64,000 nucleotides of DNA from an uncultured Acetatifactor sp. Its GTDB lineage: Bacteria > Bacillota > Clostridia > Lachnospirales > Lachnospiraceae. Within the stretch, counting starts at the first letter, position 1. Each line of letters opens with the position of its first letter. This document shows positions 1-64,000 of the stretch, one piece after another. Location: contig CANQJL010000003.1 in NCBI GenBank assembly GCA_947624245.1, positions 1-64,000 of the forward strand, in the 5' to 3' direction. The position numbers and the translations under genes were made by a program. A model generated the notes under the pieces. The model saw nothing but the letters and a program-made list of their open reading frames with translations. It did no database searches and was not told where the DNA came from.

Positions 1-666
1 TATTAAAGTTACCCTTTTCCCAAAAAACATATCAAAATCTTTTTCAAAAAGTCCTTGACATATCACCAGAATGCTTTTTGTCTCCGAAGCATGAAAAAAG
101 AACCGCAAAAAGTCCGGCAAACTCATCGCAGTTCTCTCAAACTCCGACTTCTCACACAGAGTACCCCGACGGCAGATCGCTCCGCCGCCAACGTACCCCG
201 GCGAGAAATCAAGAGAGGTGTAGCAGTATGCGTCCACACTTCTACACCTCTTTTTATTCTAAGGCTTTCGACCTCGTCTGCTCCAAAACCTCACCCTTGT
301 AATTTTTCCCTCTGGAGGGTATAATTACATTCGGGTGTATCGCAGACTCAGTCTGTATTGTGTGGTACCGAGAATACCATCCCTGCTCGGCACTGCGGCA
401 ACAGTGCCGGGCGGTACACCTTCTTCTCTTGAAATCTCAATCGCATTTTACCACACTTGCCGCCTCCGTGCAAGTACCAAACGCGGCGATCCGTATTCCC
501 GCAGGAAATCGACGGCTTATGCACCGGTCTACCCCCTGCGGACTGATCTGACCACTCTGACGGCATTTCGCAATACCCCTGCCCCCTGACAATCCCAAGG
601 TGATGGAAATAACCGAAAATATTCTTATGCCACCAAAAATATTTTTTAAAAATAGTTATAGGGAAC
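1..666. other. Gene-poor stretch with local secondary structure
   Basis: I see no convincing gene here. Open frames exist on both strands but none has a ribosome site, recognisable domain or natural amino-acid make-up. The sequence can fold: GTGTGGTA at 360-367 pairs with TACCACAC at 449-456 around an inner hairpin (CGGCACTG 388-395 with CAGTGCCG 402-409), and CAGACTCAGTCTG at 342-354 is self-complementary. It could be the fringe of a mobile element or an unannotated RNA; neither is proven. Confidence 0.35.
214..255 (+). terminator. Intrinsic terminator, plus strand
   Basis: A perfect 10-bp stem (AGAGGTGTAG at 214-223 with CTACACCTCT at 242-251) is followed directly by a T-run (251-255, then ATT). 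The T-run is only on the plus strand, so it should end a plus-strand transcript coming from near or before the window edge. No gene for that transcript is visible inside the window. Confidence 0.7.
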
Positions 667-694
667 TTGAAAACATTGGAAAATTTGTTATAAT
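667..694 (+). promoter_or_regulatory. Sigma-A promoter of the small coiled-coil gene
   Basis: TTGAAA at 667-672 and TATAAT at 689-694 are separated by 16 bp. They lie about 47 bp upstream of the start codon at 741, which has the GAAAGGGGG ribosome site at 725-733. This supports the small downstream ORF as a real expressed gene. Confidence 0.7.
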
Positions 695-740
695 AAAAAC
701 ATCCGGTAACAAAAATATCAAAATGAAAGGGGGTCAGATT

Positions 741-983
741 ATGGCATTATCAAATGAGGACAAAATTTTCATTTCTCAATTATTGGACGCAAAAATCAAG
801 CCGGTACAGTTAGTATTGGAAAATGACGTTTTACCTCGGTTGCAGAATATAGAATCCTGCTATACTTCCACCTATCACAGATATGCTAACGGTATGGAAC
901 AACTGGAAGCTATGCAGATGGATATTGATGTCATGAAAAAAATATTAGAAGAACACAGCGAAAAGCTAAAGAAGATTTCCTGA
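741..983 (+). CDS. Small acidic coiled-coil protein, function unknown
   Basis: An 80-residue protein with no family that I recognise. The start at 741 was preferred to an upstream in-frame ATG at 600 because a GAAAGGGGG ribosome site lies 7 bp before it and a good promoter lies at 667-694, inside the longer version. The sequence is charged and helical: residues about 10-35 and 50-80 are rich in Glu, Lys and Leu and end in a heptad-like Lys-rich tail, suggesting a short dimeric coiled coil. It stands alone in a gene-poor stretch and has no signal peptide or membrane segment. Similar short coiled-coil proteins are common as accessory genes in Lachnospiraceae, but no role can be assigned. Confidence 0.6.
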   Translation: MALSNEDKIFISQLLDAKIKPVQLVLENDVLPRLQNIESCYTSTYHRYANGMEQLEAMQMDIDVMKKILEEHSEKLKKIS

Positions 984-1200
984 TTGGCTTTTATACTTTT
1001 TTACACACTCTAAATGTCAACAATCTGTAAAGCACCATTCTGAGCGGTTTTCAATCCTTTTTCTGACACAAGCCCTTTCATTTAATGTGCAATATTACTT
1101 CTCAAGACCAAAGAAGAACAGGCATTAGCGATTGACCATGCTCTATCTTTATGAGCCATTTTGGTACGAAATGTACCGAACGTACTTTCGGTTCGACTAT
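984..1200. other. Intergenic stretch downstream of tRNA-Gly, no gene seen
   Basis: No supported gene. A short self-complementary site, GGTACGAAATGTACC (about 1162-1176), is followed by a related GTAC-containing block. Because this is the 3' side of a tRNA gene, the usual side for integrase-mediated insertions, it could be a remnant of an old integration, but no integrase or clear attachment repeat is present. Confidence 0.3.
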
Positions 1201-1201
1201 A

Positions 1202-1237
1202 AAAAAAATCGGGAAGCCTTATTTTATGGGGCTTCCC
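1202..1237 (-). terminator. Intrinsic terminator of the tRNA-Gly transcript
   Basis: On the minus strand GGGAAGCC pairs with GGCTTCCC (1211-1218 with 1230-1237, loop about 11 nt) and is followed by eight T residues (1202-1209 as A on the plus strand). It is the last of three terminator-like hairpins downstream of the tRNA; the other two lie in the tandem repeat at 1243-1388. Confidence 0.8.
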
Positions 1238-1242
1238 GCGCA

Positions 1243-1388
1243 AAAAAGCAGGGTGCAATCCCCCGCTTTCCGGCTTCGCCGGTGTCTGCTGCGCAGACCT
1301 GTGTGCTGCATACATAAAAAGCAGGGTGCAATCCCCCGCTCTCCGGCTTCGCCGGTGTCTGCTGCGCAGACTTGTGTGCTGCGCACAC
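1243..1388 (-). repeat. Two tandem 73-bp units of hairpins and terminators
   Basis: Two nearly identical 73-bp units (starting about 1243 and 1316) follow the 3' end of tRNA-Gly. Read on the minus strand each unit contains, in order, a GTGTGC/GCACAC-type hairpin, GTCTGC-GCA-GCAGAC, CCGGC-GAA-GCCGG, and a GC-rich hairpin (GCGGGGG with CACCCTGC) followed by TTTTT. The last has the form of an intrinsic terminator. The two copies differ at only a few bases. The repeat phase continues into the tRNA end: AAAAAGC recurs at 73-bp steps, the third time at the tRNA 3' end itself. Confidence 0.75.
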
Positions 1389-1392
1389 AAAA

Positions 1393-1463
1393 AGCGGGTG
1401 ATGGGAATCGAACCCACGTGTCCAGCTTGGAAGGCTGGTGTTCTACCATTGAACTACACCCGC
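1393..1463 (-). tRNA. tRNA-Gly (anticodon TCC)
   Basis: On the minus strand the gene starts GCGGGTG and ends CACCCGC plus discriminator T; the acceptor arms pair perfectly. The T-arm GGGTTCGATTCCC is intact, and the anticodon loop CTTCCAA, in a CCAGC/GCTGG stem, gives TCC. The length is 71 nt and CCA is not encoded. It has a strong promoter of its own at 1515-1543 and multiple terminator hairpins downstream. Confidence 0.95.
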
Positions 1464-1514
1464 ATGAGATAATATATGATTCTTTCGTATGATTGTTTCG
1501 TCACAACATTGGTT

Positions 1515-1543
1515 ATTTTACATGCAAAGCTGCAAAATGTCAA
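1515..1543 (-). promoter_or_regulatory. Promoter of tRNA-Gly
   Basis: On the minus strand TTGACA (1538-1543) and TAAAAT (1515-1520) are separated by exactly 17 bp. The likely transcript start is about 45 bp upstream of the mature tRNA 5' end, leaving a short leader for RNase P removal. Confidence 0.75.
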
Positions 1544-1572
1544 GACCTGCGGCAAAAATATATTGAATAAAA

Positions 1573-1711
1573 ACAGTTCAGCCATAACCGAGATAACATG
1601 CGAATCATGCTTGCAGGAATGAGCATGTTATCTCGGTCATGAGCAATCCGCACGCGCAAGCAAGCTTTGAAGCGCGAAGCGCGGAATTGCAAATGGCGCG
1701 GGCTGAACTGT
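1573..1711. repeat. Three-helix structured element ending in a T-run
   Basis: An outer 11-bp stem (ACAGTTCAGCC 1573-1583 with GGCTGAACTGT 1701-1711) encloses a perfect 15-bp hairpin (ACCGAGATAACATGC 1587-1601 with GCATGTTATCTCGGT 1623-1637) and a third, imperfect helix (GCAATCCGC near 1643 with GCGGAATTGC 1681-1690). On the minus strand the outer stem is followed by TTTTTATTC, so it can end the upstream lipoprotein transcript. It is far longer than a normal terminator and may be a small structured RNA or a palindromic mobile repeat. Confidence 0.65.
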
Positions 1712-1733
1712 TGCGATTACTGTTCCTCTCTTT

Positions 1734-2927
1734 TTATTCCCAGGACACATATTCGGAGTATTCTTTCCAAATACAGCAGATCCAAGTCCGGCCCTGATTG
1801 AATACGATCTCATTGCCGTTCTCGTCCATGAAGATGTTGGGGGCGTAGTTGCTTTCACGCTTCCAGGTACCCTCAATGACTTTTCCGTTGGTAAATACAT
1901 ACGCCTTGCCGCTGCCGGTCACGCCGAATGCAAGATAGTCCTTTGCATCTCTCACTTCGCCGTGGCAGACCTTGAACACCACATTAGTCACAGCCACCTG
2001 TTCGCCGTTATACTCGTCGATCTGTTCCTTGCCGTACTGAGAACGATAGTAAAGCCTGTCCTCCGGATTATAGGTAAAGCATGCGTTGTTGGAGCCGTAT
2101 CCGCCGCTGTTGGATTTCGTTCCGCCGGGACGGATCTCAGTGGCATCGGGATAGTTCTCATAGGCCGCAAGATACCCCTCGTCAGCAAAGGTAAATGCCT
2201 GCTCAAAACGGCCGTGCTCCTCGTAAGTCGTGTCGTATTTCAGACGCTCCACGCCCTTATTGTACCCGTCAATGAACAGATAGCCCGTGAACTCCGTAGC
2301 ATAGCCGGGACGGGAGATGCGGTCAAAGGCCTCGTCTGCGCCTACATCAATGCCCTGCAGGGTCACGCTGATATTATCGATCTGATCTGTATTGATAATA
2401 GGAGCTACATAAGGCACTGCCAGACCCCAGTTGCAATAGATCGAATCGTAGGCCATGGCCTCGTATACATAGTAATCACGACTGCTCCTGACAGGTCCGA
2501 TGTGATCCAGATCGTCATAGTCCTCAAATATTCCCATCAGTCGGGTGATACGTCCCTCCACAGGCGCCTCATAGATAATGCTTGCCTGAGAGATACCGTG
2601 CTGCGGCATAGCGGGCGGATTGTTGGGAATCATGACTGCCATGCTTCTTCTCTGGACAATGTCCGCATCCTTCCACTCGCCGGTCAGATAGCTCTGCATC
2701 TTGCCGTCCACGATCGTCCTGTCTGCAATCGGGTGATCCTCGCCGCCCGGCTTAAGCTCGCCGCCCAGCGCTTCCTCATTATTAGATTCGTCAGGCACAT
2801 CGGATTCCTCTGTGCCGATGATCTCAGGCTCCAGCGTCTGAAGGGGAGAAGAGACAGGTTTATCCTCGCCGCATCCGACCAACATAGCCGCAGCGAGTAT
2901 GATTGCTGCCAACACTTTCTTTTTCAT
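1734..2927 (-). CDS. yerB: YerB-like lipoprotein (DUF3048 family)
   Basis: A 397-residue predicted lipoprotein. The N-terminus has a short basic start, a hydrophobic core and a lipobox-like LVGC, with Cys at about residue 19, so it should be anchored on the outer face of the membrane. A Glu/Asp-rich linker follows, then a DUF3048 domain, recognised by blocks such as MIPNNPPAMPQHGISQA and HIGPVRSSRDYYV. The C-terminal half holds the second conserved part of the family (NVVFKVCHGEV, NQGRTWICCIW). YerB proteins occur widely in Firmicutes; their biochemical role is not established. The start is supported by an AGGAAGGAA ribosome site. It is a single-gene unit ending in the structured element at 1573-1711. 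Confidence 0.85.
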   Translation of the reverse strand: MKKKVLAAIILAAAMLVGCGEDKPVSSPLQTLEPEIIGTEESDVPDESNNEEALGGELKPGGEDHPIADRTIVDGKMQSYLTGEWKDADIVQRRSMAVMIPNNPPAMPQHGISQASIIYEAPVEGRITRLMGIFEDYDDLDHIGPVRSSRDYYVYEAMAYDSIYCNWGLAVPYVAPIINTDQIDNISVTLQGIDVGADEAFDRISRPGYATEFTGYLFIDGYNKGVERLKYDTTYEEHGRFEQAFTFADEGYLAAYENYPDATEIRPGGTKSNSGGYGSNNACFTYNPEDRLYYRSQYGKEQIDEYNGEQVAVTNVVFKVCHGEVRDAKDYLAFGVTGSGKAYVFTNGKVIEGTWKRESNYAPNIFMDENGNEIVFNQGRTWICCIWKEYSEYVSWE

Positions 2928-3093
2928 GCAAAAGTTCCTTCCTAAATGAATTTTCTTTTATTGTATATCCAAACGCACCAATTTGTCCATTGATTCAACA
3001 AAAATTAAGAAAGAATTAACACCTGAGGATTTTCTTTTATATCCATATATGATAAAATAAAAAAACAAAATTTGAAATATGGAGGTAGCGATA

Positions 3094-3330
3094 TTGAAGA
3101 TCAAAGAGTCTATAGATGTTGTCGCATTTGTGGAAGCCGCAAAGCAGTGCGGCGGGGCGGTTTTCCTCCAGACCGCGGAGGGGGATATCACAAATCTAAA
3201 GTCACTTTTGTCACAGTATGTACTTATGGCAATGATGTACAATCCCGAGCTGCTGACCAACGCGCAGGTCATCTGCATTCAGGAGGAAGATTATCAAAAG
3301 CTGGAAGAATTCCTGGTGCCCTGGGAATGA
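3094..3330 (+). CDS. Small HPr-like protein (TTG start), function unknown
   Basis: A 78-residue protein. The ATG at 3079 overlaps the only good ribosome site (GGAGGT 3081-3086), so the true start is very likely the in-frame TTG at 3094, seven bases after it. The predicted alternation (beta strand KIKESIDVVAF, helix, strand, helix near LKSLLSQYVLMAMM, strand, C-terminal helix) resembles the HPr-like fold of small Lachnospiraceae phosphocarrier-like proteins, but the His and Ser phosphorylation sites of true HPr are not evident. It sits 25 bp before the GH5 gene on the same strand and is probably co-transcribed. The role is unknown; a regulatory or binding function is only a guess. Confidence 0.65.
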   Translation: MKIKESIDVVAFVEAAKQCGGAVFLQTAEGDITNLKSLLSQYVLMAMMYNPELLTNAQVICIQEEDYQKLEEFLVPWE

Positions 3331-3355
3331 CAGTAAGAAAGGAAGCAGAACGATC

Positions 3356-4306
3356 ATGTTGAAGAGCAGAGGCTTTTACAGAGGGATTAACTTAGGCGGC
3401 TGGTTCTCCCAGTGCGATTACAGCAAGGACAGGCTGGACCGCTTTATTACGGAACCGGACTTTGCGAAAATTGCAGCCTGGGGTCTGGATCATGTGCGGA
3501 TTCCTATCGATTACAATATTCTGGAAAATGAGGACGGCAGCTATAAGGAAGACGGCTTTCGCCGGATTGAAGGGGCTCTGGAGCTGGCTGAAAAATATGG
3601 CCTCCATGCCATCGTGGATCTGCACAAGACTGCGGGATTTTCCTTCGATGCGGACGAGCGGGAGGCGGGATTTTTTGACAATGCCGAATTGCAGGAGAGA
3701 TTCTGTCTGCTCTGGGAGGAGTTGGCAAAACGCTTTGGCAGCGCTCCCGACAGGGTGGCCTTTGAACTTCTCAATGAGGTTACGGATCAGCAGTTCATCG
3801 ACGCGTGGAACCGGATATCCCATGCGTGTATCCGACGGATCCGCGCCTACGCTCCCGACACGCTCATATTGGTGGGAAGCTACTGGAACAACAGTCCGGA
3901 GGCGGTAAAAGACCTTGCCGCGCCTTACGACGACAAGGTGGTCTATAATTTCCATTGCTATTCTCCTCTGGAGTTTACCCATCAGGGCGCTACATGGGCG
4001 GTGGAGATAGACAGGGACGCCAGATACCGATTTGAAGATATCGACATTACAGCCGAATATTTTGAAGAGCTCTTCTCCTCTGCCATAGAAAAGGCCCGGC
4101 GCCACGGCGTTGACATTTACTGCGGCGAGTATGGCGTAATCGACAGAGTCGAGCCGGAAGATGCGGTGAAATGGTTCAAGGTCATTCACGACGTGTTTGA
4201 AAAGCACAATATAGCGCGAGCCGCGTGGAGCTATCGGGAGATGGATTTCGGATTGTCCGACAGCCGCATGGACGCGGTTCGGGACGAGCTTATAAAATAC
4301 CTTTAA
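3356..4306 (+). CDS. Glycoside hydrolase family 5, cytoplasmic
   Basis: A 316-residue single-domain (beta/alpha)8 glycosidase of family GH5 (cellulase superfamily). The retaining catalytic pair is visible: the acid/base Glu at about 141 in FELLNEV and the nucleophile Glu at about 258 in YCGEYG. Other family marks are GINLGGWF near the N-terminus, HVRIPIDY, VDLHK and NFHCYSP. There is no signal peptide, so it probably acts in the cytoplasm on imported beta-glucan or beta-glycoside oligosaccharides. Subfamily and exact substrate cannot be told from sequence alone. It is expected to be co-transcribed with the small HPr-like gene upstream and converges with the membrane protein gene at 4307, with stop codons back to back. 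Confidence 0.85.
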   Translation: MLKSRGFYRGINLGGWFSQCDYSKDRLDRFITEPDFAKIAAWGLDHVRIPIDYNILENEDGSYKEDGFRRIEGALELAEKYGLHAIVDLHKTAGFSFDADEREAGFFDNAELQERFCLLWEELAKRFGSAPDRVAFELLNEVTDQQFIDAWNRISHACIRRIRAYAPDTLILVGSYWNNSPEAVKDLAAPYDDKVVYNFHCYSPLEFTHQGATWAVEIDRDARYRFEDIDITAEYFEELFSSAIEKARRHGVDIYCGEYGVIDRVEPEDAVKWFKVIHDVFEKHNIARAAWSYREMDFGLSDSRMDAVRDELIKYL

Positions 4307-4975
4307 TTAAGCCATATTGGCCAGTATGAGCAGGCATACTTGAAAGAGCATCACAAGGAAGGACAGCGCCGTCAATACTACGGTCGCGATGGCAAAGCCC
4401 CTTTTCTTGGTGTTCCACCCCTGCACGGCAAAATAAATATCCAGACAGCCGAAGACGATGCTGGCGTAAGCTCCGCAGAAGGATAGGAGCAGTCCGGCAA
4501 TAGACAGGGCAAAGCCGATTATGCACAGCTTTTCTTTCTGCTTGTCCTTTCCGTCTTCTATCCCCGGAACATACTGCAGCGGATAGTACTGTGCCGTATT
4601 GGCATTCTGCTGCTGATAGGTGTTGGGAAGCTGTTGTTGATAGGCCGCGTTGGCCTCATTGATCTTGTCGAACAGACCGTTTATCAGATTCTTATACTCT
4701 TCCCGCACCGCATTGTCGATGCCGGAATCGTCTATGGTATATATCTTATTGTCCGGACCCGTGATCCAGGCAAATATCGTCAGCGTATTCCCGCTGATGC
4801 CGTACTGAAATCCCCTGTTTCCCTTGGTAGGGTCAAAGGAACTGCCGGACCATGTGTTGTCCCCGCTGTAGTCCTGTCTGAACAAGCTCTGCTGCAGCCA
4901 GTCAAATACGATCTGATTCACCCGATCCGGATAGGTATAGAACTGCAGCGTGTATTTGGTCTTGCCAAAACTCAT
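4307..4975 (-). CDS. Membrane protein with two C-terminal helices (DUF4190-like)
   Basis: A 222-residue protein. The first 125 residues form a soluble domain (beta-rich, containing TKYTLQFYTYPDRVNQIVF and TIFAWITG) followed by a Gln/Tyr/Asn-rich linker. The last 75 residues hold two hydrophobic segments (about residues 150-180 and 193-218) separated by a short charged loop, resembling DUF4190-type membrane domains. The soluble part should therefore be cytoplasmic and membrane-tethered. The function is unknown. It is transcribed alone, convergent to the GH5 gene with no intergenic space, and upstream of it lie two tRNA genes on the same strand. Confidence 0.6.
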   Translation of the reverse strand: MSFGKTKYTLQFYTYPDRVNQIVFDWLQQSLFRQDYSGDNTWSGSSFDPTKGNRGFQYGISGNTLTIFAWITGPDNKIYTIDDSGIDNAVREEYKNLINGLFDKINEANAAYQQQLPNTYQQQNANTAQYYPLQYVPGIEDGKDKQKEKLCIIGFALSIAGLLLSFCGAYASIVFGCLDIYFAVQGWNTKKRGFAIATVVLTALSFLVMLFQVCLLILANMA

Positions 4976-5060
4976 ATGTACTTACCGCCTTTCCCATAAT
5001 GGAACCGAACTACAAAAATTTAGCATACAATCCCCGAAAAAGCGGGTTTTCCATATCTCA

Positions 5061-5144
5061 TGCGGGTAGCCGGACTTGAACCGGCACGGAGTCGCCCCCG
5101 AGGGATTTTAAGTCCCTTGCGTCTGCCTATTCCGCCATACCCGC
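5061..5144 (-). tRNA. tRNA-Leu (anticodon TAA)
   Basis: On the minus strand an 84-nt class II tRNA runs from GCGGGTA to TACCCGC plus discriminator A. The anticodon stem AGGGA/TCCCT encloses the loop CTTAAAA, giving TAA. A long variable arm (CGGGGGCGACTCCG) confirms Leu. CCA is not encoded. It follows tRNA-Tyr by 37 bp and should share its transcript. Confidence 0.95.
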
Positions 5145-5181
5145 AGACATGTTGCAGCGCAGCACACGCAGGCGCTGTAAA

Positions 5182-5263
5182 TGGGTGGAGGTGGATTCGA
5201 ACCACCGAAGCAATTTGCAGCAGATTTACAGTCTGTCCCCTTTGGCCACTCGGGAATCCACCC
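5182..5263 (-). tRNA. tRNA-Tyr (anticodon GTA)
   Basis: On the minus strand an 82-nt class II tRNA starts GGGTGGA and ends TCCACCC plus discriminator A. The anticodon loop CTGTAAA gives GTA. The long variable arm is typical of bacterial tRNA-Tyr. It is the first gene of a two-tRNA operon driven by the promoter at 5294-5322. Confidence 0.95.
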
Positions 5264-5293
5264 ATGCAGAGGTATTTGCTCTGACAATGTGAA

Positions 5294-5322
5294 ATTGTAG
5301 CATATATCTCTGCAAATTGCAA
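5294..5322 (-). promoter_or_regulatory. Promoter of the tRNA-Tyr/tRNA-Leu operon
   Basis: On the minus strand TTGCAA (5317-5322) and TACAAT (5294-5299) are separated by 17 bp, about 30 bp upstream of the mature tRNA-Tyr 5' end. It lies directly after the stop codon of the amidase/deacetylase gene, so the tRNAs need not depend on that gene's transcription. Confidence 0.7.
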
Positions 5323-5324
5323 GG

Positions 5325-6743
5325 TCAAAAGTGTATCGGCGTCACCTCCGGAGTCAGCGGCTCCATTTTGTATTCCGGAAACTGCCGGATCAGATCCTCC
5401 AGGCACAGAGAGGTATTGTACACGATATCATGCGCCAGCATGACTACCTTCTTCCTGCCCAACGTGCTCTCACGCGCATTCTGCAGGAGCCGCTCCGGCT
5501 CATTCTGTTTCGTTGCGTCTTCCAGACTGCCGTTCCAGTCAAAATAGATAAAGCCTTTTTCCGTCATTTTCTCAATGATCTCTTCATACACCGCCTTATT
5601 GTAGCTGTTTATGCTGCCCCCGGGAAAACGAAAGAGCTTCGCCTGTACTCCCGTCACCTCATACACCGTGTCATAGGCTTCCTGAAAATCAGCCAGATAG
5701 CTGTCCACACTGGCATAGATTTCCTTGTAGTCGTGCCTGTTGCAGTGAATGCCGATGGTATGTCCTTCCTCCACGATCCTTCTTGCGATATCAGGGTGCT
5801 TCCTGACATTTTCTCCCACAACGAAGAAGGTAGCCTTGATGTCATACTTCTTCAGAATATCCAACACTGCCGCGGTGTTTTCCTCAGACGGTCCGTCGTC
5901 AAAGGTCAGATACATTGTCTTTGGGAAAAAATAGTACTGAATCCCCCAGGCGATTCCCTCTGCCATCTTGTCCTGATATTCGGGATCGTTCAGGGCGTCC
6001 CTCTCCCTGCCGTTGGACAGAAATCCTGTCTCGATCAGACAGGCCGGAACGGTATTTTCACGGAGCACGTAAAGCGCATCGCCCTCCACCGTCTCGCGCT
6101 CCTTCGCGTCGGTCTTTTCCAGAATCCCCATATTTATCAGCTGTGCCAGACGCCGGCTGTCCTCGTCCTTTTCACCGTACCAGACCTCGAATCCCTCCGC
6201 GGAGCCGTCCTCGCAGGCGTTCTGATGGATACTGATATAGATATCCGCATGGCTGTCCTCGGCAAGCCCGACTCTCTCCTCCAGCGACGGCTGTGTCCCA
6301 TCGTCCTCTCTGGTCAGCACGGTATCTATGCCCATGGCCTGCAGCTTGGAGGAAAGAAGCAGCGCGAGCTGCAGATTGATCTCCTTTTCCATGACGCCCT
6401 CGCGGCTTGCGCCCTCATCTTCCCCGCCGTGCCCGGGATCGATGACCACCAAAGGCGTCTTCTCCTGATTTTCCAGCAGGACGACTTCACCGGCGTCTGA
6501 TTGGATATCCTCCCCCTCGGCGCCCGCACCTGCGGCGAATTGCCGATTCCTCTTTACGACTTCCTTGGCCGGAACGCTCTCATCCGCTTTCACAAAGCGC
6601 ACCCCGCTTAAAAATCCTGCTGCCAGAAACAGAATGGCCATAAGCACTGCGGAAATTCTCCTCTTACATCCGCCGCCTGACTGCCCCTGTCTCACCAGCC
6701 TTACCTTTGTTCTCCGCCTGTTCCTTCTCCACCGCCTTAACAT
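5325..6743 (-). CDS. N-acetylmuramoyl-L-alanine amidase fused to polysaccharide deacetylase
   Basis: A 472-residue cell-wall enzyme with two catalytic domains. A basic N-terminus and a membrane segment (about 31-49) export and anchor it. Residues about 97-270 are an Amidase_3 domain with its zinc ligands visible: His105 in DPGHGG, Glu120 in KEINLQ, His173 in SIHQNA and the catalytic Glu238 in IETGFLSN. Residues about 277-465 are a NodB-type (CE4) deacetylase with TFDDGP, the H-x3-H metal pair (about 333 and 337), RFPGG, FDWN and MLAHD. The first domain cuts the stem peptide from MurNAc; the second should remove acetyl groups from GlcNAc or MurNAc. Both activities in one chain suggest coupled peptidoglycan remodelling, as in spore cortex muramic lactam formation, which is an inference. 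The start has an AGAGG ribosome site. Confidence 0.9.
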   Translation of the reverse strand: MLRRWRRNRRRTKVRLVRQGQSGGGCKRRISAVLMAILFLAAGFLSGVRFVKADESVPAKEVVKRNRQFAAGAGAEGEDIQSDAGEVVLLENQEKTPLVVIDPGHGGEDEGASREGVMEKEINLQLALLLSSKLQAMGIDTVLTREDDGTQPSLEERVGLAEDSHADIYISIHQNACEDGSAEGFEVWYGEKDEDSRRLAQLINMGILEKTDAKERETVEGDALYVLRENTVPACLIETGFLSNGRERDALNDPEYQDKMAEGIAWGIQYYFFPKTMYLTFDDGPSEENTAAVLDILKKYDIKATFFVVGENVRKHPDIARRIVEEGHTIGIHCNRHDYKEIYASVDSYLADFQEAYDTVYEVTGVQAKLFRFPGGSINSYNKAVYEEIIEKMTEKGFIYFDWNGSLEDATKQNEPERLLQNARESTLGRKKVVMLAHDIVYNTSLCLEDLIRQFPEYKMEPLTPEVTPIHF

Positions 6744-6800
6744 GACCCAAAACCTCTTTTCCTTTTTTCTCTTTCTGTGCGGGAGCCTATCTTGCGGAAA

Positions 6801-6850
6801 ACAAAAGGAGGGCCTCCGCCGCTGTTATACACAGCATACAGAAGACCCTC
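6801..6850 (-). terminator. Terminator after the two-component operon
   Basis: On the minus strand a long imperfect hairpin (GAGGG...CCCTC with inner GCTGT/ACAGC) is followed by CTTTTGTTTTCC. It lies between the last gene of the operon (stop at 6937) and the amidase start (6743), so it should separate the two transcription units. Confidence 0.6.
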
Positions 6851-6936
6851 ATCATATTTTCATATTTTTAGCATAATATATTCATCTTTTTTCCATCATT
6901 TTTGCAAACTTTTGGGGAATATCCTTTATGGGCCCT

Positions 6937-7770
6937 TTACCGAGATATTTTCAGGAACAATTCATTGATCCCTTCGTAAAAGCCGACCGTCACTATCGTG
7001 TTGCGCTCCTCCATGCCGGTAAATACATACTTTTTAAAATAGGGCGTCGTCTCCGACAAGGGATTCGTTCCCTCGTACTCCTCCGGCTGATCTAAGCCCA
7101 TATACTCGGCCCAGGCCGCTATGAGCGCATCCGCATCGATGTCCTCCCATCGGGAAATATCCGTTCTCACGTAAAATTCGTACATCTTTCCGGTATCCGC
7201 GTCCACATAGGCATCTAACAGACAGTTTTCCTTATTAAAATTCTGTTTGCCGGAATTCAGGCTGATCTTCCAGACAAGCACATTATTTCGCGGCTCCGGC
7301 ACGTCTATGGCAGAGTACATGGCGGCGCTGTAAGAACGCTGCGTAAGCTCGTTCACGGAATCCGGAAGAATGTCCAGCTCCTTCAACTTCCGAATCCCCT
7401 GATTGCACAGCTCGATGCCTTCCTCCTCCGAAATCTCGCCGCCGGCAGGATCCTTCCGGCTCACCACCATAGCATAGTTTCCGGTGAGCTCCTGATAGTC
7501 CAGATTCATCGAATCCTCCCTGATCTTGGCGTTCTGCTCACTCTCCGGCTGTATCTGGCTGTTCAGGCATTTGGACAGAATATATATTTTTTCATTGCTG
7601 CTCATGTCATAGCGATAACCCGCCGTGCCCGTCTCTGCCTCCTGGGTCTTGATCTCATTCAGAATCCCTTTGTCGCGATACTTTGCCAGTGCCTCCGGTC
7701 CCCAGATCGCCAGACCGGCGATCAGAGCCGCCAGGGGCAACAGCAGCAGGCTCATCTTCTTTATCCTCAT
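6937..7770 (-). CDS. Membrane-anchored extracytoplasmic protein, operon partner of the sensor kinase
   Basis: A 277-residue protein of unknown function. The start at 7770 was chosen because a GGGAGGA ribosome site precedes it by 5 bp; a longer frame reaches 7845 but would overlap the kinase gene. An N-terminal hydrophobic segment (about residues 6-24) serves as a signal anchor, and the remainder is predicted outside the cell. The sequence is acidic with alternating strands and helices, and late motifs (YVRTDIS, VTVGFYEGINELF) recall the YycH/YycI-like regulatory fold, but the match is too weak to claim. It is the last gene of a four-gene operon, 16 bp after the kinase, so it may modulate the kinase or be its output. 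Confidence 0.6.
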   Translation of the reverse strand: MRIKKMSLLLLPLAALIAGLAIWGPEALAKYRDKGILNEIKTQEAETGTAGYRYDMSSNEKIYILSKCLNSQIQPESEQNAKIREDSMNLDYQELTGNYAMVVSRKDPAGGEISEEEGIELCNQGIRKLKELDILPDSVNELTQRSYSAAMYSAIDVPEPRNNVLVWKISLNSGKQNFNKENCLLDAYVDADTGKMYEFYVRTDISRWEDIDADALIAAWAEYMGLDQPEEYEGTNPLSETTPYFKKYVFTGMEERNTIVTVGFYEGINELFLKISR

Positions 7771-7786
7771 GGTTCCTCCCATATCT

Positions 7787-9223
7787 CTACGCGTCTTCTC
7801 GGTCACTTTGCATACCTCCCGCATCTTTCCGGTCGGGCAGTTCAAAGTCGATACAGGTTCCCTCGCCGACCTTGCTCTCTATGCACAGCTCGCTGTTGTG
7901 AAGACGCAGAATCTCCTCACACAGCGCCAATCCCAGCCCGGCGCCGTTCCTGCTGCGGGAACGGGATTTGTCCACCATATAGAAGGCCTCCGTCACCTTC
8001 TTCAGTTCCTCCTCCGGAATACCCACGCCGTAATCCTTTACCCGAAAAGCATAACCTCTCTCCGTGACCCTTCCGGATACCTCCACCACGCCGCCGGGGG
8101 ACGACGCCTTGAATGCATTGTCCACCAGATTCAGCAGCACGGATTTCATCAGGTTGGTCTCCGTGTACACAATGCCGGGCTCAAAGGACATATGCAGCTC
8201 CTGTTCCGTGTTCGCGGCAAAGATATCCCTCAGGTACCTCTCAAACGTTTCCGCCTCCACAGGCTGCGGCTCGATCTGCTCCCGTTTGGTGACGATAATG
8301 TCCAGAAGGCGGAAAGACATGTTTTCCAGCCTCTTTCCCTCCGTATAAATATAATTGGAGGACAGGAAATGCTTTTCCTCATCTAATTTCCGTGACCTGA
8401 GCAGATCCGCATACCCTATGATGGCTGTCAGCGGAGTCTTCAGCTCATGGGCAAAGGCGGCGATAAAGTCCTCTCTTGCCCGCACTTCGTCCTTCAGCTC
8501 GCCCAGCGTCTTCTCCAGCACGTTGGCCATGCTGTTGAAATCCCTGGTCAGCTGCCCCAGCTCATCGTTGCTGATCTGTCTGGCGCGATAGCTGTAATCT
8601 CCCGCCGCCATCTCTTTTGTTGCGCCTGCCAGCAGACTGATGGGCTTTGTCAGACGGGTACAGATAAAGAACATGATCAGGGAGCTGCACAAAAGCATCA
8701 CAAGCGTCACCCACCTGTATACGGAGAATCCCCTTCCTCTCTCGTCAAAGACCCTCGTCACATCCTCCATGGTCTCCAGATACAAATTCCTGTCCAGGAC
8801 GTGGACCACCGTGCAGACCTGAATGTAATAGTGGCTGTCCTGTGAAATGACCTGCCACAAGACCGTATCCTCGCCGATCTCAGCCAGAAGCGAGGCGTCT
8901 TCCGTGAACCCGTCGCTGGCGTACAGAGCTTGTTTCTTCTCATCGGAAATCCTCAGCAGCCGTCCGGAGCCCTGTCCGCTGCTCTCCAGATTCGCGCCGA
9001 TCTGCTCCACCGCAATGTCCTGCAGCACATCATACTTGGCGGGAATGTTCAAGGCCGCCGTCTCCAGTGCGAACTGCAGGATATTGCTGCCGTCCAGAGC
9101 CTGATCCACCTCTCTGTCCAGAGCCGTCCTGAATACATAATTTACAAAGAAATAGCCGCTTAGGCCAAAGGCCGTTGCCATGGTGATGATCGTCCACAGC
9201 AGTATCTTATAGATAAATTTCAT
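7787..9223 (-). CDS. Sensor histidine kinase
   Basis: A 478-residue membrane kinase. Two membrane segments (about residues 8-29 and 165-187) frame an extracytoplasmic sensor domain of about 135 residues. A HAMP linker follows (about 188-240), then the HisKA phosphoacceptor in AFAHELKTPLTA (about 255), and the ATPase domain with LLNLVDNAFKAS (N box), VKDYGVGIP (G1) and NGAGLGLALCEEIL (G2). It is therefore complete and should phosphorylate the response regulator encoded just upstream. A TAGGAGAGT ribosome site precedes the start. The sensed signal is unknown; the flanking extracytoplasmic proteins in the operon hint at a cell-surface signal. Confidence 0.9.
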   Translation of the reverse strand: MKFIYKILLWTIITMATAFGLSGYFFVNYVFRTALDREVDQALDGSNILQFALETAALNIPAKYDVLQDIAVEQIGANLESSGQGSGRLLRISDEKKQALYASDGFTEDASLLAEIGEDTVLWQVISQDSHYYIQVCTVVHVLDRNLYLETMEDVTRVFDERGRGFSVYRWVTLVMLLCSSLIMFFICTRLTKPISLLAGATKEMAAGDYSYRARQISNDELGQLTRDFNSMANVLEKTLGELKDEVRAREDFIAAFAHELKTPLTAIIGYADLLRSRKLDEEKHFLSSNYIYTEGKRLENMSFRLLDIIVTKREQIEPQPVEAETFERYLRDIFAANTEQELHMSFEPGIVYTETNLMKSVLLNLVDNAFKASSPGGVVEVSGRVTERGYAFRVKDYGVGIPEEELKKVTEAFYMVDKSRSRSRNGAGLGLALCEEILRLHNSELCIESKVGEGTCIDFELPDRKDAGGMQSDREDA

Positions 9224-9251
9224 ACTCTCCTACCCGACTGTCCTCAGACAG

Positions 9252-9905
9252 TTAAATCTCCAATCTGTAACCTACCTTGTACACCGCCACAAGGTTGTCT
9301 TCCCAGCCCATCTTTCGGCGGAGCCGCTGTACATGCAGATCCAGCGTCCGGCTGTCCGCCAGATATTCGTCTCCCCACACCTTCTCATACAGCTTCTCCC
9401 GAAACAGAGCAATGTTCTTGTTGCGAATGAACAGAACCAGCAGACCGTATTCCTTGTTGGTGAGAACGACGGTCTTTCCCGCCCTGGTGACCTTTCTGGC
9501 TTCCACGTCCACCACCACGTCGCCTGCGGTCAGAATGCTCTCCGTCTTGTTGTACCTGCGGAGCACTACCTCCACTCTGGCGACCAGCTCCACCACGTCA
9601 AAGGGCTTCACCAGATAATCCTCCGCGCCCAGCTTCAGGCCCTTGACCCTGTCCTTTACCTCATGCTTGGCCGTGATGAAAATGACCGGTATTTGCAGAG
9701 GACGTATGTATTCCATTATGTCATATCCGTCGGCGCCCGGAAGCATGATATCCAGGAGAATCAGATCAAAAGGCTCCTTCTCGATCAAATCGATGGCCTC
9801 CAGACCGTCCTGAACGGATCTGCAGTGATATCCCGCCGCCGACAGATTGATGTCGATCAGGTCGCAGATAGGCTTTTCGTCGTCTATGATAAGTATTCTA
9901 ATCAT
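9252..9905 (-). CDS. OmpR-family response regulator
   Basis: A 217-residue response regulator. The start at 9905 is set by the conserved first strand MIRILIIDDEKP and by its ATGA overlap with the stop of the preceding gene. The receiver domain (1-117) has acidic pocket residues DDE, the phosphoacceptor Asp in LILLDIMLPG, and Lys in YLVKPFD. The C-terminal winged helix (about 125-217) carries the typical VLTNKEYGLLVLF and LHVQRLRRKMGW. It should bind direct repeats at target promoters. It is translationally coupled to the secreted protein gene upstream and followed by its kinase after 28 bp. Confidence 0.93.
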   Translation of the reverse strand: MIRILIIDDEKPICDLIDINLSAAGYHCRSVQDGLEAIDLIEKEPFDLILLDIMLPGADGYDIMEYIRPLQIPVIFITAKHEVKDRVKGLKLGAEDYLVKPFDVVELVARVEVVLRRYNKTESILTAGDVVVDVEARKVTRAGKTVVLTNKEYGLLVLFIRNKNIALFREKLYEKVWGDEYLADSRTLDLHVQRLRRKMGWEDNLVAVYKVGYRLEI

Positions 9906-10990
9906 TCTTCTTTTGTCCACCCCCAATATTCTCTGATGCGCGTCACAAGATCGCTCACCTTCTCGTCTTCCTGACACTGATAGGTCTTCTCGAACTCCGT
10001 ATCCTCCACAAAGCCGTCCGTGCGCTGATAGTAAATATGGCATTTGGTATCTATCATAAGCTCGCCCTGCGGTCCGGCATAGCTGTAGCGGCCAAGCTCC
10101 AGCAGATCCCTCATACCGTCTCCGTCCAGATCCGTGCAGGCCATTCCCTTCAGGGCATAGAGGTTGTCGTAATCCCTCATCGGCTGAAAGCTCCACACGA
10201 TATATCCCTGCTCGTTCACCAGATAGATCATGAACACATTGTACTCCGCCATTTGGATAACTCCCGGCACTACCTTCAGCCTTCCCTGCTTCTCAAAGGT
10301 CCTGTAGTAGCTCTGGTCCTCATAGATCTGAAAGCCGTTTTCCAAAAGCTCGTCCAAGGTGGTGGCAGTATACAGGACCTCCGTGGAATTGCCGTCTCTG
10401 ACATAAGCTTCGATCGTGTGGATTCCTTTGTTCATACTGAAACGATTGATCTTGTCGGAAATTCTCCAGTCACGGTAGAAGGAGCCCTCCTTCTGAAAAA
10501 GCACGTCTCCCACCTTATAAGTCTTGCCCGCATATTGTCCGCCATCGTTTCTGCAGGTGGTGATCAATGTGATATCTTTCATACCGTCCCTGTTCAGATC
10601 GCGGAAGGAGACGGAAACGATACCTCTGGTGGGCTGCTCCAGCCGTCCCATCCACTCATAATTGGTCTCCAGCTGATTCGTCTTGTAGAGAATGCTGCCC
10701 TCCGCATCGGCGATCAGAATTGCCATTCTGTGATACGCCTTGTCCATAATAGGGACGAACATGACCTCCTCTTCCCCGAAGGATTCCAGCTGTATCGGGA
10801 AGCTCTGGGCCTCGATGACCGTATATCCGTACTCCTCAATGTCTTCCAGACTCTCTATGGCGGCAAAATCCGCCTCGTACTGCTGATAAAGTGCAAGAAT
10901 GTCCGACTCCTTTGCCGCCGCCTTGCCAGAGACCGTCAAAAGACCGCACAGCCCGATTGCCAACAGACTCCAAACCTTTCTTTTGTTCAC
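9902..10990 (-). CDS. Secreted protein with FG-GAP/Ca-binding-like repeats
   Basis: A 362-residue exported protein heading the two-component operon. The GTG at 10990 is preferred because AAAGGAG lies five bases before it; an upstream ATG at 11026 lacks a site. The N-terminus is a signal peptide (basic KRK, hydrophobic LLAIGLCGLLTVSG, AAAKES). The mature part contains two Asp-rich loops, DLNRDGMKD and DLDGDGMRD, of the type seen in FG-GAP and VCBS beta-propeller repeats, where they bind calcium. The rest is beta-strand rich. Its stop overlaps the response regulator start (ATGA), so the two are translationally linked. It may be the signal-binding partner of the kinase; that is inference from position only. 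Confidence 0.65.
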   Translation of the reverse strand: MNKRKVWSLLAIGLCGLLTVSGKAAAKESDILALYQQYEADFAAIESLEDIEEYGYTVIEAQSFPIQLESFGEEEVMFVPIMDKAYHRMAILIADAEGSILYKTNQLETNYEWMGRLEQPTRGIVSVSFRDLNRDGMKDITLITTCRNDGGQYAGKTYKVGDVLFQKEGSFYRDWRISDKINRFSMNKGIHTIEAYVRDGNSTEVLYTATTLDELLENGFQIYEDQSYYRTFEKQGRLKVVPGVIQMAEYNVFMIYLVNEQGYIVWSFQPMRDYDNLYALKGMACTDLDGDGMRDLLELGRYSYAGPQGELMIDTKCHIYYQRTDGFVEDTEFEKTYQCQEDEKVSDLVTRIREYWGWTKEE

Positions 10991-11087
10991 TTGCGCTCCT
11001 TTCTCAGGCAGGCCAGCGGCCCGCATTCCTTTGTCTATCTAAACGCACTGATAGTATAACGCAGAATTGCATCATTTTTGCTACATA

Positions 11088-11125
11088 AAACAAATCAGCC
11101 GCCCGCTGTTTTGCCGGACGGCTGA
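11088..11125 (-). terminator. Intrinsic terminator after the GH13 gene
   Basis: On the minus strand TCAGCCGTCCGG pairs with CGGGCGGCTGA across a short A-rich loop and is followed by TTTGTTTTATG. It ends the GH13 transcript 10 bp after its stop and insulates the two-component operon. Confidence 0.75.
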
Positions 11126-11135
11126 ATAACGATTC

Positions 11136-13250
11136 CTATCTCTCGGCGTACTTTAAGATCATTGCGCAGGTTCCGGGCATTTCCACCCGTATCTTTCCGG
11201 CCGTCACCTCATAGTCCTCTCCTCCTAGGCTGTACCCCTGCTCATCGGTACGCAGCAGCACCTTCATTTTGCCGTGCTTGGGCGTTCCCAGATCCCATAC
11301 GAAGATATCCTTGGTGATGGGGTAATCATTGTTGTTCACTAAGATCGCGCACTGTCCCTGCTTGTGGAACCTTCCATACGCCAGAAAATTATAATCGCTG
11401 TCCACATACTTGATAGAACCCTTGCGCAGTTCGTCATTCTCCCTGCGCAGCCGGATAATGTCCTTGTGGAATTGAATCATTTCCTGATCCTCATGTCCCC
11501 AGGGATAAGTCCGTCTGCTGTCGGGATCCGTAAAGCCGCACAGACCCGCTTCGTCGCCATAGTAAATCGTAGGCGCTCCCATCCATGTCATCTGCATGAC
11601 CACGGCCTCCCGAAATACCGCCTTGCGAATCCCCTGCTCGGCGGCAAGAGGACCGAGTGTGCCGATCCTTCCCACCTTGCGGTTGGTGCGCGTCAAAAAG
11701 CGGGAGTGGTCGTGATTGGAAAGCTCATTCATAGCCACCTGCCAGCTTGGCGTTGCAAAGCTGCAGCTGTGGTGCATGATCGCGCCCCAGAAGCTGTCCG
11801 CATTGCCCAGAAGATCTTCGCGGTAATCGTCGCTGTGTTTCTCCATGCCCGTCAGGAACCAGGTCACCGGCTCCATAAAGGCATCATAGTTCATAACGGT
11901 ATCCCACTCATTTCCCTGCAGCCAGTCTCTGGTATTGCCGTAGTGCTCGGCCAGAATAATGGCCTCCGGATTGGCTTCCTTCACGGCTTTGCGGAACTCC
12001 TGCCAGAAATAGTGGTTGTACTCCTGACTGTGGCCCAGATCCGCCGCCACGTCCAGCCGCCAGCCGTCGGCATTGAAGGGCGGGGACACCCATTTCTTTG
12101 CGATACGCATCACATAGTCGAACAGCTCCTTGGACTCCTCATAGTTCAGCTTTGGCAGGGTATCGTGCCCCCACCAGCCGTCATAGGAGCCGTTGTAAGG
12201 CCAGCAGTCCTGCTGGTGGAACCGAAAGTAGCTTCTGTAGGGACTGTCCGCGCTGATAAAGGCGCCTTTTTCATAACCCTCGGCGTTTTCGTAAATGCGC
12301 TCTCTGTCCAGCCATTTGTTGAAAGAGCCGCAGTGGTTGAACACACCGTCCATAATGACGCGCATACCCCGCCTGTGAGCTTCCTCCACCACCTTGATGA
12401 ACAGCTGGTTGCTGGCTTCCAGATTTGCCTTATTCGTCACACGGTCAATATACCTTGTGGCGCGGCTGTTTTCCCTCTGCCCTTCCTGCAGCAGCTCTCC
12501 CTCGTCGCTGACGATCTTGCCGAAGTGCGGATCGATATAGTCATAATCTTGAATATCGTATTTGTGGTTGGACGGCGATACGAACAGCGGATTGAAATAG
12601 ATCACTTCCACTCCCAGATCCTGCAGGTAGTCCATCTTATCCAGAACGCCCTGCAGATCGCCGCCGTAGAAATTCCGCACATCCATCTGCTCAGGATACT
12701 GATTCCAGTCCTCCACCCTCTTTACAGGCTCGCCGATACATATATACTCGCCTGTAAGGACATCGTTTGAAGGGTCGCCGTTGCAGAAGCGGTCTACATA
12801 GATCTGATACATCACCGCTCCCTTGGCCCACGCGGGCGTCTTAAATCCCGGGATAATGATGAAATTGTAGTACTCGTTCACCTCCGTCGCCAGGCCTCTT
12901 GCGTCAAAATAACCCATCAGCCTGCCGGTCTGTACCTCAAAGTGATAAGAAAACGTCTCCTCCCCCAGCTGAACGATCTGGGCATAGTAATCAAAGTGCT
13001 TGTCGGATTCCACTTTCCGCATCACGTACTTTTCATCTCGGGTCACCAACACGACTCTGTCCACATTATTCTTGGCAGTGCGGAACCGAATCGTCACCCT
13101 TTCATTGGGCTCCGGCTCCTCCGGTGAAATGTAATTTGCGGTAGTATCCGAATAGAGCGCCCGTCTGTTAAAGACCGGCCTCATATTTGCTATATATCGG
13201 CAGCAGTGATCCAACCGACTCATTTTTTCGAGATCTGTCCTGTCCTCCAC
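11136..13250 (-). CDS. GH13 alpha-glucan hydrolase (neopullulanase/cyclomaltodextrinase type)
   Basis: A 704-residue alpha-amylase-superfamily enzyme. Residues about 25-130 form an N-terminal beta domain like that of neopullulanases and cyclomaltodextrinases. The (beta/alpha)8 domain begins near 140 (AVMYQIYVDRFCNGD) and shows the catalytic triad: nucleophile Asp400 in DGWRLDVAAD, acid/base Glu435 in ILAEHYG and Asp514 in SNHDHSR, with conserved MDGVFNHCG. A C-terminal beta domain follows. There is no signal peptide, so it should hydrolyse imported maltodextrins, cyclodextrins or pullulan fragments in the cytoplasm. The start is GTG, set by AGGAGG six bases upstream. It is transcribed alone between two terminators. 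Confidence 0.9.
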   Translation of the reverse strand: MEDRTDLEKMSRLDHCCRYIANMRPVFNRRALYSDTTANYISPEEPEPNERVTIRFRTAKNNVDRVVLVTRDEKYVMRKVESDKHFDYYAQIVQLGEETFSYHFEVQTGRLMGYFDARGLATEVNEYYNFIIIPGFKTPAWAKGAVMYQIYVDRFCNGDPSNDVLTGEYICIGEPVKRVEDWNQYPEQMDVRNFYGGDLQGVLDKMDYLQDLGVEVIYFNPLFVSPSNHKYDIQDYDYIDPHFGKIVSDEGELLQEGQRENSRATRYIDRVTNKANLEASNQLFIKVVEEAHRRGMRVIMDGVFNHCGSFNKWLDRERIYENAEGYEKGAFISADSPYRSYFRFHQQDCWPYNGSYDGWWGHDTLPKLNYEESKELFDYVMRIAKKWVSPPFNADGWRLDVAADLGHSQEYNHYFWQEFRKAVKEANPEAIILAEHYGNTRDWLQGNEWDTVMNYDAFMEPVTWFLTGMEKHSDDYREDLLGNADSFWGAIMHHSCSFATPSWQVAMNELSNHDHSRFLTRTNRKVGRIGTLGPLAAEQGIRKAVFREAVVMQMTWMGAPTIYYGDEAGLCGFTDPDSRRTYPWGHEDQEMIQFHKDIIRLRRENDELRKGSIKYVDSDYNFLAYGRFHKQGQCAILVNNNDYPITKDIFVWDLGTPKHGKMKVLLRTDEQGYSLGGEDYEVTAGKIRVEMPGTCAMILKYAER

Positions 13251-13557
13251 GATCCGCCTCCTGGCTGTACATTCTTTTGCATAACGACTTATAATACCAT
13301 ATTAATTTTACTGAAAATCAGTGCTTAATTCAACCACTATTTTTCAAACGGAAAGTCAAAAGGACAGCCATGGGGTGACTGTCCTTTTAAGAGAAGGTAT
13401 TTCTTCTTATGGGGTATAGCAAAAACTATATAATGTATTGGGGGGTTACGCATATTATAATATCATTCGCCCCTCCCTTTGACCATTCCCAAATTTCACA
13501 AATATTACAAAAATGACGTGCTATTTTTGTGTATTTCTTACAATGAAAATGCTCCTG
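13251..13557. other. Intergenic region between GH13 and ftsH
   Basis: No gene seen. It holds the ftsH-side terminator hairpin (13358-13388) and, on the minus strand, a likely promoter for the GH13 gene with an AT-rich -10 (TATTAT near 13293). AT-rich sequence with scattered TATAAT-like motifs at 13420-13470 is otherwise unexplained. Confidence 0.4.
13358..13388. terminator. Bidirectional hairpin terminator
   Basis: A perfect stem AAAAGGACAG (13358-13367) with CTGTCCTTTT (13379-13388) has an 11-nt loop. The A/T ends give a T-run on either strand. On the minus strand it lies about 170 bp after the ftsH stop and is the first strong terminator for the long sporulation/division operon. Confidence 0.7.
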
Positions 13558-15396
13558 TCAGGAAACGGGTTCCGGAACGCTCCCGGACGCAAACAGCGCC
13601 TCAAATTCCTCCCGCCCAATCTTTTCTTTCTTCAACAGCAGATCCGCACACCCATGCAGCACTTTTTCGTTTTGCAGAATAAGCTCCTTCGCTTTGGCGT
13701 AGCAATCATCGATGATCGCCTTGACCTCCTTGTCGATCTGGCCGGAGACTGCCTCGGAATGGGATTTCGCATGAGCCAGATCGCGTCCGATGAAGACTTC
13801 GTCGTCATCGTCATCATAGCAGATCACGCCGATGTTGTCCGACATGCCGAAACGGGTCACCATTCGCCGCGCCACCTTGGTCGCCTTCTTGATGTCGCTG
13901 GACGCCCCTGTGGTAATGTCCTTGAAGATGATCTCCTCGGCGATCCTTCCTCCCAGAGACACCATGATCTCCTGCAGCATCTGCCCCTTTGTCATGAACA
14001 TCTCGTCCTTTTCCGGCAGAGGCATGGTATAACCGGCCGCCCCTCTGCCCGTAGGAATGATGGAGACGGAATACACGGGCCCTACGTCCGGCAGCACATG
14101 AAAGAGGATCGCATGTCCGGCTTCGTGGTAAGCGGTAATCTTTTTCTCCTTATCGGAAATAATGCGGCTCTTTTTCTCCGCACCGATGCCTACTTTCACA
14201 AAGGCCTTTTTGATATCGTCCTGCGCCACATAGCCTTTGCCCTTTTTGGCCGCATTGATGGCGGCTTCGTTCATCAGGCTCTCCAGATCCGCGCCCGTAA
14301 ATCCCGCCGTGGTCTGGGCCACCTGCTTTAAGTCCACGTCTTCCGCCAGCGGCTTGTTCTTGGAATGTACCTTCAGGATATCCTCTCTGCCTGCCACATC
14401 GGGCGTTCCCACCGCGACCTTGCGGTCAAAGCGGCCGGGCCGCAGAATGGCGGGATCTAAGATATCCACTCTGTTGGTGGCCGCCATCACGATTATGCCC
14501 TCATTGACACCGAAGCCGTCCATTTCCACCAGAAGCTGATTCAGAGTCTGCTCCCTCTCGTCGTGGCCGCCGCCCATACCGGTACCCCGACGTCTCGCCA
14601 CGGCATCTATCTCGTCGATGAACACGATGCAGGGCGAGTTCTTTTTTGCCTCATCAAACAGATCTCTGACGCGGGAAGCGCCCACGCCTACGAACATTTC
14701 GACGAAATCCGATCCGGAAATGCTGAAGAACGGCACGTTGGCCTCTCCGGCGACAGCCTTCGCCAGCAGCGTCTTACCCGTTCCGGGAGGGCCCTCAAGC
14801 AGCACGCCCTTGGGAATCCTTGCTCCCACCTTGGTGTATTTCCCGGGCTCCTTCAGGAAATCCACAATCTCTTCCAATTCCTCTTTTTCCTCCGCGAGAC
14901 CCGCCACCTGCTGGAAGGTAATGGCCTTGTCGCCCACAGACATCTTTGCCCGGCTCTTGCCGAAGTTCATCATCTTTCCGTTGCTGCCGCCGGCATTCTG
15001 GGCGTTCACCATCATAAAGAGAAAAATGCCTGCTGCCAACACGATCAGCAGAGGAACCAAGGTCGTCAGAAACCATCCTTCCCTTGGCACATCCGACACA
15101 ACGGGGTCAAATCCGTAGGATCTGACCAGCTTCTCGGCCTCTCTCACATCCGTCACATACAGCCTTTTCTCCATCCCGTCGGACAACACGATCTCCAAAT
15201 ATCCCGTGGGCGTCTCGCTGTTGGGAGTGATGCTGATATCGACCACCTTTTTCCCGACTATATCATTGACCAATTCCGCCTGGGAATAATCTTTCTTCTG
15301 GTTCTGGACATTTACCCATAAGACTACCCCGGCCAGGATCATAAGTCCCATTAAAAAAACAAAATACGTCGTAAAGCTTCTGTTGTTCTGTCTCAA
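13558..15396 (-). CDS. ftsH: ATP-dependent zinc metalloprotease FtsH
   Basis: A 612-residue membrane AAA protease that degrades unassembled membrane proteins and short-lived regulators. Two membrane segments (about 9-26 and 108-127) bracket a short external domain. The AAA module has Walker A GPPGTGKT, Walker B IVFIDEID and the second region of homology [20 protein letters not shown]. The zinc protease domain has HEAGH. Length is normal for the family. The likely start is TTG at 15396; the ribosome site AGGAGG overlaps the hpt stop codon, indicating translational coupling. It is the last gene of the conserved block spoIIE-tilS-hpt-ftsH, as in Bacillus. Confidence 0.96.
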
Positions 15397-15411
15397 CTTC
15401 TCACGAGCCTC

Positions 15412-15939
15412 CTAATCGTCAAATTCCACTACCCCTATGTACGGCAGATTACGGTATTTCTGATCGTAATCCAGTCCGTAGCCCACCACAAATTCATCGG
15501 GGATATGGAATCCGGTATAGTCCACCTTCACGTCCACAACGCGCCGCTCCGGTTTATCGAGCAGGGTACACAGATGCAGGGACGCAGGCCCTCTGTCCCG
15601 CAGCATTTCCAGCAGATAGCTCAAAGTCCTGCCGCTGTCCACGATATCCTCCACTACGATCACATCTTTGCCTTGCAGCGGCTCATCCAGATCCTTTACG
15701 ATCTTGACCACACCGCTGGACTTGGTATCACCTCCGTAGCTGGACACGGACATGAAGTCTAGGGACACCGGCACGGTGATCCGCTTGGCCAGTTCGCACA
15801 GGAAAAAGCTTCCTCCCTTCAGCACACAGACCAGATGCACCTGCTTTCCCGCATAGTCTTTGCTGATCTGCTCCGCTATCTCTTTAATCCTGGCATCTAC
15901 TTCCTCCTCCGACAAAAGTACCCTAATGTGCTCCGACAT
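15412..15939 (-). CDS. hpt: Hypoxanthine phosphoribosyltransferase
   Basis: A 175-residue purine salvage enzyme that converts hypoxanthine or guanine plus PRPP to IMP or GMP. The PRPP-binding loop VIVVEDIVDSGRTL is intact, as are the N-terminal GGSFF segment and the C-terminal VGYGLDYDQKYRNLPYIG. Length is normal. A GGAGGAG ribosome site lies inside the end of tilS, with which it overlaps by 17 bp. The tilS-hpt-ftsH order is conserved in Firmicutes. Confidence 0.96.
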   Translation of the reverse strand: MSEHIRVLLSEEEVDARIKEIAEQISKDYAGKQVHLVCVLKGGSFFLCELAKRITVPVSLDFMSVSSYGGDTKSSGVVKIVKDLDEPLQGKDVIVVEDIVDSGRTLSYLLEMLRDRGPASLHLCTLLDKPERRVVDVKVDYTGFHIPDEFVVGYGLDYDQKYRNLPYIGVVEFDD

Positions 15940-17422
15940 TTTTCTCCTCCGTTTCGCTGTCTGTGCAGCCTCCTATTAATTTTACCTGCAAAATTCGTTT
16001 TGTATTCCCGTCTACCTTATAATATTCCCCAATCCGGTATCCTATCAGCCAAAGAACATGGTCCTCTTCCGCTAAAATCGGCATCGATTGGCGGATCTCG
16101 CGGGGTATTTTCTCCGTTATCATATACTCCTTCAGGGACTTGTGCCGGACTTCGCCGCGGCCGTCCGCAATGCTGAGAAAATCTCCTGTCCTTCTGAAAC
16201 GAAAGACCAACGATTTTTTAATTTTATCACAGTTGAACCATTTCGTATACCGATTTGTCGGAATTTTCTGTCCGCTTTTTGAAAAAAATACGGAAATCTC
16301 CGCCAAAAGACCGTTCCCCAGATCAAAGTATAGCGGCTTGGGCGTCTCCCCCGAGGGCAGCGTCACCTGACAGTACAGAGCTTCGGAGATCTTCCCGTCC
16401 GGCTCCTTTGCTCTCTCCAAAAATACTTTGTCATATCTTCTGACCGCTCTGATGCCGCAGGGCAGATCTACCCGAGGCGTTCCCTCCTTCTCGAACAGCG
16501 AGAGCACCTCTTCCACATGTACGGCACGAATATCTCTGATCCCGGGAGCCAACTCCTCCATCAGCGCCAGCAGCAGACGTTTGCGCAGAGTTATGTGCTG
16601 CTGTCCGAAGCGCCCTACATCCACCACCCGACAGGCGCGGTCTTCCGGGGAAGCTTCCACACAGTCCTGTCTTGCTCTCGCCGTCTGCAGCGCAAGATAC
16701 TCCTCCGTCTCCGACAGAATATCCGCCGTCCTGCACATGTGCGCTACGGTTCCCGCCGATATCTCCCGTTCGGCATAGGGCAGAATGTGATGTCTGATAC
16801 GGTTTCGGGTGTAGCCGTCTTCCAGATTTGTGCTGTCCGTGCGGTAAGCAAGACCTCTCTCATCCAGATAGCTCTCTATCTCATGGCGCTCCAGACAAAG
16901 CAGGGGTCTGACGATCTCCTCCCGTGTCGGAGGTATTCCGCACAGTCCCTTGATCCCGCTGCCCCGAAACAGATGGAACAGCATCGTCTCGGCACGATCG
17001 TTTCCGTTGTGCGCCACGGCGATACGGTTCGCTCCGAAGGCCTCTGCTGCCTCACGAAAAGCACTGTATCTGAGCTTTCGGCCGGCTTCCTCCAAGGACA
17101 GCTTTTCCTGCGCCGCAAGCGCCTTCACGTCCGCTTTCTTCAGATAAAAAGGAACGCCCTTCTGCCGGCACAGTTCCTCCACGAATTCGGCGTCCTCACC
17201 CGAGTCGCCGCGCAGTCCGTGATCCACATGGACCACGGCAAGCTGCAGGGGAATCTGCTCGGCATATTCCAGCAACACAAACAAGAGGCAAACAGAGTCT
17301 GCCCCTCCGGAGACACCCGCCACGATCCTGTCGCCCGGGCGTATCATGTTGTGCTCCCTGATGAAGGAAAAAACCTTTTCCTGAATCTTTTGCCGATCAT
17401 TCATATGAAAAATGTATCGCAT
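15923..17422 (-). CDS. tilS: tRNA(Ile)-lysidine synthase
   Basis: A 499-residue N-type ATP pyrophosphatase that changes C34 of the CAT-anticodon tRNA-Ile to lysidine, so that AUA is read as Ile. The PP-loop SGGADSVCLLF is at about residue 40, followed by VVHVDHGLRG, ATP-site and tRNA-binding motifs (HNGNDRAETMLFHLFRGSG), then the C-terminal TilS domain. The start at 17422 or an in-frame ATG at 17404 (MNDRQKIQ) are both possible; neither has a clear ribosome site, which suggests coupling to spoIIE just upstream (18-bp gap). It is essential in most bacteria. Confidence 0.95.
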   Translation of the reverse strand: MRYIFHMNDRQKIQEKVFSFIREHNMIRPGDRIVAGVSGGADSVCLLFVLLEYAEQIPLQLAVVHVDHGLRGDSGEDAEFVEELCRQKGVPFYLKKADVKALAAQEKLSLEEAGRKLRYSAFREAAEAFGANRIAVAHNGNDRAETMLFHLFRGSGIKGLCGIPPTREEIVRPLLCLERHEIESYLDERGLAYRTDSTNLEDGYTRNRIRHHILPYAEREISAGTVAHMCRTADILSETEEYLALQTARARQDCVEASPEDRACRVVDVGRFGQQHITLRKRLLLALMEELAPGIRDIRAVHVEEVLSLFEKEGTPRVDLPCGIRAVRRYDKVFLERAKEPDGKISEALYCQVTLPSGETPKPLYFDLGNGLLAEISVFFSKSGQKIPTNRYTKWFNCDKIKKSLVFRFRRTGDFLSIADGRGEVRHKSLKEYMITEKIPREIRQSMPILAEEDHVLWLIGYRIGEYYKVDGNTKRILQVKLIGGCTDSETEEKNVGAH

Positions 17423-17440
17423 AACCGCAAAAAAATCAAG

Positions 17441-18664
17441 TTATTCGTTCCAAATACCGATGACCGCCACCGTCATGTCGTCGCGTATTTTTCCTCCGCC
17501 GGCACAGATCGCCATACGCAGCAATTTTTCCGCAAAATCGGAAGGCTTCTGCTCCCTGATGCCGGATACCGCCCGAAGGACACCGTCCCCGTATTCCTCC
17601 TCTCCAAACGCGTCCACCACGCCGTCCGTGACCATTACCAGAAAATCTCCGCTCTGCAGCTGTCTGCAGATAGGCTGCATTTCCACCTTTTGAAAGATGC
17701 CCAGCGGAAGCGTGCCCGCCGTCAGAGCTTCCACATGATCCCCGCGTTTTAAAAAGGTGACGGCGCCGCCCGCTTTCCACAGCTGGCATGTCCCCTGATA
17801 CAGGTCTATGTCACAGAGGTCCAGCGTAGGGTGCTTTTGGTCCTCGCCCAGCGCGAACAGCGCCGTATTTACCATATTTATGGCGGTGTTGTTCTCATAC
17901 CCCGCTTCCAGCAGCTTCTCCATCAGGTCCAGCACCTGCCCGCTGTCGTTTCCCGCCTGCTCGCCGGAGCCCGTCCCGTCAGAGAGCATCACCGTCCGTC
18001 TTCCTCTTTCGGCTTCTGTCACGGCATAATTGTCCCCGGACACAGTCTCGTCCTCCTTTGTGACTCTGGAAAATCCCGTGAGCACGATATAGTTCGCGGC
18101 CTCCTCCAGCACAAAGCTCTGCGGGGTCTTCACTATCATATAGGGGCTGCCCGCGGACAACTGCAGTTGTCTGCCCAACAGTACCGAAATCATATCCGCG
18201 GCGTCCTCTGCCGGTATTCCGAAGTCCCTGTCCGCACTCATGGTCAGCACCACCGTTTCCCGTCCGTTATCCTGCGGCACGTAACAGGGATCTGCCGCCG
18301 CAATGCCCTCCTCGCGCATAGCCTGGATCAGCATTTTCCTTTTGCGCTCCTCCATAGGTCTGTAGCACATGACCTCACATGCAATGTCCGTCATGATCTT
18401 CGCCATTTCCTTCAAATGTCCCTTGATGATTTGACGGTTCTCCCACAGTCTCCTTTCCGCCAGCACCGACTGCCTGTCCTCATCGTCCGCACGGAATTCC
18501 CCGTCATAGCTTCGCGCCAGCTCGTAAAAGGTATCCGCATAATTCAAGAGCTTTCTCCGACACAGATCCGAAATCTGCGCCGTCCGCATCTCCCGATTTT
18601 CTTCCCGCCGGTTCTCCCGCCGCCTGCCTCTGCTCAGTCCCGCTATCACTTGTTCTGCCAGCAT
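17441..18664 (-). CDS. spoIIE: SpoIIE-type PP2C phosphatase lacking the membrane domain
   Basis: A 407-residue protein matching the cytoplasmic part of SpoIIE, the PP2C phosphatase that dephosphorylates SpoIIAA to activate sigma-F in the forespore. The phosphatase domain covers about residues 200-405, with metal-binding motifs SGDNY, LSDGTGSGEQA, LPLGIF, MVTDGVVDAF and DDMTVAVIGI. The N-terminal 200 residues are helical and charged, like the central SpoIIE region. Bacillus SpoIIE has about 830 residues with ten membrane helices first; none are found here, and no upstream frame encodes them. The position between divIC and tilS is the classical spoIIE locus, so this looks like the true orthologue in a soluble form rather than a paralogue. 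Confidence 0.85.
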   Translation of the reverse strand: MLAEQVIAGLSRGRRRENRREENREMRTAQISDLCRRKLLNYADTFYELARSYDGEFRADDEDRQSVLAERRLWENRQIIKGHLKEMAKIMTDIACEVMCYRPMEERKRKMLIQAMREEGIAAADPCYVPQDNGRETVVLTMSADRDFGIPAEDAADMISVLLGRQLQLSAGSPYMIVKTPQSFVLEEAANYIVLTGFSRVTKEDETVSGDNYAVTEAERGRRTVMLSDGTGSGEQAGNDSGQVLDLMEKLLEAGYENNTAINMVNTALFALGEDQKHPTLDLCDIDLYQGTCQLWKAGGAVTFLKRGDHVEALTAGTLPLGIFQKVEMQPICRQLQSGDFLVMVTDGVVDAFGEEEYGDGVLRAVSGIREQKPSDFAEKLLRMAICAGGGKIRDDMTVAVIGIWNE

Positions 18665-18769
18665 TCTTCTACCACACCTTTCCTGTTCAATATGTCAGAC
18701 TAAGATTATAGAAGTCCGCACGGACTTTTTTTGTCAAAACCGGGAAAGGAACCCTTAAAGTTTTGCGAC

Positions 18770-18801
18770 AAAAAAAGCAGGAGCCTTCCGCTCCCGCTTC
18801 T
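18770..18801 (-). terminator. Terminator after divIC
   Basis: On the minus strand GAAGCGGGAGC pairs with GCTCCTGCTTT and is followed by TTTTTTT. It lies just after the divIC stop, so spoIIE-tilS-hpt-ftsH may be expressed partly from its own promoter. Confidence 0.75.
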
Positions 18802-18819
18802 TAATATCCTGAACCTCTC

Positions 18820-19134
18820 TTAATCCTCTTCCTTAAACATGATCTCGCCCTCATAGACCAGACCGAGCTTCTCCCGCGCCACACGCTCTATGTATCCCTT
18901 CGTCTGGACCTCCTTGGAAAATGCCTCGATATCCTCGGCGCGTTCCTTTTCGGCAGCGATCTGCTCGTCAAGAAGCAGTTCTTCCTGAACCTTGGCATCG
19001 GTCTTGCGTCCCAGATCCACACTTTTCACTGCGACCACGATCATGATCATCACGACCACAAGGGATACCAGAAACATACTGAACCGATTCTGATGTCTTC
19101 GGCGATATGCAACTTTATGCCTTGTCCTTGCCAT
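18820..19134 (-). CDS. divIC: Septum formation initiator DivIC/FtsB family
   Basis: A 104-residue bitopic membrane protein of the cell-division complex. A basic N-terminus (ARTRHKVAYRRRHQNR) is followed by one membrane helix (about 20-40) and an external coiled coil (about 48-80, rich in Glu, Lys and Leu), ending with the family motif YIERVAREKLGLVYEGE. It should pair with FtsL and DivIB at the septum. Position next to yabQ and before spoIIE matches the Bacillus order. Confidence 0.92.
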   Translation of the reverse strand: MARTRHKVAYRRRHQNRFSMFLVSLVVVMIMIVVAVKSVDLGRKTDAKVQEELLLDEQIAAEKERAEDIEAFSKEVQTKGYIERVAREKLGLVYEGEIMFKEED

Positions 19135-19156
19135 AAGCTCTCCTTTCCCGAAAACC

Positions 19157-19642
19157 TTACACCCTTAAGGCTATTTTAAGCATTTTAAAAAAATACGTCA
19201 ATCTATTTTTCAGCCGTCGTTTTATTTTTCTCAACAGTCTTCCCGTGCTCCGGCCCGTCCTGCCTGCAGCCGCACGCGCCCTTTTACAGACGAACCGAAA
19301 CGGTCTGCACAGAAATCCGATTACCTTGCCGCATATCTTCAGGAGCCGCTTTAGGGCCAGAGAAGTGTATTTCACAAACGGCGGACTGATCAGCTTCTTG
19401 TACAGAAGCATTCCCGCCAGCGCCCCCAGCACGGCGAACCACCGCAGAGTGCCGTCGCTCTCATGGTACATCAGCAGAAAGACTTCTCCGCCACAGTAGA
19501 TCCAGAATCCCAGGTCCTCTGCGGAGACAAAAAAGCCGTTGTGGGGGACCACTCTTCTGAAAATGCGCAGCAGATCATATATAAAAGTAATAAAAATGCC
19601 CATTAACAGGGCATGGAAGAGGAATTCGTTTTCATTTGTCAT
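19157..19642 (-). CDS. yabQ: Spore cortex biosynthesis protein YabQ
   Basis: A 161-residue membrane protein. Three to four hydrophobic segments fill residues 8-100 (ALLMGIFITFIYDLLRIF, LGFWIYCGGEVFLLMY, FAVLGALAGMLLYKKL), followed by a long basic tail (about 115-161, many Arg and Lys). The YabQ family sits in the forespore membrane and is needed for cortex formation in Bacillus. The neighbours yabP (6 bp upstream) and divIC (23 bp downstream) are the standard context. Confidence 0.9.
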   Translation of the reverse strand: MTNENEFLFHALLMGIFITFIYDLLRIFRRVVPHNGFFVSAEDLGFWIYCGGEVFLLMYHESDGTLRWFAVLGALAGMLLYKKLISPPFVKYTSLALKRLLKICGKVIGFLCRPFRFVCKRARAAAGRTGRSTGRLLRKIKRRLKNRLTYFFKMLKIALRV

Positions 19643-19647
19643 AGGCC

Positions 19648-19935
19648 TTACCTGAACAGCTTGCTCAGCAGGGACTCATTCTTACGACCGTTTTCGGATA
19701 CATCGGAGTATGTAAAACTGTCGATCTTGCCGTCCACATCTACCTCGCCCTTATCCAGTGTCAGCCTGTTCACATGCAGATCGTCCCCTTTGATCATCAG
19801 CATTCCCTGCTCCGTCTCCAGCAGAATCTCATGCTCGTCAAAGGACAGAACATCGTTGACGCCGTTGATGGCGCAGCTTTTTCGGTTGGTCATCGTCACC
19901 TTATGCATGCGTGTGCTGCTGTTTAAATCTTCCAT
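19648..19935 (-). CDS. yabP: Sporulation protein YabP
   Basis: A 95-residue YabP/YqfC-family protein. The core consists of short beta strands (HKVTMTNRKSCAINGVNDV, LLETEQGMLMIKGDDL, RLTLDKGEVDVDGKID), which is the whole family domain. It is required with YabQ for spore cortex assembly in Bacillus and is made in the mother cell under sigma-E there. An AGGAGGGG ribosome site precedes the start. The C-terminal tail (about 75-95) is divergent. Confidence 0.92.
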   Translation of the reverse strand: MEDLNSSTRMHKVTMTNRKSCAINGVNDVLSFDEHEILLETEQGMLMIKGDDLHVNRLTLDKGEVDVDGKIDSFTYSDVSENGRKNESLLSKLFR

Positions 19936-20029
19936 AGGCCCCTCCTGTCCGGAAAGCCGTACAGACCGGCTTCCTACCAGTACAGTATATGTGGGCCTGC
20001 GGCTGTTCAGAACACGATTCCCGAAAAGT

Positions 20030-20269
20030 CTACAGATATCGGAAAAGCTCTGCTGCCTCCTCCTTTTTTACCGTCTCCTGCACATTCAGCACTTCTACCC
20101 TTACTTCCTTATTGCCGAAGGAAATCGTAATGATGTCTCCCTCTTTGACATTGGCAGACGCCTTGGCCGGCTTATCGTTGATCGTTACCCTGCCGTTGTC
20201 ACAGGCCTCGTTCGCAACGCTGCGGCGCTTGATCAGGCGCGATACCTTTAAATATTTGTCAAGTCTCAT
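20030..20269 (-). CDS. rqcP: S4-domain RNA-binding protein RqcP (YabO)
   Basis: A 79-residue protein that is almost entirely an S4 RNA-binding domain (MRLDKYLKVSRLIKRRSVANE, VTINDKPAKASANVKEGD). RqcP binds stalled 50S subunits with RqcH and supports alanine tailing in ribosome-associated quality control in Bacillus. The position between hup and yabP matches yabO. A weak GGGG ribosome site precedes the start. Confidence 0.92.
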   Translation of the reverse strand: MRLDKYLKVSRLIKRRSVANEACDNGRVTINDKPAKASANVKEGDIITISFGNKEVRVEVLNVQETVKKEEAAELFRYL

Positions 20270-20304
20270 ATCTTTTACCCCGTCAACGAAATATCCGCGG
20301 AAAT

Positions 20305-20333
20305 GAAAACGGAGAACCCTTACAGGTCCTCCG
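20305..20333 (-). terminator. Intrinsic terminator of the HU gene
   Basis: On the minus strand CGGAGGACC and GGTTCTCCG form an imperfect stem with a short loop, followed by TTTTCATTT. It lies 15 bp after the hup stop, so HU can be made at high level without driving the whole sporulation operon. Confidence 0.75.
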
Positions 20334-20347
20334 CATCAATCGTCAAC

Positions 20348-20626
20348 TTATTTCTTGTTCAGTGCATCCTTGAATGCCTTGCCTGCCTTGAACTTAGGAG
20401 CCTTGGATGCAGGAATCTTGATGGGCTTCTTCGTAGCGGGATTTCTTCCCTCTCTTGCTGCTCTCATAGATACCTCGAAGGTACCAAAGCCAACTAACTG
20501 AACCTTGCCGCCCTTCTTCAGCTCGCCTGAAACAACGTCCGTGAAAGCCTTCAGAACTTTCTCTGCGTCCTTCTTGGAAACACCGGCCTGGTCAGCCATA
20601 GCTGCAACTAATTCTGTTTTGTTCAT
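20348..20626 (-). CDS. hup: Nucleoid protein HU
   Basis: A 92-residue histone-like DNA-bending protein. It has the complete family pattern: helical MNKTELVAAMADQAGVSKKDA, GGKVQLVGFGTFEV, the DNA arm REGRNPATKKPIKIPASKAP and the C-terminal helix. The start at 20626 is set by a GAGGAGG site; a longer frame to 20686 has no support. It has its own strong promoter (20696-20724) and its own terminator. Confidence 0.96.
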   Translation of the reverse strand: MNKTELVAAMADQAGVSKKDAEKVLKAFTDVVSGELKKGGKVQLVGFGTFEVSMRAAREGRNPATKKPIKIPASKAPKFKAGKAFKDALNKK

Positions 20627-20695
20627 ATTGAACTCCTCCTCTAATGGGTTTCGTTTCTGTATTTTTAGAAGCTTCTTATGAAACATCTATATAAA

Positions 20696-20724
20696 TATAT
20701 AAAGGTTTTTGTCCTGTTTGTCAA
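20696..20724 (-). promoter_or_regulatory. Strong promoter of hup
   Basis: On the minus strand TTGACA (20719-20724) and TATATA (20696-20701) are separated by 17 bp. The start codon lies about 70 bp downstream behind a GAGGAGG site. The match fits the high expression expected of HU. Confidence 0.8.
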
Positions 20725-20760
20725 GGCTTTTTCCTTAGATTTACGGCTTTTTGAAAAAAA

Positions 20761-21465
20761 CTATTCATATTTCTCGATGAGCTCCTCTATTTTATCGCAT
20801 AAAATCTGCTCCTGAGACAGCTTGCACAGCCTTGCAATATTGGAAACGGCCATCAGCAATTCCCCCATAGGCGCGGTAAGACGCTCCTCTCCGGCCGCCT
20901 CTCCCAGACTCTCGATCTCTCCTGTTGCCGCTCTTACCTTTTCCGCCGCGTCCGCAAGCGTTCCCTGACTTTCATACAGCTTGTCCGCTTTTTTCAGGAC
21001 CTTTGCCGCCCTTGTCAGGGCCGGAAGCTCCGGAGGGATCTCCCGCAGGGGCGTCTGCGCATAAGCCTTGCCCTCTTTTTCCTGCTTTTTGATCTCGTCC
21101 CAGTTCTTCAGGACCTGAGCGGAGGTATCCGCCTGTACGTCGCCGAACACATGCGGATGGCGGCGCACCATTTTTGCCGCCACCTCGTTCACCACGTCCT
21201 CCATGGTGAACAGCCCTTCCTCCTGTGCGATGCAGGCATGCATCACCACCTGGAGCAGCACATCTCCCAGCTCTTCCCGCAGATTCTCCCAATTTCCCGT
21301 GGTCTCATAGATGCGGATAGCCGCCAGCACCTCCGCGGCCTCCTCCGTCATACAGGGCCTCAGGCTCCTATGGGTCTGCTCTCTGTCCCAAGGGCAGCCG
21401 TTCTCGCTGCGCAAAGTCTTAATGATCTCCAAAAAGTCTTCGTAAGTGTATCTCTTTTCTTCCAT
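20761..21465 (-). CDS. mazG: Nucleoside triphosphate pyrophosphohydrolase MazG
   Basis: A 234-residue MazG protein, which converts NTPs or dNTPs to monophosphates and is thought to clean the nucleotide pool. The first MazG domain has the metal motif EELGDVLLQVVMH and the signature CPWDREQTH; the second half is shortened (E. coli MazG has about 263 residues). A GTG six bases upstream (21471) could also start it; AAGGA lies four bases before the GTG and ten before the ATG. It is placed just before hup, as in many Clostridia. Confidence 0.92.
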   Translation of the reverse strand: MEEKRYTYEDFLEIIKTLRSENGCPWDREQTHRSLRPCMTEEAAEVLAAIRIYETTGNWENLREELGDVLLQVVMHACIAQEEGLFTMEDVVNEVAAKMVRRHPHVFGDVQADTSAQVLKNWDEIKKQEKEGKAYAQTPLREIPPELPALTRAAKVLKKADKLYESQGTLADAAEKVRAATGEIESLGEAAGEERLTAPMGELLMAVSNIARLCKLSQEQILCDKIEELIEKYE

Positions 21466-21499
21466 AATCACATCGTCCTTTATAATACGGTCCTCGCCG

Positions 21500-22855
21500 T
21501 CAGTTGATCTGCTCCAATATATTGTCCCACAGATCCGTCACATTGTCGTCCGCGCCTTTTTCCGTCAGCTCCGCAAAGGAGTAGGAGATATCCTTTTCCT
21601 CGCTGTCCACCTCCACGGTGTAGCTCCTTGTGGTGTATCCGGTCTTGCGCAGCGTGATCACATGGGTCCCCGCCGTCTTCTGGAAATCGCAGGGAGAAAC
21701 CCCCTTGTAATTGCCGTCAAAATAGACCTCCACGCCCTCGGGGCCGTCCACGTAAATCTTGTAGTAATCCGTGGTGGTCTGTTCCGTGTCGGGTTCCTCG
21801 GTGGGCTCCGGCGACGTTCCCGCCTCATTGGGATCCAGAACGACATTGATGCCTACGGATTCCTGCCCTACGCGGATATACTGCGTGACGGACTGGTAGC
21901 CGTCTGCTCTGGCGATCAGCTGGTGCAGTCCGTACTCCAGAGAAACGGGACCTGACGGATCCACCAAAGAGCCGTCGATATACAGCTCCGCGGAGGAGGG
22001 GTCCAAAGAGAACAGCACCATGCCGTACACGGGCTCCGGAATCTCCAGATCGCCGATATCCAGCACCGTCTCCTCGTTGCGGTTGATGACCACCTGCTTG
22101 ATTCCGCCGCCGCCGCGATGACTGATGTTCACATCATAGCTGCCCTCGGGCACCAGCACCAGCATGTCCTCCGTAATGCGCCTGATCTGCGTCTGTCCTA
22201 TCTCGATCCAACCGCCCACGAAATTCTCGTCATTTGTCAGCCGCAGATACCCGTGTCCCTTCTCCACGCGGACCGTCAGAATCTGATTGTCGATTCCCTG
22301 AAAGCTCAGCACATCAGAGGCGTTGAGATCCATTCTCTCGATCAGTCCGCTGTCCGAAACATACTGCGTATTGGAGGTGAGCTTATATGTTTTGGAGCCG
22401 ATGGTCACCTCTCCCCGCACCGTGTCCATGTCATAGCGCTCCACATCCGTATAGGACCATGCCTGAGAGGAAAGCTGCATGGTGGTCAAGTGCTTCTTGG
22501 CTTTTAAGAAGGTGATGTCCACAACATCTCCCAGCCGGATCTGATCCATGGACAGACTCTCGCCGTATTTGTCGTACAGTCTTGTGGTGCCGTCCACGGC
22601 AAGCGTGTATTTCCTGCCAAGCTCCAGATTCCAGAAAGTGACGGAGCTTGAGGCGGCGTTCTTTTCCACCAGAATCGCTGTGTCCGCAGAATCATAGCTG
22701 TCCGGACCCGTCACCACAAATCCCGTATCTATCCTTGTGGGAGTGGGAGACGGCGTATCCTGTCCGGACTGCGAACAGGCGGTCATCGCCAGGGCCAGCA
22801 GAAGGGCGGTCGCTGCGGCGGCTCTTTTTTTGTACTTTGCTTTCTTGTGTATCAT
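21500..22855 (-). CDS. PEGA-domain surface lipoprotein
   Basis: A 451-residue predicted lipoprotein. The start at 22855 has AAGGAG six bases upstream; an earlier ATG lacks support. A basic N-terminus (HKKAKYKKR) and hydrophobic segment end in a lipobox at MTAC. The middle (about 50-230) is beta-rich and unassigned. Two PEGA repeats follow: about 260-320 (VLFSLDPSSAELYIDG) and about 365-430 (VDGPEGVEVYFDGNYKG), small immunoglobulin-like beta modules found on cell surfaces. The function is unknown, probably envelope-related. It overlaps no neighbour but sits 10 bp after the CotS-like gene, so the two are probably co-transcribed. Confidence 0.75.
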   Translation of the reverse strand: MIHKKAKYKKRAAAATALLLALAMTACSQSGQDTPSPTPTRIDTGFVVTGPDSYDSADTAILVEKNAASSSVTFWNLELGRKYTLAVDGTTRLYDKYGESLSMDQIRLGDVVDITFLKAKKHLTTMQLSSQAWSYTDVERYDMDTVRGEVTIGSKTYKLTSNTQYVSDSGLIERMDLNASDVLSFQGIDNQILTVRVEKGHGYLRLTNDENFVGGWIEIGQTQIRRITEDMLVLVPEGSYDVNISHRGGGGIKQVVINRNEETVLDIGDLEIPEPVYGMVLFSLDPSSAELYIDGSLVDPSGPVSLEYGLHQLIARADGYQSVTQYIRVGQESVGINVVLDPNEAGTSPEPTEEPDTEQTTTDYYKIYVDGPEGVEVYFDGNYKGVSPCDFQKTAGTHVITLRKTGYTTRSYTVEVDSEEKDISYSFAELTEKGADDNVTDLWDNILEQIN

Positions 22856-22865
22856 TCCATGCTCC

Positions 22866-23885
22866 TTATTCCTTCGCTCTCCGCATACGGCTGACATTGC
22901 GGAAAACCTCGTCCAGAAAACGCTGTTTCTCCTTTTCCTGTGTGATCAGTTTTTCCAGTTTTTCCTGATTTCTTCCCGGGATCCACGCCTTTCCGGAATT
23001 GTAGTAGAAATTAGCTATCTTCCAGAATTTCTCGGGATAGGCAAGCCTGTAATACAGGTCGATGGTGCTCCTCGCCGACAGCGGGCTCTCCTTTTCATAT
23101 GCCTCCAGCAGCTCCAGGCCCAGCGCCACGGACCAATTTCCCTTCTCCAAAAGCTTTCTCAACAGCAGATACAGGTCTCTGACGGGATCGTCGGGCAGAC
23201 ATTTTTCAAAATTCACAAGGAACCACCCGCCGTTCTCCTTCAAAATATTGTGATACTGATAATCCCCGTGGCAGAAATCGACCGTATCCTCCTTGGCGCC
23301 GCTCTCCTTCTCCCTCAGAGAATCGCTGTACTCTCTCCATTCCTCCGTCACCGCAAGCGCCTGCTCCAGAAAATAGTCGAAGGAGTTTAACAGGCTGATC
23401 TCGAACCATGTCTTTTGGCCCTTCTGCTTCAGATACTTTTTTACCCGTCTGAGCTCCCTGTTATGCTTTTCATATTCCTTCTCGGGAGAAAAGACCGCCG
23501 GCAGGCCCGGCGTATCTGCGGGAAGCCGCATACATTTGTGAAGCCTGGCAAGAAGCTCTACCGCCGAACAGCATTCGCCGCGGTCATAGATATTGCACTC
23601 CCGCCCCTCCGACCAGGTCTTCAGCATATATTCCGTGCCGTCCGTATCCTGTACGCTCAGCGCGCCCTCTTTGGTGGGAATGATGCTCTCGGCCCGTATC
23701 AGTCCCGCCTCCGCGATCTTTCGCAGCAGCAGGTCCTGCACCGCTATTTTGTCACTGCTCCCGTTATATTCCTTCAGAATAAGACAGCCTCTGTCGGTGT
23801 CGCACACGATAGCGCCTCTGCCTTTTCTGGTCTTTAACACTTCGATATCATACTGCTCCAGCAACTCCACTGCCCTGTCATTCAC
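22866..23885 (-). CDS. CotS-like spore coat kinase-fold protein
   Basis: A 339-residue protein of the aminoglycoside-phosphotransferase/CotS family, with a protein-kinase-like fold. The catalytic loop is visible as FCHGDYQYHNIL (Brenner-type HGD...N) and the metal-binding Asp of the usual DFD site is replaced: the corresponding position reads LVNFEKC. N-lobe strands (IVCDTDRGCLILKEYNG) include a plausible ATP-site Lys. CotS proteins are inner spore-coat components in Bacillus. The GTG at 23885 is chosen as start because AGGAGGG precedes it by eight bases. The likely loss of the second metal ligand suggests it may be a pseudo-kinase; this needs alignment. Confidence 0.75.
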   Translation of the reverse strand: MNDRAVELLEQYDIEVLKTRKGRGAIVCDTDRGCLILKEYNGSSDKIAVQDLLLRKIAEAGLIRAESIIPTKEGALSVQDTDGTEYMLKTWSEGRECNIYDRGECCSAVELLARLHKCMRLPADTPGLPAVFSPEKEYEKHNRELRRVKKYLKQKGQKTWFEISLLNSFDYFLEQALAVTEEWREYSDSLREKESGAKEDTVDFCHGDYQYHNILKENGGWFLVNFEKCLPDDPVRDLYLLLRKLLEKGNWSVALGLELLEAYEKESPLSARSTIDLYYRLAYPEKFWKIANFYYNSGKAWIPGRNQEKLEKLITQEKEKQRFLDEVFRNVSRMRRAKE

Positions 23886-23970
23886 TTCCGGCCCCTCCTG
23901 ATAGTCTGACGTCACCGAGGCGCACAGCCCGGTTCATAACCTATCTTATGAGGAGAATTTTGAAAGTATG

Positions 23971-25314
23971 TTACAGTCTTTTTGCAGCCTGTTCCAGAAG
24001 ATATTCTCTGGTATTGCGCTGAGGCTCCTCCAGAACCAGCTCAAGAAGCTGCCTGAGGACATCGCCCAATTCTTTTCCGGGCTTCATTCCCGCTTCGATC
24101 AGATCGGAACCCGTGACCGCCAAGGTCTTCAGGGAAACACACTGCCCCTTCTCCATGACTTCCCGATAAAGCTGCTGCCATTTCTCAAGGCGCGCCAGCT
24201 TTTCCCGACGCATGAAATCGCTCTGGGCTAAAATGTCGGCACGCTTGACCTGAAACAGATCCGGAAAAGCGTCCTCTCCGATCTTGTTCACCATTCTTCT
24301 GACAATGCGCAGGTCCGGATCCACGTTGTTCCCGTAATCGTGATACAGCACCAGCCTGCAGACCTTGTTTATCGTATCGTTGTCGAACTTCAGCCTTCGC
24401 AGGATATCCCTTGTCATGTCCGCGCTGACCTTCGCATGTCCGTAAAAATGCGTGATGCCCTTTTCGTCCACGGTCAGCGTAACAGGCTTCCCGATGTCAT
24501 GGAACAGCATTGCCAGCCGCAGAACCCTGTCCGGCTCGATCTGCTCCATACCGTGCAGAATATGCTCTCCCACGCCGTAACAGTGATGGGTATGGTTCTG
24601 ACAAGTCTCCATCGCCCGATCGAACTCAGGCAGGAACACTTTTGTGACGCCCGTGTCATAAGCAAGCCGCAGATATTCCGGATGGGGCGATACGATCAGC
24701 TTTACCAGCTCCGTCTGTATCCGCTCGGCGCTGATGTTGCGAAGCGTAGGGGCCAGCTTTCTGATTGCCTCCAAGGTCTCTTTCTCAATCTCATATCCCA
24801 GCTGGGCGGAAAAACGAATGGCCCGCAAAATGCGCAACGCATCTTCCCCGAACCGCTCCGCCGGATTGCCCACGCAGCGAATGATCTTATCCTCGATATC
24901 CTTCATTCCGCCGTAGATATCCACCAATCCGGCCCTATCGTTGTAAGCCATGGCGTTGATCGTCAGATCTCTGCGGCGCAGGTCCTCCTCCAGACTTGGG
25001 GTAAAGATCACTTCCCTGGGGTGGCGGCTGTCTTCATATTTTCCGTCGATGCGGTATGTGGTAACCTCAAAGCCTTCTCTGTCTATGAGGACCGTGACGG
25101 TTCCGTGCTGCAGACCCGTATCCACGGTATGAGAAAACAACGCCTTTACCTGCTCGGGTCTGGCGGAGGTGGTGATATCCCAATCCTGAGGCTCTCTGCC
25201 CAAAATACAGTCACGGACACAGCCGCCCACCGCATAGGCCTCATGACCCGCCGCCGTGATCGTTTCTATAATGTATTTTGCCTTCTCCGGTATCTGAATC
25301 CTTATCTTACTCAC
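23971..25314 (-). CDS. cca: CCA-adding tRNA nucleotidyltransferase with HD domain
   Basis: A 447-residue class II CCA-adding enzyme. The catalytic head has AVGGCVRDCILGREPQDWDI, including the DxD metal pair, and the conserved RRDLTINAMAYN. The neck and body follow, and an HD phosphohydrolase domain is present at about 240-330 (MLFHDIGKP, HAKVSADMTRDIL). It completes or repairs the 3' CCA of tRNAs, which fits the absence of encoded CCA in the three tRNA genes of this window. It is the usual Firmicutes arrangement. Confidence 0.93.
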   Translation of the reverse strand: MSKIRIQIPEKAKYIIETITAAGHEAYAVGGCVRDCILGREPQDWDITTSARPEQVKALFSHTVDTGLQHGTVTVLIDREGFEVTTYRIDGKYEDSRHPREVIFTPSLEEDLRRRDLTINAMAYNDRAGLVDIYGGMKDIEDKIIRCVGNPAERFGEDALRILRAIRFSAQLGYEIEKETLEAIRKLAPTLRNISAERIQTELVKLIVSPHPEYLRLAYDTGVTKVFLPEFDRAMETCQNHTHHCYGVGEHILHGMEQIEPDRVLRLAMLFHDIGKPVTLTVDEKGITHFYGHAKVSADMTRDILRRLKFDNDTINKVCRLVLYHDYGNNVDPDLRIVRRMVNKIGEDAFPDLFQVKRADILAQSDFMRREKLARLEKWQQLYREVMEKGQCVSLKTLAVTGSDLIEAGMKPGKELGDVLRQLLELVLEEPQRNTREYLLEQAAKRL

Positions 25315-25325
25315 CTCTTATACCG

Positions 25326-26132
25326 CTAACGGAAAAATTTCCCGATCACTTCCACAAGTCCGTCCTCGTCGTTGGCCGCGGTGATGTAATCGGCCGCCTC
25401 CTTTACGGCGGGCTGAGCATTCCCCATGGCTACGCCCACGCCGGCAAACTCTATCATGGAGATATCGTTAAAGCCGTCCCCGCAGCATATCATATTTTCC
25501 CGCTTCATGCCCAGCGCCTCCAAAATGCGCATAAGCCCTGTAGCTTTGTTTACGTTGTAGGGCATGATCTCGATGAAATAAGGCTCGGAGCGATAGATGC
25601 TCGCCACGCCGCCCCATCTTTTCTGCATCTGCTCCACCAGCACTTCCGCCTTCTTCGACTCCGCCGTCATCAGACATTTGTTGATGGAAAAATCCACGAA
25701 ATCCAAGAAATTCTCCACCTGCCGCACGGGCATACGGTTGATGCCGGCCTCTATCTCCACATATTTGTCTATCGGAAAGGCGCTGATCACCTCGTCCCCC
25801 AGATAAGTGACAAGACCGCAGCCGTTCTCCTTTGCAAAAGCGTAAAGTCCCGGCAGCAGAGTGAGGGAGAGAAGTCTCTGATACACGATCTCGCCGGTCC
25901 GGCTCTCAATGATACGGGCGCCGTTGAAGGACAGAAGATATCCGCCGTATTTCTCCAGTTCAAGTTCCTGCTCATATCTGCGCATACCGGGCGTGGGACG
26001 TCCCGACGCCAGAATCACCTTGTGCCCCTGCAGCATGATATCACGGATAGCCTTCTTTGTGGCGGGAGTGATATTCTTTTCGGAATTTGTCAGCGTACCG
26101 TCGATATCCAGCACCAGCAATTTCTTCTCCAT
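25326..26132 (-). CDS. Cof-type HAD phosphatase
   Basis: A 268-residue haloacid-dehalogenase-family phosphatase of the Cof (type IIB) group. The catalytic motif I is VLDIDGTLTNS, motif II is VILASGRP, and motif IV is CGDGFNDISMIEFAGVGVAMGNA. The C2B cap lies between about 85 and 190. Members act on sugar phosphates or pyridoxal phosphate; the substrate cannot be chosen here. It is 12 bp before the cca gene and probably in the same transcript. Confidence 0.9.
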   Translation of the reverse strand: MEKKLLVLDIDGTLTNSEKNITPATKKAIRDIMLQGHKVILASGRPTPGMRRYEQELELEKYGGYLLSFNGARIIESRTGEIVYQRLLSLTLLPGLYAFAKENGCGLVTYLGDEVISAFPIDKYVEIEAGINRMPVRQVENFLDFVDFSINKCLMTAESKKAEVLVEQMQKRWGGVASIYRSEPYFIEIMPYNVNKATGLMRILEALGMKRENMICCGDGFNDISMIEFAGVGVAMGNAQPAVKEAADYITAANDEDGLVEVIGKFFR

Positions 26133-26161
26133 AAAAACTCTCCTCCTGCTCTCCTTTTGTC

Positions 26162-26189
26162 AAAAAGGCGGTGAGGAGACCCCACCGCC
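26162..26189 (-). terminator. Intrinsic terminator after the foldase gene
   Basis: On the minus strand GGCGGTG pairs with CACCGCC (26183-26189 with 26167-26173) and is followed by TTTTTG. It separates the foldase gene from the HAD phosphatase gene. Confidence 0.75.
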
Positions 26190-26205
26190 CAAGTGCTTCA
26201 TCAAA

Positions 26206-27816
26206 TTACTCTGCGGAAGACTCCTCCGTGGAGCTGCTGTCCTTGGCATCGCCTTCGGCGCTGCCGGCATCCGAACCGCTGACGCTCTGTGCCGCGGCTT
26301 CCTCCATCGCCCGAACCTCCAGATAATGCAGGTTGTTCTTAGGATCGTTTACCTCAATACTCTCCTTGATCGACTCCACATACTCCTCCATCACCTGATT
26401 CAACAGGGTGTTCTTGATGGATATTTTCCATTCCGGATCGTTGGTGCCGATGTAATAGATGACATAAGTCACACCGCTCTCCGCAGGAGTAATGACAGTA
26501 GTGTCACCTTCCTTGCGGGCACTGTCAGCGAACCAGTCCCTCATCTCGTCCAACAGGTTATCCGGTGCCAATCCCTCATACAGACCGCCCTCCACATTCA
26601 TCATGGCCGTATCGCTGTACTTGTCTGCAAGCGCCGCAAAGCTCTCCTCGGTGGCGTCCCCTGCCTTCCACTCGTCAAGAATCTCCTGACCGTTTCCGCT
26701 CGATGTGATGACCATGCGCGTGTCCACAGTGGGCGTCTGGTCGAGATAACGGTCCTCAAAAGCCAAAACAAAATATTTGTGGTTTATGGGATCCTCTATC
26801 ACGGTGGTATCCCCTGCCTTTCGGGAATCGTCGAACAGCCACTCGTTCAGCTGATAAGGTACGGCGGACTGCTGTAAATTCTCGTTCAGCTCGCCCTTTT
26901 CGGCCACCGTCTTCAGCTTCGCATCCGCCTCTTTCTTCGCTTCCGCCATAGCTGCCTCAATCTCTGCCTCGGAGGGCTCATAAGCTTCTTCCTCGCCGCC
27001 GGCGGCGGAATCGTCACCGTCAGACACTGTGGTATCTGCGGGATCCGCCAGCTCGGTAGGCTCTGTGGGCAGCTCGGCGGCAACCTCTATAAGGCGATAG
27101 TCCACACTGTCATAGTTGCCCTTATTTTCATTATAATATGCGGTAATCTCCTCATCTGCAGGCATTTTGGTCTCGCTTACGGACTCATAATACGCTTTGG
27201 TCTCCATGCCTGTTTTCACAAAATCCTCAATGCGGGAAAGGGTGGCGTAGGGTCCGAAAAGCTGCTTTACATATGCCTCCAGAGTGACTCCGCTGCCGTC
27301 AGCCGACTGCTGCAGCGATTCCTTGTACGCCTCGTACTCTTTATCGGCGTCATAGGTAAAGCCTGCGGCTTTCATCTCCTTCTCCAGCGCCTTGGTCTGA
27401 CGGATATTGTCCACTGCCATCTCGTCAAAGAAATCTTTCCAGCTCATGGTATCGGAAAACATCTTCTGGGACAGATCTCCCGAAAGATCGATTCCCAGAT
27501 AACTGAAATACATACTGTTCTGGGTCACATAACCGTTCTTCACAAGATTGTAATTGTAGTCGAACTCCAGCCGGGACACCTTCTCGCCGGCAACCTCAAT
27601 ATAGGTGCCGTGTACCGTCATCCAATTTCTAACAGGAAAAGACAGCACCAGACAGATCAGCCCCGCCAGAAGAACGATGCCTATCACGGCGGCAATCCGT
27701 TTTTCCAGCGCCTCTCTTTTCTTCTGCTCCCTGCGCTTCTGCATCTTCAGGTCATATCTTGTAACTACCTTCTCCTGTGTTTCGGCCGTATCCTGTGTCT
27801 TTTTTGATTTAGACAT
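26206..27816 (-). CDS. Membrane-anchored SurA/PrsA-like foldase
   Basis: A 536-residue protein with a basic cytoplasmic start, one membrane anchor (about 50-70), and a long external part. The external region has a SurA-N-like helical domain with YNYNLVKNGYVTQN, followed by two regions resembling parvulin PPIase-type units (about 300-390 and about 400-480; for example SGVTYVIYYIGTNDPEWKI). An Asp/Glu-rich linker (about 265-290) and a Ser/Glu-rich tail flank these. This suggests a PrsA-type helper of protein folding outside the membrane, though catalytic parvulin residues could not be confirmed. The start at 27816 has AGGAGA before it; the longer frame to 27846 is unsupported. Confidence 0.75.
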   Translation of the reverse strand: MSKSKKTQDTAETQEKVVTRYDLKMQKRREQKKREALEKRIAAVIGIVLLAGLICLVLSFPVRNWMTVHGTYIEVAGEKVSRLEFDYNYNLVKNGYVTQNSMYFSYLGIDLSGDLSQKMFSDTMSWKDFFDEMAVDNIRQTKALEKEMKAAGFTYDADKEYEAYKESLQQSADGSGVTLEAYVKQLFGPYATLSRIEDFVKTGMETKAYYESVSETKMPADEEITAYYNENKGNYDSVDYRLIEVAAELPTEPTELADPADTTVSDGDDSAAGGEEEAYEPSEAEIEAAMAEAKKEADAKLKTVAEKGELNENLQQSAVPYQLNEWLFDDSRKAGDTTVIEDPINHKYFVLAFEDRYLDQTPTVDTRMVITSSGNGQEILDEWKAGDATEESFAALADKYSDTAMMNVEGGLYEGLAPDNLLDEMRDWFADSARKEGDTTVITPAESGVTYVIYYIGTNDPEWKISIKNTLLNQVMEEYVESIKESIEVNDPKNNLHYLEVRAMEEAAAQSVSGSDAGSAEGDAKDSSSTEESSAE

Positions 27817-27950
27817 GATAATGTCTCCTTTTCCTATATCTGCCATAATCTGTTATGCAATGAGTTGTCTTACTATTGCCTTGCCTATTTTACAGCATTT
27901 TTTGTGAATTGTGAAGCCATTTCATATTTTTTTCAGGTTTTTCTCCGATA

Positions 27951-29984
27951 TTACACCTGAGACTGCTTCCTATACTGCACAGGAGTGATGCCGTAGCTCT
28001 TTTTAAAGAGCCGGTTGAAATGCTCTACGTTCTCATAGCCCACCTCTGCCGCCACGGCCTCCACGGTCCGATCGGTCTCCCGCAGCAGCGAACGGGCTTT
28101 TTTCATGCGCTCCTTTTTCACTACCTCCTGGAAGGTAACGCCCGCCTTCTCCCGGATATACTTGGACAGATACGGCTTCGACAGGTGGAAGCTCTCCGAA
28201 AGCTTCTCCAGCGTCACGTTCTTGTAATCGTTCTGGATAAAGCTGATGATCTCCACGATCCGCTCCTCACGTCCCTCCGTAATGTGCTGCTGGGCGGTAA
28301 GCTTGTTCACCGCAGAGGCCAGCGCTGCGATGGAGGCCTTGATGATGTCTTCGTCCACGCCCACGCCCCAGTAGAACTGTCCGTTCTGGACGATGCCCAC
28401 ATAGGACGCCGCCTTCGAGCTGGAGCCCTTGGAGATAGCGTGCTCCTCGTATACGGAGAGCTCGTAGCTGATGCCGAAATATATTTTCAGGCAGTTGCTG
28501 ACCGCGTCCAGACGCCCGTTGCCCTGTGCCTTGATCACTCTTTTCCTGCCGCCCGACTCTAACGTCACCTCCGCCTGAATACCGCGTTCCTGCTTGAAAT
28601 GACATTCCGGAATGCTGAACACGCTGCGGGGCGTTATATAATTTTCCTTGAAGATCTCGTAAATTTCCGACGGCAAGAGCTCCTGATGGCGTCTGTCGGA
28701 GACGCCCTTGATCAGATAGCCCACTTCCTCCTTCATGGCCGCCGGCAGGGAGAAGCCGAACTGCTGCTTTAACACGAAGGCCACGCCGCCCTTTCCCGAG
28801 ACGCTGTTGATTCGAATGACGTCGGACTCATATTCCCGTCCCACGTCGGCGGGATCGATAGGCAGATATGGCACGTCCCAGCGCTTGCCGCTCTTTCCCT
28901 CCTTCAGCCACGCCATTCCCTTGCTGATGGCGTCCTGATGGGAGCCGGAGAAAGCGGTGAACACCAGATCGCCCGCATACGGCGTGCGCTCGTGGACCTT
29001 CATACCGGTAAAGCGCTCATACGCCTCTCTGATCTGCATGATATTGGAGAAGTCCAGACCGCTGTCCACGCCGTGGCACATCATATTGTTGGCCAGCGTA
29101 ACGATATCCACATTGCCCGTGCGCTCGCCGTTTCCGAAAAGAGTTCCCTCCACCCGATCCGCGCCGGCCAGAACGCCGAACTCCGCATCGCTGATGCCGC
29201 AGCCCCGATCGTTGTGGGGATGTACGCTCAAGACAACGCTGTCGCGGTATTTCAGATGCTTATGCATATATTCCACCTGACAGGCAAACACATGGGGCAT
29301 TGCCACCTGCACCGTGGTCGGCAGATTGATGATCGCCTTATGCTTCGGGTCCGGCCGCCAGACATCCAGCACCGCGTTGCAGACCTCCAGCGCATAGTCC
29401 ACTTCCGTCTGGGAAAAGCTCTCCGGACTGTACTCAAAGGTAAAGTTCCCCTCCGTCCGCTCCGCCAGCCTGCGAAGCAGATCGGCACCGTCCACGGCCA
29501 GCTTCTTGATGGCTTCCTTATCCTTTTTAAATACCTGCTCCCGCTGCTCCACGGAGGTGGAGTTGTACAGGTGGATCACCGCGTGGGGCGCACCCTCCAC
29601 CGCCTCGAAGGTCTTGCGGATAATGTGCTCTCTCGCCTGAGTCAGCACCTGAATGGTCACGTCGTCCGGAATCATATCCCGCTCAATCAGGGCGCGGATA
29701 AAATTGTACTCCGTGTCGGAAGACGCGGGGAAGCCCACTTCTATCTCTTTAAAGCCGATATCCACCAAAAGCTTGAAGAACTCCAGCTTTTCCTCCAGGC
29801 TCATCGGGTCGATCAGGGCCTGGTTGCCGTCCCGCAGATCCACGCTGCACCAGATGGGCGCCTTGTCCAGACAGTCCTTTTTCACCCAGTCGTAGGTGAC
29901 CTCCGGAGGCATATGGTAGGTCTTGCCGTACTTTTCACTGATCTTTACGCTTGTTTCGCTCTTTTTCTTCGTTTCCTTCTTCAT
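27951..29984 (-). CDS. leuA: 2-isopropylmalate synthase fused to an AraC-type DNA-binding domain
   Basis: A 677-residue protein. Residues about 1-560 are a complete long-form LeuA, which condenses acetyl-CoA with 2-oxoisovalerate as the first leucine step. The HMGL-like barrel has the catalytic CSVDLRDGNQAL and the metal ligands in HPHNDRGCG, plus LFGNGERTGN; the C-terminal allosteric (leucine-binding) domain spans about 430-560. Residues 568-677 are a clear AraC-family double helix-turn-helix, recognised by VTLEKLSESFHLSKPYLS, TFQEVVKKERM, TVEAVAAEVGY and FNRLFKKSYGITPVQYRK. The reading frame is continuous and the junction is a short charged linker. The start at 29984 has GGAGGA eight bases upstream; the TTG at 30002 overlaps that site. 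It is divergent from an MFS gene, so it may regulate itself or the transporter; that is inference. Confidence 0.92.
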   Translation of the reverse strand: MKKETKKKSETSVKISEKYGKTYHMPPEVTYDWVKKDCLDKAPIWCSVDLRDGNQALIDPMSLEEKLEFFKLLVDIGFKEIEVGFPASSDTEYNFIRALIERDMIPDDVTIQVLTQAREHIIRKTFEAVEGAPHAVIHLYNSTSVEQREQVFKKDKEAIKKLAVDGADLLRRLAERTEGNFTFEYSPESFSQTEVDYALEVCNAVLDVWRPDPKHKAIINLPTTVQVAMPHVFACQVEYMHKHLKYRDSVVLSVHPHNDRGCGISDAEFGVLAGADRVEGTLFGNGERTGNVDIVTLANNMMCHGVDSGLDFSNIMQIREAYERFTGMKVHERTPYAGDLVFTAFSGSHQDAISKGMAWLKEGKSGKRWDVPYLPIDPADVGREYESDVIRINSVSGKGGVAFVLKQQFGFSLPAAMKEEVGYLIKGVSDRRHQELLPSEIYEIFKENYITPRSVFSIPECHFKQERGIQAEVTLESGGRKRVIKAQGNGRLDAVSNCLKIYFGISYELSVYEEHAISKGSSSKAASYVGIVQNGQFYWGVGVDEDIIKASIAALASAVNKLTAQQHITEGREERIVEIISFIQNDYKNVTLEKLSESFHLSKPYLSKYIREKAGVTFQEVVKKERMKKARSLLRETDRTVEAVAAEVGYENVEHFNRLFKKSYGITPVQYRKQSQV

Positions 29985-30314
29985 ATCACAAATCCTCCAC
30001 AATGTCTGATTGGATTATGGTAGCACATGTTTTGTTGCCGCGCAATGATTATTTTTATCTTTTGTGTTGATTTATTTTACCTTCATCATTTGGTTTGTTC
30101 TTGTTATTACGCATGTCTATCGTATTTTTTATTGATTAAATTTATCGAATATTCATGATTTATTATTAGTATTTGTCTAATTAAAATTTATGATGTGTCT
30201 CTGCCATAGATTCTTTTCCGGAAAAAGTTTTCTCTGCTAAATTCTTCCCTGAAAGGTTTCAGCACGATTATGAACGGACTACCATATCACACAGGAAAGG
30301 ACAAGGAACACAAT
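29985..30314. other. AT-rich divergent promoter region
   Basis: No gene. This 330-bp AT-rich spacer separates the LeuA-AraC gene from the divergent transporter gene and must carry promoters for both. I could not find a single convincing -35/-10 pair, but several AT-rich half-sites (for example ATGATTTATTATT and TTTATGATGTG) recur on the plus strand near 30150-30200. Target sites for the AraC domain would be expected here. Confidence 0.4.
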
Positions 30315-31649
30315 ATGAAAAACATTCAAAACAAGTGGATCCGCGCTGCGATTCCCGCACTGCTGCTCCACTGCAGTATCGGTACCGTATACTGCTGGTC
30401 CATCTTCAGTCAGGAGATCGCCAACTACATCGGCTTTTCCAAGAGCGCTACCGAATGGGCCTTCAGCTTCGCGATCTTCTTTCTGGGAATGTCTGCGGCT
30501 TTCCTCGGAAATATCGTGGAGAAGGACATTCACAAATCTTCCCTTATCGCGGCTATCTGCTTTGCGGCCGGCATGGCCGGAACAGGCTTCTTTATCTGGT
30601 ACGGCGGAGCGCATAACGGAAGCCCGCTGGCGCTGATCGGCATCTATATCTGCTACGGCTTTATCATGGGTATCGGTCTCGGAACCGGTTATCTCTCTCC
30701 GGTAAAGACCCTGATGCTCTGGTTCGAGGACCGCAAGGGTCTGGCCACAGGATTGGCCGTGGCCGGCTTCGGTGCGGCAAAGGCCATCGCCAGCCCCATT
30801 ATGCAGGCCATACTGGATCATCTGGGGGACGGCGGCATCTACAAGATGTTCCTGATCCTGGCCGCTGTCTATTTCGTCATGATGTTCGTGGGACACCTGC
30901 TCCTTGCAAAGCCCGCCGGCTGGCATGAGCCCGCTTCCACCGAGAAGGGCGCCCGGGCCATCGACGTGATCAAGGAGAAGCCCGTCACCTTTATCGGCAT
31001 CTGGATCATGTTCTATTTGAATATTACCTGCGGCCTTGCGCTGATCTCCCAGGAGAAAATGATCATCAAGTGCATCGGTCTGGTAGGCATCGTGGGAATC
31101 CTTTCCTCCGTCACGGCAATCTTCAACGCGGGCGGACGTCTCGGCTTCTCCGCATGGGCCGATACCTTTAAGGACAGGAACACCATTTACAAGATCATGC
31201 TGATTCTCTCGATTGCAGCCACCGGTCTGGTGATCGTGACACAGGGCATCAGCAACCGCGGAGAGAACACTTTCTTCATGATTTTGGTGCTGATCCTTCT
31301 GTTCGTGGTGAACGCAGGCTACGGCGGCGGTTTCAGCAACGTGCCCACACTGCTCTCCGATCATTACGGCATGAAGAACATCAGCGCTATCCACGGCATC
31401 ACCCTTTCCGCATGGGCCATCGCGGGCCTGACCGGAAATCAGATGTCTTCCTTTATCGTGAACCACTTCGGAAACTGGATAGATTTTGAGCATGATAACA
31501 TCGTAGAAAAGATCAATCCCGAAGGCTATCAGACGGTGCTGTATGTAACACTGGTTCTGTACATCATCGCCGCTCTGTCAAGCTTCTTCCTTGTGAAATC
31601 GCCCAAGGGGGAGACCAAAAAGAGCAAGAAGGCGGAGCAGACCTCTTAA
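30315..31649 (+). CDS. OxlT-like MFS transporter (oxalate/formate antiporter family)
   Basis: A 444-residue major facilitator of the OFA family. Twelve hydrophobic segments are expected. The first is at about 12-30 (IPALLLHCSIGTVYCWSIFSQ), followed by typical OFA traits such as GFSKSATEWAFSFAIFFLGM, GIGLGTGYLSPVKTLMLWFEDRKGLATG, and a long hydrophilic loop near 190-205 (AKPAGWHEPA). Such proteins exchange carboxylates such as oxalate, formate or related acids; the substrate is not known here. The start at 30315 was chosen by AAGGAAC upstream; a longer frame from 30270 adds 15 unsupported residues. It is the only gene divergent from the LeuA-AraC fusion. Confidence 0.85.
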   Translation: MKNIQNKWIRAAIPALLLHCSIGTVYCWSIFSQEIANYIGFSKSATEWAFSFAIFFLGMSAAFLGNIVEKDIHKSSLIAAICFAAGMAGTGFFIWYGGAHNGSPLALIGIYICYGFIMGIGLGTGYLSPVKTLMLWFEDRKGLATGLAVAGFGAAKAIASPIMQAILDHLGDGGIYKMFLILAAVYFVMMFVGHLLLAKPAGWHEPASTEKGARAIDVIKEKPVTFIGIWIMFYLNITCGLALISQEKMIIKCIGLVGIVGILSSVTAIFNAGGRLGFSAWADTFKDRNTIYKIMLILSIAATGLVIVTQGISNRGENTFFMILVLILLFVVNAGYGGGFSNVPTLLSDHYGMKNISAIHGITLSAWAIAGLTGNQMSSFIVNHFGNWIDFEHDNIVEKINPEGYQTVLYVTLVLYIIAALSSFFLVKSPKGETKKSKKAEQTS

Positions 31650-31670
31650 AAAAATTGTGTTCATAACAAA

Positions 31671-31693
31671 GAGGGCAGGGATTCCCTGCCCTC
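31671..31693. terminator. Bidirectional hairpin
   Basis: A perfect 10-bp stem, GAGGGCAGGG with CCCTGCCCTC, has a 3-nt loop. It lies between the convergent transporter and alpha/beta hydrolase genes. T-runs are weak, so it may act mainly as an RNA end-stabiliser. Confidence 0.6.
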
Positions 31694-31755
31694 GCGCTGT
31701 GTTGTTATTCCGTTGTGATTATAATAGTGATCAGTCTCACAGGCTAAAATTTGTA

Positions 31756-32385
31756 TTATTGATTATCCTTCCAAAAGTCATAAATTGCATTCGCAAGTTC
31801 TTTAGGGTTATCAGTATTTACTTCGTGTCCTGCGCTTTCTATAATCTTAAGTTCACTGTTTTTTATGTCACTGTTTAATAATTCAGCATTCTCCATATTC
31901 ACTTTATCTTTAGCACCACATATAATTAAACTTGAACAATTTATCTTGTCTAACCCTCTTGAAATATTAAGCTTACTCAATGAATGAAGTAAACTAATGA
32001 AGTCATTCTTTGAACACCCAATTTTTTCAAAGGTTGACTTTGGCATTATATGGTATACTATATTTTGCAGCTTACAAAGCCCTTGGGGTATTTTGTATGG
32101 TGTACCTATTAAAATAATAGAATTTACTTTTTCCGGATACTCTTTTACAAAATCTAATACTAATACGCCACCCAATGAAAGACCACACAAGTTAAGCTGT
32201 TCTTTCTGATTGTTGCAGAAATATGCAAAAGCATTATACATCATTTTATAATCTTTTGAAGTATTTTTAGTTATTTCAAATAAATTGGGACATATTACAT
32301 CCATTTGTTTTTCTCTTAAATATTTATCAGTATTGTCCCAACTGTGATTATCTTGACCTAATCCGTGCACTAAAATATTTGTCAT
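31756..32385 (-). CDS. Alpha/beta hydrolase, AT-rich
   Basis: A 209-residue alpha/beta-hydrolase-fold enzyme. Evidence: N-terminal strand with VHGLGQDNHSW (oxyanion region), the nucleophile Ser at about 70 in CGLSLGG, an Asp in CGAKDKV and a His in AGHEV; this completes a triad. Length is at the short end for the fold, with a small cap. The gene is strikingly AT-rich compared with the flanking genes, which suggests recent acquisition. It is monocistronic. The substrate is unknown; esterase or lactonase activity are possibilities. Confidence 0.8.
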   Translation of the reverse strand: MTNILVHGLGQDNHSWDNTDKYLREKQMDVICPNLFEITKNTSKDYKMMYNAFAYFCNNQKEQLNLCGLSLGGVLVLDFVKEYPEKVNSIILIGTPYKIPQGLCKLQNIVYHIMPKSTFEKIGCSKNDFISLLHSLSKLNISRGLDKINCSSLIICGAKDKVNMENAELLNSDIKNSELKIIESAGHEVNTDNPKELANAIYDFWKDNQ

Positions 32386-32690
32386 TTATATTTTCCTTAC
32401 AGATTGAATTTTGAAACCCTTAAAATCTCAGACTGTTATCACCCGTTATGGCGTTGTAATAAAGTCCTCCAAAAAATACAAGGATTTATCGCAGTTTGCG
32501 CCCTTATCCCTTTATACGATTTCGTACAAGTTTACCACAAGGAAAAATACATGTCAAACAATCCGTTGCATTACACTACTAACACATAGAAGGAAAACAA
32601 GATCTGTCAAAAGTTAAAGACTTGTTAAGAATTTCTATGCTATGATTCAGAACATGGAGAAAATAAAACGAGGGAAAAGAGGTATACACT
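32386..32690. other. Spacer with exporter promoter
   Basis: No gene is supported. The plus-strand part near 32613-32646 contains a direct repeat and a TATGAT -10 that look like a response-regulator-dependent promoter for the exporter operon. The first part is AT-rich like the adjacent hydrolase gene. Confidence 0.45.
32613..32646 (+). promoter_or_regulatory. Likely response-regulator-activated promoter
   Basis: Two GTTAA half-sites start at 32613 and 32624, spaced 11 bp (one helical turn), directly upstream of TATGAT at 32641-32646. No good -35 is present; the repeats fall where it would be. OmpR-family regulators, like the one encoded three genes later, typically bind such direct repeats. 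The start codon of the permease gene is 45 bp downstream. Confidence 0.5.
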
Positions 32691-35051
32691 ATGTTCTGGA
32701 GGATATTGAAAAAAGACCTGAAACGCAAAAAGACCATGAACATCATTCTGCTGCTGTTTGTCATTCTATGCTCCATGTTTGCGGCGGCGGCGGTGAACAA
32801 TATCATAGCTGTGACTGGCGGTATCGAGCATTATTTCGATGCGGCGGATGTCCCCGATGTCATCGTGATGGCGCTGAGCAGCGGGGAAAACGATCTTGAG
32901 GAAAAGCTTGGGGAGCTTATTTCCGTTAAGGAAATCAGGACCGAACATTGGCTGTGTGTAACCAGCTCAAAGTTTTTTAAGTATAAAGGAAAGGAACTGG
33001 ATAATTTCACGAATGCCGCCTGGTTGATTTCCGATAATGAAATGGCCATCAACTATTTTGATGAGAACAATAACATCATCGAAAGCGTAGACAAGGGCTG
33101 TTTTTATGCCAATGCTCCTTTTTTACAGGACATTGATATAAAAGAGGGCGATGAGGTGGAACTTACTGTCGGCAACAGTCATCTTGCGCTTAAGTTTATG
33201 GGGCGGTTCAAAGGCGCGCTGTTTGATTCGGGAAACACGGCCTCCCCACATCTTATCATAAACTCTGCTGACTATGACTATCTTGACAAGGACGAAGCCA
33301 TTCATATTATGAATGGCTGGCAGTTTTATGTAAATACATCGGATGTGGATGAAATAAGGGAACTTGTAAAGGACTATAGCGGTGTATATGTCTACACACG
33401 GGAAGAAAGAAAGGGTATTTATCTATATGATATGCTTTCTGCGTATATTTTAATGATAATCAGCATCGTGCTGATGTTCACAGCCTTTGTGGTGCTGCGT
33501 TTCACGATTGGATTTACGATCAGCGAGGAATTTCGCGAGATTGGTGTAATGAAGGCGGTGGGTATCGGGGGCGGCAGTATAAGAAGCCTGTATATCGTCA
33601 AGTATCTTGCCATTACTGTAATTGGTGCACTGATAGGATATTTTTGTTCTGTCCCTCTCGGGGATATGATGATGGAAACGGTATCAAAAAATATCGTTTT
33701 TGGCAGCGGAAACAGTACGATTATGGGACTTTTAAGCACTGCGGCAGTCGTTATCATTATCCTGCTGTTCTGCTACGGCTGCACACGCAGAGTCAATAAA
33801 CTCTCGCCCATCGACGCGGTAAGAAACGGTCAGACGGGCGAGCGCTTTCGGAGAAAGAGCCTTTTGCGCTTAGGACGCTCTAAGCTGCCACAGACCGCGT
33901 TTCTCTCGGTCAATGACGTGATCAGTTCACCGAAGCAGTTCTCCATCATAGTAGTTGTGTTCACGCTCTGTATACTGCTGATGACAATCATGTCAAATTT
34001 TGCATTGACACTCAAAAGTGAAAAGATACTGCGTTTCTTCGATGTACCCTCAAGTGAAGCGCATATCATGGACAGCGAAATATTTAGAGAAGTCTTTGTA
34101 GATCAGAGTACGTATCAGCAGATCATCGCCGATATCGAAAAGCTTCTTGCCGATAATGGAATGCCCGGCAAATGCACAATGACGATAAGCGCGCAGTTTG
34201 AAACAGCGCACGAAGACAAAACGGAAACGGTTAATTTCCGCGTCATAAAAGGGGAAACAAATGACACGTTCTATGTAGACGAAGGCAGCGCGCCACAGAA
34301 GATTGACGAGATCGCCGTAACGGCAGGCACTCTCGATAATCTGGACGCAGAGATTGGCGACAGGGTAACGGCAGTCATAAATGAGAAAGAGTATGAGTTT
34401 ATGATCACGGGAACATTTTCTTCGTTCGTCAACTCCGATAATGCCGCTTTTCTATATAAAGATTTTGACCTCGGACATCAGGAGGCAAGTAATGTGATGG
34501 GCGCGCAGATACACTTTGACGGCAGTCCCGATAAGGAGCAGATAAACCAAAACATTGAAAAGCTGAGAATCCTGCTCGAAACTGATAAGGTGTATTCGAC
34601 CACGGATTACATCAATAATTTTACGGGAATGTCCGATACGCTGAATGCGACCAAACAGATGATGATGGTGATTACTGTGATCGTAACGGCATTGCTCGTC
34701 ATACTTATGGAGCGTTCGTTTATCTCTAAGGAAAAGAGCGAGATTGCGCTGATGAAGGCGGTGGGCGTCGGGGACGGCAGTATCATCCTGCAGCATTCGC
34801 TCAGATTTGTGATCGTATCGGTCATTGCCTGCATTGTTTCCACCGCGATGCTTATGCCGATCAGCAACGTAATGATGAATTGGGTAGGTAATATAGTCGG
34901 CGATATATCAGGTTTGAAATGCGATTTTGACCCGCTGGAAATATTTGTTATCTGCCCGGCAATTCTCATCGGCGTGACAGTCATGGGCTCGTTCCTGACG
35001 GCGCTTTACACAAAAACAATCAAGGCTTCCGATACGGCAAGCATAGAATAA
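32691..35051 (+). CDS. FtsX-type ABC exporter permease
   Basis: A 786-residue permease of the MacB/FtsX type. The topology is one membrane helix near the N-terminus (about 16-36), a large external domain, then a membrane block with a FtsX core at about 245-370. A second external domain follows a helix at about 425-445, and a second FtsX core lies at about 660-780. Both cores carry the repeated signature EIGVMKAVGIGGGSI and EIALMKAVGVGDGSI, showing internal duplication. Such exporters move peptides or lipids or provide resistance to antimicrobial peptides. The direct neighbours are the ATPase, a response regulator and a kinase, a common peptide-sensing and detoxification arrangement. Confidence 0.88.
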   Translation: MFWRILKKDLKRKKTMNIILLLFVILCSMFAAAAVNNIIAVTGGIEHYFDAADVPDVIVMALSSGENDLEEKLGELISVKEIRTEHWLCVTSSKFFKYKGKELDNFTNAAWLISDNEMAINYFDENNNIIESVDKGCFYANAPFLQDIDIKEGDEVELTVGNSHLALKFMGRFKGALFDSGNTASPHLIINSADYDYLDKDEAIHIMNGWQFYVNTSDVDEIRELVKDYSGVYVYTREERKGIYLYDMLSAYILMIISIVLMFTAFVVLRFTIGFTISEEFREIGVMKAVGIGGGSIRSLYIVKYLAITVIGALIGYFCSVPLGDMMMETVSKNIVFGSGNSTIMGLLSTAAVVIIILLFCYGCTRRVNKLSPIDAVRNGQTGERFRRKSLLRLGRSKLPQTAFLSVNDVISSPKQFSIIVVVFTLCILLMTIMSNFALTLKSEKILRFFDVPSSEAHIMDSEIFREVFVDQSTYQQIIADIEKLLADNGMPGKCTMTISAQFETAHEDKTETVNFRVIKGETNDTFYVDEGSAPQKIDEIAVTAGTLDNLDAEIGDRVTAVINEKEYEFMITGTFSSFVNSDNAAFLYKDFDLGHQEASNVMGAQIHFDGSPDKEQINQNIEKLRILLETDKVYSTTDYINNFTGMSDTLNATKQMMMVITVIVTALLVILMERSFISKEKSEIALMKAVGVGDGSIILQHSLRFVIVSVIACIVSTAMLMPISNVMMNWVGNIVGDISGLKCDFDPLEIFVICPAILIGVTVMGSFLTALYTKTIKASDTASIE

Positions 35052-35064
35052 GGAGGACAACATA

Positions 35065-35835
35065 ATGAATACGGTTTTACAGACAAAGGGACTTTGCAAG
35101 ACATATATCGTGAACAAACATCAGAACAATGTGTTGAAAAACATCGACCTGACGATCAGCGAGGGTGAAATGGTGGCGGTCATGGGACCCTCCGGCTCAG
35201 GCAAAAGCACGCTGCTCTACTGCGTTTCGGGAATGGACAAAGTGACCGCGGGCGAGGTGTTCTTTCACGGCAGGGAAACGGCAAAGCTTGGTGAAAGGCA
35301 GCTTGCAAGGCTCAGGCTTGACGAAATGGGCTTTATTTTTCAGCAGATGTACATGATGAAAAATCTTTCGATACTTGATAATATCATTTTTCCTGCGGTA
35401 AAGTCGAAAAAGAATAGAGAGAGCCGCAGGCAGATCGAGGAGCGCGGCAGAGCGCTCATGCACAGGCTCGGCATTGATGATGTGTGCGGCAACGATATCA
35501 ACGAGGTGTCGGGCGGACAGCTTCAGAGAGCTTGTATCTGCCGCAGTATGATAAACAATCCCAGGATGATTTTTGCTGATGAGCCGACAGGCGCTCTCAA
35601 CCGCGCAAGCTCTGATGAGGTCATGAACGAGCTGCTCTCCTTAAACCGTGACGGTACAACGATCATGTGTGTGACACACGACGCAAGGGTTGCCGCCAAG
35701 TGCAGCAGAGTGCTTTACATTGTGGACGGCGGCATCGTCGGGGGAAAAGAAATGGGACATTTTGACGGCGGTAATAAGGAGCTTCGCGACCGTGAAAGAG
35801 AACTGAACAACTGGCTTATGGAACAGGGCTGGTGA
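35065..35835 (+). CDS. ABC exporter ATPase (MacB/LolD-type)
   Basis: A 256-residue ABC ATPase. All key motifs are present: Walker A GPSGSGKST, Q-loop FIFQQMYMM, signature VSGGQLQRA, Walker B RMIFADEPTGAL and the switch His in VTHDARVA. It should power the permease encoded 13 bp upstream. A GGAGGA ribosome site precedes the ATG. The tail (about 225-256) is hydrophilic and specific to this group. Confidence 0.93.
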   Translation: MNTVLQTKGLCKTYIVNKHQNNVLKNIDLTISEGEMVAVMGPSGSGKSTLLYCVSGMDKVTAGEVFFHGRETAKLGERQLARLRLDEMGFIFQQMYMMKNLSILDNIIFPAVKSKKNRESRRQIEERGRALMHRLGIDDVCGNDINEVSGGQLQRACICRSMINNPRMIFADEPTGALNRASSDEVMNELLSLNRDGTTIMCVTHDARVAAKCSRVLYIVDGGIVGGKEMGHFDGGNKELRDRERELNNWLMEQGW

Positions 35836-35886
35836 TACTTGCTAAATCTGTGCCTATATGGTACAAGACATGTAGGAGGTGTTCTT

Positions 35887-36549
35887 ATGACCGATATTCT
35901 GATAGTAGAAGACGACAAGGAGCTGGCTGGCCTGCTGACGGACTTCCTGCGCGACGAGGGCTATACTGTGTCAAGCGTGGATAGCGGAGAACGAGCCATA
36001 CAGCTTTTTGAACGATATGGTGCAAGGCTTGTGGTGCTTGACATCAATCTTCCCGATGTGAATGGCTTTGCGGTCTGCTCCAAGCTGCGGGAAAATGCGG
36101 ATACTCCTATACTGGTTGTAAGTTCAAGGACGGGCAAGGAGGATAAGCTGAACGGCTTTGACCTCGGTGCTGATGATTATATTGAAAAGCCCTATGACAT
36201 TGATATTCTTATCGCTAAGATCAAGGGGATATTTAAACGGCGGTATCAGCGTGATACATTGTCGGCGGACGGTGTGACACTCAATCTTGCAGATAGAACA
36301 GCGGTCATCGACGGAAAGCCCGTGGAACTGCCTGCGAAGGAATTTGACTTGTTGGCGCTTCTGATTGAGAATCAGGGCAAAGCTCTGAAAAAAGAGTATC
36401 TGTTTGGCACTGTCTGGGGCAGTGACAGCGATTCGGAGCTGCAAACGCTCCATGTGCATATCAACCGCCTTCGCCAGAAGCTCGGTGATGACCCTAAGAA
36501 TGCGAAGCGTTTGCTTACTGTCTGGGGTGTGGGGTATAAGTTTGTATGA
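35887..36549 (+). CDS. OmpR-family response regulator
   Basis: A 220-residue regulator. The start at 35887 follows TAGGAGGT and the sequence begins MTDILIVEDDKELAG. The receiver domain has EDD, the phosphoacceptor in VVLDINLPDV, and Lys in DDYIEKPYDI. The winged helix (about 128-220) has LPAKEFDLLALLIE and LQTLHVHINRLRQKLGDD. It should control the exporter, probably through the GTTAA direct repeat at 32613-32628. It overlaps the kinase gene by ATGA. Confidence 0.92.
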   Translation: MTDILIVEDDKELAGLLTDFLRDEGYTVSSVDSGERAIQLFERYGARLVVLDINLPDVNGFAVCSKLRENADTPILVVSSRTGKEDKLNGFDLGADDYIEKPYDIDILIAKIKGIFKRRYQRDTLSADGVTLNLADRTAVIDGKPVELPAKEFDLLALLIENQGKALKKEYLFGTVWGSDSDSELQTLHVHINRLRQKLGDDPKNAKRLLTVWGVGYKFV

Positions 36550-37763
36550 GAGCTTTCAGAAGACTGTGTATTGTAGTGATAACTGTATTTCTTTTGCTGA
36601 CGGCTGGATTGAATCTGTTTCTGGTGGGAGTGAAAGACAGAAATGAAGGCGTTTATCGTGTGGAAGCCAAGCGGCTTGCAGATGAAATAGCCCAAACAGG
36701 AAACTATGACCTTGAAAAATATCCCCACATTACAGGCGTGTCGGGGGCTGAGGACGGCGAACTCTACATGTCCGATGAGCATTATCTGATCATAGAGGCC
36801 GGCGGTATGCTGTATCGTGTGGAGTATATTGTCGGAAACGGACAGTACAGCATTGCGGCAATAAACTGTGTATTTGGTGCGCTGTTTGTACTGATGATTG
36901 GTCTTTTGTATTATATTCGGGAGCATATCATCGTGCCGTTCGGCAGGTTGAACAATGTTCCCCAGGAGCTTGCAAGGGGCAATCTAGCTGTTCCGATACC
37001 GGAAGAAAAAAGCCGTTTCTTCGGTAAATTTACATGGGGCGTGAACCTTTTGCGCGAGAGTATCGAGGAAAGCCGCAAAAAAGAAATCACGATGCAGAGG
37101 GACAAAAAACTTTTGCTGCTCTCCCTTTCCCACGACATCAAAACTCCTTTGTCGGCGATCAAGCTCAATGCAAGGGCGCTTTCCAAGGGATTATACAAGG
37201 ACGAGGGGAAACGACGTGCTGCCGCAGAGAGCATTCATACCCGTGCAGATGAGATAGAGCGTTTTGTCAGTGAGATCACAAAGGCGGCAAGCGAGGACTT
37301 TATGAGCTTTGAGGTCACACAGGGAGAGGCTTTTTTAAGCGTTATCATCGCAAGAATAGAGGCGAGATATGCGCCCCAGCTTGTCATGTCGGGAACGGAG
37401 TTTGCGATTCAGAAATATGATGACTGCATTCTTTCCTGCGACCCCGACCGCCTTGCAGAGTGCCTGCAGAATCTAATCGAAAATGCCATCAAATACGGTG
37501 ACGGCAGGCGGATTGAGATTAGCTTCGATAAAATGGACGGCTGTGAGCTTATCACGGTATCAAATACAGGCTGTACTCTTGAAGCGAAAGAACTGCCGCA
37601 GATATTCGAAAGCTTCCATCGTGGGAACAATGCGGACAGAGTACAGGGCAATGGGCTTGGACTTTTCATATGCAAAAAGCTGATGGGGCTCATGAATGGA
37701 GAGGTATATGCTGATATTCGTGATGAATGCTTCTATATAACGCTGGTTGTTAAAATGGCGTAA
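36546..37763 (+). CDS. Sensor histidine kinase
   Basis: A 405-residue kinase with two membrane helices (about 7-27 and 98-120) and an external loop of about 70 residues, so it is not of the intramembrane BceS type. HAMP is at about 121-170. The HisKA box is SLSHDIKTPLSAI. The ATPase part has LIENAIKYG (N), VSNTGCT (G1), FESFHRGNNA (F) and NGLGLFICKKLM (G2), all complete. It is co-translated with the regulator gene (ATGA overlap). Confidence 0.92.
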   Translation: MRAFRRLCIVVITVFLLLTAGLNLFLVGVKDRNEGVYRVEAKRLADEIAQTGNYDLEKYPHITGVSGAEDGELYMSDEHYLIIEAGGMLYRVEYIVGNGQYSIAAINCVFGALFVLMIGLLYYIREHIIVPFGRLNNVPQELARGNLAVPIPEEKSRFFGKFTWGVNLLRESIEESRKKEITMQRDKKLLLLSLSHDIKTPLSAIKLNARALSKGLYKDEGKRRAAAESIHTRADEIERFVSEITKAASEDFMSFEVTQGEAFLSVIIARIEARYAPQLVMSGTEFAIQKYDDCILSCDPDRLAECLQNLIENAIKYGDGRRIEISFDKMDGCELITVSNTGCTLEAKELPQIFESFHRGNNADRVQGNGLGLFICKKLMGLMNGEVYADIRDECFYITLVVKMA

Positions 37764-37783
37764 GAATCCATATATGTTATGCT

Positions 37784-37815
37784 GCGAATATTCGTTCACT
37801 CGAGCGAATATTCGC
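37784..37815 (+). repeat. Palindromic operator-like pair upstream of the AlbA_2 gene
   Basis: GCGAATATTCG (37784-37794) and CGAATATTCGC (37805-37815) are a perfect inverted repeat, and each arm is itself a palindrome (CGAATATTCG). Two further TTCGC-type half-sites follow (37821-37835) before the -35 box. They look like binding sites for a dimeric winged-helix regulator. Confidence 0.65.
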
Positions 37816-37835
37816 AATAAATTCGCTATTCGCGA

Positions 37836-37863
37836 TTGACATAGTGAATTTTGTGAGTATAAT
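37836..37863 (+). promoter_or_regulatory. Promoter of the AlbA_2 regulator gene
   Basis: TTGACA (37836-37841) and TATAAT (37858-37863) have a 16-bp spacer. The operator-like CGAATATTCG repeats lie immediately upstream. The ribosome site AAGGGGG follows before the ATG at 37896. Confidence 0.8.
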
Positions 37864-37895
37864 ATAGGTAAGATTATTGTAAGGGGGACGCTTCG

Positions 37896-39191
37896 ATGAA
37901 TTTTGAAACCGAGAATATTGAATTTAAGTCTCAGTTTACTGAGGAAATCTATAAAGAAGTGATAGCCTTTGCCAATACTGACGGAGGCGTTGTATATGTT
38001 GGAATAGATAACGATGGAAATGCTGTCGGATTGACCGATGTTGATAAAGAATATACGCGTATTACTAACGGCATTCGTGATGCAATTATGCCAGATGTTA
38101 CTATGTTCGTGCGCTTCACTATACAAGATAACAAAGTAGTACGTATTATTGTAAACGAAGGTACGAACAAGCCCTACTATCTCAAGGGAAAAGGTTTGAA
38201 ACCGAGCGGCGTTTATGTACGTCAAGGTACGTCCAGTGTGCCTGCTTCCCCTGAGCAGATCCGTCAGATGATCAAGGAGAGCGACGGCGATACTTTTGAA
38301 GAGAACCGTTCGTTGGAGCAAGAGTTGACTTTTGATGCAGCTCAAAGAGCATTCAAGCTTTATGGTGTGGAATTTAACTCGGGGAAATATCGGCTTCTTG
38401 GTATTACACAAAAGAAAGACGGCATTTATACCAACCTTGCCCTGCTCCTCTCAGACCAATGCGCACACACAATAAAAATTGCTGTGTTCAGCGACGATGC
38501 GTGTACTGTGTTTCGAGATAGCAAGGAATTCGCAGGTTCGATATTTAAGCAGTTTGAAGACGCCGTAAACTATCTGGCTCTTTGTAATAAGACGAGCTCT
38601 GTAATCAAAGGTGTGGTACGGACGGATAAGCAGGATTATCCCGAAGAAGCAATCCGCGAAGCATTATTGAACGCCATTGTCCACCGCGATTACAGTTTCA
38701 GCGGCAGTATCATAATTAATGTCACTGACCATAAAATGGAGTTTATTTCTCTCGGTGGTCTTCTTCCTGGCCTTTCTCCCGACGATATTCGTTCCGGTAT
38801 TTCTCAGCCGAGAAACAAGAATCTCGCTGAGGTGTTCCATCGTCTGCGTCTAATTGAAAGTTACGGCACTGGCATTCGCAGAATATTCAATCTGTATGCC
38901 GATTGCTCGGAGCAGCCGCAAATCGAAGTGACTTCCAATACATTCAAAATTGTTTTGCCGAATATGAATGCCGTTCCTGCGGCAGAGTCTGAGAACATTC
39001 CGGCAGTTACTCCGCAAATGAAAAAAGTGCTTGATTACATCAAAGCAAACGGACAAATCAGCGAAAAAGAGATCAGTGACCTGCTCGGATTAAAAAAGAC
39101 ACGCACATTTACCGTTGCAAAGCAAATGCGAGATCTAGGGCTGATTAAAGTAGTCGGCAGAGGCGAAAGCAAAAAATATTTGCTGAAATGA
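37896..39191 (+). CDS. AlbA_2/RecG-like ATP-binding transcription regulator
   Basis: A 431-residue protein of the family often annotated as ATP-dependent DNA helicase-related or Schlafen AlbA_2-domain. The N-terminal AlbA_2 domain (about 1-125) has IEFKSQF and FANTDGGVVYVGIDNDG. The middle part (about 240-345) is a HATPase_c_4-type region with ALLNAIVHRDYSFSG and SYGTGIRRIF. The C-terminus (about 370-431) is a winged helix (NGQISEKEISDLLGLKKTRT). No helicase motifs are present. Such proteins are probably ATP-responsive DNA-binding regulators; their roles are mostly unknown. The base composition is lower in GC than the following operon. The palindromic sites in its promoter suggest self-regulation. 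Confidence 0.8.
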   Translation: MNFETENIEFKSQFTEEIYKEVIAFANTDGGVVYVGIDNDGNAVGLTDVDKEYTRITNGIRDAIMPDVTMFVRFTIQDNKVVRIIVNEGTNKPYYLKGKGLKPSGVYVRQGTSSVPASPEQIRQMIKESDGDTFEENRSLEQELTFDAAQRAFKLYGVEFNSGKYRLLGITQKKDGIYTNLALLLSDQCAHTIKIAVFSDDACTVFRDSKEFAGSIFKQFEDAVNYLALCNKTSSVIKGVVRTDKQDYPEEAIREALLNAIVHRDYSFSGSIIINVTDHKMEFISLGGLLPGLSPDDIRSGISQPRNKNLAEVFHRLRLIESYGTGIRRIFNLYADCSEQPQIEVTSNTFKIVLPNMNAVPAAESENIPAVTPQMKKVLDYIKANGQISEKEISDLLGLKKTRTFTVAKQMRDLGLIKVVGRGESKKYLLK

Positions 39192-39310
39192 ATATGCAAA
39201 AAGCAGCGAATAGGCTCAATAACTGATTTGGGGATTTTCCTTATCAATTAAATGGGGATACAGGTGAAAATGTGATAAAAAGTATCTTATCAGCATTCCC
39301 GCCGGATCCG

Positions 39311-41416
39311 TCACCACAGGATCAGATAGATCAGCGTCAGCGACAGACCGACGCCGAACAGCAGCAGACCAAAGGACAGACTCCGCCGAATCACCAGATT
39401 GGTCTCCCCAATCTCCTCGCCCTTCATTGCCGCCAGATGAACGTAATCCCTGTGAGCGGGCTGATGTCTGCGCCACGTATGATTGCCCAGCGCCTGAACA
39501 GCATTTAAGAACCTGCCCAATGCCTCCGTGAATACATTGCCCTCGGGTCTCTCGTAGGGCAGAGGGCTGTCCCTGTACACGCTCTTGCGGAGCAGCACCA
39601 CCGCCGTGTCCGCAAAGCTGTCCAATATCCTGCACAGTACGCCGAAGACGGCGGGCAGTATCTTAAGCAGCACGGGTCTGTAGATCAGGTCTTCCAGATC
39701 CAGCCACTTGGGCCATGCATTGATATAGACCTTTGCGCCGCTCTTTTCCTCACGCTTCATCAAAAGTCCCCGAATCACAAGCACATACACCAGAATACCG
39801 ATAACTATGGAAATCAGCGCGCCGCTCAGACATTCGAGGCTGAAGATCGAAACGCCCTCCCCCGTCTCCGCAAGGCCCATGAAGCCCTGCGCAAGCGCCG
39901 CGGCCCTGTCCATGGTATATTCGGGAAACAGTCCCCACACCAGTAAGACCAGCGCACTTCCCGTCAGGGCGAAGCCGCTGAAAAGGTTCATGTAGGACTT
40001 TTTCTGCTCAAACTGCGCCTGCCGCTCTCCGTCAGTATTTTTCTCCACAAAGACAGCCACAAACAGCTTGGTCATATAGGCCACCGTCAACCCGCCGGAA
40101 AACAGGAAAAGATATTCCACAGCCTTCATCCACGGACCGCCGCCGTACTCCACAATGCTCTCGTGCAGCAGAGTCTTGCTCACATACCCGCCAAAGAGCG
40201 GAATGCCGGCAATGGCCAGCGCCCCCACCAGAAAGCTCCCCGCAAGCAGGGGCTTTTTGCGCCCGAATCCCCTGATCTCGTTCAGGTCCAGCGCATGTAT
40301 GTTCATGTAGATTACGCCGGCCGCCAGAAACAGAACCAGCTTGATCAGGGAATGATTCACCATGTGAAGGAAAGTGCCGTGTACCGCCAGCGCATTCTCC
40401 TCCCCCAAGAGTCCCTGCATACCCGCTCCCACCAGAATAAATCCTATCTGGGACATGGAGGAGCAGGCGAGAACCCGCTTTAAATCTACGGAGAACACCG
40501 CCAGCAGCGCGCCGCCCAGCATAGTGACCACGCCCAGCCCAAGAATCAATGTCCCCCAGAGACCGTCGTGATAAAACAGGGCGCAACTTAAGATCAGCGT
40601 TCCGTAGATGCCCGTTTTCGTCAGAATACCGGACAGAAGCGCCGATGCAGGCGCAGGCGCCACGGGGTGCGCCTTAGGCAGCCAGATATGCAGGGGAAAA
40701 GCGCCGGCCTTCGCTCCGAAGCCCACCAGCATACAGCCGCCGGCCGCATACAGCAGCGACTTGTTTTCACAGAGGGCCGCCGCCTGACTCAGCTCGGCTA
40801 TCCGTAAGGTTCCCAGAATGCGCTGCAGCAAAAAGATACCCATGAGCATCACCAGACCGCCGATCACAGCCACTGCCAGATAAGTTTCCGCAGCCCGCAG
40901 GGAAGGTCTGTTCTCCTCCTGCGCCACCCACACATAGGAGGTAAAGGACATGATCTCAAAGAAAATAAAGGTGGTGTAAAGGTCGGCGGACAGGAAAACG
41001 CCCATGGTTGCTCCCAGCGTCATCAGCAGGAACAGATAATAGCGGTTCCTGTTTCTGTGGCCGGCGAGATATTCTCTCGAGAGAAAAGCCGCCATCATCC
41101 ACATGAATGCCGCCACGCAGCCGTACAGCATTCTGAATCCGTCCAGCGTAAAGCTGAGGGCCATACCGCACACATGGGGAATCTCCAGCTCCGGCACCTG
41201 TCCGGAGACAATGCGCCCGCAGACACTTACGGCCAGCCAGATCATAACGGCAAATTCCAGAACCACGGACAGAATGACCGCCGCGTCTCTGGGCGTCTCC
41301 TGTTTTTCTGTCATTCCCGCATTTTGCTTCACACAGAGCGCTCCCACAGCGTAGCTAAACAGCCCCGCCGCAAAGGGGAAAAACACAAGCCCTGCCAATA
41401 TCCATTCCCATTTCAT
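39311..41416 (-). CDS. Antiporter subunit, NuoL/MrpA-like (fourth large subunit)
   Basis: A 701-residue membrane protein of the proton-translocating NADH-quinone oxidoreductase/Mrp family. About 14-16 helices are expected. Key transport residues are visible: Glu in FIFFEIMSFTSY and Lys in GFGAKAGAFPLHIWLPKAHP, plus the later HMVNHSLIKLVLFLAAG. It is about 200 residues longer than the other three large subunits, with a C-terminal extension containing an extra helix at the very end (about 675-700). It may fill the place of the MrpA N-terminal part. The start at 41416 follows GGGAGG; the ATG at 41431 overlaps it. Last gene of the operon. Confidence 0.85.
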   Translation of the reverse strand: MKWEWILAGLVFFPFAAGLFSYAVGALCVKQNAGMTEKQETPRDAAVILSVVLEFAVMIWLAVSVCGRIVSGQVPELEIPHVCGMALSFTLDGFRMLYGCVAAFMWMMAAFLSREYLAGHRNRNRYYLFLLMTLGATMGVFLSADLYTTFIFFEIMSFTSYVWVAQEENRPSLRAAETYLAVAVIGGLVMLMGIFLLQRILGTLRIAELSQAAALCENKSLLYAAGGCMLVGFGAKAGAFPLHIWLPKAHPVAPAPASALLSGILTKTGIYGTLILSCALFYHDGLWGTLILGLGVVTMLGGALLAVFSVDLKRVLACSSMSQIGFILVGAGMQGLLGEENALAVHGTFLHMVNHSLIKLVLFLAAGVIYMNIHALDLNEIRGFGRKKPLLAGSFLVGALAIAGIPLFGGYVSKTLLHESIVEYGGGPWMKAVEYLFLFSGGLTVAYMTKLFVAVFVEKNTDGERQAQFEQKKSYMNLFSGFALTGSALVLLVWGLFPEYTMDRAAALAQGFMGLAETGEGVSIFSLECLSGALISIVIGILVYVLVIRGLLMKREEKSGAKVYINAWPKWLDLEDLIYRPVLLKILPAVFGVLCRILDSFADTAVVLLRKSVYRDSPLPYERPEGNVFTEALGRFLNAVQALGNHTWRRHQPAHRDYVHLAAMKGEEIGETNLVIRRSLSFGLLLFGVGLSLTLIYLILW

Positions 41417-41476
41417 AGGATTTCCTCCCATTTCTCTGCTCCTTCGGCAATGCCGTAAATTCCGCGGAGCCTGCTC

Positions 41477-42952
41477 TTACAGGCCCTGCGCCATCGTTTC
41501 CAGCAGACGGATCACGGGGCCCGAGTGCAGTCCGAACAAAAAGATCATCACCACGAACACGGAAAGCGGCAGAAGCATGATCCAGTTGGGATCTTCCACA
41601 TCTTTCAGCGTTCCGTAGTCAAATTCCTTTTCCGGAAAAAAGGCCCGCACCACGATCGTCAGCATATAGATCGCCGTCAGCAGCGCGCTGACCAAAAGAG
41701 CCGCCACGCCCACATAGCCCAGAGGCTCTCCGCCGCAGACCGCGGCTCTCGCCAGATACCACTTGCTGACAAATCCGCACAGCCCCGGCACTCCCATCAG
41801 TGCCATGGCCGCTATCGTAAAGATCACAAACACTCGGGGCATCTTCCGCCCCATACCGTCCAGTTCATAAATATAATTCCTTCCGGTCTTGTACATGACG
41901 GCGCCTGCACAGAAGAAGGAGCATATTTTCATAAAGGAGTGAAAGATCATATGGGCCATAGCCCCCACCAGCCCCAACGGCGACATGAGAACGATGCCGA
42001 AGAGAATGTAGGACAGATTGCTGACCGTGGACCAGGCAAGCCGCCGCTTGATATGGGTCTCCTTCAGGGCCCTGCTGCAGCCGTACACAATGGTGACGAT
42101 CACCAGGACCATCAGCACCTTTTGAGCCCACGTCCCTTTCACCGCCTCCGTGCCAAAGCTGTAGTAGGTGATCCGCATGGCCGCAAACGCGCCGGTGTTT
42201 ACCACAGCCACCGCGTGCAGCAGAGCGGTCACGGGCGTAGGTGCCACGCTTGCCTTGGGAAGCCATGAGGAGAAGGGCCACATGGCCGTCTTCACGCTGA
42301 AGCCGCAAAAGCAGAGCACATAGATGAGCAGCATCATGTCGGAACGCCCGCCTATGGCATTTTGGTCCAGCACGCCGCCCGGCACGAAGGACGATGTGGT
42401 GCCGTAGGTCAAAATAAAGACCATGCCGATAAAGGCGAACGCCGCTCCGCCCAGCATATAGTACAGGTAGGACCGGCTTGCAAGGATCGCCTCCCTTGTT
42501 CGGGTGTACATCACAAGCGGCAGCGTCACGAGACTGAGCATTTCAAAAAAGAAATACATGGTCAGGATATTTTCCGCAAGAGCAATGCCGAGCGTTACGC
42601 CGTATGTGACCATATAGAACAGAAAGAACGTCTTTTCATTGCCTGCTTCATGCTTCATATATTCAAAGGAATACAACAGGGCAAAGGGCCACAGAAAGGA
42701 TACCAGCGCCGCATATACCGCGCCGGGTCCGTCCAGTCGAAACGTAACGCTTAAATTTCCCGTGAAGCGAAACACGGTAAGCGCACCCTCCGGCCGATCC
42801 GCCAGCATCCAAAGCACCAGCAGAGAATTCAAGATTGCTCCTATTTCCAAACAGATCAGCGCGGGCTTTCTTCCCTTAAAGGGCAGCAGCCGCACGGCAA
42901 TGCCCACCAGCATAGGCAGCAGCACTACGATCAGCATTATGATCTCATTCAT
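41477..42952 (-). CDS. Antiporter subunit, MrpD-like (third large subunit)
   Basis: A 491-residue MrpD/NuoM/NuoN-type subunit with about 14 membrane helices. The conserved Glu (FFEMLSLVTLP) and Lys (GFSVKTAMWPFSSWLPKAS) of the ion path are present. Also seen is HMIFHSFMKICSFFCAG, the broken-helix region. It is 60 bp upstream of the fourth large subunit. It should be a proton- or sodium-translocating module of the multi-subunit complex. Confidence 0.88.
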   Translation of the reverse strand: MNEIIMLIVVLLPMLVGIAVRLLPFKGRKPALICLEIGAILNSLLVLWMLADRPEGALTVFRFTGNLSVTFRLDGPGAVYAALVSFLWPFALLYSFEYMKHEAGNEKTFFLFYMVTYGVTLGIALAENILTMYFFFEMLSLVTLPLVMYTRTREAILASRSYLYYMLGGAAFAFIGMVFILTYGTTSSFVPGGVLDQNAIGGRSDMMLLIYVLCFCGFSVKTAMWPFSSWLPKASVAPTPVTALLHAVAVVNTGAFAAMRITYYSFGTEAVKGTWAQKVLMVLVIVTIVYGCSRALKETHIKRRLAWSTVSNLSYILFGIVLMSPLGLVGAMAHMIFHSFMKICSFFCAGAVMYKTGRNYIYELDGMGRKMPRVFVIFTIAAMALMGVPGLCGFVSKWYLARAAVCGGEPLGYVGVAALLVSALLTAIYMLTIVVRAFFPEKEFDYGTLKDVEDPNWIMLLPLSVFVVMIFLFGLHSGPVIRLLETMAQGL

Positions 42953-43086
42953 CTTCGATCATACCTTTCTCAAATGTTTTCACTCTCGGTTATTCACCGT
43001 GACGGCGATACCTGTCAAAGACCGCATCTTCACAGCGGTATCCGCCACGACGACACCCCGCCTCGGTATCTGTCACTGCAATATCT
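42953..43086. other. Spacer inside the antiporter operon
   Basis: A 134-bp gap between the second and third large-subunit genes. No gene or terminator is seen; it contains several short GGTATC/GATACC-type complementary words that could form hairpins. It may set relative expression of the two halves of the operon. Confidence 0.3.
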
Positions 43087-44685
43087 TCACGGCAGCACCT
43101 GGCCTGCAATCGCTTCCGCATAGCAAATCAGCGGCTCCGAAAAAATACCCAAAAGCAGCGTCAACGCCGCCAGCACCACAAGTGGCATCAGCATACAGAA
43201 GGAGGGCTCCTCCCGTTTCAGATCCATGCCATGCGCCTCCTCTCCCGGGAAAAATCCCTTCAGGACGATAGGCAGTAAGTACCCCGCCGTCAACAGTGCA
43301 CTGACGAGCAGCACCGCCGGACCGATCCAGGAGAATGCACCGATGTCCGCCGACTGCGCCGCGCCTTGGAGCCCCGACAAAGCGCCGAAGATCTTCCCCG
43401 ACTGCAGCGCGCCCTCCGCCAGATGCCACTTGCTGACGAAACCGATCGTGGGCGGAATGCCGATGAGACCCAGGGAAAAGATCGTATAACACCACATGGT
43501 CACAGGCATCTTCTTTCCCATGCCCGTAAGCTGATCCACCCTTGCATAACCGAATTTATACAAGAACACTCCCGCAGTCAGAAACAGACCGCATTTGATC
43601 ACGGCGTGCCCCGCAAAGTGAAGCAGCGCCCCCGTAAGGCCCCCCGCATTCAGGAGGGAAAGCCCGAACAGAATATAGGACACCTGGCTGACGGTGGAAT
43701 AGGCCAGCCGTTTCTTGAACACCTTTTCCCGATAGGCCAGCATGGAGCCCATAAACACCGTGATCAACGCCAGTGTCATCCATGCGTACTGCACCCAAGT
43801 CCCCCGAATAAACTCCGGCCCCACAAGGTAGAACACCACGCGAATCACAGCCAGCACGCCGGCCTTCACGATAATGGCGGAAAGCACCGCTGACGCCGGA
43901 GAAGGCGCCACGGGGTGGGCCGTGGGAAGCCATGCGTGAAGCGGCAGCATACCTGCCTTGGCTCCGAAGCCTAAGAGCATGACGAACACTGCCGTCAGCA
44001 ATATTCCCTGATGCCCCGCCGCCATTGCTCCCAACGTCCCCCCGGGGGTAAAGCTGAGAGAGTCACAGTAACGGTTCAGGAAAAAGATGCCGAACAGACC
44101 TCCATAGGCGCCGCACATAGAATAGAAGAGATATTTCAACGCTGCCATAACAGCCTCTCTCGTCCCGCTGTGAAGCACCAAGGGAAATGACAAAAGTGTC
44201 ACAAATTCATAGCATAAATAGAACGTCACCAGATTTCCGGCAAAGTCCAGCGCCACCAGCACGCCGTACAACAGCAGATAGAAGCCAAAGAAACGCTTTT
44301 CCCGTCCCTCATGCCGCATATACACAAAGGCATAGATGCCTGCTGCCAGCCAGATCACGCTGACTACCGTGACGAACAGCCTGCTCACCGCATCGACCCG
44401 AAAAAACACGGGAATATCCTGAAGCAGCGTAAACAAAGTCAGACTCCTCTCCCCTGTCCAGGCCAGAATCAGGGCCGCGGCGGCAGAAACCGACAGGGTT
44501 GTCATAGTCGCCGCATGTACCGCTCTCATCTTAGGTCTCGTTTCGTTATTCTTATCCGCTGCGGCAGCTTTCCCCGCCTTACCGACGGTTCCCGCCTCCC
44601 GCAGATTTTCCCAAAAGGAGGACATAAGCAGGATCGCTCCGCCGATCATGGGCAAAAGAATGGGAAGTAAAAGCAATTCATCCAT
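43087..44685 (-). CDS. Antiporter subunit, MrpD-like (second large subunit)
   Basis: A 532-residue member of the same family. Glu in CYEFVTLLSFPLVLHS and Lys in GFGAKAGMLPLHAWLPTAHP mark an active ion-translocating subunit; HFAGHAVIKCGLFLTAG is the later conserved segment. A hydrophilic insertion near residues 32-55 (KAGKAAAADKNNETRPK) is not in its paralogues. The gene lies 42 bp after the first MrpD-like gene. An AGGAAG ribosome site precedes the ATG. Confidence 0.88.
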   Translation of the reverse strand: MDELLLLPILLPMIGGAILLMSSFWENLREAGTVGKAGKAAAADKNNETRPKMRAVHAATMTTLSVSAAAALILAWTGERSLTLFTLLQDIPVFFRVDAVSRLFVTVVSVIWLAAGIYAFVYMRHEGREKRFFGFYLLLYGVLVALDFAGNLVTFYLCYEFVTLLSFPLVLHSGTREAVMAALKYLFYSMCGAYGGLFGIFFLNRYCDSLSFTPGGTLGAMAAGHQGILLTAVFVMLLGFGAKAGMLPLHAWLPTAHPVAPSPASAVLSAIIVKAGVLAVIRVVFYLVGPEFIRGTWVQYAWMTLALITVFMGSMLAYREKVFKKRLAYSTVSQVSYILFGLSLLNAGGLTGALLHFAGHAVIKCGLFLTAGVFLYKFGYARVDQLTGMGKKMPVTMWCYTIFSLGLIGIPPTIGFVSKWHLAEGALQSGKIFGALSGLQGAAQSADIGAFSWIGPAVLLVSALLTAGYLLPIVLKGFFPGEEAHGMDLKREEPSFCMLMPLVVLAALTLLLGIFSEPLICYAEAIAGQVLP

Positions 44686-44727
44686 GAGGATCTCGCTTCC
44701 TTTCTGTAAAATAAGATCCGTTGTCCG

Positions 44728-46233
44728 TCAGCCGAACATCTCCAATCCGCTGCGGATCAGGTTGATAATGGGCTCGGAGCTGAGGCCCAGAAGCAGGTTC
44801 AGCACGATGAAGCAGACTAGCGCCGCCGATTTCGCGGGCTGCTCCCCTGCGGGCACAGTCCGGCCGGCCGCTATCTCCATATCCGCCGGCACAGGGGTGT
44901 AAATACGGATCACCGTTTTCATAAAGTATACCGCGTTCAGCACTACGCTGATGGCCAGTGCGATCAGCGTTGGCAGCATCTTATAGTGATGTCCTATCGC
45001 CGCCCGGGCGAACAGGAGCTTGGAAATAAAACCGGAAAAGATAGGCATACCCACCATGGAAAGGCTTCCCACGGTGAAAGCCACTCCCGCCAGCCTGTTT
45101 CGGTAGGCCGCCCCCGTCAGGTCCCGATAGCGGGGACTTTTGCCGGACGCGTCCGTAAGCCCCGAAGCCGCCACAAAAAGCAGGGATTTGGTGGCGGAGT
45201 GGGACACCACATGATAAATGCTGGCGATGACGCCCTCTGCGGTACCCAGTCCGAATCCCATATAAATATAACCGATCTGCGCCACGGAGGAGAATGCGAT
45301 CATTCTCCGGATATCGTCCTCTTTGATCGCGCTGACGGAGCCCATGATCATGCCGATAATGCCGAACACGAACAGCACGTGAATCACCTTGCTCTCCTTG
45401 ACGATCTCAAAGCCGATCACCCTGTAAAATATCTTGATCAGCAGAAAGATATATCCCTTGGACACCAGCGAGGACAGGATCGCCGCCGAAGACAGGGTGG
45501 AATATCCGTAAGCGTCGGGAAGCCATGCATGGAACGGATACAGGGCGCTTTTGATGGCCAGTCCCACAGACATCAGGCCCAGCGCCACCACGAGCGGAAT
45601 GTGGTAGCTGCCCGTTGCGGCCAATATCCCCACCTGCTCCTTGATGTTGCTCATCAGCAGATGTCCCGTCAGATCATACAAAAAGCAGATACCCAGAAGG
45701 AGCAGACCCGAGCCCAGCAGGCTCATGATCATATATCTGGTGGCCGCCTCTATGGTCCTGCCGTTCTGCCGGATCATGATCAGGCCGCAGGCGGAGATGG
45801 TATTGATCTCCACGAACACATAGGCGGTGAACAGATCGTTCGTATATACCAGAGCCAGCAGGGAACAGAGCAGCAGATCCACCATAACATAGTAGAGATT
45901 TTGTTTGCTCTCCTCTATCTGTTCCTCCCGCTCCCGAATGCCGCCCAGCATGGACAGGAACATAATGACACAGAAGAACAGCGCCATAGCCGCTTCCAGC
46001 ACGCCCACCCTAATCTCGTTGCCCCAGGGTGCGGGAAAATGTCCCATAGTGTAGACATACGCCTGCCCCGTGCTGATGACGAACCCAAGCGTGGCTGCGG
46101 ACAGAAAGCCGATCACGACGATCACCGCCGTGTTGACCCGCTTCGCCCACTTACCGCTCAGCACGGAGGATAAGGGTCCGGAAAACAGGGATAATATGAT
46201 GGATATAAAAGGAAAATTCTGTACGAAATCCAT
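44728..46233 (-). CDS. mrpD: Antiporter subunit MrpD (first large subunit)
   Basis: A 501-residue MrpD-like antiporter subunit. Glu in FVEINTISACGL and Lys in GLAIKSALYPFHAWLPDAYG are conserved. The ATG at 46233 overlaps the MrpC stop (TGATG), and GGAGGG precedes it, so it is translationally coupled. Following MrpC directly is the canonical position of MrpD in Mrp operons, so this is the best candidate for the true MrpD; the three later paralogues are extra. Confidence 0.9.
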   Translation of the reverse strand: MDFVQNFPFISIILSLFSGPLSSVLSGKWAKRVNTAVIVVIGFLSAATLGFVISTGQAYVYTMGHFPAPWGNEIRVGVLEAAMALFFCVIMFLSMLGGIREREEQIEESKQNLYYVMVDLLLCSLLALVYTNDLFTAYVFVEINTISACGLIMIRQNGRTIEAATRYMIMSLLGSGLLLLGICFLYDLTGHLLMSNIKEQVGILAATGSYHIPLVVALGLMSVGLAIKSALYPFHAWLPDAYGYSTLSSAAILSSLVSKGYIFLLIKIFYRVIGFEIVKESKVIHVLFVFGIIGMIMGSVSAIKEDDIRRMIAFSSVAQIGYIYMGFGLGTAEGVIASIYHVVSHSATKSLLFVAASGLTDASGKSPRYRDLTGAAYRNRLAGVAFTVGSLSMVGMPIFSGFISKLLFARAAIGHHYKMLPTLIALAISVVLNAVYFMKTVIRIYTPVPADMEIAAGRTVPAGEQPAKSAALVCFIVLNLLLGLSSEPIINLIRSGLEMFG

Positions 46234-46610
46234 CACTTTCCCTCCTTCTTTAACAGGGTGGAAATCTCATCCAGATCCAGCGTGTGATAGCGGTGATAGA
46301 GCCTGATGGTCAGCGCCAGCATCAGAGCCGTGACCGAGACCGAGACCACGATTCCCGTCAGCACCAGTCCGCTGGGGATTGGGTTGATGTACGCCTCCAC
46401 GCTCTGCACGCCGTTCACCACCACAGGCGCTTTTCTGCCCTCTATGTAGCCCTTGAGCGCCAGAAAGAGATAGGTTGCCGTATCCATAATATTCAGGCCG
46501 ATGATCTTCTTAATCAGATTTTTCTGCAGCAGCAGATTGGAGAATCCGATCCCGAAAAGAATCATGGCCACGGCCTCGCCGTAATTGTGCAACAAATTTA
46601 TACCGTCCAT
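46233..46610 (-). CDS. mrpC: Antiporter subunit MrpC (NuoK-like)
   Basis: A 125-residue subunit with three membrane helices, homologous to NuoK. The family marks are ILFGIGFSNLLLQKNLIKKIIGLNIM, containing the pattern around the buried Glu/Lys region, and the late YINPIPSGLVLTGIVVSVSVTALMLAL. The start at 46610 was chosen as the first ATG after the MrpB stop, with GGGAGG 11 bases upstream. It ends in TGATG overlap with mrpD. Confidence 0.9.
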   Translation of the reverse strand: MDGINLLHNYGEAVAMILFGIGFSNLLLQKNLIKKIIGLNIMDTATYLFLALKGYIEGRKAPVVVNGVQSVEAYINPIPSGLVLTGIVVSVSVTALMLALTIRLYHRYHTLDLDEISTLLKKEGK

Positions 46611-46614
46611 ACGA

Positions 46615-47577
46615 TCAATAGCCTCCCTTGCGGAACATGACATAAAAGGTATACATGGTGCCCGCCACCACCACGCCCACGCAGATATTCAGAATCAAGA
46701 TCAGACCGCTGCTCAGGATAGCGCCGGGGGTTCCCAGAGGAATTATGCTCTCAATGTGGTTCGCTCCCGTGTAGAAGGAATAGCTCTTGGCCAGACTGTA
46801 GCAGGCCAGCGCGCAGAAGCTCATGCGCCGGTAGGTGCGGGCCGTAAAGAATCTTTCCGTCTTCGCAAAGCCGAACGCATTCAGGTACAGTATCAGGCCT
46901 GCTCCGATCACGGCGCCGCCGGAGAATCCCCCGCCGGGCCCCAGATGTCCCGCCAGAATCACATAAATTCCAAAGATAAAGATCGGCGGAACCAGTATCT
47001 TGGCCGCTGTCTGAAGAATGACATCGTTCTTCGGCTCATGGAGCCTGTCGTTGGCTCCGTAGGTCTCCTGATCCTCTTTTCTGTCAAGGCGCAGCAGGAT
47101 CAGCACGGTGCAGGTGGCGATGAACAGCACATGGGACTCGCCCAGAGTATCAAAGGCTCTGTAGTCCAGAATCATTCCCGTGACGATATTCACCGCTCCC
47201 GTCTCCTGAAGGCCGTTCTCTATATATCGCGCGGACACCTCGTTATTCACAGGCTTGTCCGCCTCGCCGAAGGTGGGAAGCCAGGACACAGCCAGAAGCA
47301 GCATGACCACCAGAAAGACGCAGAACGCCACGGCCAGCACTCTGTATATCCGCTGGAAGATCCTGAGCTCCGCGTTCTTCTCCAGATCGTAGACCCGCCG
47401 GACGATGCGCTCTCTGTCCTGCTTTCTGCGCTCCGCCTTTCCGGCCTCTTCGCAGAAGGGCTTCTGGCGCTTCATCTCTACGGTATCCAAAAAGGGATCC
47501 TTTGTGCCGTCCAGCCATTGTTTGAATTTGTAGGAAAAGGTCTTTTCATATTGCTCCTGAGGCACTTTTTTACTCAT
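46615..47577 (-). CDS. mrpB: MbhE-like domain fused to MrpB
   Basis: A 320-residue membrane protein. The first 90 residues are hydrophilic and charged. Then comes a membrane segment (about 80-103) and a region matching the C-terminal MrpA/MbhE piece (GAVNIVTGMILDYRAFDTLGESHVLF, about 135-165). Residues about 190-320 are an MrpB (MnhB) domain with PPIFIFGIYVILAGHLGPGGGFSGG. In standard Mrp, the MbhE part is the end of the large MrpA subunit; here it is fused to MrpB instead. The start at 47577 has AGGAGG nine bases before and overlaps the previous gene by 8 bp. Confidence 0.88.
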   Translation of the reverse strand: MSKKVPQEQYEKTFSYKFKQWLDGTKDPFLDTVEMKRQKPFCEEAGKAERRKQDRERIVRRVYDLEKNAELRIFQRIYRVLAVAFCVFLVVMLLLAVSWLPTFGEADKPVNNEVSARYIENGLQETGAVNIVTGMILDYRAFDTLGESHVLFIATCTVLILLRLDRKEDQETYGANDRLHEPKNDVILQTAAKILVPPIFIFGIYVILAGHLGPGGGFSGGAVIGAGLILYLNAFGFAKTERFFTARTYRRMSFCALACYSLAKSYSFYTGANHIESIIPLGTPGAILSSGLILILNICVGVVVAGTMYTFYVMFRKGGY

Positions 47578-47842
47578 TCCCGTTTTCCTCCTGACTGTCC
47601 TCTTTCTTGATGATGGCATGGATCTTTTTCAGGGTCACCAGAAACAGCACGGTGGTGACGCCCGCGCCCACGGCAGCCTCCGTAATGGCCAGATCCGGAG
47701 ATTCCAACAGGATCCAGATCACGGACATGACCAGACTGTAGGACATAAAGATCAGTATTGTGTTCAGAAGACTCTTGGACAGGCTGGCCGCAATGGCACA
47801 GATCACCAGAAATCCCAGCAAAATACACATAAAAATCGTCAT
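47570..47842 (-). CDS. MbhD-like subunit (DUF4040)
   Basis: A 90-residue membrane protein with three helices. It matches the DUF4040 part of MrpA/MbhD (SPDLAITEAAVGAGVTTVLFLVTLKK). In most Mrp complexes this piece is inside MrpA; here it is a separate gene, as in hydrogenase-linked Mbh clusters. A GAGGG site precedes the ATG, and its end overlaps the mrpB-fusion start. Confidence 0.88.
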   Translation of the reverse strand: MTIFMCILLGFLVICAIAASLSKSLLNTILIFMSYSLVMSVIWILLESPDLAITEAAVGAGVTTVLFLVTLKKIHAIIKKEDSQEENGNE

Positions 47843-47893
47843 GTTGAATCCCTCTTATTCATGTCTTATAAAAGGCGTCCGCAGGCGCCGCCG

Positions 47894-48244
47894 TTACTCT
47901 GTATCTTCCGGCGCGTCCAGCGTCTCCACGCCGTAATGCTTCTCCTCGTCCTCATTGGTGGTGACCTCAAGCCTTGCGATCAGATGGGAGGAGACGGGGG
48001 AGGAGAACCACAAGAACACGATTACCAAAAATAATTTCAGAGAAATAAAATTCAGACCGTTCATCACGATCAGGCCCAGCAGGCAAAATCCGATCCCAAG
48101 CGTATCTCCCATCGCCGCCGCATGCATTCTGTTCAGCACGTACCGGAACCGGAACACGCCGATCATCTCTATGATAAAGATGGCTACGCCCGCCAGAAGC
48201 AGGGCCGCGCCCAATAAGAACCGAACCCACTCAAACGCCGTCAT
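47894..48244 (-). CDS. mrpG: Antiporter subunit MrpG
   Basis: A 116-residue membrane protein with three helices. It has the MrpG/MnhG pattern GVFRFRYVLNRMHAAAMGDTLG, followed by two hydrophobic segments and SSPVSSHLIAR. The start overlaps the end of mrpF by 14 bp. Its role is structural in the Mrp complex. Confidence 0.9.
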   Translation of the reverse strand: MTAFEWVRFLLGAALLLAGVAIFIIEMIGVFRFRYVLNRMHAAAMGDTLGIGFCLLGLIVMNGLNFISLKLFLVIVFLWFSSPVSSHLIARLEVTTNEDEEKHYGVETLDAPEDTE

Positions 48245-48572
48245 TGTGCAGATCCTCCTTTTTTTCTTTCTCCTTCTTCTCCAGATACACGCCCATGTAA
48301 ACCTTGGTCAGCACGATCACCGCAAGAAAGCTGATCATGGCGTAGATGATGCAGATGTCCGCCAGATATCCCTCGCCCAGCATCAGCACCAGAACGGCAA
48401 TGGTCACAGTCACCATCGTTCCCATCATATTCACGGCTACAATCCTGTCTGCAATTCGGGGCCCTATGACGGCCCTTGCCAGACACAGCAGAATCAGCAC
48501 GGCCAGAACGATCAGCACCCCGATAAATAAAATTTCATAGGCCTGCTCCAGACCCGGAATCCCTTTTCCCAT
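48231..48572 (-). CDS. mrpF: Antiporter subunit MrpF
   Basis: A 113-residue MrpF/MnhF subunit with three helices and the motif VIGPRIADRIVAVNMMGTMV. A Lys/Glu-rich tail (KKEKEKKED) follows. The ribosome site AGAGG overlaps the mrpE stop. E-F-G order is canonical for Mrp operons. Confidence 0.9.
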   Translation of the reverse strand: MGKGIPGLEQAYEILFIGVLIVLAVLILLCLARAVIGPRIADRIVAVNMMGTMVTVTIAVLVLMLGEGYLADICIIYAMISFLAVIVLTKVYMGVYLEKKEKEKKEDLHNDGV

Positions 48573-48576
48573 ACTT

Positions 48577-49035
48577 TTACGCCTCTAATTTTCTGATGTA
48601 CTCCACAAACTCACTTTCATTCATTCCCTCCGCCAGGCTCTCGTCCAGACAATGGACCGTATACCGGTCGTCTTCCAGAGTGACGGTGATGGTGCCCGGC
48701 GTCAGCGTGATGGCGTTCGCCAGAAAGGCCTTGCCCGTAGCGGTCTTCAGATCGGAGTGAAAATCCACCAGCATGGGCTGAATCTCCTCTCGCTGGCTTA
48801 AGATCATGCGGATCACTCCGAAGTTGGCCTTGACAATCTCCCTGACCAGCAGAAAAACATACCGGAAAAAGAGCAGGGTCTTTTTATAGAACAGAATCTC
48901 TTTTTTTACGGAATAATCCATGAATTTACAGATGAACGCAAAAAGCACTGCCGCAATCACTATACCAAAGATACCTATTTCCAAGGTAAAGCTGCCGTTG
49001 AAGATCACCCACAGCAGAAAGAAAAGCAAAAACAT
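48577..49035 (-). CDS. mrpE: Antiporter subunit MrpE
   Basis: A 152-residue MrpE/MnhE subunit with two N-terminal membrane helices (about 2-32, 50-70) and a cytoplasmic domain, including the conserved LANAITLTPGTITVTLEDD. The ATG at 49035 is preferred to the GTG at 49044 because GAGGTG lies six bases before it. The same bases form the end of the short leader ORF at 49041-49088. First structural gene of the antiporter operon. Confidence 0.9.
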   Translation of the reverse strand: MFLLFFLLWVIFNGSFTLEIGIFGIVIAAVLFAFICKFMDYSVKKEILFYKKTLLFFRYVFLLVREIVKANFGVIRMILSQREEIQPMLVDFHSDLKTATGKAFLANAITLTPGTITVTLEDDRYTVHCLDESLAEGMNESEFVEYIRKLEA

Positions 49036-49040
49036 GATTT

Positions 49041-49088
49041 TCACCTCGATGGTTTTTGTCGTCGGGAACCGATTGACACAAGCATCAT
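49041..49088 (-). CDS. Possible 15-residue leader peptide before mrpE
   Basis: On the minus strand GAGGAGG is followed six bases later by ATGATG and a 15-codon frame (MMLVSIGSRRQKPSR) ending in TGA. The stop codon lies inside the mrpE ribosome site, so translation of the leader could control access to mrpE. The frame is too short to prove it is expressed, but the ribosome site is better than that of mrpE itself. Confidence 0.4.
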   Translation of the reverse strand: MMLVSIGSRRQKPSR

Positions 49089-49144
49089 CGCTTTCCTCCT
49101 CGTTATTTTACCATAAAAAAACCAAAAGTGTATCTAAATTTGCA

Positions 49145-49189
49145 CAAAAAAACAGGCGCGTTTTTGGACATCATGTCCAAAGCCACGCC
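49145..49189 (-). terminator. Terminator after the cytidylate-kinase-like gene
   Basis: On the minus strand GGCG...TTTGGA, TCCAAA...CGCC form a stem whose centre is the palindrome TGGACATGATGTCCA, and a run of seven T follows. It lies 15 bp downstream of the kinase-like gene stop and protects the antiporter operon promoter. Confidence 0.75.
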
Positions 49190-49203
49190 GTTGTGTCAAT
49201 GTC

Positions 49204-49689
49204 CTATATGATTTCAATCCTCTCAAAATATTTGATCAGAATGTCCGCACAATTCTCGATTCCAAGCCGGCTGGTATCCAGTATCATGTGGTAGTTGTTC
49301 ACATCGCCCCAGACCTTTCCGGTGTGTTCGTAGTAGTAATCGGAACGCTTTCTGTCGTTCTTCTCCAGCATGTCCTTGGCATCGTCGTAGGCCAGGGACT
49401 CCTTTTGCATGATGCGCCTGATGCGGTCTTCCTTGTCCGCGCACACGTAAATATTGAACACATTGGGCTGGTTCTTCAGGATCTCGGAAGCGCAGCGCCC
49501 CAGAATAATGCAGGGCTCCTTCGCCAGCTCCCTGATAAAGCGCGCCTCGTCCGCAAAGCTGTTGCCGGCAAGCTCGTGTTCTATATATGCCTTGTCGAAT
49601 ACGGGTACTCCCAGCTTCTGTGAAAGTTCTTCGGCTATCACGCTGGCGCCGGTCCCGAATCTCCGGCTCATGGTAATCACCAAATTCAT
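49204..49689 (-). CDS. Cytidylate kinase-like protein, short
   Basis: A 161-residue P-loop protein of the cytidylate-kinase-like family (AAA_33 type). The N-terminal loop reads ITMSRRFGTGASVIAEEL, where the usual pattern is SRxxGSGG, so the phosphate loop is present but altered (T for S, A for G). IILGRCASEIL and the LID-like RIRRIMQKESLAYDDAKDML follow. Family members of this type are about 200 residues; the shortening is in the middle lid. The true substrate is unknown. It is transcribed alone. Confidence 0.75.
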   Translation of the reverse strand: MNLVITMSRRFGTGASVIAEELSQKLGVPVFDKAYIEHELAGNSFADEARFIRELAKEPCIILGRCASEILKNQPNVFNIYVCADKEDRIRRIMQKESLAYDDAKDMLEKNDRKRSDYYYEHTGKVWGDVNNYHMILDTSRLGIENCADILIKYFERIEII

Positions 49690-50021
49690 AGCGGCTCCTC
49701 CCTACCTTTTATATTTTACCACACTCGGATAGGGGTTACAAGCAAAGCTTCCGAGATATGAATTTCAGAATCATCGGTTGCGGAGTTCAGCGTATTTGGT
49801 TCAGCCCAGCCGGTGGGATTTTGGCAGACACGCTTGCGCTCGACTCGCAGCGTAACGGACACTAGGCTCGCAAGTACCTCGCCAAGTGCCGACGCTGCTC
49901 TACGGTCTGCCAAACCCCCACCGGCAGGGCTATTTCTACAAAATCTGTCAATTAAGGGAACTGTAGATAAGATTGCGGGAATTTGAGCTTCATTTTGATA
50001 GTTTGGGCGGACTGTCTGCTT
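49690..50021. other. Intergenic region with a large inverted repeat
   Basis: No gene is supported. The stretch is taken up by the inverted-repeat element at 49803-49931. Its flanks are AT-rich. No terminator T-run follows the repeat on either strand. Confidence 0.5.
49803..49931. repeat. Large inverted-repeat element (possible MITE or structured RNA)
   Basis: Two 27-bp arms, 49803-49829 and 49905-49931, are complementary at 24 positions. They frame a 75-bp centre. The centre itself has complementary words: GCAGCGT near 49847 with ACGCTGC near 49890, so the fold extends further inward. The GC content is higher than the flanks. No target-site duplication is obvious. The form fits a miniature palindromic mobile element or a long hairpin RNA. 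Confidence 0.7.
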
Positions 50022-51452
50022 TTAGCTGTAATAACGTTGCTTTTTGCTCTTGGGCTTGTCGGGAATGGTAAGCCGTATTTTTCCGCTCTCAACAAGCGGG
50101 CGAACAATATTTGTCATAAGATAATTTATGGACAATCTGCCTTTAAAATGTTCCTCAAGCTCTGCGCGGGTTCTCGGTGTTTTGCAGAAAGCCAGTAAAT
50201 CTGCTTCATTGCCTGTGGCCGGCTGCGCTATATTGGTTCCGTTATAAAGCGTCACCTTGAACACTCCCCGTTCGTTTTCAAATTTCGGCTCAGGCAGCCC
50301 GGCATTTTTCATGGCACTGTAAACAGTCGGTATACCGCTGTATCTGTTTTCGGTAATGTCAAGAACCTCCAACGCGTTTGCGAGGAACGGGTTGCGGGTG
50401 TCAGCCGCTGCCTTTCCCAGTCGGTCAAGAGTCATTCTTCCGTAAAGTCCGCCCGGATTTTCGATTTCAAGGCGGTCGGAAAACATTTTTATCGTTATTG
50501 GTGTAAAATCCGTATGCTCGCTGTAATCGCGGTGAACAAGAGCGTTCAGTATCAACTCTCTGACAGCGATAATCGGATACTCTGTCTTATCGGCGCGTTT
50601 CCCCGTCTGCGGGTCAATCAATGTCGATGTTTTCATGTTTTTTCTTACAAATTTCAATGCATCATCTAACATAAGTGCAATATTTCCCTCAATACGTGCA
50701 TTGTCAATAAAGCGTTCGTCCGCTGCATTATCTATACCCATTTCCGTGCCTTGGATCGATACGGCGGTAATGCCAAGCTGTGGGAAAAATCCCTGCGGGT
50801 ACAAAGAAAACAGCAGTACTCCTGCCAGGGTGGGCTTGTTATCCACTGTAAAGCCCTGTAAGGAATTGATTTTATCATTTGTAAGACCGGCAAGATTCGG
50901 CTTTTTTGTTCGCATGGAAAGAATGTACTCAGTATGCACATCTGTTTCAATATCAGAGAGCTCGGCACGCTCTGCAATTCTCAACTCGTCCTGGATCTTT
51001 TTCCGGAACGCCTCATAGCTGTAAACCTCATACTCGGTCATATGTCTGTCGCCGTCACCCACACGCACATAAGAGCCCTTCAATCGTCCGACGCCTTTAT
51101 AAAAGCAGGGTTTTTGGTCATTATCAATCTCCTGTACTTCTGCACTTACAACGGTTTTCCCATCTATATTCACAACGGTACATAGCGGCCGCAGCTCGGG
51201 TTCCATTTGAACAGCCTGCTCCATCAGCTTTTTCTGCAGATCGGCGGAGTCGTATACGCCGCAAATTTCAAAGCTGTTTTTCTCATCAATTCCAAAGACA
51301 ATAACCCCTCCGCCATTCTGGTTAGAAAACGAAGAAAGCGTTTCAAGCAGTTTCGGACAGCCCTCGCGAGCCGCTTTCACTTCAAGATAATTGCTCTCGC
51401 TTTTGGTCTGCAGGATTTTGTTTACCAATTCAACTAATTCCGTTTCAAGCAT
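50022..51452 (-). CDS. AlbA_2/RecG-like ATP-binding regulator (second copy)
   Basis: A 476-residue protein of the same family as the gene at 37896. The AlbA_2 part (about 15-145) has YLEVKAA, FSNQNGGGVIVFGIDEK and YKGVGRLKGSYVRVGDGDRHM. The ATP-binding part (about 290-400) has IAVRELILNALVHRDYSEHTDF, IENPGGLYG and RYSGIPTVYSAM. The C-terminal 70 residues resemble a winged helix (CKTPRTRAELEEHFKGRLSINY). The start at 51452 has GAGGT before it; the track-like GTG nine bases upstream is possible. The upstream region holds GTTATAAA repeats, likely operators. The function is unknown. Confidence 0.8.
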   Translation of the reverse strand: MLETELVELVNKILQTKSESNYLEVKAAREGCPKLLETLSSFSNQNGGGVIVFGIDEKNSFEICGVYDSADLQKKLMEQAVQMEPELRPLCTVVNIDGKTVVSAEVQEIDNDQKPCFYKGVGRLKGSYVRVGDGDRHMTEYEVYSYEAFRKKIQDELRIAERAELSDIETDVHTEYILSMRTKKPNLAGLTNDKINSLQGFTVDNKPTLAGVLLFSLYPQGFFPQLGITAVSIQGTEMGIDNAADERFIDNARIEGNIALMLDDALKFVRKNMKTSTLIDPQTGKRADKTEYPIIAVRELILNALVHRDYSEHTDFTPITIKMFSDRLEIENPGGLYGRMTLDRLGKAAADTRNPFLANALEVLDITENRYSGIPTVYSAMKNAGLPEPKFENERGVFKVTLYNGTNIAQPATGNEADLLAFCKTPRTRAELEEHFKGRLSINYLMTNIVRPLVESGKIRLTIPDKPKSKKQRYYS

Positions 51453-51532
51453 TTTTCTCACCTCGATAGATCAATTATACGCATTTTATAACACTTTGTA
51501 AATAGAAAATCCGTATAAAATCCATTAAAATC

Positions 51533-51609
51533 GTTATAAATTTAAAATTATTGTTATAAATTTGCCCGAAATCGTTATAAAATGCCTTCTGATTAAGGAA
51601 TGTTATAAA
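51533..51609. repeat. GTTATAAA direct repeats upstream of the AlbA_2 gene
   Basis: GTTATAAA occurs at 51533, 51553, 51574 and 51602, at steps of 20, 21 and 28 bp (about two helical turns). A degenerate copy (GTATAAAA) precedes near 51513 and an inverted copy (TTTTATAAC) near 51484. The regular spacing in a promoter region suggests several regulator dimers bound on one face of the DNA. Confidence 0.65.
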
Positions 51610-51671
51610 AAAGAGTATGCCAGCATGAGTACAGCCAAGTAAGGAAGTGCTTCCCTCGTTTGAATTTTGCA

Positions 51672-52895
51672 TCACAGCAAATTCACAGGAATGATTCTGT
51701 CTTCGCCCCGAAGGGTCACGAGTTTATCGTACAGGCAGATCACTCCGCCCGAACCTCGCTTTACATTTGGAAGCTTATCCAGCAGGTCGAAGGCCTCTAT
51801 GTCTTTTTTTTGCGGATCGGCGTGTTTCTTCATTTCAATCGGATACAGAATGCCGTTTTCCTCAATCAGAAGGTCAATCTCATTCATATCCTTGTCGCGG
51901 TAGAAGTACAGGGGAAGCTCCAAAATTCCCCGATTGTAATAGCTCTTCACAATCTCAGACACCACAAAGCTCTCAAAAAATGCTCCCGCCATCGCACCAT
52001 TCTTCAGGACGTCCGGTGTGTTCCACCTGGTCAGATAAGCGGCAAGCCCCGTGTCAAGGAAATACAGCTTCGGCGTTTTGACCGCCCTCTTTGTAATGTT
52101 GTTGAAATATGGAGGAAGCAGATATACAAGGTTGGAGGCCACGAGAATCGCAAGCCACCTTTCGGCAGTGGGCTGACTGATGCCCACATCTCTTGCCAGA
52201 GACGACAGATTCAGAAGCTGCCCCGTAGAAGCGGCGGCCGCCACCATGAACCTTGTAAATTTTACGGTGTCCCCAATCTCCGACAGCTCCCGCACATCGC
52301 GTTCAATGTAGGTGCGTACATACGCGCCGTAAAACATCTGCCAGTTGAAATCGGGATTGTCCTGCAGCTCCGGCATAGAGCCGCGGTGGATCGTACTCCA
52401 CACCTCATCATAGGAAATATCCGCCGTGTGCTGCTTTCGCTGTGAAAAATATTCCTCTGTGGGCAGAAACGGAACATCGAATGCAATTCCGTGGGACTCA
52501 CGCAGAGAGAACCCAAGCAGTGTGACAAGACCGATGCGTCCGGCCAGGGATTCGCTTACGCCCTTCATCATTTTGAATTGCTGAGAGCCGCACAGAAAGA
52601 ACTGCCCCTTTTTTCGATCCCGATCGAGAAATAGCTTAATCTGCTCAAATAAAGCCGGCGCCTTTTGAATTTCATCTACGAACACAGGAGGCGGATTATC
52701 CTTAAAAAAGGTTCCGCTTTCCTCCTCAGCGCTTGCCCGAAGTATGGGATCGTCCAATGTGGCGCAGTTCATTCCGTCTGTCAATCTCGCCAACATGGTG
52801 GTCTTGCCGACCTGTCTCGGCCCGGCGACAAGTACAGCCCCAAACATTTGCGCAAGCTCCTGCACAGTTTTTTCCGCGTGTCTATTGATATACAA
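51672..52895 (-). CDS. DUF4143 ATPase (AAA_14 family)
   Basis: A 407-residue protein of the widespread AAA_14/DUF4143 family. Walker A is GPRQVGKTTM and Walker B VFVDEIQKAP; FFLCGSQQFKMM is the sensor region. The C-terminal DUF4143 part (about 200-400) is nuclease-like in fold and includes the YFLDTGLAAYL motif. Such proteins are thought to be standalone accessory ATPases with unknown role, often in genomic islands. The start is TTG at 52895 after AAAGGAG. Its promoter (52935-52964) contains a palindrome. Confidence 0.85.
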   Translation of the reverse strand: MYINRHAEKTVQELAQMFGAVLVAGPRQVGKTTMLARLTDGMNCATLDDPILRASAEEESGTFFKDNPPPVFVDEIQKAPALFEQIKLFLDRDRKKGQFFLCGSQQFKMMKGVSESLAGRIGLVTLLGFSLRESHGIAFDVPFLPTEEYFSQRKQHTADISYDEVWSTIHRGSMPELQDNPDFNWQMFYGAYVRTYIERDVRELSEIGDTVKFTRFMVAAAASTGQLLNLSSLARDVGISQPTAERWLAILVASNLVYLLPPYFNNITKRAVKTPKLYFLDTGLAAYLTRWNTPDVLKNGAMAGAFFESFVVSEIVKSYYNRGILELPLYFYRDKDMNEIDLLIEENGILYPIEMKKHADPQKKDIEAFDLLDKLPNVKRGSGGVICLYDKLVTLRGEDRIIPVNLL

Positions 52896-52934
52896 AGCGC
52901 AGCACTCCTTTCGGCCGATTTAATATCTGATATT

Positions 52935-52964
52935 ATTATAGCCGAAAGCAAGTGCTTCTATCAA
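52935..52964 (-). promoter_or_regulatory. Promoter of the DUF4143 ATPase gene
   Basis: On the minus strand TTGATA (52959-52964) and TATAAT (52935-52940) are separated by 18 bp. Just downstream of the -10 is the palindrome AATATC-A-GATATT (52923-52935), a possible repressor site. Confidence 0.6.
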
Positions 52965-53000
52965 CCTTTTTCAAACATTTTTGGCGGTCTTCGGAATTTC

Positions 53001-53029
53001 TTGACAAACAGGGGTGTGTTCTGTAAAAT
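53001..53029 (+). promoter_or_regulatory. Promoter of the patatin-like gene
   Basis: TTGACA (53001-53006) and TAAAAT (53024-53029) have a 17-bp spacer, about 65 bp before the ATG at 53097. Confidence 0.8.
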
Positions 53030-53096
53030 GTTGCTAGATGTGTTCTTTTGTAACAATTTGGCATACCGTACAGGATACAGGTGGAAACAAGGCAAT

Positions 53097-53954
53097 ATGA
53101 AGCAGATTGGATTGGTACTATCGGGAGGCATGGCAAAGGGAGCCTATCAGATCGGCGCCCTGCGCGCTATCAGCGAATATTTTGCTCCCTCCGATTTTAA
53201 ATATGTAAGTTCCGCATCTATCGGCGCGCTCAACGCCTATGCGTACCTTTCCAGAAATCTGGAAAAAGCGGCGGAGATATGGGAGTCGGTAGGCACCGAC
53301 GGCAGCCGTATCAGAATTACCACCATGCTGCGCAGCTCTTTTATTCCCAGCACCATCAACAATCTGGTCAGCAACTGCAAGATTCCCAACTCCTTTTATG
53401 TGCCCCTTCTGAATCTGTCGGGGCGGGAGCTCACTTACTACAACTTTGCAAAGCTGACTCCGGGAGAAATGAAACAGTATCTGCGTGCGAGCATTGCGCT
53501 GCCGCTCTATAACAAGGGCGTCTCCATCGGCGCCAAAAAGCTGTATGACGGAGCGGTCATCGACAATATCCCGATTTATCCTGTCCTGCGCAATCCTCTG
53601 GATTACTGCATTTGTATTTACTTTGACGATTACAATTACATATTTGAGGACGACACTCTCGATGACAAGATCATCAAGCTCACCTTCCCCGACAACAAGA
53701 TCATTTCCAACTCCATTCGTCTGGAGCATAATTCCATCAAATACATGATGGACGAGGGATACAGGCGGGCAAAGGAGGTTCTGGATTACGTGTTCTGCGA
53801 CGGAATTTCCGACAGAGACAAAATATACGCCCGAGTGAAATCGCTGAACTCCGCGAATTCCAAAAAGAAGCTGCGCATCACGGGCGACGTTCTGGTGACG
53901 AACATGAACCGCATCACAAAAAAGATGGTACATGCCACGGCCGCTATCGACTGA
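53097..53954 (+). CDS. Patatin-like phospholipase
   Basis: A 285-residue patatin-family protein, which in other bacteria hydrolyses acyl lipids. The oxyanion-hole region GGMAKGAYQIGAL is present. The nucleophile Ser41 lies in SASIGALNA, where the usual GxSxG starts with Ser instead of Gly; the Asp of the dyad is in YDGAVIDNIP. So the dyad is intact but the elbow is unusual. There is no signal peptide, so it is intracellular. The start at 53097 has no strong ribosome site; it is the first ATG that gives the conserved beginning MKQIGLVLSGG. The upstream promoter supports the shorter reading. Confidence 0.85.
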   Translation: MKQIGLVLSGGMAKGAYQIGALRAISEYFAPSDFKYVSSASIGALNAYAYLSRNLEKAAEIWESVGTDGSRIRITTMLRSSFIPSTINNLVSNCKIPNSFYVPLLNLSGRELTYYNFAKLTPGEMKQYLRASIALPLYNKGVSIGAKKLYDGAVIDNIPIYPVLRNPLDYCICIYFDDYNYIFEDDTLDDKIIKLTFPDNKIISNSIRLEHNSIKYMMDEGYRRAKEVLDYVFCDGISDRDKIYARVKSLNSANSKKKLRITGDVLVTNMNRITKKMVHATAAID

Positions 53955-53970
53955 TAATGATTTCACAAAA

Positions 53971-54008
53971 ACAGCCTGCACAGAAGGGTAGACCCCTGTG
54001 CGGGCTGT
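53971..54008. terminator. Bidirectional terminator
   Basis: ACAGCCTGCACAG (53971-53983) pairs with CTGTGCGGGCTGT (53996-54008) with one mismatch and a loop of 12 nt. An A-run on the left and TTCTTATTT on the right serve both strands. It lies between the convergent patatin and GLUG-protein genes. Confidence 0.8.
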
Positions 54009-54017
54009 TCTTATTTC

Positions 54018-57000
54018 CTATGAATGATTCTTTTCTTTTATTTTCTTTTTCTTTGCAAGGCGTTTTCCGATCAGTACCACGATCAGGATTGCCACGCCTG
54101 CTGCCGCTATGGCTGCCGCAATATAAAGCACGTAGGACTGTTGTTTTGCCACACAGAAGATTCCCGTCTCTCCGGTCATCTCCACCTGCAGATAACGTCC
54201 CCGGGGAACACTCTCCAGTTGAATCCAGGTATCGTCCTTTTTCGTCCAAATCTGAGCGTCCTTATAAGGATTCAGGAGACGGACCGCCAAGGTCTCCCCC
54301 TCCTTCAGCCCGCTGTCGCTGATGCTCACCTGATATATTACGTAATCCGTTCCGGATATCTGCTGGGGCGGCTCGCTCTGAATCGGCTCTACATTCAGTC
54401 GGGTATTTTCCGTAAATGCCTGTTCGATCAGGCCGTAGGGAAATTCATACTCTCCCTGTTCGGTCTGCCCTTCTTTCTCCAGACTCTCCACCACCGGCAC
54501 GTTTTCCCTGTACTCTCCCTGCAGCACCAGATTGCCGTGCATCACCTGTTCGGAGCAGTCGGGCCAGACGCCGTAATATCCCTCCTTCTGGGGAATCTCC
54601 GGAAATTGCAGATCGGAAAGACCGGCGCCGTAAGGCACCTCCTGCTCGCCCAGATATTCGTCGTCCACCCTGTAAATGACCTTAAGGTGGCGGAATTCTC
54701 CCGGAACGCCTTCCACCTGCAGAAGCTCCTCGTAGCTGATGGGCTCGGCAACTCCCACATATCCGATATCGTCGATTCCGTTCACGGAATCTCCCACATA
54801 GTAATTTCTGCACACGTTGGGCTCGGCATCTTCCTCTCCGCCGCTCTCCTCCGGCTGCGCCGTCTGTCCGGCTACGGCGCCTTTCCTGCCCGCCGACGCC
54901 TGCACGTCTACCATGGCATAACAGTCTTTCATCGTGTTGGCGTACCCTGCGATTCCTCCTACATTTTTCCCGCCGGACACATTGCAGAGAGCATAGCATC
55001 TGCGGATCACCGTCAGGGACTGACCGCAGATACCGCCCGCGTAATCCCCCTCCGTACTCTCCACGCTTCCGTAGCTCTCGGAATCTATGACGATGCCGTG
55101 GGCCATATAGCCCGTAATTCCGCCCACTCCGTCTTTCTTGGCCGTCACATATCCATGGTTCTTACAGTTCTGAATGATGCATTTCATAATGAACCGGCGC
55201 CCGATTTCATAATCGATGCTGCCCGCCGCATTGTCCTCGGGATCCTCCTCGTCAATCGCCATGGAGCCGGCAATTCCGCCGATGTTGATGTCGCCTTTGA
55301 CGACTCCCTGATTGGAACAGGAATCGGTTCTGCCGGTGTCGATGGTGTCTATCTCCTCGTCGGAGACCTCCTCATACATTTCTTCCACGCTCAATCCGGT
55401 GCCGCCGGAGAGGTGATCCGCCATGAGATTGAACACCACGTTCAGCTGATCGTTCACCGCCTTCAGATCCTCATTGACGGTATCCGAACAATCCGAAAGA
55501 TTTCCGCTCAGACTTTTCAGGCTGTTGGATATCCCCTGCAGCTGAACGTAAAGCGCCTGTCGGTCTTTGTTGAAATCCTCTCCCAAGGCCACGAACCGGA
55601 TATCCGGCTGGCTGTTCAGATAATCCAGAATACTCTTTGACCGATCGGCCGCGCTCTTGAGGGAGTTCGCCGCCGACTGCAGATAATCCATGGCCGCCTG
55701 CATCTCCTCCCCGGGAGTGCCGGAAGACGCGATCCGTCTGCTCATGCTTGTGAGCATAATCGCCGTCTGCTGCTGCGCGCTCTGCGCCTTTTGCGACAGC
55801 GATGCGGTCTCCGTCATCAGAAGCTCCTGTTCACTGCCCGAAAGCTCGCTCCACTCTCTGGGAAGGCCGTTCCCGGAAGAGATCGTTCCGGAGATTTCGT
55901 TGGCGGTCTGGTTCAACTGCCCGATATTTTCCTGCAGGCTCTCCAAAGATACCGTCTGACTGCCCGCCGCTTCAGGGTCGACGGCGTTTATGTTCATTAT
56001 GCGGTTTCCGCCGCTCACAGATCCGAGATCCCCCACTGCCTCTTTCATTTGGCTGCTGAAATTGTCAAAAGCGGTTCCGGCCGCGGCAATGTCATCTGTC
56101 ACCGCGGGCAGCTGGCTCACCACATAATCCATTCGTGCGTTGATCTCCCGAATCTGCGCCACGTTCGTGTCCATAAAATTCGTGAGCTGATCGGCCATAC
56201 TGTTTCCGGTCCTCAGCACATCGTCCCCGTATGCAGTCAGGTTGTCGATATCCGTTTTGACGACATCTTTTCCCCCCTGCATATCGTCCAGCGTCTTATC
56301 GATCAGATCGTGAAGCTTATTGACGGCATTTCTCAGAGAGTCCGCCTCGTTCACCTCGATGTAGGGCTCCATCTGCCCGACGATGCCGCCCACGTCCTTT
56401 CTGCCGTACACCTGCCCCATATTCTGGCAGAAGTTGACCACGCCGGCCTGTCTGCCCGCTATTCCGCCGATGTTATAGCCGGTATGCTCATAGCCCACCG
56501 TTCCGTAATTGGTACAGCCCGTCACGGTTCCGTCGGAATATCCTACGATACCTCCCGTATCCACGCCGCTGTAAAGCTCCAGATCCTGATTGGAGGAGCG
56601 AATGCCGGAAAGGATATCCGTTCCCATCTCATCGTCCTCCTCCACCCAGCGGCTATCATCGTTGATACCGCAATAATTGCGGCACTGGCTCAGCGTCCCG
56701 TGATTTGCTCCGGCAATGCCGCCGGTCATATAATATCCGGCCACATGCCCCCTGATGCTGCAATTTATGATCAGGCCCGTACTTCCGTTGGTTCCGGCGA
56801 TGCCGCCCACCGTATCCTTGCCGTTCAATGTGCCGGTAAAGTTACAGTTGCGTATGGTGCCGTAGTTATAGCCGCAGATGCCGCCGATGCATTCCTTCTC
56901 TCCGGTGCCCGTCACGGTGCCCTCCAGATTCAGGTTCTTCACCGTCGCGTCCTGCTCGATATAGCGGAACAGACCGCCCACATAGCCGTCTCCCACACTG

Positions 57001-57371
57001 TAAAAACCGGATACGGTATGTCCGCCGCCGTCAAAGGTTCCCGAAAATACCGGTATCATCTCAAAATCTGTTCCCGTAAGATCGATATCCTGCTCCAGCA
57101 CCACCCATTTATTCACGGACCATGCGTCCAGACAACATTGTCTGGCAAAGTCCAGAAAATCCTCCGCGGTCTGAATGCCGATCCGCTCGGGCACGGCCTC
57201 TTCTTCGCTTTCTTCCGTCTGCGCGGACTGTTCGGTCTGTCTGCTCTCCGTGTCGGTCTCCTGCGCTTCCGCAGCCTGTACCAAAAAGCTGTCGGCCGGC
57301 AGCATACCGCATAAAAGCGCCAGGGTCAGTCCTATGGCAGCCGTCCTGATACTGTTTCCGTTTCTTCTCAT
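54018..57371 (-). CDS. GLUG-repeat surface protein with helical core and C-terminal anchor
   Basis: An 1117-residue envelope protein. A signal peptide (about 1-33) is followed by an acidic linker. Residues about 65-345 and 675-850 are GLUG-type repeats, short beta-solenoid units marked by GGIAG/GGICG/GGIVG with following turns (for example TVGGIAGTNGSTG). Between them, about 345-665, lies a helical, coiled-coil-like region (NAVNKLHDLIDKTLDDMQ; LQGISNSLKSLSGNL) that recalls YhgE/Pip-type domains. The end has a membrane helix (about 1080-1100) and a Lys-rich tail. It is co-translated with the MMPL pump upstream (ATGA overlap), so the two probably form one machine. No sortase motif is seen. Confidence 0.8.
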   Translation of the reverse strand: MRRNGNSIRTAAIGLTLALLCGMLPADSFLVQAAEAQETDTESRQTEQSAQTEESEEEAVPERIGIQTAEDFLDFARQCCLDAWSVNKWVVLEQDIDLTGTDFEMIPVFSGTFDGGGHTVSGFYSVGDGYVGGLFRYIEQDATVKNLNLEGTVTGTGEKECIGGICGYNYGTIRNCNFTGTLNGKDTVGGIAGTNGSTGLIINCSIRGHVAGYYMTGGIAGANHGTLSQCRNYCGINDDSRWVEEDDEMGTDILSGIRSSNQDLELYSGVDTGGIVGYSDGTVTGCTNYGTVGYEHTGYNIGGIAGRQAGVVNFCQNMGQVYGRKDVGGIVGQMEPYIEVNEADSLRNAVNKLHDLIDKTLDDMQGGKDVVKTDIDNLTAYGDDVLRTGNSMADQLTNFMDTNVAQIREINARMDYVVSQLPAVTDDIAAAGTAFDNFSSQMKEAVGDLGSVSGGNRIMNINAVDPEAAGSQTVSLESLQENIGQLNQTANEISGTISSGNGLPREWSELSGSEQELLMTETASLSQKAQSAQQQTAIMLTSMSRRIASSGTPGEEMQAAMDYLQSAANSLKSAADRSKSILDYLNSQPDIRFVALGEDFNKDRQALYVQLQGISNSLKSLSGNLSDCSDTVNEDLKAVNDQLNVVFNLMADHLSGGTGLSVEEMYEEVSDEEIDTIDTGRTDSCSNQGVVKGDINIGGIAGSMAIDEEDPEDNAAGSIDYEIGRRFIMKCIIQNCKNHGYVTAKKDGVGGITGYMAHGIVIDSESYGSVESTEGDYAGGICGQSLTVIRRCYALCNVSGGKNVGGIAGYANTMKDCYAMVDVQASAGRKGAVAGQTAQPEESGGEEDAEPNVCRNYYVGDSVNGIDDIGYVGVAEPISYEELLQVEGVPGEFRHLKVIYRVDDEYLGEQEVPYGAGLSDLQFPEIPQKEGYYGVWPDCSEQVMHGNLVLQGEYRENVPVVESLEKEGQTEQGEYEFPYGLIEQAFTENTRLNVEPIQSEPPQQISGTDYVIYQVSISDSGLKEGETLAVRLLNPYKDAQIWTKKDDTWIQLESVPRGRYLQVEMTGETGIFCVAKQQSYVLYIAAAIAAAGVAILIVVLIGKRLAKKKKIKEKNHS

Positions 57372-59866
57372 TCCGTCACCTCAGCATCTTTGCTCTTTTC
57401 TTTCTTAAGCAGCTCGGCCAGACCGCTGCCGTCGTCCTCTCTGGGCTCAAGCTTTCCCATATTCACCAAAAGGCTCGCATCGCCTCGGATCAGACCGTGC
57501 ATCTCGCCGATGACCGTTCCGTTGATCTGACCCTGCACAATGCCGTCCACCCGCATCAGCCCCGACGTCCGCTCCAGCTTCAGCGGAATCGACACGGCAA
57601 AGGAGGTCTTGTCGATAATTTTTTCCCCTAACAGCAGAATCTGGGGCAGCACGAACATGACGATGATAATGGAGATAATGGTTCCTCTGCCAAGGCACTG
57701 CCCGATGCCGCAGATCGCTCCGTCCGAGGACATCATGCCGATAAAGATGCCTGCCAGCGCCAGCATAGAGCCTGAAGTCACAATGGTAGGAAAGGCAAAA
57801 TTCATGGTCTCTATGATGGCGTCCCGTTTGGACATTTTATCCTTCAGCTCCATGAACCGTCCCGAAATCACGATGGCATAGTCGATATTGGCGCCCATCT
57901 GTATGGAGCTGACGATCAGATAGCTCATAAAGAACAGATTCTTCCCCTGTATTGCCGGGAAGGAAAAGTTGGTCCAGATAGAGCCCTGTATGATCAGGAT
58001 CAAAAGCACCGGCATACCCGCCGACATAAAGGTGAACAGCAGCACGACCAGCACCGCCAGAACGGACACCACATTCACCACAGAATTATCCGTCTGGAAC
58101 GTCTTATAAAGGTCGTACTGACTGGTGGCCTCCCCGGGAATCAGCACGGGTTCCTCGTAGTACTTCGCCGCGATCTCATGCATTTTATCCAGAAACGCAA
58201 AGGTCTCGTCCCCTTCCTCCGGAAGATTCAAATAGACCAGCATACGGCTGTACCCCTCTCCCTGCAGCTGATCCAGCGCGATCTGCATCTGGGAATGGGC
58301 GTCTTCCAGCGTCTCCATCATATCATCTTCCAGGGTGATATAGCCTTCCTGCACCTCGTCATAAAGGAACATAAAGATATCGATCAGAGGGACGCTGTAG
58401 GTGGAAAATCCGTTGACGATCTTGGCGTAATTTTCATCGTTCACCGCATAGGTCATATACAGCAGCTCCGCTTCCTCGTAATCCAGCTCCAAAAGCTCCG
58501 AGAAATCTCTCGCCGTCAGCTTGTCGGTGAGCATATAGCCGTCCATGGCCTCCGTGTTGGACAGACCCATGGTATGATCCACCTCCGGCATGGAATCCAG
58601 CTCCCGCAAGAGCTGCTTTTCCTTCTCATAGCTGCCCGCCGGCACGATCATGGCCACCATATTGCTGGCGCCGAAGCTCTCCTCTATCATGGCGTCCACC
58701 ACCATCGCATCACTCTGCACCGGCGTCTCCAGCATAGAATAACCGTAGACGTAGGGACATTTGGAAGAAATCAGGAAAGCCCCCACGATCAGCACAACGA
58801 ACAGCGGCGGCATCACATATCGGGTCTTGTAGGCGAATTTTCCCACAAAGGAAATTTTGGGGATAAAGCTCTTGTGACGTGTCTTATCCATGGCCTTGCC
58901 AAAGAGCATAATCAGACCGGGCATCAGCAGGAACACGGACAACAGGCTCAGCAGAATGGCCCGAATCAGGCACAGCGCCATGTCTTTGCCGATACCGAAC
59001 TGCATGAACATCATGGCGATCAGACCGCCTACGGTGGTGAGCGAGCTGGAGGAAATCTCCGGTATCGCCTTGCTCAACGCCATGATATCCGCCTCTCTGA
59101 TGGGGAGCGTCTGATGCTCCTCCTTGTAGCGGTTACAGAATATGACGGCATAGTCTATGGACAGCGCCAGCTGCAGCACGATGGTCACGGAATTGGACAC
59201 AAAGGAGATCGTGCCCATGAGGAAGTTGGTGCCCTTTGTGATCAGCGCCGCCGCGATAAAGGTGAGCAGCAGCACGGGCACCTCCGCCCAGGTCTGGGAC
59301 GTAAATAAAAGCACGGACACGACCACCACTGCCACCAGAACGCTGATTACCCGCATTTCACTGGCAATCTGCTCCGCGGAAGCATCTCCCATGTCCGTGG
59401 ACACATACACATCGTAGCCGGCCAGCATTTCCTTCACCTGATCGAGGGCTTCCAGCGCCCGCTCGTCTGTCTCTTCATATCCGAAGGTAATGTCATAGAG
59501 CGCAGAGAAATTGTTGTAATGCTTCTCTGTGTCGTCAAAGGTGAGCATGATCACCGTGTCAAGCCCTTCCAGCCTTTCCGCTATCTTTTCCGCCTCGCTG
59601 TAGGGAATATTGGTCACCATGACCTGCGCCGTCCCGTATGTAACGAACTGCTCCTCCATGCGTTCCAGGCCCTGACTCGTCTCTGTGGTATCCGGCAGAT
59701 ACGCCGACATAGCGTTTTCCACGCTGACCCAATTCATAGAAACAACAGAAAAAATGATTGCAATGCCGAACAGCAGGAAAAAGAGATTCCGTCTGTCCAC
59801 AATAAAGGTCGCGACCTTCATGATAGGACTTTCTTTTTCGCCGCCGTCCTTTGTCTTCCCAGCCAT
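57368..59866 (-). CDS. MMPL/RND-family exporter
   Basis: An 832-residue membrane transporter of the RND superfamily (MMPL type). The N-terminal helix (about 27-47), an external domain, and five helices (about 175-335) form the first half; the second half repeats the plan (about 370-830). Hydrophobic pairs such as LALSIDYAVIFCNRY and MGANIDYAIVISGRF contain the acidic residues of the proton relay (SIDY and NIDY). MMPL proteins move lipids, glycolipids or peptides. The start at 59866 has AAAGGGGTGG before it; an upstream ATG at 59944 lacks support. The gene overlaps the GLUG protein gene by ATGA. Confidence 0.88.
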   Translation of the reverse strand: MAGKTKDGGEKESPIMKVATFIVDRRNLFFLLFGIAIIFSVVSMNWVSVENAMSAYLPDTTETSQGLERMEEQFVTYGTAQVMVTNIPYSEAEKIAERLEGLDTVIMLTFDDTEKHYNNFSALYDITFGYEETDERALEALDQVKEMLAGYDVYVSTDMGDASAEQIASEMRVISVLVAVVVVSVLLFTSQTWAEVPVLLLTFIAAALITKGTNFLMGTISFVSNSVTIVLQLALSIDYAVIFCNRYKEEHQTLPIREADIMALSKAIPEISSSSLTTVGGLIAMMFMQFGIGKDMALCLIRAILLSLLSVFLLMPGLIMLFGKAMDKTRHKSFIPKISFVGKFAYKTRYVMPPLFVVLIVGAFLISSKCPYVYGYSMLETPVQSDAMVVDAMIEESFGASNMVAMIVPAGSYEKEKQLLRELDSMPEVDHTMGLSNTEAMDGYMLTDKLTARDFSELLELDYEEAELLYMTYAVNDENYAKIVNGFSTYSVPLIDIFMFLYDEVQEGYITLEDDMMETLEDAHSQMQIALDQLQGEGYSRMLVYLNLPEEGDETFAFLDKMHEIAAKYYEEPVLIPGEATSQYDLYKTFQTDNSVVNVVSVLAVLVVLLFTFMSAGMPVLLILIIQGSIWTNFSFPAIQGKNLFFMSYLIVSSIQMGANIDYAIVISGRFMELKDKMSKRDAIIETMNFAFPTIVTSGSMLALAGIFIGMMSSDGAICGIGQCLGRGTIISIIIVMFVLPQILLLGEKIIDKTSFAVSIPLKLERTSGLMRVDGIVQGQINGTVIGEMHGLIRGDASLLVNMGKLEPREDDGSGLAELLKKEKSKDAEVTE

Positions 59867-59974
59867 TTTACCACCCCTTTGTATTTCCTCATAAGTTTTC
59901 TTGCCGGTCATCTTCAACCGCATATTATACAACCTTTTTCTCATTCTGTCATTTACATATATATAAAACTTTTA

Positions 59975-60016
59975 TAAAAAAAGAATGAGTAACGCACAGG
60001 CGATATTCCTGTGCGT
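59975..60016 (-). terminator. Terminator after the amino-acid ABC operon
   Basis: On the minus strand ACGCACAGG pairs with CCTGTGCGT (59992-60000 with 60008-60016), and a T-run follows about ten bases later. It ends the ABC operon before the MMPL gene. Confidence 0.65.
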
Positions 60017-60048
60017 CGCAGTTAAAACAACCGTATAACATATGCGCC

Positions 60049-60807
60049 TTACGCGCCGGTATCGGCATCGGCGCCGGTAAGCACCCGACGCAGGAACTGA
60101 ATCGTCCGCTCCTTCTTGGGATTTCGGAAAAATTCCTCGGCGGGGGCCTCCTCTACGATCAGGCCGTCCTCCATGAAGACCACCCTGTCCGCCACCTCTT
60201 TCGCAAAACCCATCTCATGAGTGACTACCACCATGGTGGTCCCTTCCTCCGCCAGCTTTTTCATCACGTCCAGAACCTCACCCGTCAGCTCCGGATCCAG
60301 CGCGGAGGTAGGCTCGTCAAATAAGATCACCTTGGGATTCGTGGCCATGGCCCGGGCAATGGCCACTCGCTGCTGCTGCCCGCCGGAAAGCTGGTCGGGG
60401 TAGTATCCGGCGCGATCCTCCATTCCCACCTTCTTTAACATCTCCCGGGCAATTTCCTCCGCCTTCTGCCGGGGAATTTTACGGGCGGCAATAAGACCTT
60501 CCATGACGTTTTGCAGCGCCGTCATATTCCGGAACAGATTAAAGGTCTGAAAGACAAAGCCCATCTGCATACGGAACTGCCGAATCATTCTTTTGCTGAT
60601 ATGGCTCATGTCGTGCCGCATCTCATCAAAAATGATCTCGCCCTGCTGCGCCCGCTCCAGAAAGCTGATACACCGAAGAAGCGTGGTCTTGCCGGAACCG
60701 CTGGGCCCCAGCACCGCCACCACTTCTCCTTTATCCACTTTAAAATCTATGCCCCTCAGCACGCCCTCGCTGCCGAAGGATTTATATAACTGCCTTACTT
60801 CCAGCAT
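60049..60807 (-). CDS. Polar amino-acid ABC transporter ATPase
   Basis: A 252-residue ATPase of the polar amino-acid uptake family (GlnQ/TcyC type). Motifs: Walker [11 protein letters not shown]-loop FVFQTFNLF, signature LSGGQQQRV, Walker [15 protein letters not shown] and switch VTHEMGF. The start at 60807 has GGAGGGG six bases before; the longer frame to 60900 runs into the permease gene and is rejected. It follows the permease stop by 2 bp. Confidence 0.93.
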
Positions 60808-60809
60808 AC

Positions 60810-61517
60810 TTACCCCTCCGCTCTCGTCTTTACGCGCTCTTTCGGCCGATCTTCCTTTGCCTCCCAGCCCAGCCGCTTCTCCAAGAGTCCCTGTATCCAT
60901 GTGAGGACCGTACTGAACATCAGGTAGATGATCGCCGCCTCAATATAGAGGGCAAGGGATTCGTAGGTCCAGCCTATGATCTGTTTCGCCGTCGCCATCA
61001 CCTCCACAATGGTAATGCAGGAAGCCAGTGAGGTGTCCTTCAGCAGAGAGATCAGGTTGTTAAAGAGCGAAGGAAACGCAATGGGAAATGCCTGCGGCAG
61101 AACGATCCGGACCATCAGCCGGGGATAAGTCAGCCCGATCAGATAGGCCGCCTCCGTCTGGCCGACGGGTACCGCAAGGATAGCGGCGCGGACTGCCTCC
61201 GCATTGTAGGCAGCCACATTCATGCCGAAAGCAATGACCGCAGCCGGAAACGCCGGCAGCACAATACCCACAGAGGGCAGGCCGAAATAAATAATAAACA
61301 GCTGTACCAACAGAGGCGTTCCCCGAAAGAACCAGATATAGATCTGCGAAATCTGCTTCAGCACCTTAATATTTGCCACCTGGACGATTGCCAAGAGCAG
61401 CGCCAGTATCATACCAAAGAGAAAAGAAAGCACCGTCAGCGGAATCGTTATCTTAAATCCGGCCGCCAACATGTCCGGAAATGCGGATATCAATATATTG
61501 GCAAGTCGCTGTGTCAT
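60810..61517 (-). CDS. Polar amino-acid ABC transporter permease
   Basis: A 235-residue permease of the His/Glu/Gln/Arg-type family with about five membrane helices. The EAA-like cytoplasmic loop is [22 protein letters not shown]. Also visible is [17 protein letters not shown], a family mark. It should form a homodimer with the ATPase and receive substrate from the lipoprotein encoded 65 bp upstream. Confidence 0.93.
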
Positions 61518-61582
61518 AGCGCCTCCTTATAAACTACTATTTTGGGGTTACTTTGCCGGATTCCATTTAAAGCATATGTCCG

Positions 61583-62392
61583 TCAGTTGCCGGCGGTAAT
61601 ATCCATTCCGAAATATTTCTCGGAAAGCGCCGCAAGCTCGCCGGATTCTCTCAGTTCCTGTATCGCCTGATTGATGGCCTGACGAAGATTGGCCGTCTCT
61701 TCGCCCTTCCGCAGGGGTATGGCCACCAGAGAAGCATCCTCGGTAAGAGCCGCCACCTTGAGCTCTGCCTCAGGGTGCTGCTTCATGTAATCATAATAGG
61801 AAACTTCTGCGTTCAGAGTGGCGTCCACTCGTCCGGAAAGCACCATTTCCAGCGTATCGTTCAGCGCCTCCACATGGCTCACCTCAGCGCCGTAGTCCTG
61901 CGCCAAATACTGATAAGTACTGTTGAGACTGTTTGCGGTGGTCTTGCCCGCAAGATCTTCAAACGTATTGATATCCGTGTTATCGCTCTTTACGATCAGA
62001 GCGGTGTGAATGTAACCGTAGGGCTCCGTGAAATCATATTTCTCGGCGCGCTCGTCCGTGATTTCCACGCCGTTGATCACCGCGTCGTAACGGCCGTTGT
62101 CCAGCCCCGCGAACAGGCCTTCCCAATCGCCTTCCACAAATTCCGCTTCCACACCAAGCTTCCCGGCGATCAATTGACCTACCTCCGTGTCAAAGCCCAC
62201 CAGCTCGCCGCTCTCGTCATGGTAAGTCCAGGGCGCCCAGTTGCCCTCCATGGCAAAAACGATCGTTCCCTTTTTCTTGATTTCTTCCAACTGATCTCCC
62301 GACTGATCTCCCGACTGTCTGCCGCAGGCGGCAAGACCAAGAGATGCCAAAAGACTGACCGAAAGTATCAGACTCAAAATCCTTTTCTTCAT
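61583..62392 (-). CDS. Polar amino-acid ABC transporter binding lipoprotein
   Basis: A 269-residue solute-binding lipoprotein (SBP_bac_3 family). The lipobox is SLGLAAC at about residue 21. The domain includes MEGNWAPWTYHDESGELVGFDTEVG, followed by DAVINGVEITDERAEKYDFTEPY, typical for amino-acid binders such as the cystine, glutamine or arginine type. The exact ligand is not determined. The start at 62392 has GGAGG before it. Transcribed from the consensus promoter at 62464-62492 with a palindrome between promoter and start. Confidence 0.92.
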   Translation of the reverse strand: MKKRILSLILSVSLLASLGLAACGRQSGDQSGDQLEEIKKKGTIVFAMEGNWAPWTYHDESGELVGFDTEVGQLIAGKLGVEAEFVEGDWEGLFAGLDNGRYDAVINGVEITDERAEKYDFTEPYGYIHTALIVKSDNTDINTFEDLAGKTTANSLNSTYQYLAQDYGAEVSHVEALNDTLEMVLSGRVDATLNAEVSYYDYMKQHPEAELKVAALTEDASLVAIPLRKGEETANLRQAINQAIQELRESGELAALSEKYFGMDITAGN

Positions 62393-62433
62393 AATAAAAT
62401 CCTCCATATACATCTCACAGACGTTGTCGATTT

Positions 62434-62450
62434 CCTAGTAATTTGCTAGG
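62434..62450 (-). promoter_or_regulatory. Palindromic operator candidate of the amino-acid ABC operon
   Basis: CCTAG and CTAGG half-sites (62434-62438 and 62446-62450) frame ATTTG/CAAAT. On the minus strand the site starts about 14 bp downstream of the -10 box. It resembles Rrf2/CymR-type sites in shape; this is only a similarity I recall, not a proven match. Confidence 0.5.
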
Positions 62451-62463
62451 GTATGTTGGGTTT

Positions 62464-62492
62464 ATTATACTTTTCTGTATATTATTTGTCAA
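62464..62492 (-). promoter_or_regulatory. Consensus promoter of the amino-acid ABC operon
   Basis: On the minus strand TTGACA (62487-62492) and TATAAT (62464-62469), both perfect, are spaced 17 bp. A perfect consensus is usually held down by a repressor, which agrees with the palindrome just downstream. Confidence 0.85.
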
Positions 62493-62640
62493 TCCTTTTG
62501 TGTGGAATACAAACAGCATTTTATGCGAAATACGACCGGCAAGCTATATGAAGTACCCTCGTCAGATCTTGTGCAAATCCTAAAATCCATGTTGCCAACT
62601 CATCGGCCTTCGGTAGTATAATGAAAACAGGAGGACTGAC

Positions 62641-63408
62641 ATGACACAGGAAAATAAGAGATTGTTTTTGATCCAAAGGCTTCTTAAAGAACAGCCGCAG
62701 TACCGAAATCTGCACGTTCCCTCTGACGAGACGGAACAGAAAGACCTGATCCGCTCCCTGATGAACATTCGCCCGCCCCGGCCGATTGGGGAAGATTTTC
62801 TGGCGGTGCAGGACGAGTATCTGCAGGAGGAGACCGCCGCCAAGGGCATTACCGATATCGCCGACCTGACGCCCGCAGAGCCGGGCATCTACCTCTGGCA
62901 GGGCGACATTACTACACTCAAATGCGGCGCCGTGGTGAATGCGGCCAACAGCGGCATGACCGGCTGTTATATTCCCTGCCACCGCTGTATCGACAACTGT
63001 ATTCACACTTATGCCGGAGTGCAGCTTCGCCTTGCCTGCGAATCCATCATGGAAAAGCAGGGACATGAGGAACCGACCGGACAGGCCAAGCTCACTCCCG
63101 CCTTTAATCTGCCTTGCGAATATGTCCTGCACACGGTGGGCCCGATCATTCATGGCAGAGTGACCGAACAGGACAGGGCGCTGCTGGCTTCCTGCTACCG
63201 CTCCTGTCTTGCGCTCGCACAGGAAAGGAACATTAAAAGCGTAGCCTTCTGCTGTATCTCCACCGGAGAATTTCATTTTCCCAACGAACTGGCGGCTGAG
63301 ATTGCCGTGCAGACGGTGCGGCGCTGCAAAGGCGACACGGAAGTGATCTTCAATGTTTTCAAGAACGCGGACTACGAAATCTATCGGGAACTGCTCGGGC
63401 GCGCATGA
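62641..63408 (+). CDS. Zinc-type macrodomain ADP-ribose hydrolase
   Basis: A 255-residue protein with a helical N-terminal region (about 1-75) and a macrodomain (about 85-250). The macrodomain has QGDITTLKCGAVVNAANSGM and the cysteine/histidine cluster GCYIPCHRCIDNCIH, which matches the zinc-containing (Zn-Macro) class of protein-ADP-ribose hydrolases; VAFCCISTGEFHFP is the second ligand loop. These enzymes remove ADP-ribose from proteins and are often linked to sirtuin-type ADP-ribosyl transferases, none of which is seen in this window. GGAGGA precedes the start. Confidence 0.9.
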   Translation: MTQENKRLFLIQRLLKEQPQYRNLHVPSDETEQKDLIRSLMNIRPPRPIGEDFLAVQDEYLQEETAAKGITDIADLTPAEPGIYLWQGDITTLKCGAVVNAANSGMTGCYIPCHRCIDNCIHTYAGVQLRLACESIMEKQGHEEPTGQAKLTPAFNLPCEYVLHTVGPIIHGRVTEQDRALLASCYRSCLALAQERNIKSVAFCCISTGEFHFPNELAAEIAVQTVRRCKGDTEVIFNVFKNADYEIYRELLGRA

Positions 63409-63456
63409 CGGCATCGGGTGATATCTGTCGTTTGTTTTCAAATACGCTCAAAACCA

Positions 63457-63485
63457 TTGTGTTATCCCTTGTTTTGCGTTATAAT
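63457..63485 (+). promoter_or_regulatory. Promoter of the AbiEi-like gene
   Basis: TTGTGT (63457-63462) and TATAAT (63480-63485) have a 17-bp spacer. The inverted repeat CAAAAC (63449-63454) with GTTTTG (63471-63476) spans the promoter, a likely place for autorepression as known in AbiE-type operons. Confidence 0.6.
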
Positions 63486-63507
63486 AAAAATCAAAGGAGG
63501 CTATGCA

Positions 63508-64000
63508 ATGGAACGATATAAAGAGCTTGCCGCTTTGCGCTGTTTTACACATAAAGATATGGTTCAACTTACCGGATCAGAGAATGCGGCGGCATGGCAG
63601 ATAAGAAGATATCTGCAAAAAGGATACATTGAGCGTGTGCGCCGCGATCTGTACGCAGTCATCAGCATGGAAACAGGACAGGCAATCCCTAATCGCTACC
63701 AGATTGCTTCCCGCGTAACAGATGATGCTTGCGTGTCTCATCATAGTGCCTTTGAATATTACGGATATGGGAATCAGGTTTTTTATGACGTGTACTTTGC
63801 TACCGAAAAGCGTGTCCGTCCGTTCTCCTATGACGGTGTAAATTACTGCCCGCTGGTCTGCCAGGGAAATGCAGGCATTATAGAAACCGATATCGGCGTC
63901 CGCGTGACTTCTTTGGAGCGAACTGTGATAGACAGCATAGCGGATTTTGAAAAGATAGGCGGTCTGGAAGAATTGCTGCGCTGCCTTCTCCTTATTCCTT
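63508..64000 (+). CDS. AbiEi-like antitoxin (partial, cut by window end)
   Basis: The first 164 residues of a protein with no stop before the window edge. A winged-helix part (about 10-50: FTHKDMVQLTGSENAAAWQIRR, YLQKGYIERVRRDLYAV) is followed by the region typical of type IV antitoxins of the AbiEi family (SHHSAFEYYGYG, GVRVTSLERTVIDSI). AAAGGAGG lies seven bases before the ATG. The expected partner, an AbiEii nucleotidyltransferase toxin, would be just beyond the window. AbiE is a phage-abortive-infection and toxin-antitoxin system. Confidence 0.85.
   Translation, partial: MERYKELAALRCFTHKDMVQLTGSENAAAWQIRRYLQKGYIERVRRDLYAVISMETGQAIPNRYQIASRVTDDACVSHHSAFEYYGYGNQVFYDVYFATEKRVRPFSYDGVNYCPLVCQGNAGIIETDIGVRVTSLERTVIDSIADFEKIGGLEELLRCLLLIP

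Follow-up and report, generated by a model that had tools for sequence, protein, structure and literature searches.

Fusion of LeuA to an AraC-type DNA-binding domain

The locus described here raises the question of whether a biosynthetic enzyme that carries a DNA-binding domain on the same polypeptide regulates the gene that encodes it. Within the window, that is, the whole 64,000-nucleotide stretch of DNA that was analyzed, a leuA-araC fusion gene spans positions 27951 to 29984 on the reverse strand, the strand of all features given below unless noted. It is a single open frame of 677 codons plus a stop codon, with no internal stops; an alternative TTG start six codons upstream, at 30002, is also open. 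The original prediction of an unbroken frame from LeuA (2-isopropylmalate synthase) into an AraC-type double helix-turn-helix (HTH) was borne out by this open reading frame and by five Pfam domains, each exceeding its curated cutoff. The protein contains an HMGL-like catalytic TIM barrel (residues 43 to 320, positions 29025 to 29858; PF00682, E 5e-69), an IPMS_D2 post-catalytic domain (residues 339 to 406, positions 28767 to 28970; PF22615, E 1.9e-31), a LeuA_dimer allosteric (leucine) domain (residues 437 to 562, positions 28299 to 28676; PF08502, E 2.2e-26), and the AraC-type double HTH (residues 595 to 674, positions 27963 to 28202), which matched HTH_18 (PF12833, E 2.7e-22; 79.3 bits against a cutoff of 33.6) and, at residues 637 to 673, HTH_AraC. 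The stretch between the LeuA_dimer and HTH_18 matches (residues 563 to 594, positions 28203 to 28298) contains the first helix of the AraC-type domain. The barrel, IPMS_D2, and LeuA_dimer were present in 29 of 29 members of alignment A2, NCBIfam NF002991 (2-isopropylmalate synthase) covered residues 17 to 561 (788 bits; cutoff, 455), and Pfam matched no other sensor domain in the protein.

In an AlphaFold model based on 29 sequences (mean pLDDT, 78), a helix at residues 547 to 565 was followed by one at residues 574 to 585, and pLDDT was 84 to 90 per block in the HTH region, up to residue 670. The predicted recognition helices 1 (residues 603 to 614, positions 28143 to 28178) and 2 (residues 653 to 664, positions 27993 to 28028) were both helical. 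The model favors a folded HTH that begins a short distance beyond the final helix of the leucine domain. Domain packing was left uninterpreted because confidence was low at residues 333 to 397 and the pTM was 0.51.

The fused protein is the sole LeuA found in the window's genome (G000; 99.3% complete); five further matches comprised four that were HTH only and one that covered 118 residues of the barrel. Both leuB and an ilvB lie on contig C13, away from the fusion gene, and leuC lies on contig C2, where the next gene reads as leuD by inspection. With these genes present elsewhere in the genome, the product of the fused enzyme is expected to enter a complete pathway. The divergent MFS transporter gene (positions 30270 to 31649, forward strand; nearest to the L-lactate and oxalate-formate antiporter families, below their cutoffs) and the AT-rich spacer are both present as originally described. 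A functional link to the transporter was not upheld: the cluster containing the MFS gene stood among the three genes upstream of leuA in just 17 of 129 fused loci, two of them copies of the window itself. The gene neighborhood of fused leuA varied among loci, and the MFS neighbor looks incidental.

Distribution and history of the fusion

The same five Pfam domains were found in all of the 120 best of 7989 scored proteins (85 to 96% identical), which rules out the frameshift or assembly error at the junction that the original prediction had allowed for. Five of these 120 hits bear a name, in each case just 2-isopropylmalate synthase, and we found no description of a LeuA-HTH fusion in the open-licence literature, a scope outside which subscription journals mostly fall. 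The 80 best of 307 encoding stretches (68 to 95% identical) all aligned to residue 671 or beyond. The titles of these 80 loci were mostly Lachnospiraceae genera or species, including [Clostridium] symbiosum ATCC 14940, Claveliimonas bilis, and Lachnospiraceae bacterium GAM79, and a few were titled just Bacillota, Clostridia, Eubacterium, or bacterium. The fusion is conserved in Lachnospiraceae, a point that the original prediction had proposed to check.

Within the window's own family, LeuA was detected at E 1e-60 in 181 of 200 genomes; among the matches listed, at least 44 genomes had a match reaching residue 672 or beyond, and most other matches stopped near residue 560 to 570. At the order level, 141 of 246 genomes matched at E 1e-100 and 13 were fused, all within the family. 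The order's other families contributed 109 of the matching genomes, none of them with a fused LeuA, and the few order-level matches running to residues 590 to 605 contained stops. Some genomes (G022, G009, G014, G108, and G144) carry a fused LeuA together with a second, unfused LeuA that is about 50% identical.

A phylogenetic tree of the LeuA core was built from 123 sequences, of which 77 were fused (with 110 C-terminal residues removed) and 46 were unfused. The trees hold all 46 unfused loci and 77 of the 129 fused ones (the window plus every fourth among those at least 76% identical); near-duplicates, such as L038/L087, L040/L176, and L069/L090, occur among the counted loci. The fused label changed 10 times on this tree, compared to 37.3 times with shuffled labels. 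Unfused genes sat nested among fused ones, with many branches weakly supported, and from this nesting the simplest reading is a single gain of the fusion and several subsequent losses.

In two loci, L132 and L138, the HTH lies directly downstream of leuA in another frame; both branch with fused genes and appear to have split secondarily. Homologues with the HTH as a separate downstream gene, which the original prediction had listed as evidence against it, thus exist, and only as these two apparent splits. With leuA oriented on the plus strand, the gene ends at 5656 in L132 and at 5668 in L138, and in both it is followed by an apparently intact HTH in a different frame. In L138, an eight-A run comes just ahead of the LeuA stop, and the frame change could stem from slippage, from a genuine split, or from an error of assembly. 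A third locus, L133, is cut by a contig end.

Conservation of the enzyme, leucine domain, and HTH

Residues R51, D52, E188, H255, H257, and N291, which we take to be the catalytic and metal residues of LeuA, were identical in 128 of 128 fused proteins, and they were aligned with Mycobacterium tuberculosis LeuA (1SR9). Full identity also held in the leucine domain for G488, N489, G490, Y512, and A525, with E513 and H515 each conserved in 127. PMC11057210 describes leucine pockets that sit where the regulatory domains dimerize and a loop that shuts over the ligand; the stretch of the fusion protein that aligns with this loop, YEEHAISKGSSSKAA, was conserved. The recognition helices were likewise nearly uniform across the 128 proteins: S607 (128), Y605 (127), and K608 (124) in helix 1 and E654, F656, and R658 (127 each) in helix 2.

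Mean pairwise identity among the 128 fused proteins (1500 random pairs) was 0.66 for the HTH, 0.645 for LeuA_dimer, and 0.81 for the catalytic domain, and residues 563 to 594 were the least conserved of the stretches compared (0.47). By simple Nei-Gojobori counts, dN/dS in close pairs was 0.031 for residues 575 to 674, 0.036 for the catalytic domain, and 0.086 for the dimer domain. By the same counts over 300 wider pairs, in which synonymous sites were saturated, the respective pN/pS values were 0.164, 0.09, and 0.195, so that over these pairs the HTH was less constrained than the catalytic domain. This comparison shows that selection acts on the HTH.

A predicted operator at the leuA promoter

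Upstream of leuA, at positions 30043 to 30079, we identified a predicted operator composed of two direct half-sites, TAAAATAAATCAA and TAAAAATAATCATTG, 22 bp apart, which form a conserved motif with the half-site type TAAAATAAATCAAT. It falls inside the spacer (29985 to 30314) that the original prediction had named for a binding test. As read from the sequence, a -35 hexamer (TTGCGC, 30040 to 30045) is separated by a 17-bp spacer from an extended -10 element (TGC TACCAT, 30017 to 30022), and TGTGnTAnnAT was conserved at the -10 position across upstream regions. The proximal half-site shares its last three bases with the start of the -35 hexamer. Transcription would start about 25 nucleotides before the ATG.

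We scanned 900 bp upstream of each gene with a 37-bp operator-only matrix, using the 99% shuffle level as the threshold. An operator exceeded this level in 121 of 125 fused upstream regions versus 5 of 46 unfused ones; these and the other motif counts omit L030, L050, and L055 (fused, with less than 200 bp upstream) and L001 (the window copy). The five unfused regions that passed were those of L132 and L138 (HTH in another frame), L133 (contig end), and L145 and L159 (both marginal). The fused loci under the threshold were L020, L063, L067, and L073; judged by eye, L063 and L020 have operators with altered spacing and L067 does not. With a rigid 64-bp matrix that took the window as its seed, 103 of the 125 fused loci cleared the 99% shuffle level, as did 3 of the 46 unfused ones, and a single motif of this kind was rejected as too strict because the distance to the -10 element varies and T-boxes push some operators further upstream.

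When matrices from one half of the family were applied to the other half, operators were found in 54 of 59 and 54 of 66 fused regions and in 4 and 6 of the 46 unfused ones, for a motif that is AT rich and was trained on these genes. On the opposite strand, 20 of 59 and 6 of 66 fused regions passed in these held-out tests, whose training sites had themselves been located with the full matrix. Direct half-sites at 22 bp stood out in both clades, the proximal one being far more degenerate than the distal one, and in the deeper clade an inverted half-site copy scored better than the direct one. One small clade (L061, L062, L064, and L065) has N rather than H at residue 655 and F rather than Y at residue 609, and its first half-site is GTCAA instead of ATCAA. 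We treat this H655N/GTCAA covariation as a lead on specificity and left it uncounted, as it comes mainly from one small clade and eight other GTCA operators have H655.

The operator model R1 scored 24.7 bits at the window leuA (E 9.6e-5 in the whole genome). Among 30 other fused genomes, several of which also contributed sequences to R1, there was a match at E 1 or better in 29 and a match at leuA by coordinates in 27, with none at leuA in G135, G156, and G158. A matching operator predicted at the promoter of the fused gene is what is new here.

A third, distal half-site, TAAATTTAATCAAT, lies at 30131 to 30144, 65 bp upstream of the operator (offset -65). Such an extra half-site, at least 40 bp above the operator, was found in 26 of 108 nonredundant upstream regions (23 of the 60 at 72% identity or more and 3 of the 48 others), and hits were oriented forward in 32 cases versus reverse in 2. 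The common offsets were -65, -76, -87, -97, and -108, while -91, -112, and -163 fit the phase less well. Phasing of the offsets gave R 0.724 at a period of 11.0 bp, against a mean R of 0.325, a 99th percentile of 0.666, and a maximum of 0.752 (above the observed value) for 300 column-permuted matrices. Looping and cooperative binding both require sites on the same face of the helix, and the distal half-site may serve either.

Evidence for a wider regulon was slight. A regulon in the window's genome was rejected, as R1 found no further match there below E 0.1 (150 of 1143 first-look candidates scored). At leuB and ilvB loci, R1 matched in just 2 of 60, and a wider regulon would be lineage specific at most. 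Operator-like sites occur upstream of leuD-leuC, beside leuB-ilvD (reverse orientation), and near a livK-like gene; those in G156 (L231, L221, and L222) are at leuB, leuD-leuC, and the livK region (names partly by inspection). One lies at a second ilvB in G191 (loci L218 and L217), L219 is a G116 locus with an operator-like site, and other neighbors in this set of loci include a sodium-symporter-like gene and a short-chain dehydrogenase. These sites hint at lineage-specific growth of the regulon.

Replacement of the T-box leader

T-box control of branched-chain amino acid biosynthesis in Bacillales and Clostridia is reported in PMC2494555. No Rfam leader was found in the window at gathering scores, RF00230 included, and we rejected a leader RNA on the window leuA both for this reason and because the 5' UTR of about 25 nucleotides, as placed from the promoter, would be too short for a T-box leader. 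Of 30 unfused loci scanned with Rfam, 24 have a T-box ahead of leuA, and no T-box was identified in the other six (L126, L130, L132, L138, L139, and L140). Outside the window, a T-box was found in 7 of 34 fused loci (3 of 20 in one set and 4 of 14 in another that was chosen partly for missing operators). All seven of these fused genes have an operator as well, which lies 378 to 792 bp ahead of the anchor codon, as expected of intermediates. Almost all of the leaders inspected have a leucine codon (CTC, CTG, or CTA) at the specifier position. Across all loci, a T-box core pattern was counted upstream of 8 of the 125 fused genes and 29 of the 46 unfused ones (4 of 855 shuffles), and at ten leuB, leuC, and ilvB loci of fused genomes there were no Rfam hits at gathering scores.

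In the tree, 75 rows had both HTH and operator, 41 had neither, 3 had the HTH only (L073, L067, and L063), and 2 had the operator only (L145 and L159, marginal). In independent pairs, with L133 and L138 dropped and L132 and L073 coded as HTH bearing, the operator tracked the HTH in 4.7 of 5 on average, with no pair going the opposite way; the sign test gave a median P of 0.0625, and with 5 pairs it cannot reach 0.05. The HTH of L073 still matches HTH_18 with its recognition helices replaced (ETSGEELSGYIEQQG and AGSARELSGLLEK); this locus had the lowest operator score of the fused set and an upstream T-box of 80.4 bits (E 1.2e-17), under the gathering score of 93. Comparison among these loci shows that HTH and operator co-occur and, on the same footing, that T-box control was replaced in the fused lineage.

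Proposed mechanism and alternatives

Most of the unfused relatives use an RNA switch; the fused enzyme probably takes over that task and regulates its own synthesis. We propose, with a probability of about 0.78, that a working 2-isopropylmalate synthase doubles as the transcription factor for the gene that encodes it, with class II-type activation, leucine as the off-switch, and the T-box displaced. The AraC-type domain would bind the two direct half-sites upstream of, and touching, the leuA -35 element, the arrangement of a class II activator, and the third half-site on the same helix face may add looping or cooperativity. Leucine bound to LeuA_dimer, which inhibits catalysis in relatives, would also shift the seating of the HTH pair on DNA, turning off enzyme and promoter together, and this device would have taken over from the leucine T-box leader. 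From the sequences we infer physical binding, activation rather than repression, the leucine signal, and looping; leucine is the likely switch, through the allosteric domain of LeuA, and activation with leucine as inhibitor is our first choice. At a little under even odds, we entertain a more specific version in which one leucine pocket sets both activity and transcription, the HTH pair alternates between looping to the distal site and occupying both half-sites at the promoter, and the T-box was displaced by way of living intermediates with both controls. Because L132 and L138 keep the operator with LeuA and HTH in different frames, tethering of the two may be dispensable.

The strongest alternative, unlikely in our judgment yet to be taken seriously, is that the fused HTH is a repressor and that the leucine-bound protein blocks the -35 region in the classic end-product style. 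The end-product logic is identical, the proximal half-site overlies the first bases of the -35 box, and helically phased distal half-sites would suit repression loops too. However, AraC-type proteins with a half-site overlapping the -35 element are usually activators, and by inspection many promoters of the deeper clade match the -35 consensus poorly, like activator-dependent promoters. It is also rather improbable that the HTH senses substrate or flux (2-ketoisovalerate, acetyl-CoA, or 2-isopropylmalate) instead of leucine. The catalytic residues conserved in all 128 proteins share a polypeptide with the HTH, which is not tied here to any one ligand, but the HTH closely follows the leucine domain in the predicted succession of helices (547 to 565, then 574 to 585), the motifs of that domain are conserved, and the control that was replaced was a leucine T-box.

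We give little credence to a scenario in which another regulator uses the operator and the fused HTH serves some other function or was added as a structural element. The pairing of fusion and operator is predicted, and L132 and L138 retain the operator despite their frame difference; against this, operator and HTH are jointly absent in several lineages, in L073 the recognition residues are altered and no operator is present, and the recognition helices are otherwise nearly invariant. That the fusion is an assembly or frame error is negligibly probable and already refuted, since many separate public assemblies contain the same full-length frame, even though the HTH of L132 and L138 is in another frame.

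Comparison with known systems

If the proposed mechanism is correct, a committed, feedback-inhibited enzyme of amino acid synthesis would be a transcription factor, and allosteric and genetic feedback would reside in one molecule, here for leucine synthesis in gut Lachnospiraceae. The fusion shares its barrel, D2 domain, and leucine-regulated dimer domain with Mycobacterium tuberculosis LeuA (PDB 1SR9; leucine bound, 3FIG), whose structures were the best Foldseek hits of the model and to which the best stretch aligned over query residues 38 to 530 (497 bits, with LeuA_dimer aligned in part). The M. tuberculosis chain ends at the leucine domain, whereas the window protein continues into the double HTH. 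As in the AraC/XylS regulators (AraC, RhaS, SoxS, and MarA), there are two HTH_18-type HTHs, and the predicted direct-repeat half-sites are about two turns apart with the inner one at the -35 element. The helically phased distal half-site is comparable to araO2, which has this role in the AraC system. In contrast to those regulators, the sensor of the fusion is a whole biosynthetic enzyme with an allosteric domain, and deeper-clade operators read better with an inverted half-site than with a direct one.

The T-box leader (RF00230) provides leucine-responsive control of leuA in the unfused sister genes; it is an RNA that senses uncharged tRNA, whereas the fusion is predicted to act as a protein on DNA. 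Transitional genes, with fusion, operator, and T-box or with fusion, altered HTH, and T-box, would make this swap from an RNA to a protein sensor traceable step by step. Enzymes that combine a metabolic activity with a DNA-binding part in one polypeptide and regulate genes of their own pathway include BirA, PutA, and NadR. The fusion differs from these in its enzyme and in its DNA-binding fold, and it has a separate end-product allosteric domain between the enzyme and the DNA-binding part.
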